Source of the DNA: a virus
Reading direction: 5' to 3' (one strand)
Length of the DNA: 22,649 nucleotides
IMG/VR virus record: IMGVR_UViG_3300023180_003441
Span: 1-22,649 of that record
Below the pieces are notes generated by a model. That model made no database searches, was not told the origin of the DNA, and saw only the letters and a list, made by a program, of their open reading frames with translations. The translations under genes and the position numbers were made by a program. Shown here in pieces: positions 1-22,649 of the stretch (its first letter is position 1; the number at the start of each line of letters is the position of its first letter).

Positions 1-1
1 C

Positions 2-883
2 GCTCTTAACAGGAACCGTAATCATTTCCTTAAACCGCTTAGAGAGTTAGGTATAACCATGGATATCATTTATGGTAACCATGACACATACTATAAGAAT
101 ACAAATGAACTTAACAGCCTAAAAGAATTACTTGGCCATTATATGAATGAGATTAACATTATTCAATCTCCAACCGTAATGGATTATGATGGTATGCAGA
201 TGGCAATGGTTCCATGGATATGCCCAGAGAATGAAAAAGAATCTCTAGACTTTATTAATAATTGTAAAGCTGATTGGGTAGGTGGTCATTTTGAAATCAC
301 CGGATATGAAATGTTTGCAGGTCAGCCATCTCCTCATGGATTGGATCGATCTATATTTAAACGATTTGAGAAAGTCATTTCAGGTCATTTTCATCATAAA
401 TCATCTCAAGATAATATTGAATATCTTGGATCACAAATGGAGTTCTTTTGGAATGATGCACACGATAATAAATACTTTCACGTCTTGGATACGGATCTAC
501 GGGTTCTTACTCCTGTGCGCAACCCTCATACTATCTTCCACCGTATTCGGTATGATGATACTTGTAACGACTATACTAGCTATGATCTAGATCAAGTTGA
601 AAATAAGTTTGTAAAGATTGTTGTAATCAATAAATCAGATACATTTATGTTTGATAGGTTTATAGATCGTATTAATAATAGAAACATCCATGAACTAAAG
701 ATTGCAGAAAACTTTAACGAATTTCTTGGAGAAAATGTAGAAGATCAAGAAATATCGGTTGAAGATACCTCTACATTGCTCTATACTTATATAGACGCAG
801 TTGATACAGATCTTGATAAAGATAAGATCAAACATCAAATGTCTGAATTGATGGTAGAAGCCCAAACCCTAGAAGTAGTATGA
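2..883 (+). CDS. 47: gp47-like recombination endonuclease subunit (SbcD/Mre11 family), 5' partial
   Basis: Metallophosphoesterase subunit of the phage gp46/gp47 complex, which resects DNA ends for recombination-dependent replication and host DNA breakdown. The open frame continues to the left edge with no stop before the ATG at 59, so the start lies outside the window; roughly 45 residues are missing compared with the 339-residue T4 protein. The metal-binding GNHD motif is encoded just after position 59. Further on come a GGHFEI segment and SGHFHHK, matching the downstream phosphoesterase His motifs. The order of motifs and the C-terminus ending in MVEAQ follow T4 gp47. It overlaps gene 46 as ATGA, which indicates translational coupling of the two subunits. 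Family assignment is firm; activity is inferred from the family. Confidence 0.95.
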   Translation, partial: ALNRNRNHFLKPLRELGITMDIIYGNHDTYYKNTNELNSLKELLGHYMNEINIIQSPTVMDYDGMQMAMVPWICPENEKESLDFINNCKADWVGGHFEITGYEMFAGQPSPHGLDRSIFKRFEKVISGHFHHKSSQDNIEYLGSQMEFFWNDAHDNKYFHVLDTDLRVLTPVRNPHTIFHRIRYDDTCNDYTSYDLDQVENKFVKIVVINKSDTFMFDRFIDRINNRNIHELKIAENFNEFLGENVEDQEISVEDTSTLLYTYIDAVDTDLDKDKIKHQMSELMVEAQTLEVV

Positions 884-2598
884 TTATATTTAAAACACTT
901 AGATGGAAGAATTTTCTATCTACAGGTAATAACTTTTCTGAAGTAGACTTTACAAAAGACAAAACAACATTAGTAGTGGGCCAGAATGGTGCTGGTAAGT
1001 CTACTATGTTGGACGCCTTGTCCTTTGCTCTATTCGGAAAGGCGCATCGTAATATATCTAAACCACAATTAGTTAATTCTATTAATAATAAAGGTTGTTT
1101 AGTAGAGGTTACATTTAATGTATTAGGATCAGACTTTAAGGTCGTCCGAGGCATTAAGCCAAATGTATTTGAGATTTGGAAAGGCGAGACTATGATGAAT
1201 CAATCTAGTCACGCTAAAGAGTACCAGAAGATCCTCGAGCAGAACATTCTCAAGCTTACACATAAAAGCTTTCATCAGATTGTTGTGTTGGGATCGTCCT
1301 CCTTCATTCCTTTCATGCAGCTCTCAGCACAGAATCGCAGAGAAGTCATCGAGGATCTTCTGGACATTAATGTATTTTCTAAAATGAATAGTATTCTAAA
1401 AGAAAAGACATCTCTGCTAAAGGATAATATAAAAGATGTATCACACCAGATTGAAGTCAACAAAACCAAGGTCGAGGCCCAAAAGAAATACATACGTGAC
1501 GTTAAAGCAATTAACAAGGAAGCGAAAGAAGAGAAGCTCAAACTCATTGAGGAGCATCGAAATGAGATCGAGACTCTCAATACAACGAACACAGAGCTAT
1601 CCTCCAACGTGGAAGATAAACTATCTCCGACAACAGATTCTAAGATCCGGAAGGAAGCTAAAGTTAAAGAGCTCCAGGCCTACGAGACTAAATTTCAAAA
1701 CGACATCCGAAAGCTCGTCAAAGATGTTAAGTTTTTTGAGTCGAACGATATTTGTCCCAGTTGTTCCCAACCCATCACAGAGGAAACCAAACAAGAGCAT
1801 ATCCTGGAAGGAAAAGAAAAGGCAAAGCAATTACAGGAAGCACTTGAGACAGCTTCAACTTCTATTACCAAGCATGTAGAATGTATTAAGAATCTAGATC
1901 TTATATTAGATGATTGTAGAGAATGGCAGGCACACATACATGCCAATAATCAATCTATATCTCAATTTCAATCTGCTATTAATCGAACACAAGCAGAGAT
2001 TGATAAGTTGGATAATAATGTAGATATAGATCAGGCTAATGATGACCTTGATGAGCTTGTATTATCTGGTAATTTATTATGGGAAAATAAATTAACATTG
2101 AATGAACAACTCAACTATAATATTATTATGTCCACAATGTTAAAAGATACTGGTATCAAAACAAAAATTGTAAAACAGTATCTTCCTGTGATAAATAAAC
2201 TATGTAATCAATATCTCCAGATATTAGACTTCTTTGTGTCTTTTCATTTGGACGAAGCTTTCCAAGAAACAATTAGATCACGTTTTAGAGATAACTTCTC
2301 TTATGATTCATTCTCTGAGGGTGAGAAGCAACGTATTGACCTTGCTCTGTTGTTTACTTGGAGACAGATCGCCAAGATGAAAAATAGTGTTGCGACTAAT
2401 CTTCTTATATTAGACGAAACATTTGATTCATCTTTAGATCATGACGGTATTGACAATCTCATGAAAATCATTTATACTTTAGGAGAAAGTACGAATGTAT
2501 TTGTTATATCTCATAAGGGTGAGATGTTAGAAGGTAAATTCGAACGTAAACTTGAAATAGTGAAAGATAAAAACTTTAGTAAGATAAAAGGTAATTAA
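880..2598 (+). CDS. 46: gp46-like recombination endonuclease subunit (SbcC/Rad50 family ATPase)
   Basis: ATPase partner of gp47 in the end-resection nuclease. The 572 residues compare with about 560 in T4. Visible parts: Walker A GQNGAGKS at residues 34-41, a first coiled coil around 175-280, a zinc hook CPSC at 292-295, a second coiled coil to about 400, the ABC signature SEGEKQR from residue 479, and Walker B LLILDE at 508-513. All catalytic elements are intact. The start codon lies inside the stop of gene 47 (ATGA). Base use is uneven: stretches between about 1200 and 1850 are visibly richer in G+C and in C-ending codons than the gene's ends (hand counts of 42-45% in lines 1561 and 1741 against 27-28% in lines 1861 and 2041), hinting at a recombined middle segment. 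Confidence 0.96.
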   Translation: MIIFKTLRWKNFLSTGNNFSEVDFTKDKTTLVVGQNGAGKSTMLDALSFALFGKAHRNISKPQLVNSINNKGCLVEVTFNVLGSDFKVVRGIKPNVFEIWKGETMMNQSSHAKEYQKILEQNILKLTHKSFHQIVVLGSSSFIPFMQLSAQNRREVIEDLLDINVFSKMNSILKEKTSLLKDNIKDVSHQIEVNKTKVEAQKKYIRDVKAINKEAKEEKLKLIEEHRNEIETLNTTNTELSSNVEDKLSPTTDSKIRKEAKVKELQAYETKFQNDIRKLVKDVKFFESNDICPSCSQPITEETKQEHILEGKEKAKQLQEALETASTSITKHVECIKNLDLILDDCREWQAHIHANNQSISQFQSAINRTQAEIDKLDNNVDIDQANDDLDELVLSGNLLWENKLTLNEQLNYNIIMSTMLKDTGIKTKIVKQYLPVINKLCNQYLQILDFFVSFHLDEAFQETIRSRFRDNFSYDSFSEGEKQRIDLALLFTWRQIAKMKNSVATNLLILDETFDSSLDHDGIDNLMKIIYTLGESTNVFVISHKGEMLEGKFERKLEIVKDKNFSKIKGN

Positions 2599-2600
2599 TT

Positions 2601-3275
2601 ATGGAAATCAGTTCTAATACGGTAAACGTTCTAAAGAACTTTGGTACAATCAATAGTAATATTGTTATCAATCCTGGTAACAAACTTATGACTATTGCAG
2701 AAGCCAAGAATGTGTTAGCAGAAGCGATTGTTGACGAAACATTTGATCAAACATTAGGTATCTATGACCTCAATGAATTTCTAAATGTATTGAGTCTGGT
2801 GGATAATCCTTCTGTTAAGTTTGGTGAACAATCAATGCAGATTGGTGGTAATGCAGGTCGAGCATCTGTTAAGTATTATTACTCTGACACGGATATCTTG
2901 ACAAGCCCACAAAAGCCTATTATTATGCCCGATCCTGATGTTTGGTTTACTCTAGATCAGGATACACTTACTAATATTAAACGTGCTGCGATGTCATTAG
3001 GACATTCTCAGATGTTGATTGAACCAGATGATGGTGTTATACTATTAACAGTAGTAGATACAGAGAACACAACATCCAATTCATATTCTATTTCAGTAGA
3101 CGGAGGATACAACGAAGACTCATTCAAATTTATTATTAACATCTCTAACCTAAAGATGATATCTGATAGCTATGATGTTAAGATATCTAAAAAATTAATT
3201 TCACAATTTACAAGTTCAGACGAGAAACTCAACTACTGGGTTGCTCTAGAGAAAAATTCAACATATGGAGACTAA
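2601..3275 (+). CDS. 45: gp45-like DNA polymerase sliding clamp
   Basis: Trimeric ring that tethers gp43 to DNA and, in T4, also serves as the mobile activator of late transcription. The 224 residues are close to the 228 of T4 gp45. The N-terminal segment (ValLeuLysAsnPheGlyThrIleAsnSer), the YDLNEFL segment, the FIINISNLKM segment and the C-terminal YWVALEKNST all match the T4 protein in order. It starts two bases after gene 46 ends; a weak AAGG lies about 10 bases upstream. Presence of a clamp together with an exact late-promoter octamer at 5590 is consistent with clamp-dependent late transcription as in T4, though the late sigma factor and coactivator genes are not in this window. Confidence 0.95.
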   Translation: MEISSNTVNVLKNFGTINSNIVINPGNKLMTIAEAKNVLAEAIVDETFDQTLGIYDLNEFLNVLSLVDNPSVKFGEQSMQIGGNAGRASVKYYYSDTDILTSPQKPIIMPDPDVWFTLDQDTLTNIKRAAMSLGHSQMLIEPDDGVILLTVVDTENTTSNSYSISVDGGYNEDSFKFIINISNLKMISDSYDVKISKKLISQFTSSDEKLNYWVALEKNSTYGD

Positions 3276-3276
3276 T

Positions 3277-3504
3277 ATGTCTAAAAAAGACGAAGTAAAA
3301 ATGGCACACGAATCACATGCACCAGTATATGATCTTGCCAATCGGGTGTGCCGTTCATCTATCGCGGTTATTGATACTATGGTACAGCGTGGTGCTGTTA
3401 AAGGTGAAGAACTATCTACACTTGGTACACTACGTGATCAAGCCGTACAACTAATTCAGATGTCCGAAACATACCAACAAGATCAAGCTGCTGAAGCTGA
3501 ATAA
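3277..3504 (+). CDS. Small helical protein of unknown function between clamp and clamp-loader genes
   Basis: A 75-residue hydrophilic protein lying between genes 45 and 44, which are neighbours in T4. I chose the ATG at 3277 because a GGAG sits about 8 bases upstream; an in-frame ATG at 3265 would add four residues and overlap gene 45. The sequence looks wholly helical, has one Cys, and ends in an acidic Gln/Ala/Glu tail. I do not recognise a domain. Its position inside the clamp and clamp-loader operon suggests a replication-linked role, but that is guilt by association only. Confidence 0.8.
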   Translation: MSKKDEVKMAHESHAPVYDLANRVCRSSIAVIDTMVQRGAVKGEELSTLGTLRDQAVQLIQMSETYQQDQAAEAE

Positions 3505-3513
3505 GGATACCTT
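3503..3513 (+). promoter_or_regulatory. Short hairpin over the gene 44 ribosome binding site
   Basis: AAGG-ATA-CCTT forms a 4-bp stem that pairs the only Shine-Dalgarno-like sequence before gene 44, followed by TTTATATT and the start codon. The spacing from AAGG to ATG is long (about 15 bases). In T4 the gene 44 start region is a RegA repression target, and regA is present downstream, so a translational control site here is plausible. The stem is short and could be accidental. Confidence 0.3.
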
Positions 3514-3521
3514 TTTATATT

Positions 3522-4460
3522 ATGAGCAAAGATTTTCTTTGGGTTGAAAAATATCGTCCTAAGAATATATCCGAAACGATCCTTCCTCCTTCTCTTAAAA
3601 AAACGTTTCAGGATATGGTGGCAACCGGTGAATTGCAGAATATGCTTTTCACCGGTACTGCTGGCTTAGGCAAAACAACAGTGGCCAAAGCTCTATGCAA
3701 TGAGCTTGACCTTGATTATATTCTTATTAATGGATCAGAAGAGGGCAACATTGATACTCTTCGTGGTAAGATTAAACAATTTGCCTCTTCTGTATCCCTG
3801 CAAGGTGGTTATAAGGTTGTCATCCTCGACGAGGCTGATTATCTAAACCCCCAGTCTACACAACCTGCCTTGCGGGGATTTATCGAAGAGTTTAGTAATA
3901 ACTGTCGATTTATTCTTACATGTAATTTTAAAAATAGAATCATTGAACCATTACATTCCCGTTGTGGTGTATATGAATTCAATACCTCTAAAAAGGAAAT
4001 GGCTGAACTTGCTGGTCAGTTCTTTAAACGATTTGTATATATACTAGGACAGGAAAGTATATCATATGATCAGAAAGAGGCAGCTGATCTGATTATGAAA
4101 CACGCACCAGACTGGAGACGGGTTTTAAATGAAGCACAGCGATATTCTAATACCAATTCTTACCTTAGTATTCCTAATTCAAATAATAATTCTGGCAACT
4201 TTGGAGACCTAACTAAAATACTTAAAGATAAAAACTTTAAGGCCATGAGACGTTGGGTCGTTGATAATATGGATATGGACACTACAGCTATATTCCGCGG
4301 TCTGTATGATTCCATGTATACATATGTAGATTCACATAGTATACCTCAATTGGTTTTGTTGTTGGCTGATTATCAATATAAAGACGCCTTTGTTGCTGAT
4401 CATGAACTTAATATGGTTGCCTGTCTTACTGAAGTTATGCGAGACATTCAATTTAAATAG
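3522..4460 (+). CDS. 44: gp44-like clamp loader ATPase subunit
   Basis: AAA+ subunit of the clamp loader that opens gp45 and places it on primer-template junctions. The 312 residues are close to the 319 of T4 gp44. Walker A GTAGLGKT lies at residues 45-52, the Walker B DEAD box at 103-106, and the arginine-finger SRC motif at 146-148, each where the family has it. The C-terminal collar domain follows. The lariat-like Asn/Ser-rich stretch around residues 206-228 is low complexity and differs from T4. Its partner subunit gp62 is two genes downstream, separated by a glutaredoxin. Confidence 0.96.
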   Translation: MSKDFLWVEKYRPKNISETILPPSLKKTFQDMVATGELQNMLFTGTAGLGKTTVAKALCNELDLDYILINGSEEGNIDTLRGKIKQFASSVSLQGGYKVVILDEADYLNPQSTQPALRGFIEEFSNNCRFILTCNFKNRIIEPLHSRCGVYEFNTSKKEMAELAGQFFKRFVYILGQESISYDQKEAADLIMKHAPDWRRVLNEAQRYSNTNSYLSIPNSNNNSGNFGDLTKILKDKNFKAMRRWVVDNMDMDTTAIFRGLYDSMYTYVDSHSIPQLVLLLADYQYKDAFVADHELNMVACLTEVMRDIQFK

Positions 4461-4468
4461 GAGGTACT

Positions 4469-4759
4469 ATGGCCATAACACTTTATACACAACCACGTTG
4501 TACGTATTGTGAAATAATGAAATCAAAGCTTGACAAAACAGGATATGTGTATTATGTTATTAATATACAAGAAGATCCTAAAGCTTTGGCTTTTATGAAA
4601 GCTCAGGGCCATATAACCGTACCTCAATTATATGTTAATGATAATCATATTAATAAAAAGAATACACAAGACTATACCTCAGAAGAATTATATAAATTGA
4701 TATCCGAGAGCCTTGATAGATGGGCTTGGCAGGATAGTGGAGTTGAGCAAGGTATTTAA
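4469..4759 (+). CDS. Glutaredoxin
   Basis: Small thiol-disulfide oxidoreductase of 96 residues with the thioredoxin fold. The active-site pair is CTYC at residues 11-14 and the cis-proline loop is TVPQLYV around residues 50-56. The usual role of phage glutaredoxins is to reduce ribonucleotide reductase, which is not in this window. Unusually it sits between the two clamp-loader subunit genes; a GGAGG lies 8 bases before its ATG, and its stop overlaps the gp62 start as TAATG. The last 15 residues (rich in Trp, Asp and Gly) extend past the glutaredoxin fold. T4's own glutaredoxin-like gene (nrdC) lies elsewhere in the genome. Confidence 0.93.
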   Translation: MAITLYTQPRCTYCEIMKSKLDKTGYVYYVINIQEDPKALAFMKAQGHITVPQLYVNDNHINKKNTQDYTSEELYKLISESLDRWAWQDSGVEQGI

Positions 4760-5136
4760 TGAACCCTTTTAATTATGTTACTAGTATCAATGATACTAAA
4801 AAAGATATTATGATTGATGATATGGCTGAGAAGTCATATAATAGTTTTATGGTCAATAGATCATTAAGCTACTTTAATGACACGGCGGTCTTGGCCAATG
4901 TCATGAATCAATACCACCATTGTGATAATAAACTTCAATATCATTTTTTGATAAATACCATCAGAAAGCGTAAACGATTTTCGAAATGGATGAAACCAGA
5001 AACTGAGAGTGATATTGAGGTGATTAAACAATACTATGGCTATAGCAATGAGAAAGCCAAACAAATACTTCATCTCCTATCACCTGAACAAATAACTATA
5101 ATAAAACAGAAGGTGAGTAAAGGTGGAAGAGGCTAA
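4759..5136 (+). CDS. 62: gp62-like clamp loader small subunit
   Basis: Non-ATPase subunit that joins four gp44 copies in the T4-type clamp loader. At 125 residues it is shorter than T4 gp62 (187), and similarity is weak except for the central segment where FLINTIRKRKRFSKWMK corresponds to T4 YLMAAVPRGKRYGKWAK. The assignment rests on that segment plus position between gene 44 and regA. The C-terminal region of T4 gp62 seems reduced. It overlaps the glutaredoxin gene by one base and runs past a potential GTG start for regA. Confidence 0.85.
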   Translation: MNPFNYVTSINDTKKDIMIDDMAEKSYNSFMVNRSLSYFNDTAVLANVMNQYHHCDNKLQYHFLINTIRKRKRFSKWMKPETESDIEVIKQYYGYSNEKAKQILHLLSPEQITIIKQKVSKGGRG

Positions 5137-5161
5137 CTTAATTCAATGGAGTCCAACAGAG

Positions 5162-5533
5162 ATGTTGGAAGTGACTTTAAATGATCCAGAAGATTTTTTA
5201 AAGGTAAGAGAGACACTAACACGTATTGGTGTAGCATCTCGCAAAGATAAAAAACTATTTCAATCATGTCATATCTTACATAAACAAGGGCGTTACTTTA
5301 TTGTCCACTTTAAAGAGTTGTTTATGTTAGATGGTAAAAAGGCTAATCTCGAAGAATCAGATATTCAAAGACGCAATACTATTGCTACACTAATGAGTGA
5401 TTGGGGATTGGTCGAAATACAGGACACATCTAAAGCAGCAGATTGTGCTCCTTTGAGATTGATTAAAATATTACCGTTTAAAGAAAAGGATGAGTGGGAG
5501 TTATGTCCCAAATATAACATTGGCACGAAATGA
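5162..5533 (+). CDS. regA: RegA translational repressor of early genes
   Basis: RNA-binding protein that blocks translation start of many phage early mRNAs, including the clamp and clamp-loader genes in T4. From the ATG at 5162 the product is 123 residues, almost exactly the T4 length (122), and starts MLEVTL where T4 has MIEITL; GGAG lies 10 bases upstream. A GTG at 5123 would add 13 residues and overlap gene 62. Strongly conserved segments are PEDFLKVRETLTRIG, the SCHILHKQG stretch followed by IVHFKE, and the end EWELCPKYNIG. Placement after gene 62 and ahead of gene 43 is as in T4. Confidence 0.95.
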   Translation: MLEVTLNDPEDFLKVRETLTRIGVASRKDKKLFQSCHILHKQGRYFIVHFKELFMLDGKKANLEESDIQRRNTIATLMSDWGLVEIQDTSKAADCAPLRLIKILPFKEKDEWELCPKYNIGTK

Positions 5534-5555
5534 ATAACAGAAGTTCAAATAAATC

Positions 5556-5584
5556 GTGACTAATGGTCCAGATCCTATTATAAT
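5556..5584 (+). promoter_or_regulatory. Possible sigma70-type promoter before hsp20
   Basis: GTGACT (5556-5561, four of six matches to TTGACA), a 17-base spacer, then a perfect TATAAT (5579-5584). It lies in the only sizeable gap after regA and just upstream of a late-promoter octamer, so the hsp20 transcription unit could be read both early by the host sigma factor and late. The -35 box is weak. Confidence 0.45.
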
Positions 5585-5589
5585 TTAAA

Positions 5590-5597
5590 TATAAATA
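5590..5597 (+). promoter_or_regulatory. T4-type late promoter octamer
   Basis: The exact sequence TATAAATA, the consensus -10 element of T4 late promoters (read by the gp55-type sigma with clamp and gp33-type coactivator). It is in a non-coding gap, on the coding strand, and transcription would start near 5603, right at the first hairpin of the hsp20 leader. In an AT-rich genome an octamer can occur by chance, but the location supports function. Confidence 0.55.
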
Positions 5598-5601
5598 ATG
5601 T

Positions 5602-5625
5602 TGCAATGCGGATGGTCCGGTTGCA
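5602..5625 (+). other. Leader hairpin 1 of hsp20 mRNA
   Basis: TGCAA-TG-CGGA, a TGG loop, then TCCG-G-TTGCA: two helices of 5 and 4 bp separated by a small internal loop. It is followed by TTTATTCTT rather than a clean U-run, so it is a weak terminator candidate for the upstream operon. As the 5' hairpin of a multi-hairpin leader it fits the usual layout of ROSE-type elements, where upstream stems support the thermosensing one. Confidence 0.5.
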
Positions 5626-5629
5626 TTTA

Positions 5630-5650
5630 TTCTTGCTTGTAAAAGGAGAA
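5630..5650 (+). promoter_or_regulatory. ROSE-like RNA thermometer candidate covering the hsp20 ribosome binding site
   Basis: The 5' arm TTCTTGCTT (5630-5638) pairs with AAGGAGAA (5643-5650), closing a GTAA loop, which is of the GNRA tetraloop type. All bases of the 3' arm, including the whole AGGA core of the Shine-Dalgarno sequence, are paired; one G (5635) is bulged and one pair is U-G. The arm contains UUGCU facing AGGA, which is the hallmark of ROSE thermometers that control bacterial small heat-shock genes. The start codon is four bases after the stem. Pairing is directly visible; temperature response is inferred. Confidence 0.6.
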
Positions 5651-5654
5651 AACT

Positions 5655-6119
5655 ATGACAGGCGTACAATCACTATTTCCACGTTCATCTTTTGTTGGCT
5701 TTGACCATCTACTCAATGAACTGGACTATGTAGCTAAACACTCATCAGATAACTATCCCCCACATAATATTCTTAGAACAGGTGATCACGATTACCTAAT
5801 TGAATTGGCTGTGGCTGGATTTAGTAAGGACGAACTTAACATTGAAGTTAAGGATCGTACACTTACTGTTAGAGGTGAACATGTAAGTAAGGGTCGCGAA
5901 TACATTCACCGTGGTATTTCCACCAAGAAGTTCAAACGCACCTTTAGGCTGTCCGAACACGTAAAAGTAAACGGAGCAGACTTAGTAGACGGAGTATTGT
6001 CAGTAGAACTGAAATATGAAGTTCCAGAAGAACTGCGTCCTCGTAAAATCGAAATCGGTCATTACGAGGAATTAACAAATGACACAGACACTAAAGAGCT
6101 TCTTCAAGAAGCTGATTAA
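5655..6119 (+). CDS. hsp20: Small heat shock protein, Hsp20/alpha-crystallin family
   Basis: ATP-independent holdase chaperone, 154 residues, like the IbpA-type proteins of bacteria and the Hsp20 genes of marine T4-like phages. The N-terminal arm (1-35) contains FDHLLNEL as in IbpA; the alpha-crystallin domain covers about 36-126 with KKFKRTFRLSEHV and the A-x-x-x-DGVLSVEL signature at 108-119; the C-terminal IEI at 132-134 is the I-x-I oligomerisation motif. AAGGAG lies 8 bases before the ATG but is buried in a hairpin. The last 41 bases overlap the following DUF1127 gene in another frame, so the two are probably translated together. Confidence 0.95.
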   Translation: MTGVQSLFPRSSFVGFDHLLNELDYVAKHSSDNYPPHNILRTGDHDYLIELAVAGFSKDELNIEVKDRTLTVRGEHVSKGREYIHRGISTKKFKRTFRLSEHVKVNGADLVDGVLSVELKYEVPEELRPRKIEIGHYEELTNDTDTKELLQEAD

Positions 6120-6303
6120 CGACTATCAGATGGCCAAAGCCGTTCGTCAAACTGAAAACGAATTGCGTAAGCTAACTGATCAAGAATTGAACGATATTGG
6201 TATTGCAAGGGGTGATATTTATTCTATCGCCAGACAAGATATTGATATGAAAAAATCACATCTTATCTCACCTTTTAATCCTAACCTAAAAGGATTTGTC
6301 TAA
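6079..6303 (+). CDS. DUF1127 (YjiS-like) small protein
   Basis: A 74-residue protein with the DUF1127 core LRKLTDQELNDIGIARGDI at residues 29-47, the arginine-rich small-protein family abundant in Alphaproteobacteria. In those bacteria members have been linked to RNA turnover and to phosphate and carbon metabolism; the role in a phage is unknown. The start is inside the end of hsp20, with GAGGA about 9 bases upstream. The N-terminal part (residues 5-28) is a basic amphipathic helix. The stop overlaps the next start as TAATG. Best explanation is a host-derived gene kept by the phage, possibly to adjust host metabolism or RNA. Confidence 0.85.
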   Translation: MTQTLKSFFKKLINDYQMAKAVRQTENELRKLTDQELNDIGIARGDIYSIARQDIDMKKSHLISPFNPNLKGFV

Positions 6304-6482
6304 TGTTTTATACAGAAACAGTTACTATCGATCATCGTTCATTTGCTCAAAAACTTTGGGCTGGGTTTCAAACCTGGTGTGAGGTTGTTGGGTATAGCAG
6401 AGCGGCTGTACATCTTGCATCTCTTGGCTATCATAAAGAAGCTAAAGAATGTATGATGCAAATCGCAAAGCTGAAAAGCTAG
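6303..6482 (+). CDS. 59-residue protein following the DUF1127 gene
   Basis: An open frame of 59 codons, starting at the ATG of a TAATG overlap with the DUF1127 stop. The product has WAGFQTWCEVVGYSRAAVHL followed by a short helix with two Cys and ends in Lys-Ser. The pattern (Tyr-x-Arg-Ala-Ala, then Leu-Ala-x-Leu-Gly-Tyr and Glu-Ala-Lys) resembles small helical proteins that accompany DUF1127 genes, but I make this comparison from memory. The tight coupling to the DUF1127 gene, a stem-loop straight after it and normal codon use support it being real. Confidence 0.72.
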   Translation: MFYTETVTIDHRSFAQKLWAGFQTWCEVVGYSRAAVHLASLGYHKEAKECMMQIAKLKS

Positions 6483-6498
6483 TAGAAAAGTCTTAGCA

Positions 6499-6518
6499 GA
6501 GGGGCCTACGGGCCCCTT
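6499..6518 (+). terminator. Strong stem-loop with UACG tetraloop after the hsp20 unit
   Basis: AGGGGCC (6500-6506), loop TACG, GGCCCCT (6511-6517), plus a possible G-U pair outside. This is a perfect 7-bp GC-rich stem closed by a UNCG-class tetraloop, among the most stable RNA hairpins. No U-run follows (TTAGATCAC), so it may act as an mRNA 3' stabiliser or processing barrier, or as a T4-type terminator that depends less on a U-tract. Confidence 0.7.
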
Positions 6519-6548
6519 AGATCACACACAACACACAGGAGACATAAA

Positions 6549-6782
6549 ATGTCGAACCCATATCAAATCCGCTATGATGTATTAAACATGGCAAAAGACA
6601 TGCTAGATAAGCAATATGACATGCAAATGGAAGTTGCTTATAAAGCCATGGAAATGTTTAAAGACAATGCTGAAGAAGCATTAGAAGCATATAAGAAATA
6701 TATTCCCAAAGCTATCACTCCCGATGAGATTAAAACTCAAGCTGACAAACTTTATGAATTTGTTACAGATAAGGAGAAATAA
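6549..6782 (+). CDS. Conserved small phage protein, unknown function
   Basis: A 77-residue, probably all-helical charged protein. AGGAG lies 8 bases before the ATG. Helices are suggested for residues 5-35 (with several Met: MAKDMLDKQYDMQMEV) and 37-48, then a KAITPDEI stretch and a last helix. I recognise no domain. It follows the stable stem-loop and overlaps the next gene by one base as TAATG, so these two genes form a unit ended by the terminator at 7074. Confidence 0.85.
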   Translation: MSNPYQIRYDVLNMAKDMLDKQYDMQMEVAYKAMEMFKDNAEEALEAYKKYIPKAITPDEIKTQADKLYEFVTDKEK

Positions 6783-7075
6783 TGTCGATAAAGGTTTTAA
6801 AATTATTTGATGGTCTTGAAGTAGTAGCAGAGGTTGTAGAAGAAACAGATGCGGATTTTACTGTCCGTAAACCTTCCGCACTCAGAATGGTTAGTCATGA
6901 TCAAATAGGCTTAACAATCTTTTCACCTCTTATTGATCCAGAAGATGATATTAAATTCTATAAGCATGGTTTGATTGCTGTTATGGATCCAACTCAAGAA
7001 ATAAAAAATGAGTTTGAACGTATGCATAGCAAGTTAATGACACCACCTGATGCTAAGAAGAAATTAATAGTTTAA
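6782..7075 (+). CDS. Small beta-rich protein, possibly Sm-like fold
   Basis: A 97-residue protein starting SIKVLKLFDGLEVVAEVVEET and followed by alternating beta-strand-like segments (DFTVRKPSALRMV, LTIFSPLI, GLIAVMDP), then a short helix with Pro and Lys at the end. The order of a strand with the Gly-x-Glu-Val-x-Ala-Glu-Val pattern and an early strand pair is reminiscent of Sm/Hfq-like small barrels that occur in T4-like marine phages; this is a fold-level guess. Its stop is immediately followed by an intrinsic terminator, closing the two-gene unit before gene 43. Confidence 0.82.
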   Translation: MSIKVLKLFDGLEVVAEVVEETDADFTVRKPSALRMVSHDQIGLTIFSPLIDPEDDIKFYKHGLIAVMDPTQEIKNEFERMHSKLMTPPDAKKKLIV

Positions 7076-7097
7076 AAGGGGCGTTGCCCCTTTTTTT
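7074..7097 (+). terminator. Intrinsic terminator before gene 43
   Basis: AAAAGGGGC (7074-7082), loop GTT, GCCCCTTTT (7086-7094) and a T-run ending at 7097: a GC-rich stem extended by A-U pairs and followed by U's, a textbook Rho-independent terminator. The last coding codon of the upstream gene lies within it, overlapping by two bases. Confidence 0.9.
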
Positions 7098-7112
7098 ATT
7101 TTATAATATAAT
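7084..7112 (+). promoter_or_regulatory. Possible gene 43 promoter overlapping the terminator
   Basis: TTGCCC (7084-7089, four of six -35 matches), a 17-base spacer and TATAAT (7107-7112); a second TATAAT lies at 7102-7107. The -35 would be the right arm of the terminator. A start for gene 43 is needed here because the terminator closes the upstream unit. The -10 boxes are perfect but the region is AT-rich. Confidence 0.45.
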
Positions 7113-7140
7113 AAAAGCTTAATGTAAGTTCGGAGGTATT

Positions 7141-9792
7141 ATGAACTTTTACACTAGCGTAAATCGTTATGGCAATAACATACTATATCGTGGAATCGAA
7201 GACGGCCAAAAGGTTGCTAAGAAGATTCCCTACATGCCAACATTATATGTAAACTCTACACATGAGACTGGTTGGTATAACCTACAGGGCGATCCTGTTC
7301 TCCCCAAATGCTTTGACTCAATGCGTGATGCAACAAACTATATGAAAACATATGGTGAAGTAGATGGTATGACTATCTATGGTACAACCAATTATATCAC
7401 ACAATTCATTGCAGATAAATTTAGACCTGACAAAGAAGTAAAGTTTGATCAGGATAAGGTAAATATAACATATATTGATATCGAGGTTGCTTCTGATGAG
7501 GGCTTTCCATTTCCAGAATCAGCTGCTCATCCAGTAACTACCATATCAATGAAGAATAATCAATCAGACACCTATTGGGTGTGGGGGCTATACGACTACG
7601 ATGAAGACAAATGTGAAGTTGAAGGTATTGAGCACATCCATTATAAAAAATGTAAGGATGAAGTTGAACTGCTATTGGATTGGTTATCTTATTGGTCGGA
7701 TCCTAGGTGGTCTCCGGACATTGTCACCGGCTGGAATACTAGGGGCTTTGATCTTCCTTATCTGGTTAATCGTATACGGAACGTCATCGGAGGAGATGTC
7801 TACAGAAAGCTTTCTCCGTGGGGATTGGTCGAAGACCGAACAATAAACATTGCTGGTCGACCTCATCTCTTCTATGACTTTGCCGGTATTCAACAATTAG
7901 ACTATCTAGAATTATTTCGTAAGTTTGGATTTCAGTATGGTGCACAAGAGTCATATAAGTTAGATCATATCGCACATGTTGTATTAGATGAACGTAAATT
8001 AGATTATGAAGAATATGGTAACCTTAATAGTCTCTACAAGTATGATTACCAGAAGTATGTTGACTATAACCTAAAAGATGTTCAATTAATTGAGAAGCTA
8101 GACAAAAGATTAAACCTTATTAACCTTGCCATGACCATGGCCTATAGAGGTGGTGTTAATTATGCTGAGACCTTTGGTACTGTGCAGATTTGGGATGCTA
8201 TCATTTATCGTATTCTATTAGTACAACAGATAGCCATACCTCCTAAAAGACCTCAAACTAAAAGAGAATATGAAGGTGCTTATGTAAAAGAACCTCAAAA
8301 GGGTATGCACGATTGGGTTGTATCCTTTGACCTTAATTCTCTATATCCAAATATTATTGTTCAGAATAATATGTCACCTGAAACAATTATACCAGGTATT
8401 GAGTTTGGTATGTCAGTTGATAATGTTCTTAACGGTCATATACCCGATCCTAAAGAAGACGTTGCTATCTCTGCTACTGGTATGAGATTTAGAAAAGACG
8501 TTGATGGTATTATTCCAAGTGTCATTAAACAGTATTATGATGAACGCCGTGTTATTAAAAATAAAATGTTACGGGTATCCCAAGATTTAGAGGATATGGG
8601 TGATTATGATTCTGCGATTGCTTTAAGAGAACATCAAACCAGATTGTCTAAAGACAGTGGTGGAGTGGTAGGTGATGCAACCAAGGCATCCGAATTTGTA
8701 TTAAAACAATTAAAATTGTACGGTACTCGTAGGTCTTGGGATGGTCGGATTGGAGCCATCAAAGCACAGATTGCTGACTTAACAAACCAGCAGATGGCCA
8801 TTAAGATTCTTATGAACTCTTTATATGGTGCCTATGCTAATAACTATTTTAGATACTTTGATCATCGTATTGCTGAATCGATTACATTGACTGGCCAGCT
8901 GGCTATTCGTTGGGCCGAAAAGTCTATTAATGAATATCTTAACTCTACATTAGATACATTGGGTAAAGACTACGTAATAGCTATTGATACTGATTCTCTC
9001 TATGTTAATATGAGTTCATTGGTAGAAAAGTTTAATCCCAAGAAGCCAATAGATTTTTTAAATATTATAGCACAAGAGAAGATAGAACCTATCTTAGAGA
9101 ATGCATATAATAGTCTATTTAAGGTTTTAAACTCTAAAGAGAATCGTATGGAGATGTCTCGTGAAGTTATAGCTGATCGTGGTGTATGGATTGCAAAAAA
9201 GAGATACATCCTTAATGTTTGGGATAATGAAGGTGTTCGTTATAAAGAACCTAAGATTAAGATGATGGGTGTTGATGCAGTACGATCATCTACTCCTCAG
9301 GTGTGCCGAGACAAGTTTAAAAAGATCTTTAAGATTATTCTAGAAGAAGGCGAACAGGCCACACAAAACTTTATTGCGGAATTCCGAAAAGAGTTTAAGG
9401 CTCTGAGACCAGAGGAGATATCCTTTCCTCGAGGTTGTAAGGGTCTAGACAAATGGTCAGACAATCGCGATATATATTTAAAAGCGTGTCCCATACACGT
9501 ACGAGGATCTCTTCTCTACAATCATCATATAAAACGTATGGGTCTAGAACAGAAGTATGAGATGATTAATAATGGTGAGAAGATTAAGTTCTGTTATCTA
9601 AAGATGCCAAACACTATTAAAGAAAATGTTATTGCATTTCCTGCGGTTTTACCAAAAGAGCTTGACGTACATCGATTTGTAGATTATAATAAGATGTATG
9701 ATAAATCTTTTGTTGATCCTATCCAACACTTACTTGACGCTGTCGGTTGGGATGTTGAACCTAGAGCAACGCTAGAGGACTTTTTTGGATAA
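7141..9792 (+). CDS. 43: gp43-like family B DNA polymerase
   Basis: Replicative DNA polymerase with proofreading 3'-5' exonuclease, 883 residues against 898 in T4. Exo I has Asp113 and Glu115 (YIDIE). Motif A is DLNSLYPN with Asp397, motif B is KILMNSLYG around residues 555-563, and motif C is DTDS with Asp616 and Asp618. All catalytic acids are present, with no intein or intron. The C-terminus ATLEDFFG resembles the hydrophobic clamp-binding tail of the family. GGAGG lies 4 bases before the ATG. The stop overlaps the next start as TAATG. Confidence 0.97.
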
Positions 9793-10757
9793 TGTATTCT
9801 TTGACTATATTTGAATCACCTAGGTGGTGGGAGAAGCAACAACGCTTTGTATATGATAACAAGACGCATCGTCGTCTGAACTTTGACTCTTGGGATAAGT
9901 TACAAAACTTTTTCTATAAACTTAGTGAGAGGCCACTAAATGATAAACAAGATGCTGCACTTATTTCGCCGGCTATATTTAAACCTGATTCTACTAGAAA
10001 GAACGACAATGTCATTGCTTGGGCTGGTTGGGCTGCTGTTGATGTTGATGACATTGAAATTACTGGAGACATAGAAAATGAGCTTCGTAACCGTTTTGGT
10101 CATTGGACCTATATTTGTTACTCTACTGCTAGCTCTACCCCTGCTCATCCTAAGTTTCGTTTGGTTTTCCAACTTAGTGGTCAGGTTACGCAAGATCGCA
10201 TCAAACACTTCTGGTATGCCCTTAACACCGAGCTCGAAGACATCGGAGATAAACAGACTAAGGATCTTGCTCGGATGTACTATATTCCTGCAAGCTATGC
10301 TGATGCTTATAATTTTTTCTTCGTTAACCGCGCTGAGCCTATGGACATCGATTACATACTAGCACGATGGCCATATGATGATAAGAGAGATGCCAAGGAC
10401 TTTATGGATAGACTACCTCCAGCATGGCGAGAACAAATTGTTGAGTATAGAAAAGGCAAGCTAGATAACACTGACTTTACTTGGACCGGATATAGAGATT
10501 GTCCGTTCTGGCCCAAATCTTTGGCAACAGAATATCTTACTATATCATCTACAGGTTGGTATCGTCAGATGTATAAGATAATGATTGCAGTTGCCGGTAG
10601 GGCTGTAGAGAAGGGATATCCTATTAATGCTACACAGATAGTAGAATTGTGTAGAGAGTTTGATAGAGAGACAGGTAATTGGTATGAGAATAGACCAATG
10701 GATCTAGAAGCCAACAATGCATTAGAATATGCCTATAAGAACGGAGTAATAGGTTAA
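9792..10757 (+). CDS. Putative archaeo-eukaryotic primase/VirE-N-like replication protein
   Basis: A 321-residue protein coupled to gene 43 by a one-base overlap. The N-terminal half looks like the archaeo-eukaryotic primase and VirE-N type: WAAVDVDDIEI (Asp84, Asp86, Asp87) as the metal-binding DxD strand, then STASSTPAHPKFRLVF (His119, Arg123) as the His/Arg strand, then a DLARMYYIPAS segment (158-168) like the D-x-x-R-x-x-x-x-P stretch of such proteins. The C-terminal part (about 195-321) is helical with WY and Arg-rich stretches. T4 uses a DnaG-type primase (gp61), which is not in this window, so this may be a second or replacement primase. Function is inferred from motif order only. Confidence 0.6.
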   Translation: MYSLTIFESPRWWEKQQRFVYDNKTHRRLNFDSWDKLQNFFYKLSERPLNDKQDAALISPAIFKPDSTRKNDNVIAWAGWAAVDVDDIEITGDIENELRNRFGHWTYICYSTASSTPAHPKFRLVFQLSGQVTQDRIKHFWYALNTELEDIGDKQTKDLARMYYIPASYADAYNFFFVNRAEPMDIDYILARWPYDDKRDAKDFMDRLPPAWREQIVEYRKGKLDNTDFTWTGYRDCPFWPKSLATEYLTISSTGWYRQMYKIMIAVAGRAVEKGYPINATQIVELCREFDRETGNWYENRPMDLEANNALEYAYKNGVIG

Positions 10758-10915
10758 TGTTACCAGACGAGATGGAAGCCGAAAAGAATCGTAAAATTAT
10801 TGTGTCGCAGGCCAATACAATTGATATTCTTCAACGTAATGTAAAAGAGTTACAAGAGCAATTGCAGAACGCTCTTAAACGTATTGCCAAACTAACTGAG
10901 GATAATAAACTATGA
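10757..10915 (+). CDS. 52-residue coiled-coil protein
   Basis: A short open frame starting at the ATG of a TAATG overlap and ending in an ATGA overlap with the cupin gene, so it fits the coupled operon precisely. The product is one long helix with heptad-spaced hydrophobics (Ile, Ile, Leu, Val, Leu, Leu, Leu, Ile, Leu from residue 22 to 52), a leucine-zipper-like coiled coil. Function unknown; such proteins often oligomerise or bind a partner. Confidence 0.75.
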   Translation: MLPDEMEAEKNRKIIVSQANTIDILQRNVKELQEQLQNALKRIAKLTEDNKL

Positions 10916-11340
10916 AAGCTGGAAAAGTATGGGGCACTACAGAGCTGATTGAGGCAAACGGTGCATTAGAGTTTCATCGTATTGAAATGGAAGAAGGTGG
11001 TGTGTGTTCGAAGCATTTGCATCGCTATAAATGGAATGGGTTTTATGTAGAGTCGGGTAAGATGCTTATTCGTACATGGCAACAGGATTATGATCTTTGT
11101 GATATTACTCGTCTTAGTGCCGGTGAATATCATAAGGTAAAGCCAGGACTATACCATCAGTTTGAATGTCTAGAGTCTGGTGTTGCTTATGAATTATATT
11201 GGGCAGAGTTTAATCACCATGACATTGTAAGAGAGACAGTAGGTTATATGGATGATGAATATACGGAATATGAATTTGGCTTAGGTCAATTAGATAGTGC
11301 TACTAGTCCAGTTTCTATGTCAATAAGTATAGAAAAATAA
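10912..11340 (+). CDS. Cupin-fold protein, possibly sugar-related
   Basis: A 142-residue single-domain cupin. Motif 1 is GGVCSKHLHRYKWNGFYVESG, giving two His in H-x-H form and a Glu before Gly; motif 2 is PGLYHQFECLESG, giving the third His. These would bind a divalent metal. Many small cupins of this type act on sugars or sugar phosphates, such as mannose-phosphate isomerases or epimerases, and the three genes that follow concern sugar-nucleotide chemistry. The exact reaction cannot be told from sequence. The C-terminal tail past residue 125 is Ser/Thr-rich. Confidence 0.8.
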   Translation: MKAGKVWGTTELIEANGALEFHRIEMEEGGVCSKHLHRYKWNGFYVESGKMLIRTWQQDYDLCDITRLSAGEYHKVKPGLYHQFECLESGVAYELYWAEFNHHDIVRETVGYMDDEYTEYEFGLGQLDSATSPVSMSISIEK

Positions 11341-11341
11341 A

Positions 11342-12052
11342 ATGAAGATACAATATATTTTTGATGTTGATGGTACACTCACCCCATCTCGTCAACGTAT
11401 AGATACTGAATTTAAATTTTGGTTTAGAACATTTTGCCAATATAATGATGTTTATGTTGTTACTGGTTCGGATAGAGAAAAAACATTAGAACAACTGACA
11501 CATGACATTTATTATAGATGCAAGCGAGCATATCAATGTTCTGGGAATGATGTGTGGGAACAAGACAACCATATTAGGTCTACTGAATTTAAATTAACAG
11601 ATCATCTTTATAAAGATCTAAACGAAGAAGTATCTAATAGTAAATTTTATCAAAAGAATGGAAAGCATATTGATGAGCGAGTAGGCCTAGCTAATTTTAG
11701 TATTCCAGGTAGAGGTATAGACCTAGAGCTTAGATCTATGTATCGGCAATGGGACGAACATAAGAATGAACGTTATGATATAGCCAAAAGACTTACAGAA
11801 AAACATCCTGAATATGAATTTAAGGTTGCAGGCGAGACCGGAATTGATATATCATATAAAGGTAATAATAAGTCTATAATTCTAAATGATTTTAATTATA
11901 CGGATACTATATATTTCTTTGGTGATAAAACATTATTGGGTGGTAATGATCATGAGATTGCATTAGCAGTCAGTGATCGTTTAGGAAAGAACAAAACATT
12001 TACAGTAAGTGATTGGCGACATACATGGAAACTTCTAAGATCGTTGGAATAA
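11342..12052 (+). CDS. HAD-family phosphatase/mutase resembling eukaryotic-type phosphomannomutase
   Basis: A 236-residue protein with the alignment pattern of human-type PMM: nucleophile and acid-base Asp8 and Asp10 in FDVDGTLTPSRQ, a TGSDREKTLEQL segment (PMM: GGSDFEKVQEQL), a NFSIPGRG segment (PMM: NVSPIGRS), a GIDISY segment, and the metal-binding FFGDKTLLGGNDHE at 192-205 (PMM: FFGDKTMPGGNDHE). Length is near the 246 of PMM2. Such enzymes convert mannose-6-phosphate to mannose-1-phosphate, needed for GDP-mannose. The PENG loop is replaced by CSGN, and the cap domain is divergent, so sugar choice is uncertain. It overlaps the next gene by about 28 bases. Confidence 0.8.
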   Translation: MKIQYIFDVDGTLTPSRQRIDTEFKFWFRTFCQYNDVYVVTGSDREKTLEQLTHDIYYRCKRAYQCSGNDVWEQDNHIRSTEFKLTDHLYKDLNEEVSNSKFYQKNGKHIDERVGLANFSIPGRGIDLELRSMYRQWDEHKNERYDIAKRLTEKHPEYEFKVAGETGIDISYKGNNKSIILNDFNYTDTIYFFGDKTLLGGNDHEIALAVSDRLGKNKTFTVSDWRHTWKLLRSLE

Positions 12053-12474
12053 CATTTAGCACCTTTGATTTATTACATGCCGGTCATGTATCAATGCTTA
12101 GAGAAGCCAAAACAGTATGTGATCATCTAATATGTTGTATTCAGGTTGATCCATCAATTGATAGACCAGAAAAGAATAAACCTGTACAAACATTAGTAGA
12201 ACGTTGGACACAACTACAAGGTGTCAAATACGTTGATGAGATTATTCCATATCAGACTGAAAATGATGTAGAAGACATCTTGCAATTATTTAATATTAAT
12301 GTTAGAATTATTGGTGAAGAATACAAACATGGTAAATTTACGGGCAGAGCCATTTGTTCTGCTAGAGGTATAGAAATATACTATAATAAAAGAGATCATA
12401 GATTCTCTACAAGTGACTTGCGTAATCGTGTACATGGTATAGAATTAAAGAAGGATATCGGAGGATTGGAATGA
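12025..12474 (+). CDS. HxGH-type nucleotidyltransferase (cytidylyltransferase-like)
   Basis: A 149-residue protein of the glycerol-3-phosphate cytidylyltransferase-like fold. The HAGH signature at residues 18-21 (TFDLLHAGHVSML) binds nucleotide, and RFSTSDLR at 126-133 stands in the place of the usual R-x-x-x-IST-T motif. I use the ATG at 12025; an in-frame TTG at 12013 would add four residues. It overlaps the HAD gene and ends in an ATGA overlap with the dehydrogenase, so the cassette is translationally linked. It should transfer a nucleotide, probably CMP, to a phosphorylated small molecule; the acceptor is unknown. Confidence 0.85.
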   Translation: METSKIVGITFSTFDLLHAGHVSMLREAKTVCDHLICCIQVDPSIDRPEKNKPVQTLVERWTQLQGVKYVDEIIPYQTENDVEDILQLFNINVRIIGEEYKHGKFTGRAICSARGIEIYYNKRDHRFSTSDLRNRVHGIELKKDIGGLE

Positions 12475-13343
12475 AGATAATGATTATTGGCCATGGCTTT
12501 GTGGGCCAGGCTGTTGATTATGGATTTACACATCCTAAGGTTGAGAAAATGATCATTGACCCAAAATATGGTCATACACATCCTATTCATTATGATATAT
12601 TTTATCCAAAAGATCTATTAGATTATAATATGATATTTGTATGTGTACCAACTTCTATGGCAGACGATGGAAGTGTAGATACAAGTATATTAGATAAGAT
12701 AGTAAACAGAATTGTAAGTGATGGGCCTATTGCATGTCCTGTGGTTATCAAATCTACGGTGACACCTGATTGGTTAAAAAAATTGGAGACTGATTCTTTA
12801 TACAGCAACTTTGTTTATAATCCTGAATTCCTCACAGAAAAAAATGCTAATGAACAGTTTGTTAATCCCGAATTTCATTTACTGGGTGGGAGGGTAACCG
12901 CAACACAGACCGTGCAATATCTTTATAGTGAATACAGTATTATGAATGATGCACCATTTCTCCATTGCACTATGCAAGAAGCCAGCTTTATTAAATATGC
13001 TATTAATACTTTTCTTGCAACCAAGGTTACATTCTTTAATAATCTTTACGATGCTGTTAATGATTATGATGGCAATGTTAATTGGTCCTCAGTTCTTAAA
13101 GGCATTTCATTTGATAAGAGAATTGGAAAAAGCCACAGCTCAGTACCAGGATTTGATGGTAAACAAGGTTTCGGTGGAGCTTGTTTTCCTAAAGATACTT
13201 CCGCGTTTACTAAGTTCAGTAACCGGTTGCCATTGCTAGAAAAAGTTATTAAAATTAATAATGAATATAGAAGCAATTACGAACTAGATACAAGAGAGAT
13301 TGAACAACATGTCAATTATGGACAAACTAAAGAAGAACAGTAA
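12471..13343 (+). CDS. Short UDP-glucose/GDP-mannose dehydrogenase-family protein
   Basis: NAD-dependent nucleotide-sugar 6-dehydrogenase relative of 290 residues. The Rossmann motif GHGFVG is at 7-12, the STVTP segment at 95-99, NPEFL at 117-121, a helix with Lys175 and Asn179, and the catalytic cysteine Cys238 in GFGGACFPKDT. Family members usually have 390-450 residues; here the C-terminal nucleotide-sugar-binding domain is absent, with the frame ending soon after the central helix. The end overlaps the start of uvsX, so this is a normal gene end rather than a local frameshift. The substrate may be non-standard, or another protein may complete the site. Confidence 0.85.
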   Translation: MKIMIIGHGFVGQAVDYGFTHPKVEKMIIDPKYGHTHPIHYDIFYPKDLLDYNMIFVCVPTSMADDGSVDTSILDKIVNRIVSDGPIACPVVIKSTVTPDWLKKLETDSLYSNFVYNPEFLTEKNANEQFVNPEFHLLGGRVTATQTVQYLYSEYSIMNDAPFLHCTMQEASFIKYAINTFLATKVTFFNNLYDAVNDYDGNVNWSSVLKGISFDKRIGKSHSSVPGFDGKQGFGGACFPKDTSAFTKFSNRLPLLEKVIKINNEYRSNYELDTREIEQHVNYGQTKEEQ

Positions 13344-14355
13344 GATCAAGACAACTGAGGTTTTAGCTGATTCTAAATTTTTTAATGAAAAAGATATGGT
13401 GGCTACAGATGTGCCAATGGTCAACGTAGCATTATCAGGATCTGTTGATGGTGGAGTATCACCTGGTCTTACGGTATTGGCAGGGCCTTCTAAACACTTT
13501 AAGACATCCTTTGCTTTACTTATGGCCTCTGCATATCTCAATGCAAAGAAAGATGCTATTATTTTATTTTATGATTCTGAGTTTGGTTCACCACAATCAT
13601 ACTTTCAACAATTTGGTATTGATCCTGCTAGGGTATTACATACGCCTGTAGCTAACGTAGAAGAATTAAAATTTGATCTTATTAATCAATTAGAAGAAAT
13701 TGATCGTAAGGATGATGTAATTGTAGTTATTGACTCTATTGGTAACCTAGCATCCAAAAAAGAATTAGAAGATGCTATCAATGAAAAGTCAGTGGCAGAC
13801 ATGTCACGTGCTAAAGCTCTTAAGGGTTTATTCCGCATGTGCACACCATATCTTACTATGAAGAATATTCCAATGCTTGCGGTTAATCATACTTATCAAG
13901 AGATTGGATTGTTTCCTAAGGCCGTTGTATCAGGTGGTACAGGCATTTATTATTCCGCAGATAACATTTGGATCTTAGGTAGACAACAAGATAAGAAAGG
14001 TACGGAGGTTCAAGGTTATCACTTTGTTATTAATGTTGAGAAGAGCAGATATGTTAAAGAGAAGTCTAAGATTCCTATTACTGTTTCCTGGGACGGTGGT
14101 GTTCGCAGTTATTCTGGCCTGCTTGACGTGGCTCTTGCTGGTGGGTACGTTGTTAAACCTTCCAATGGCTGGTATGCAACGGTCGATATGGAGACTGGTG
14201 AGATCGGTGGCAAGGTTAGGTATGATCAAACTCTAGAGAAAGAATTCTGGGATCCTATCTTTGATAACACTGACTTTAAGGATTTTATTAAGAAGCAGTA
14301 TTCTATTGGTCACCAGTCTTTGGTTGATATGGATGAAATTGTAGTAGAAGCATGA
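13309..14355 (+). CDS. uvsX: UvsX-like recombinase (RecA family)
   Basis: Strand-exchange recombinase that drives recombination-dependent replication and repair in T4. The ATG at 13309 is chosen because the protein then begins like T4 UvsX (MS, then Leu-Lys-rich); an in-frame TTG at 13300 is less likely. The 348 residues compare with 391 in T4, the difference being the missing acidic C-terminal tail. Walker A GPSKHFKT lies at 59-66 (T4 GPSKSFKS), VIDSIGNLASKKE is the Walker B region, and NHTYQ and INVEKSR match T4. The start overlaps the dehydrogenase gene by 35 bases. Confidence 0.96.
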   Translation: MSIMDKLKKNSKIKTTEVLADSKFFNEKDMVATDVPMVNVALSGSVDGGVSPGLTVLAGPSKHFKTSFALLMASAYLNAKKDAIILFYDSEFGSPQSYFQQFGIDPARVLHTPVANVEELKFDLINQLEEIDRKDDVIVVIDSIGNLASKKELEDAINEKSVADMSRAKALKGLFRMCTPYLTMKNIPMLAVNHTYQEIGLFPKAVVSGGTGIYYSADNIWILGRQQDKKGTEVQGYHFVINVEKSRYVKEKSKIPITVSWDGGVRSYSGLLDVALAGGYVVKPSNGWYATVDMETGEIGGKVRYDQTLEKEFWDPIFDNTDFKDFIKKQYSIGHQSLVDMDEIVVEA

Positions 14356-14627
14356 TAGAAAACGAACATTATGAATTAATCCCAAATGATAATGATGGTT
14401 GGGATATCAGAATAATGCAGGGTGATTTTACAGAAACCGTTTTTAATTTTGGCGCTATCAAAGTGGCAGAAAATGGTGAGAGCCTTAATTATTCAACTGA
14501 AATAATTTATAGTCCCGTAGAAGAAGATTATGATAATAATTTAGAATGGCACCAGTTGACAGGAAACATTTTACTTAGTATAATAGATCAAATGATTGAA
14601 CAAGAGGCAAAGACTGGTGAATCATAA
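14352..14627 (+). CDS. Conserved small acidic protein between uvsX and gene 41
   Basis: A 91-residue acidic protein with an ATGA overlap on uvsX and an overlap into gene 41. The N-terminal NEHYELIPNDNDGWDIRI with FTETVFNFGAIKV looks beta-rich and the C-terminal LTGNILLSIIDQMIEQE is a helix. I believe proteins of this type occur next to uvsX in other marine T4-like phages, but I cannot name a function. Its conserved-looking core and position suggest a link to recombination or replication. Confidence 0.85.
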   Translation: MIENEHYELIPNDNDGWDIRIMQGDFTETVFNFGAIKVAENGESLNYSTEIIYSPVEEDYDNNLEWHQLTGNILLSIIDQMIEQEAKTGES

Positions 14628-15987
14628 CATCGAACAAACGGTATTGCGAAATATACTTACTAATGAACCTTACATGCGTAAGGTTTTGCCTTTTATAAAG
14701 GTTGAATACTTTGAAGGAGTCTATAGACAGTTATTTAATCAAGTTGCTAAGTATGTAGCCAAGTATAATAAACTTCCATCGTTAGAAGCCTTTCAGATTG
14801 AAATAAATCAATCAGACAAGTTTAGTGATGAACAGTATAGACATGCAATTGAAATACTACCTAACATATTTCATGTCGAAGATGTAAATGGTGATTGGTT
14901 ATATGATACTACAGAGAAGTGGTGTCAGGATAGAGCCATACACAATGCTATTATGGAAAGCATAAGTATTATTGATGGTAAACATAAATCACTTACCAAG
15001 AATGCATTACCTACTTTATTACAGGATGCTCTATCCGTTACCTTTGATCCATCAGTAGGCCACGACTATATTGAAGATGTAGAATCTCGATATGATTTTT
15101 ATCATGCCGATGAAGATCGTATACCATTTGATTTGGATTACTTTAATACCATTACTAAAGGTGGTTTGCCAAATAAAACTCTTAATATTTGCCTTGCTGG
15201 TACTGGTGTGGGTAAATCTTTGTTTATGTGTCATGTCGCTGGTTCTGTATTGAGTCAAGGTAAAAATGTACTATATATTACAATGGAGATGGCCGAAGAA
15301 CGTATTGCAGAACGTATTGATGCTAACCTACTTAACATACCATTAGATCAATTACAACATGTGTCTAAAGCGATGTTGACTACCAAGGTAGATGATATTG
15401 CATCTAGAACTAATGGTAAATTAATTATTAAAGAGTATCCAACTGGTTCTGCTCATTGTGGTCATTTTCGTGCATTGCTTAATGAGTTAAAACTTAAACG
15501 CAACTTTGAACCTGATATGATTTTTATTGATTATCTTAATATATGTGCTTCAAGTAGAATGAAGGGCTTAGGAGGATCTATTAACTCTTACACATATATT
15601 AAGGCTATTGCAGAAGAGTTAAGAGGACTTGCAGTGGAGTTTGATGTGCCAATTGTATCTGCTACTCAGACCACACGTTCTGGCTTTACGAGTTCTGATC
15701 CTGGGCTGGAAGATACGTCTGAATCATTTGGTTTACCTGCAACAGCAGATCTTATGTTTGCTTTGATATCATCAGAGGAATTAGAATCTCTTGGTCAGGT
15801 AATGGTAAAACAATTAAAGAATAGATATAATGACCCTAATAATAAAAAACGATTTGTATTGGGTATTGATCGATCTCGTATGAGATTGTTCGATGTAGAT
15901 AATCCCGAAGAAGGTGTAGTTGATGACAGACCTGCGTTTGACAAATCAGAGATGAATGAAAGATTTAAGGATTTTAAAATACAATGA
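14617..15987 (+). CDS. 41: gp41-like replicative DNA helicase (DnaB family)
   Basis: Hexameric 5'-3' helicase of the T4-type replisome, which also organises the primase. The GTG at 14617 is preferred: AAGAGG lies 9 bases upstream and the product (456 residues, T4 475) begins near the T4 start; a TTG at 14596 is an alternative. Walker A GTGVGKS is at 195-201, LYITMEMAEER (219-229) matches the T4 segment, Walker B MIFIDYLNIC contains Asp305, and SESFGLPATADLMFAL fits T4 AESAGLPATADFMLAV. The C-terminal tail is short. The stop forms ATGA with the following oxygenase gene. Confidence 0.96.
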   Translation: MNHNIEQTVLRNILTNEPYMRKVLPFIKVEYFEGVYRQLFNQVAKYVAKYNKLPSLEAFQIEINQSDKFSDEQYRHAIEILPNIFHVEDVNGDWLYDTTEKWCQDRAIHNAIMESISIIDGKHKSLTKNALPTLLQDALSVTFDPSVGHDYIEDVESRYDFYHADEDRIPFDLDYFNTITKGGLPNKTLNICLAGTGVGKSLFMCHVAGSVLSQGKNVLYITMEMAEERIAERIDANLLNIPLDQLQHVSKAMLTTKVDDIASRTNGKLIIKEYPTGSAHCGHFRALLNELKLKRNFEPDMIFIDYLNICASSRMKGLGGSINSYTYIKAIAEELRGLAVEFDVPIVSATQTTRSGFTSSDPGLEDTSESFGLPATADLMFALISSEELESLGQVMVKQLKNRYNDPNNKKRFVLGIDRSRMRLFDVDNPEEGVVDDRPAFDKSEMNERFKDFKIQ

Positions 15988-16544
15988 GTAATCCAATGCA
16001 ATTTATGGGAATGATGGATCAGATGTTAAATGCTTCTCCTGCTGTTGAAAAATATGAACAACTTCTATCAGAGGAGCAAATAGTTGACATTGAAGAAATT
16101 GTTAAACATCAAAGATGGATAATTGCTGATGGAGTAGATTTTCCCGGTGATGGAAAATATATGAATGTTCATGATGTTTATTATCATGGTTTTTGGTATA
16201 CAGATGACGAAAGAATAAAACTTATATGTAATGATATTTTAAAGGCTTTAAATGATGGAAAAGAGCCAACCGCTATACAACGTATTAAAATTAATTGTAC
16301 TTTTCCAACAGATGAAGTTACAGAATTTCAATATCATGTAGATGAACATGCAGCTTCACCAGATATAAAGTCCGCTGTATATTATGTTAATACTTGTGAT
16401 GGATATACACGTTTAAAAGATGTGCAAGAGACATTTCCAAGTGTAAGTGGTTCAGCGATTAAATTTGCTCAAGACACTGAACATAAAGGCACTACATCAA
16501 CTAAGGTGCCACGTTATGTAATTAATCTTAATTTTATTCCATAG
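15984..16544 (+). CDS. 2-oxoglutarate/Fe(II)-dependent oxygenase family protein
   Basis: A 186-residue protein of the prolyl-4-hydroxylase-like type frequent in marine T4-like phages. The iron-binding facial triad is visible: H-x-D as His118 and Asp120 in QYHVDEH, and His167 in DTEHKGTT; Arg177, ten residues further, would bind 2-oxoglutarate. Length and motif spacing fit the family. Substrate is unknown; relatives hydroxylate proteins, free amino acids or nucleic acids, so a DNA, capsid or host protein target are all possible. The first 25 residues are Met-rich. Confidence 0.88.
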   Translation: MSNPMQFMGMMDQMLNASPAVEKYEQLLSEEQIVDIEEIVKHQRWIIADGVDFPGDGKYMNVHDVYYHGFWYTDDERIKLICNDILKALNDGKEPTAIQRIKINCTFPTDEVTEFQYHVDEHAASPDIKSAVYYVNTCDGYTRLKDVQETFPSVSGSAIKFAQDTEHKGTTSTKVPRYVINLNFIP

Positions 16545-16552
16545 GAGAGAGC

Positions 16553-16738
16553 ATGTGGATTTTAGTATGGCTTGAATTAGCCGCTTCACAGAATATAAAC
16601 TTCTATCATTTAGGAAGTTATGAACAAGAACGAGATTGTAAGAATGCATACGAAGATGCTATTGTATTAGTAACTGGTAAGAACCAGAGTATGGAATGTT
16701 TGTTTATTGATATGGAGAACAGAAAGAATGGCCGTTAA
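16553..16738 (+). CDS. Small protein with hydrophobic N-terminus
   Basis: A 61-residue protein beginning MWILVWLELAASQN, a short hydrophobic segment that may be a membrane anchor or signal peptide, followed by a polar part with YHLGSYEQERDCKNAY and a second Cys in MECLF. Two cysteines could form a disulfide if exported. AGGAGAG lies about 6 bases upstream of the ATG. No domain recognised; similar short hydrophobic-start proteins with a paired-Cys pattern occur in T4-like phages of marine bacteria, as far as I recall. Confidence 0.72.
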   Translation: MWILVWLELAASQNINFYHLGSYEQERDCKNAYEDAIVLVTGKNQSMECLFIDMENRKNGR

Positions 16739-16844
16739 TCGTAACTATAAAAAGACCAGTATTGGTCAACGTAATGTAAAGATGTCTAGTATGAATAAAA
16801 GTAAGAAGCGTGGTTTTAAAAAGTATCGAGGCCAAGGCAAATAA
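16728..16844 (+). CDS. 38-residue highly basic protein
   Basis: An open frame starting inside the end of the previous gene, with GGAG 10 bases upstream of the ATG, and ending in a TAATG overlap with thyX. It has 13 Lys/Arg in 38 residues and ends KKYRGQGK. The Asn-Tyr-Lys-Lys-Thr-Ser start and the Tyr-Arg-Gly-Gln-Gly end look conserved, of a type seen in marine T4-like phages. The charge suggests RNA or DNA binding. Both flanking overlaps and the Shine-Dalgarno sequence support it despite its size. Confidence 0.72.
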   Translation: MAVNRNYKKTSIGQRNVKMSSMNKSKKRGFKKYRGQGK

Positions 16845-17533
16845 TGCATGCAAAGCTTATATCCTATAGCCAACCCGGCGGTCGTATCCACAGTGGAGAA
16901 CCTGCATTCAAGGGGCTTGATAACATCCAAGACCTCATCGCGTATTGCGCCCGTGTCTCCAATCCAGCGAACCAGGCTAACACCAAAACAACACCAAAGC
17001 TACTTGACTACCTCATTAAACACAAACACTGGTCACCATTCGAAATGGCATCAGCCTGTATCGAAATCGAAACAACCAGAGATATCGCAAGGCAAATCCT
17101 CCGCCATCGCTCATTTTCATTTCAAGAGTTTTCTCAGCGGTATGCTGACATTCGCGATCTTGATGGCGATTTTGTTTTAAGGGATGCTCGGCTACAAGAT
17201 CCTAAGAACCGCCAGAACAGTATTGATAATGAAGATTCAGAATTAGAAAACGAATGGTGGAATAAACAAATGGCTGTTATTGAAACAGCTAAAATGGCAT
17301 ACAACTGGGCAATAGAAAATGGAATCGCAAAGGAACAAGCAAGAGCAGTCTTGCCAGAAGGTAACACAGTTAGTCGGCTCTATGTTAATGGTACCATTCG
17401 TAGTTGGATTCATTATATCGAGTTACGTTCTGCAAATGGGACACAAAAAGAACATATGGAACTAGCCGTCGAAGTAGCAAAGGCTATTAGTCAGATCTAT
17501 CCCAAAGCAATAGATTTTATTAAGGAGGACTAA
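16844..17533 (+). CDS. thyX: FAD-dependent thymidylate synthase ThyX
   Basis: Makes dTMP from dUMP with methylene-tetrahydrofolate and FAD, supplying thymidine for phage DNA. The ThyX motif RHR-x7-S is present at residues 87-97 (RHRSFSFQEFS), followed by QRY. Length (229) is usual for the family. T4 itself uses ThyA, so this is a different solution to the same need, as in cyanophages. Base composition changes sharply within the gene: hand counts give 55% and 53% G+C for the lines at 16861 and 16921, against 28% for the line at 17221, so the 5' third may come from a different donor. Confidence 0.95.
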   Translation: MHAKLISYSQPGGRIHSGEPAFKGLDNIQDLIAYCARVSNPANQANTKTTPKLLDYLIKHKHWSPFEMASACIEIETTRDIARQILRHRSFSFQEFSQRYADIRDLDGDFVLRDARLQDPKNRQNSIDNEDSELENEWWNKQMAVIETAKMAYNWAIENGIAKEQARAVLPEGNTVSRLYVNGTIRSWIHYIELRSANGTQKEHMELAVEVAKAISQIYPKAIDFIKED

Positions 17534-17767
17534 ATGGGTAAACATCTATCTACATTTTATAAAGATGATGAATCAGAATATTGTGAAATACATGTTGACT
17601 ATAAAGAAGAATTCTTTTATATTAAGTATTATAAAAAAGATGCTGCAAAATGGTTTCACACAGAAGAATTTATTGGTAAGTCTTTGCGTTATGTAGAAGA
17701 TGCAGCTGAAAACTGGGCTCTAGGAATTAAGAAAATCGATCCACATTATGAAGGAACATTATTATAA
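17534..17767 (+). CDS. Small acidic protein of unknown function
   Basis: A 77-residue protein starting directly after the thyX stop with GGAGG 6 bases upstream. It looks like a small beta-sheet (YCEIHVDY, EFFYIKYYKK, WFHTEEF) followed by a helix LRYVEDAAENWALGIK. The Tyr-Val-Glu-Asp-x-Ala-Glu-Asn-Trp helix seems a conserved signature of a phage family of unknown role, to my memory. It overlaps queD by one base (TAATG), so it is part of the same message. Confidence 0.82.
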   Translation: MGKHLSTFYKDDESEYCEIHVDYKEEFFYIKYYKKDAAKWFHTEEFIGKSLRYVEDAAENWALGIKKIDPHYEGTLL

Positions 17768-18210
17768 TGCCATATCAATCAACTAAGACATACGGTCATA
17801 ACATTGGCCTGTCGGCATGCTTTCGACAACCAAAAGCGCATTCGCACTGTAGATTTTTACATGGATACAGTTTGGCGTTTCGTTTTACATTCCAAGCAGC
17901 AGAGCTTGATGAACGCAATTGGGTTGTAGACTTTGGTGGTCTTAAACCTCTAAAGGCCTGGCTAGAGGATACATTTGATCATAAGGTAGTATTAGATGCT
18001 GATGATCCAGAAATGGTAAAATTTGAAATGCTAGCAGATGCAGGTCTAGCGGAACTTACTGTTTTAGACGGTGTTGGAGTAGAACGTTTTGCTAAGCATG
18101 CATATGACTTTGCCGATAAGCTAGTGAGGGAAATGACGGATAATCGGTGTTGGGTAATATCAGTTGAATGCATGGAACATGGTGCTAACTCAGCAATCTA
18201 TTATGGGTGA
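17767..18210 (+). CDS. queD: QueD-like 6-carboxy-tetrahydropterin synthase, variant metal site
   Basis: QueD turns dihydroneopterin triphosphate into 6-carboxytetrahydropterin, second step to 7-deazaguanines. The 147-residue protein keeps the catalytic-site layout AHSHCRFLHGYSL (Cys28, His32), then NWVVDFGGLKPLKAWL, FDHKVVLD (Asp71-His72) and a C-terminal CMEHGANSA with Glu. Two positions differ from the E. coli type: the first zinc His of the SAAH segment is replaced in SACF, and C-x3-HGH reads C-x3-HGY. Nearby His25 and His27 may substitute. I recall this variant from alphaproteobacterial and phage proteins; a closely related pterin enzyme is possible. Confidence 0.82.
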   Translation: MPYQSTKTYGHNIGLSACFRQPKAHSHCRFLHGYSLAFRFTFQAAELDERNWVVDFGGLKPLKAWLEDTFDHKVVLDADDPEMVKFEMLADAGLAELTVLDGVGVERFAKHAYDFADKLVREMTDNRCWVISVECMEHGANSAIYYG

Positions 18211-18213
18211 TAT

Positions 18214-19083
18214 ATGTTTGGTCTAAATGAAATTGTAGGAAAAAAATATTTCGAAGATGCTGGTGACAAGTTATTTGTCACTAGTGTTTTTTATACTATG
18301 CAGGGAGAAGGTCCATATCGTGGTATGCCTGCATTATTTGTTCGTCTAGCTAAATGCAATCTTGGTTGCTCTTGGTGTGATGCATTCTTTGATGATGGTG
18401 ATTGGATGACCGTCGAAGAAGTTGTATCGGCCGGTGTACTAGAAGTAGAAAAGTATTATGACAATAATGTACCTGAAGGTATTTGGGATCGTATGGTATT
18501 TGTTGTTACTGGTGGAGAACCATCTCTGCAGAAGATTAAACCTCTATTAGAATATGCATCCGAGAAGTTTGGAGCCACACAGATCGAGTCTAATGGTGTA
18601 TTTGCTCCTGATGTTCCAGATCGTACTACTGTAGTAATCTCTCCTAAGTGTAATGAGAAGGTTGATATCTCATTAGGCTTTAAGCGTTATATTCCTACAA
18701 AGTATATGGAACCCAATAAGGATACATTGGCTCGTGCTGATTGTCTAAAGTTTATTGTAGAGGATCAAGATGAATTTGATTCTCCATATCAATCTATTCC
18801 TGATTGGGCTCATGAATGGCATAAAGAGACTGGACGTGATATCTACATCTCGCCTATGAACATCTATAATAAAGAACCAGAGAAGGCTAAGGCCATACGA
18901 GCTGGTAAGAATAAGATGGATCTAGAAGAACGATCTACTGTAGATGAAGTTGTGTCTTGGTGGGAAAAGGATCTATTTAATATGGATGCCAATCAAAAGA
19001 ACCATGAACATGCAGCTCGTTATGCATTAGATCATGGTTACATCTTCCAAATGCAATTGCATCTATTTGCGAGCTTTGCATGA
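18214..19083 (+). CDS. queE: QueE-like 7-carboxy-7-deazaguanine synthase (radical SAM)
   Basis: Radical SAM enzyme that rearranges 6-carboxytetrahydropterin into 7-carboxy-7-deazaguanine. The cluster motif is C-x3-C-x2-C at Cys48, Cys52 and Cys55 (CNLGCSWCD), followed by VVTGGEPSLQ for SAM binding. An N-terminal SVFYTMQGEGPYRGMPALFVR segment is typical of QueE. The 289 residues exceed the roughly 220 of E. coli QueE; the extra part lies in the middle and C-terminal regions, as in longer bacterial and phage forms. The end overlaps the MazG-like gene as ATGA. Confidence 0.93.
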   Translation: MFGLNEIVGKKYFEDAGDKLFVTSVFYTMQGEGPYRGMPALFVRLAKCNLGCSWCDAFFDDGDWMTVEEVVSAGVLEVEKYYDNNVPEGIWDRMVFVVTGGEPSLQKIKPLLEYASEKFGATQIESNGVFAPDVPDRTTVVISPKCNEKVDISLGFKRYIPTKYMEPNKDTLARADCLKFIVEDQDEFDSPYQSIPDWAHEWHKETGRDIYISPMNIYNKEPEKAKAIRAGKNKMDLEERSTVDEVVSWWEKDLFNMDANQKNHEHAARYALDHGYIFQMQLHLFASFA

Positions 19084-19361
19084 TTCGAGACTTTGAGACA
19101 CTTGAAGAAGAGATCGTAACTATTCTTGCCGAAGAGTCCGCAGAGCTCATACAAGAGATCATGAAGATGAAACGTAGGAATAGTTATCCTTCAAAACAAT
19201 TCCAAGAAGAGCTTGGAGATGTGATGTGCTTGATTGATCTTTGCTTTGAATACAAATTGGCAAATAGGTCAATTGCAAATATGAGATCATATCAAAAGAA
19301 AGAAAAATTAAAAAAATGGTCAAAAATATTTGAGAAAGCCCGTGACTTCAAGTACGAATGA
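19080..19361 (+). CDS. MazG-like nucleotide pyrophosphohydrolase
   Basis: A 93-residue all-helical single-domain member of the MazG superfamily. The metal-binding pattern is E-x-x-E at Glu19 and Glu22 (AEESAEL) and E-x-x-D at Glu44 and Asp47 (QEELGDVMCLID). Enzymes of this type hydrolyse NTPs or dNTPs to monophosphates, either clearing modified nucleotides or changing alarmone levels as proposed for cyanophage MazG. Coupled by ATGA to queE, so it may remove unwanted nucleotides in the same pathway; that link is an inference. Confidence 0.85.
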   Translation: MIRDFETLEEEIVTILAEESAELIQEIMKMKRRNSYPSKQFQEELGDVMCLIDLCFEYKLANRSIANMRSYQKKEKLKKWSKIFEKARDFKYE

Positions 19362-19382
19362 TCCTATATTAATATTATAGGA
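19362..19382 (+). other. AT-rich inverted repeat before the HNH-like gene
   Basis: TCCTATA (19362-19368), a 7-base TTAATAT spacer, and TATAGGA (19376-19382) form a perfect 7-bp inverted repeat directly after the MazG-like stop. A GGAGG ribosome binding site follows at 19385. It could be an operator, a weak RNA stem or a boundary left by gene insertion. Confidence 0.4.
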
Positions 19383-19394
19383 ACGGAGGACATC

Positions 19395-19958
19395 ATGGAT
19401 AAGTATCTTGGAGCTCATCTTATTTCTGCTTTGTTGACCAAGAAGGGTATCGTACCTGATAATAATTTAGCCAGAGCTGTCGGTACAATCATATATGAAG
19501 TATCGACAACTAAGTCAGGTTTAGTATCAAAGTCATTAGTGGATGAATATGGCTTTAGATCTTCTTCGTTCTGTGAAGAACATTATCATTCTCGTCAGCA
19601 AGTAGGTAAGCGTATAGTTGAAGAGAATCCATCGTATGATGATATAGTAAAGATACTAGGTGAATGTACTAAGGTTCACCTAGTAACATCCGAAGAGAAT
19701 ATTAGACTTTCTCCTATTCAAAATGGTCGAGACACAAGAGATAAATCTTGGCAAGATCAATATCTATTAGCAGGTATTGAATTAGTAAAAGATCAGGGCA
19801 CAGCACCTAGATACTTTTATAGCACTTATGTGATCGACGATTCTGTGTATGAGAATATCCAGCTAGCATCTGATGCTACCGGATTGCCTTGGGACATTAT
19901 TAGGAAGCGCTGTTCTTCCAAGGCTCTTAAATGGCGCAACTTTGTGAGAAAGGGATAA
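19395..19958 (+). CDS. Putative HNH-like protein with NUMOD-like C-terminus
   Basis: A 187-residue protein I cannot assign firmly. The middle part has SFCEEHYHSRQQVGKRI (a His-rich segment) followed after about 30 residues by VHLVTSEENIRLSPIQN; the pattern of a first His/Arg motif and a later Thr-x-Glu-Glu-Asn-x-x-Leu resembles HNH-type phage nucleases. The end VYENIQLASDATGLPWDIIRK resembles the NUMOD1-type DNA-binding helix of homing endonucleases. It has its own strong GGAGG and sits in the middle of the deazaguanine gene run. It could be a free-standing homing endonuclease or a conserved phage protein of other function. Confidence 0.55.
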   Translation: MDKYLGAHLISALLTKKGIVPDNNLARAVGTIIYEVSTTKSGLVSKSLVDEYGFRSSSFCEEHYHSRQQVGKRIVEENPSYDDIVKILGECTKVHLVTSEENIRLSPIQNGRDTRDKSWQDQYLLAGIELVKDQGTAPRYFYSTYVIDDSVYENIQLASDATGLPWDIIRKRCSSKALKWRNFVRKG

Positions 19959-19960
19959 AC

Positions 19961-20350
19961 ATGTACAAAGTATACCTAGCAAAACTAAAACGTGAAATTC
20001 GTGAGAATGGATTACCGACCACAGTCTATAAGGTTGGTATAACATCATCTAATGATGCTGAAAGACGTTTACGATATACTGGAGAAGATGAACCTAACCC
20101 GGTGACATCTGTCTTCCAAGATATTAAAATTATGACATCCACACAACGTGTTTATAGTAAAGAAGAAGCTGAATCTATCGAGAAGCGTATTATGGATAGT
20201 ATTGCCAATACTGCGGGCGATAAGTATTTTCATAATTGGTATGAACCTCGTCAGATAAGTGGCATTACAGAAATGCGTAAATGGAATTATGACGAAATTC
20301 AAACAATCTTTGAAATCTTTAAGGAATATAAAAACAATGCTAAAGACTAA
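19961..20350 (+). CDS. Putative GIY-YIG/T5orf172-like protein
   Basis: A 129-residue protein from the ATG at 19961 (AGGG 6 bases upstream; an earlier in-frame ATG at 19931 lies inside the previous gene). MYKVYLAKL, then TVYKVGITSSNDAERRLRY resembles the Gly-Ile-Tyr/Tyr-Lys-x-Gly-x-Thr and Arg core of GIY-YIG-related domains such as T5orf172; EEAESIEKRIMD fits the following helix with its Glu. The C-terminal part contains YFHNWYEPRQISGITEMRKW, a distinctive aromatic stretch. Nuclease activity is not certain. The end overlaps folE by 14 bases, so it belongs to the same unit. Confidence 0.6.
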   Translation: MYKVYLAKLKREIRENGLPTTVYKVGITSSNDAERRLRYTGEDEPNPVTSVFQDIKIMTSTQRVYSKEEAESIEKRIMDSIANTAGDKYFHNWYEPRQISGITEMRKWNYDEIQTIFEIFKEYKNNAKD

Positions 20351-21029
20351 AGACACATCAGCCGTTATTCGTAAACGGATTGAGGATGCCAAGGGTAGAT
20401 ATTGGGCTGGAGATAATATCTCAGACTTTATTGAAGACGGTGAAAAAGAAAAACTAATTGAAGAGGCTACAGCAGCCTTTGAAAAGGTTCTTGATACATT
20501 ATTGATTGATCGGCATAATGATCCTAACTCTATGGGAACGGCTAAACGATTGGCCAAGATGTATTATAATGAAATTATGGCAGGTCGTTATGATCCTGCC
20601 CCATCTGCTACAGCATTTCCTAATACAGGTAAGTCTGCTTATCATGGTATGCTTACGGTTCGTTCAGAACTAAAGTCCATGTGTAGTCATCATCACCAAC
20701 CTGTTACTGGTGTTGCCTATATTGGTATTATTCCTACAGATAAGGTTATTGGTCTATCTAAGTATACACGTATTGCTCAGTGGTGTGCTCGTCGTGGTAC
20801 TCTACAAGAAGAACTATGTAATGATATTGCTCGTGAGATTATGCTAGCCACAGAATCAGAGAATGTGGCTGTTTATATTCAGGCTAAGCATGGTTGCTGT
20901 GAGAATCGTGGTATCATGGCTACTAGCTCATTAACACAGACTACAGTTCTCAAAGGATTGTTTAATACGCCTCATGCTAAAGGTGAGTTCTTTGACAATG
21001 TGCGTATGCAGGAATTAAATTCAAAATAA
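20337..21029 (+). CDS. folE: GTP cyclohydrolase I (FolE)
   Basis: Converts GTP to dihydroneopterin triphosphate, first step of both folate and 7-deazaguanine synthesis. From the ATG at 20337 the product is 230 residues; a longer in-frame start at 20259 would lie deep in the previous gene and is unlikely. Zinc ligands are Cys116 and His119 (CSHHHQPVTG) and Cys187 (KHGCCENRG). The central IGIIPTDKVIGLSKYTRIAQW and LQEELCNDIA stretches are the family core. With queD and queE nearby it makes a three-step route from GTP to 7-carboxy-7-deazaguanine. Confidence 0.95.
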   Translation: MLKTKDTSAVIRKRIEDAKGRYWAGDNISDFIEDGEKEKLIEEATAAFEKVLDTLLIDRHNDPNSMGTAKRLAKMYYNEIMAGRYDPAPSATAFPNTGKSAYHGMLTVRSELKSMCSHHHQPVTGVAYIGIIPTDKVIGLSKYTRIAQWCARRGTLQEELCNDIAREIMLATESENVAVYIQAKHGCCENRGIMATSSLTQTTVLKGLFNTPHAKGEFFDNVRMQELNSK

Positions 21030-21053
21030 ATTAAAAAATATCCTTTCTAACCC

Positions 21054-21082
21054 TTGACTTATCCTCTTTTTGGTATTATATT
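21054..21082 (+). promoter_or_regulatory. Strong sigma70-type promoter
   Basis: TTGACT (21054-21059, five of six), a 17-base spacer, TATATT (21077-21082, five of six) lie in the 80-base gap after folE. A purine-rich AAGGAGG (21094-21100) follows before the next ATG. This is the best host-type promoter in the window, so the small-protein cluster after it is probably transcribed early by host RNA polymerase. Confidence 0.7.
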
Positions 21083-21109
21083 AATAATATCAGAAGGAGG
21101 ATTTTTTTT

Positions 21110-21445
21110 ATGTTAGATGCTAAGACAGTAAAGGGTATGAATATTAAAGCAGTTGTTGATGATGCTGAATGGCAAGCTGTTCGTAAGGCTCTCATTGGCA
21201 ATTGGAAAAATAATCATGTTCAGAATGTAAATCTGCTAAGAGAATACTTTGATAAATATAATGATAATCCTTTAGCGATTCGTCGTCTTGTAAATGTATT
21301 GACAGGATCTGTTCATCGTGTAGGCCATACAAAAGGTCAAAAAGAAACAGATGCTCTTCGTCGTGATGTTCGTATTGTATGGCGCAATATGCTTGGAGAA
21401 GAATGGGATCCAGAAGATCCAAGATATAAGACAGGAGAGATCTAA
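21110..21445 (+). CDS. Unknown 111-residue protein, first gene after the strong promoter
   Basis: A mixed-charge, largely helical protein. Visible features are a DDAEWQAVRKALIGNWKNN helix, LLREYFDKYNDNPLAIRRLVNVL, and a C-terminal RRDVRIVWRNMLGEEWDPEDP tail with an acidic end. I recognise no domain. It has a near-perfect Shine-Dalgarno sequence (AAGGAGG) with a T-rich spacer, and a one-base overlap with the next gene, so expression should be high and coupled to the basic proteins that follow. It may help host takeover or packaging, but nothing in the sequence decides. Confidence 0.8.
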   Translation: MLDAKTVKGMNIKAVVDDAEWQAVRKALIGNWKNNHVQNVNLLREYFDKYNDNPLAIRRLVNVLTGSVHRVGHTKGQKETDALRRDVRIVWRNMLGEEWDPEDPRYKTGEI

Positions 21446-21672
21446 TGAAGACGTTCAAGCAATTCTCAGAAGGGCCTAAGGATGCTGCTGGTAAGTCAGT
21501 CTTTGTAAAGAAGATAGCTAAGTCAGCCGGTGTTGATTATAAGAAAGCAGGTGCTATAGCAGCTGCTGCTGGTCGTAAGAGAATGGGCGCCGCTAAGTTT
21601 AATGCCAAGGCAGCAGCGGGTCGTAGAGCGAGTATACGCGCACGTAAGGCGGGTAAAGTATATAAAGGTTAG
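21445..21672 (+). CDS. Basic protein with T4-type capsid targeting sequence, possible internal head protein
   Basis: A 75-residue protein beginning MKTFKQFSE, which closely resembles the N-terminal capsid targeting sequence of T4 internal proteins (MKTYQEFIAE in IPIII), cut after Glu by the gp21 protease during head maturation. The rest is Ala/Gly-rich and strongly basic (about 21 Lys/Arg in 75), like a DNA-binding or histone-like peptide. I infer that it is packaged in the head with DNA and possibly injected. The neighbouring genes are also basic. Start overlaps the previous stop by one base with GGAGA upstream. Confidence 0.72.
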   Translation: MKTFKQFSEGPKDAAGKSVFVKKIAKSAGVDYKKAGAIAAAAGRKRMGAAKFNAKAAAGRRASIRARKAGKVYKG

Positions 21673-21674
21673 TT

Positions 21675-22136
21675 ATGGTATATGTGTTATTAAAGAACAA
21701 AGGCGGACAAGTTCTTAAAGACATTAAGTTGAAAGATCCTAAAGGCAAGACTTGGACAGTCACAGGAACATCTCGTAAAGGTATTAATCGTTATTCAATT
21801 GGTTTGAAATCAAGTGATGGTTCTACAAGAACTGTTATGAATCATGATATAGCAAAAAAGAAAGATCCTAAGCATGAGCCTTGGTCAGTAGTAGGTGATT
21901 TTCATTCACCATCAAAGATTGCTAAGATGTATGGTCGTAAGTTAGATCCTGATGCTAATAAACCAAGACCAGAACGTGCTTCATTTTGGAAAATGAAATC
22001 TAAACCTGGTAGTCATAATTACAAGCAAAAGAAACGTCTCATGAAAGTGGCTCCTGATCAATACGGTAAGTTTAAAGAAGATTGGGAAGCAAATTTAGAA
22101 TGGTTAGTGGAGAATAATCTTAATGAAGAATCTTGA
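21675..22136 (+). CDS. Basic protein of unknown function
   Basis: A 153-residue basic protein. The first 55 residues look like a small beta domain (VYVLLKNKGGQVLKDIKL, KTWTVTG, RYSIGLKSSDG), possibly SH3-like; the middle is Lys/Pro-rich (IAKKKDPKHEPW, LDPDANKPRPERASFWKMKSK), and the end EDWEANLEWLVENNLNEES is an acidic helix. It starts two bases after the internal-protein-like gene, with weak upstream purines. Nucleic-acid or virion binding is plausible from the charge; no family recognised. Confidence 0.78.
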   Translation: MVYVLLKNKGGQVLKDIKLKDPKGKTWTVTGTSRKGINRYSIGLKSSDGSTRTVMNHDIAKKKDPKHEPWSVVGDFHSPSKIAKMYGRKLDPDANKPRPERASFWKMKSKPGSHNYKQKKRLMKVAPDQYGKFKEDWEANLEWLVENNLNEES

Positions 22137-22335
22137 AGTATATGTTAATGCAGTGTTCGTAGCTCCTACTCTTGAAAAGAAAAAAGAAGCTATGTATCGT
22201 TTGATTGAAACATCTCATGCAAAAAAAGAAACAAAAAAGCTTGCCAAGACTAAGGTAAGTATGTTAAAATCAAATAATCAGGTAGATAAGTATGCTACTA
22301 ACTATATGTTCTCGGGAGAAGGTCTAAGTGTCTAA
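22123..22335 (+). CDS. Small Lys-rich helical protein
   Basis: A 70-residue protein whose start lies inside the end of the preceding gene (14-base overlap). It looks all-helical: VYVNAVFVAPTLEKKKEAMYRLIE, then a Lys-rich stretch HAKKETKKLAKTKV. The last residues overlap a GTG start for the next frame. Unknown function; it belongs to the same coupled run of small basic proteins. Confidence 0.72.
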   Translation: MKNLEVYVNAVFVAPTLEKKKEAMYRLIETSHAKKETKKLAKTKVSMLKSNNQVDKYATNYMFSGEGLSV

Positions 22336-22649
22336 TAAGGCTAATAAGTTTAACATACATTGGCAGTTGACACGTACACAGGTACGTAAGATCAAAGATG
22401 TTGATGCAAAGATTAAATATGTATTGAATTTTCTTAATCGTAATAAGAATGTTCATAATTATGGAAGAGTTCATAATTGGCTAAAGATGACAGGTGTTGC
22501 TTATAAAGATGATAAGCGTCAGAAGTTTGTTGATGCTGTATCTAAGCTTGAGGCTAATAAGTCTAAGTATTCTAATACTGCTGATAATGAAAATGATCTT
22601 TCAAAGATGTCTAAGGATGATCTTAAATTAGTCTATAAAGATCTATCTA
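22328..22649 (+). CDS. Basic protein of unknown function, 3' partial
   Basis: An open frame from a GTG at 22328 that continues to the window edge (107 codons). GGAG lies about 10 bases upstream, and the start overlaps the previous stop by eight bases. The product is Lys/Asn-rich with a likely helical section IKYVLNFLNRNKNVHNYGRV followed by NWLKMTG and a helix with FVDAVSKLEANKSKY. The acidic SKMSKDDLKLVYKDLS stretch ends the visible part. No domain recognised; a later start (ATG at 22489 or 22609) is possible but would leave the gap unexplained. Confidence 0.68.
   Translation, partial: MSNKANKFNIHWQLTRTQVRKIKDVDAKIKYVLNFLNRNKNVHNYGRVHNWLKMTGVAYKDDKRQKFVDAVSKLEANKSKYSNTADNENDLSKMSKDDLKLVYKDLS

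Follow-up and report, generated by a model that had tools for sequence, protein, structure and literature searches.

A conserved two-hairpin leader, probably a ROSE-type RNA element, precedes hsp20 in marine phages

The hsp20 locus and its leader

We analysed a virus record of 22,649 bases, a fragment of a T4-like marine phage, which we refer to as the window throughout. The gene order at the locus is regA then hsp20, and all features described here lie on the plus strand. The gene preceding the leader element, regA (5123-5533), encodes a translational repressor (PF01818, E 4e-43; phrog_242), and hsp20 (5655-6119, with its AUG at 5655) encodes a small heat-shock protein of 154 amino acids (Pfam PF00011, E 5.6e-18; phrog_432). 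Hsp20 was matched in 508 phage records, mostly those of cyanophages, and is widespread in marine T4-like phages. A small DUF1127 protein (6079-6303) begins within the 3' end of hsp20, and it is possible that it is translated from the hsp20 message.

A two-hairpin leader spans window positions 5602-5650. Its downstream member, hairpin II (5630-5650), contains the hsp20 Shine-Dalgarno (SD) sequence, AAGGAG at 5643-5648, which was read from the sequence and is conserved in an alignment of 94 leaders. Sequence reading and folding both give two strands, UUCUUGCUU with AAGGAGAA, interrupted by a single bulged G5635: UUGCU (5633-5637) pairs with AGGA (5644-5647) across that bulge. The lower pairs are U5630-A5650, U5631-A5649, C5632-G5648, U5633-A5647 and U5634-G5646, and the upper pairs are C5636-G5645, U5637-A5644 and U5638-A5643, closed by a GUAA loop at 5639-5642. 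A preliminary description of the locus had proposed this SD-pairing hairpin with its GUAA loop and the UUGCU motif with a bulged G opposite AGGA. Both proposals held, the pairs being readable from the sequence and reproduced by folding, and the bulged-G column being invariant in the 94 leaders. The GUAA (GNRA) loop that it noted is incidental: loop length and sequence vary across the 94 aligned leaders, and we reject the GNRA loop as a feature of the element. The extent it gave was also incomplete, in that it missed the upstream hairpin, which covaries better.

This upstream hairpin, hairpin I (5602-5625), is formed by a UGCAAU/GUUGCA stem, a bulged G5608, a CGGA/UCCG stem and a UGG loop. Its bulged-G column is likewise invariant in the 94 leaders, and the bulged G is placed alike in the Rfam ROSE_3 family and in the E. 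coli ibpA ROSE_2 element. The U-G pair adjoining the bulge also occurs as C-G and U-A. Upstream of hairpin I lies a T4-late-promoter-like box (5590-5597), an exact match to TATAAATA. The same TATAAATA box is found in 74 of 131 leaders, with a looser form in 15, another TATA-like sequence in 19 and none in 23, and the median distance from the end of the box to the UG of hairpin I is 9 nt. A TATAAATA-type box and its spacing to the transcript start resemble the T4 late promoter. We infer that hairpin I is probably situated at the start of the transcript.

Fold energy by itself does not set hairpin II apart. Its stability is ordinary (z -0.99; 30 of 200 shuffles of 5626-5657 were equally stable), and 5 of the 27 window genes with a recognisable SD, among 30 open reading frames taken as genes, have an SD predicted to be more paired at 20 C than that of hsp20. 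Hairpin I (z -2.06; 5/200 shuffles as stable) and the whole leader (z -1.91; 9/200) are more unusual. Hairpin II is real nonetheless, and it is conservation and covariation, not fold energy, that lift it above chance.

Conservation and covariation among relatives

The 80 nearest viral hsp20 loci were fetched by protein, and leader DNA was available for 79 of them. In all 79, UCUUGCUUG is followed by the SD. A broader collection of 134 distinct leaders combined these protein-fetched relatives with motif-pattern matches and 21 named phages. Here U(U/C)GCU precedes the SD in 132 of 134, a count to be read with the knowledge that the set was partly fetched by the UCUUGCUUG pattern. Specifically, one portion (L083-L202) was fetched with the pattern TCTTGCTTG..AAGGAG..ATG, which has at least 120 matches, so that the presence of the motif in those leaders is circular; 104 of the 120 pattern matches are at hsp20 starts, and the other 16 look like chance. 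The two leaders of the 134 in which U(U/C)GCU is missing are those of the hsp20 genes of S-B68 and S-TIM5 (L206 and L212). The S-B68 leader keeps a UUCG hairpin and has ACGCU in place of U(U/C)GCU.

In 131 of the 134 distinct leaders a hairpin I of this shape could be parsed; 117 of the 131 have UG at the bulge, and the mean parse score is 19.7 against 8.2 in shuffles. The parse failed, among the 134 examined, for L206, L212 and L126. Separately, four viral-contig Hsp20-like genes (L108, L126, L146 and L152) have UCUUGCUUG before the SD and a first hairpin of another shape.

For the covariation analysis, 35 of 131 rows were removed as near-duplicates and L108 and L146 were excluded for their differently shaped first hairpin, leaving 94 leaders. 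Standard pairs occupy 91.0% of cells in this alignment compared with 75.1% when shuffled, both partners of a pair have changed in 224 cells compared with 72.7 in shuffles, and the covariation score is 0.405 compared with 0.148. Not one of 500 shuffles reached the observed pairing fraction, number of both-side changes or covariation score. When the partners were slid by one to three columns, no more than 57 both-side cells and a score no higher than 0.127 were obtained. Absence of covariation, or of conserved UUGCU/AGGA pairing, in homologous leaders had been named in the preliminary description as what would refute the proposal; both are present, and the proposal passes this test.

The signal is unevenly divided between the hairpins. 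Hairpin I accounts for 197 of the 224 both-side changes, which fall at 7 of its 9 pairs, and hairpin II for 27. Little covariation is visible in hairpin II because the ribosome fixes its SD side. The motif itself alternates between UUGCU and UCGCU among the aligned leaders, and the outermost pair of hairpin II is A-U in 47, U-A in 19 and unpaired in 26 of the 94. In a wider set of 306 leaders, partly chosen by the T[TC]GCT motif, the outer-pair association within the MTG/MTS clade has a Fisher odds ratio of 9.6 (p 2.8e-8), a value that is uncorrected for relatedness. The counts given below for residues at the Arg93 position of Hsp20 and for codons complementary to the leader core draw on this wider set as well. 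On the coding side, the third positions of hsp20 codons 2 and 3 (ACA GGC) are near-fixed in the window's clade, the glycine codon contrary to the codon use of these genes.

Distribution in phages and SAR11

Scanned with R1, a covariance model of the element, 14 of 18 phage records give a match at the hsp20 leader; 13 of these 14 are members of the model's training set. No match elsewhere in the 18 falls below E 0.38. Stricter filters were used in the R1 scans of the 18 phages and of SAR11, and in the ROSE_3 scan of the 18 phages, with the consequence that weak matches were lost; Phosso and MED4-213, both present in the 94-leader alignment, were missed by R1 in the 18-record scan. Matches lie before hsp20 in phages of Synechococcus, Prochlorococcus, Pelagibacter and Methylophilales. 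Further loci were fetched by protein, using other hsp20 queries. Among those of the Pelagibacter phage HTVC103P type, R1 matches 78 of 80 (L330 is truncated and L395 has no match), and among those of the P-SSM2 type also 78 of 80, the remaining two being without leader DNA. Two T4-like sets gave 78/80 and 44/45, the misses again lacking leader DNA. The Sinorhizobium phage Phosso type is more mixed: 39 of 64 loci match where the hsp20 frame begins (E<0.001), 12 match weakly (E 0.04-1) and 12 do not match, and one locus (L515) has a confident match, E 0.00054, away from the hsp20 start. The Phosso-type set and both T4-like sets share some contigs with the earlier ones (L502, for example, is the contig of L067, L541 that of L186 and L621 that of L141). 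The element precedes hsp20 in most of the related marine phages examined.

The element is also found in bacteria. We sampled 79 genomes, drawn from a larger group, of the SAR11 family to which a Pelagibacteraceae MAG belongs (placement per record title), and R1 matches 50 of them. Of the 51 matching places, 50 precede hsp20, which confirms 49 genomes; one place (L717) is unconfirmed. In a separate search, 80 bacterial hsp20 loci were fetched with the Melnitz-3 protein, and 10 of them match R1 at E<0.01. Each of the ten matches falls where the hsp20 frame begins, and five are in Pelagibacter or Pelagibacteraceae records. Most Sphingomonadales hsp20 loci among the 80 have no R1 match, and an Rfam search of 20 of the 80 loci at E 1 returned no ROSE family. 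Since R1 matches only 10 of 80, the modelled element is not universal in bacterial small heat-shock genes.

Two records with bacterial names merit separate mention. In the genome of Rhodobacteraceae bacterium Water_Bin34 (G006, stretches L674-L678, from the record set of L236) there are eight R1 matches at E<=1, and the five stretches that were read hold hsp20 genes of differing types, one of which (L674) is 73.5% identical to a query and has a window-type leader. This pattern suggests that phage contigs were binned with the bacterium. A contig labelled Nonlabens xiamenensis (L304) has a cyanophage-like leader with a UUCG loop before hsp20, possibly through transfer or mislabelling.

Relation to known ROSE elements

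Formal membership of an Rfam ROSE family is not reached. The whole window has no Rfam match at the gathering cut-off, and no ROSE model matches the window leader in a search of 5530-5720 at E 10. The candidates that did appear in that interval (rli34, TtnuHACA17, LSU_trypano_mito, preQ1-II and freshwater-2) are far below cut-off and were taken as chance. In nine phage records, ROSE (RF00435) has no match and ROSE_2 (RF01832) has five weak ones, none at cut-off; in P-SSM2 this model matches nowhere but at the hsp20 leader (13.9 bits, E 0.6), and the other four weak matches are not at hsp20. As a positive control, E. coli ibpA was recovered by ROSE_2 at 100.4 bits.

The ROSE_3 model (RF02523) comes closer. 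It aligns over its full length, model positions 1-69, to the leaders of the Methylophilales phage Melnitz-3 (34.1 bits), Prochlorococcus phage MED4-213 (29.2 bits) and Synechococcus phage S-SKS1 (27.9 bits). It matches six of 18 phage records, in each of which its best-scoring position (E 1.6e-6 to 0.17) falls in the hsp20 leader. The gathering cut-off of 43 bits was not reached in any of the 18, the best score being 34.1, and weak ROSE_3 matches also occur in 14 of 14 control genomes, none above cut-off.

In Pseudomonas, short ROSE elements are built of two hairpins, the second of which pairs U(U/C)GCU with the SD, and they give a heat induction of 3.3- to 8.3-fold (PMC3669281). The phage leader resembles ROSE_3 and the Pseudomonas ibpA thermometers (PMC3669281) in having two hairpins, in the position of the bulged G of hairpin I and in preceding a small heat-shock gene, as well as in the lower flanking C-G pair, present in 83 of 94 phage leaders. 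It differs in the upper flanking pair, which is U-A in 89 of 94 phage leaders instead of G-C, in its carriers, which are phages and SAR11, and in having a late-promoter-like box in the place of the sigma32 promoter of Pseudomonas. With ROSE_2 (RF01832) of E. coli ibpA it shares the UCGCU/SD hairpin and a bulged-G hairpin immediately upstream, but the ROSE_2 model does not match phage leaders above chance. The cyanobacterial hsp17 and Anabaena thermometers also control small heat-shock genes, and the Anabaena SD is described as being controlled by a ROSE-like sequence (PMC4166951); unlike the phage leader, the cyanobacterial hsp17 element has only one hairpin (PMC4166951). Lambda cIII and SPbeta blyA are likewise phage mRNA structures reported to respond to temperature (PMC4166951, PMC11182007), but they belong to other genes and are not described as ROSE (PMC4166951, PMC11182007), and lambda cIII is shut by heat, not opened (PMC4166951).

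The leader satisfies the ROSE criteria of U(U/C)GCU-SD pairing, a predicted bulged G opposite the SD, an upstream hairpin and a downstream small heat-shock gene. Because its layout, bulged G, U(U/C)GCU motif and small heat-shock gene match the short ROSE thermometers, we consider the ROSE reading well supported; the ROSE-like interpretation put forward in the preliminary description is upheld by motif conservation, by covariation and by the end-to-end alignment of ROSE_3 to three phage leaders. The sequence, the predicted structure, the covariation, the association with hsp20 and the architecture that the leader has in common with ROSE_3 and ROSE_2 are all shown. Taken together, we think it likely, with a probability of roughly 0.78, that the leader is a short two-hairpin cis-regulatory RNA of the ROSE type, with the temperature response and the control of translation remaining inferences.

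Proposed mechanism

By analogy with experimentally studied ROSE elements, the U(U/C)GCU motif around its bulged G would make the stem of hairpin II heat-labile. In the cold, hairpin II would close off the SD and ribosomes would mostly be kept away; on warming, its weak stem would open and Hsp20 would be made. Translation control, temperature as the signal and a benefit to the phage are all inferred, and the suggestion that the leader releases the chaperone when the infected cell warms, made in the preliminary description, likewise remains an inference, as no temperature response has been shown in an infected cell.

Predicted folding gives limited guidance here. The fold energy of 5626-5657 is -9.2 kcal/mol at 5 C and -3.6 kcal/mol at 37 C. 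Over 131 leaders, AGGA is predicted to be unpaired with a median probability of 0.01 at 5 C, 0.13 at 37 C and 0.27 at 50 C. The predicted opening with temperature is shallow and gradual and depends on where the RNA is taken to end, and ViennaRNA omits the non-canonical pairs of ROSE elements. When the coding start is included, the predicted fold can switch, leaving only A5644 and G5645 of the SD paired, and the competing SD-freeing fold is then often predicted to be the more stable.

Alternative explanations

One possibility is that the leader of the window's clade switches between two states and that the coding start is part of the control. In such a switch GCUUG would pair either with the SD (closed) or with CAGGC of codons 2-3, forming an alternative hairpin B that mostly frees the SD; in the window, ACAGGC of hsp20 codons 2-3 (5658-5663) can pair with GCUUGU (5635-5640). 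In its favour, 101 of 105 MTG genes have GGC at codon 3, whereas GGC accounts for 134 of the 964 glycine codons at other positions. The five hairpin B pairs are kept in 8 GCUUG leaders that have CAAGC, CGAGC or UAGGC, and over 5602-5670 at 37 C hairpin B is predicted at -17.8 kcal/mol against -13.5 for hairpin II (fold A). Against it, CAGGC is also found in 16 distinct leaders with a core other than GCUUG, nine GCUUG leaders of other hsp20 types lack complementary codons, and the cyanophage and Pelagibacter-phage leaders checked mostly have 0-4 of the five hairpin B pairs. Moreover, over 5602-5700 hairpin II and hairpin B come within about 1 kcal/mol of each other, and hairpin B encloses the AUG and might repress translation in its own right. 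On balance we consider such a switch possible but rather unlikely. A bolder, joint reading is no more than possible. It holds that one ROSE-type thermometer, travelling with hsp20, occurs in marine phages of unrelated kinds and in SAR11 hosts alike, and that the T4-like clade of the window has turned it into a two-state switch, with codons 2-3 and the SD competing for one strand. The dosage of the phage chaperone would then track the temperature of the sea or the stress of infection independently of the host's heat-shock sigma factors.

Alternatively, the leader could be mainly a binding site for Hsp20 or the host's IbpA, mediating autorepression until misfolded protein captures the chaperone, so that the signal would be aggregation and not heat. 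IbpA of E. coli acts through the 5' UTR to repress its own mRNA, for which it requires Arg93 (PMC10474464). Of 149 readable phage Hsp20s that are not of the window type, 143 have R at the position of Arg93, and the position of Y34 is Y or F in 13 of 13 aligned proteins. However, window-type Hsp20s have K at the Arg93 position in 125 of 145 cases, the window included, and R93K is repression-defective in E. coli (PMC10474464). With Lys at this position in the window type and Arg in the other types, autorepression is plausible in many phages and is not predicted for the window. We found no binding data for phage Hsp20. We regard this explanation, too, as possible but rather unlikely.

The remaining alternatives are very unlikely. 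Hairpin I is G+C-rich and in the window is followed by UUUAUUCUU, as would suit an intrinsic terminator after regA with the SD hairpin incidental, but we reject this reading because the 8 nt 3' of hairpin I average only 42% U over 131 leaders (and are often A/C-rich in cyanophages), a promoter-like box lies upstream, and the bulge and hairpin II are conserved. A ligand riboswitch, a RegA site or another protein site unrelated to temperature, for which the one argument is that RegA is a translational repressor encoded next door, is rejected because the element accompanies hsp20 without an adjacent regA (for example in P-SSM2 and HTVC115P) and in SAR11-family genomes, has no confident R1 match elsewhere in 18 phage records and fits the ROSE_3 architecture.

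Significance

In the open-access literature that we searched, mostly judged by title and the start of the abstract, we found no ROSE element described in a phage or in SAR11, and the statement in the preliminary description that no phage-encoded ROSE element was known holds within those bounds. Phage thermometers as such are not new. That of lambda cIII has been described (PMC4166951), and very few are counted: SPbeta blyA is presented as the second phage thermometer, the first being that of Altuvia et al. 1989, with a sigma70 element of a Caudoviricetes phage added in the same paper (PMC11182007). The word 'thermometer' is absent from two papers on cyanophage small heat-shock proteins (PMC3827213, PMC5028025), an RNA survey of P. 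ubique mentions neither heat shock nor thermometers in its main text (PMC2704228), and four further papers (PMC6429828, PMC11109978, PMC2864753, PMC2965389) mention thermometers without hsp20 or ROSE where searched. Nor did we find, in the literature searched, any account of how the dose of phage Hsp20 is set.

With a conserved leader of the ROSE type, temperature-responsive translation encoded by phages could be put to the test in isolated systems, such as the Synechococcus phages S-PM2 and Syn9 and the Pelagibacter phage HTVC103P. If the ROSE reading is true, the best-known family of RNA thermometers would be extended to phages and SAR11, and the outcome of infection could be tied to the temperature of the sea.
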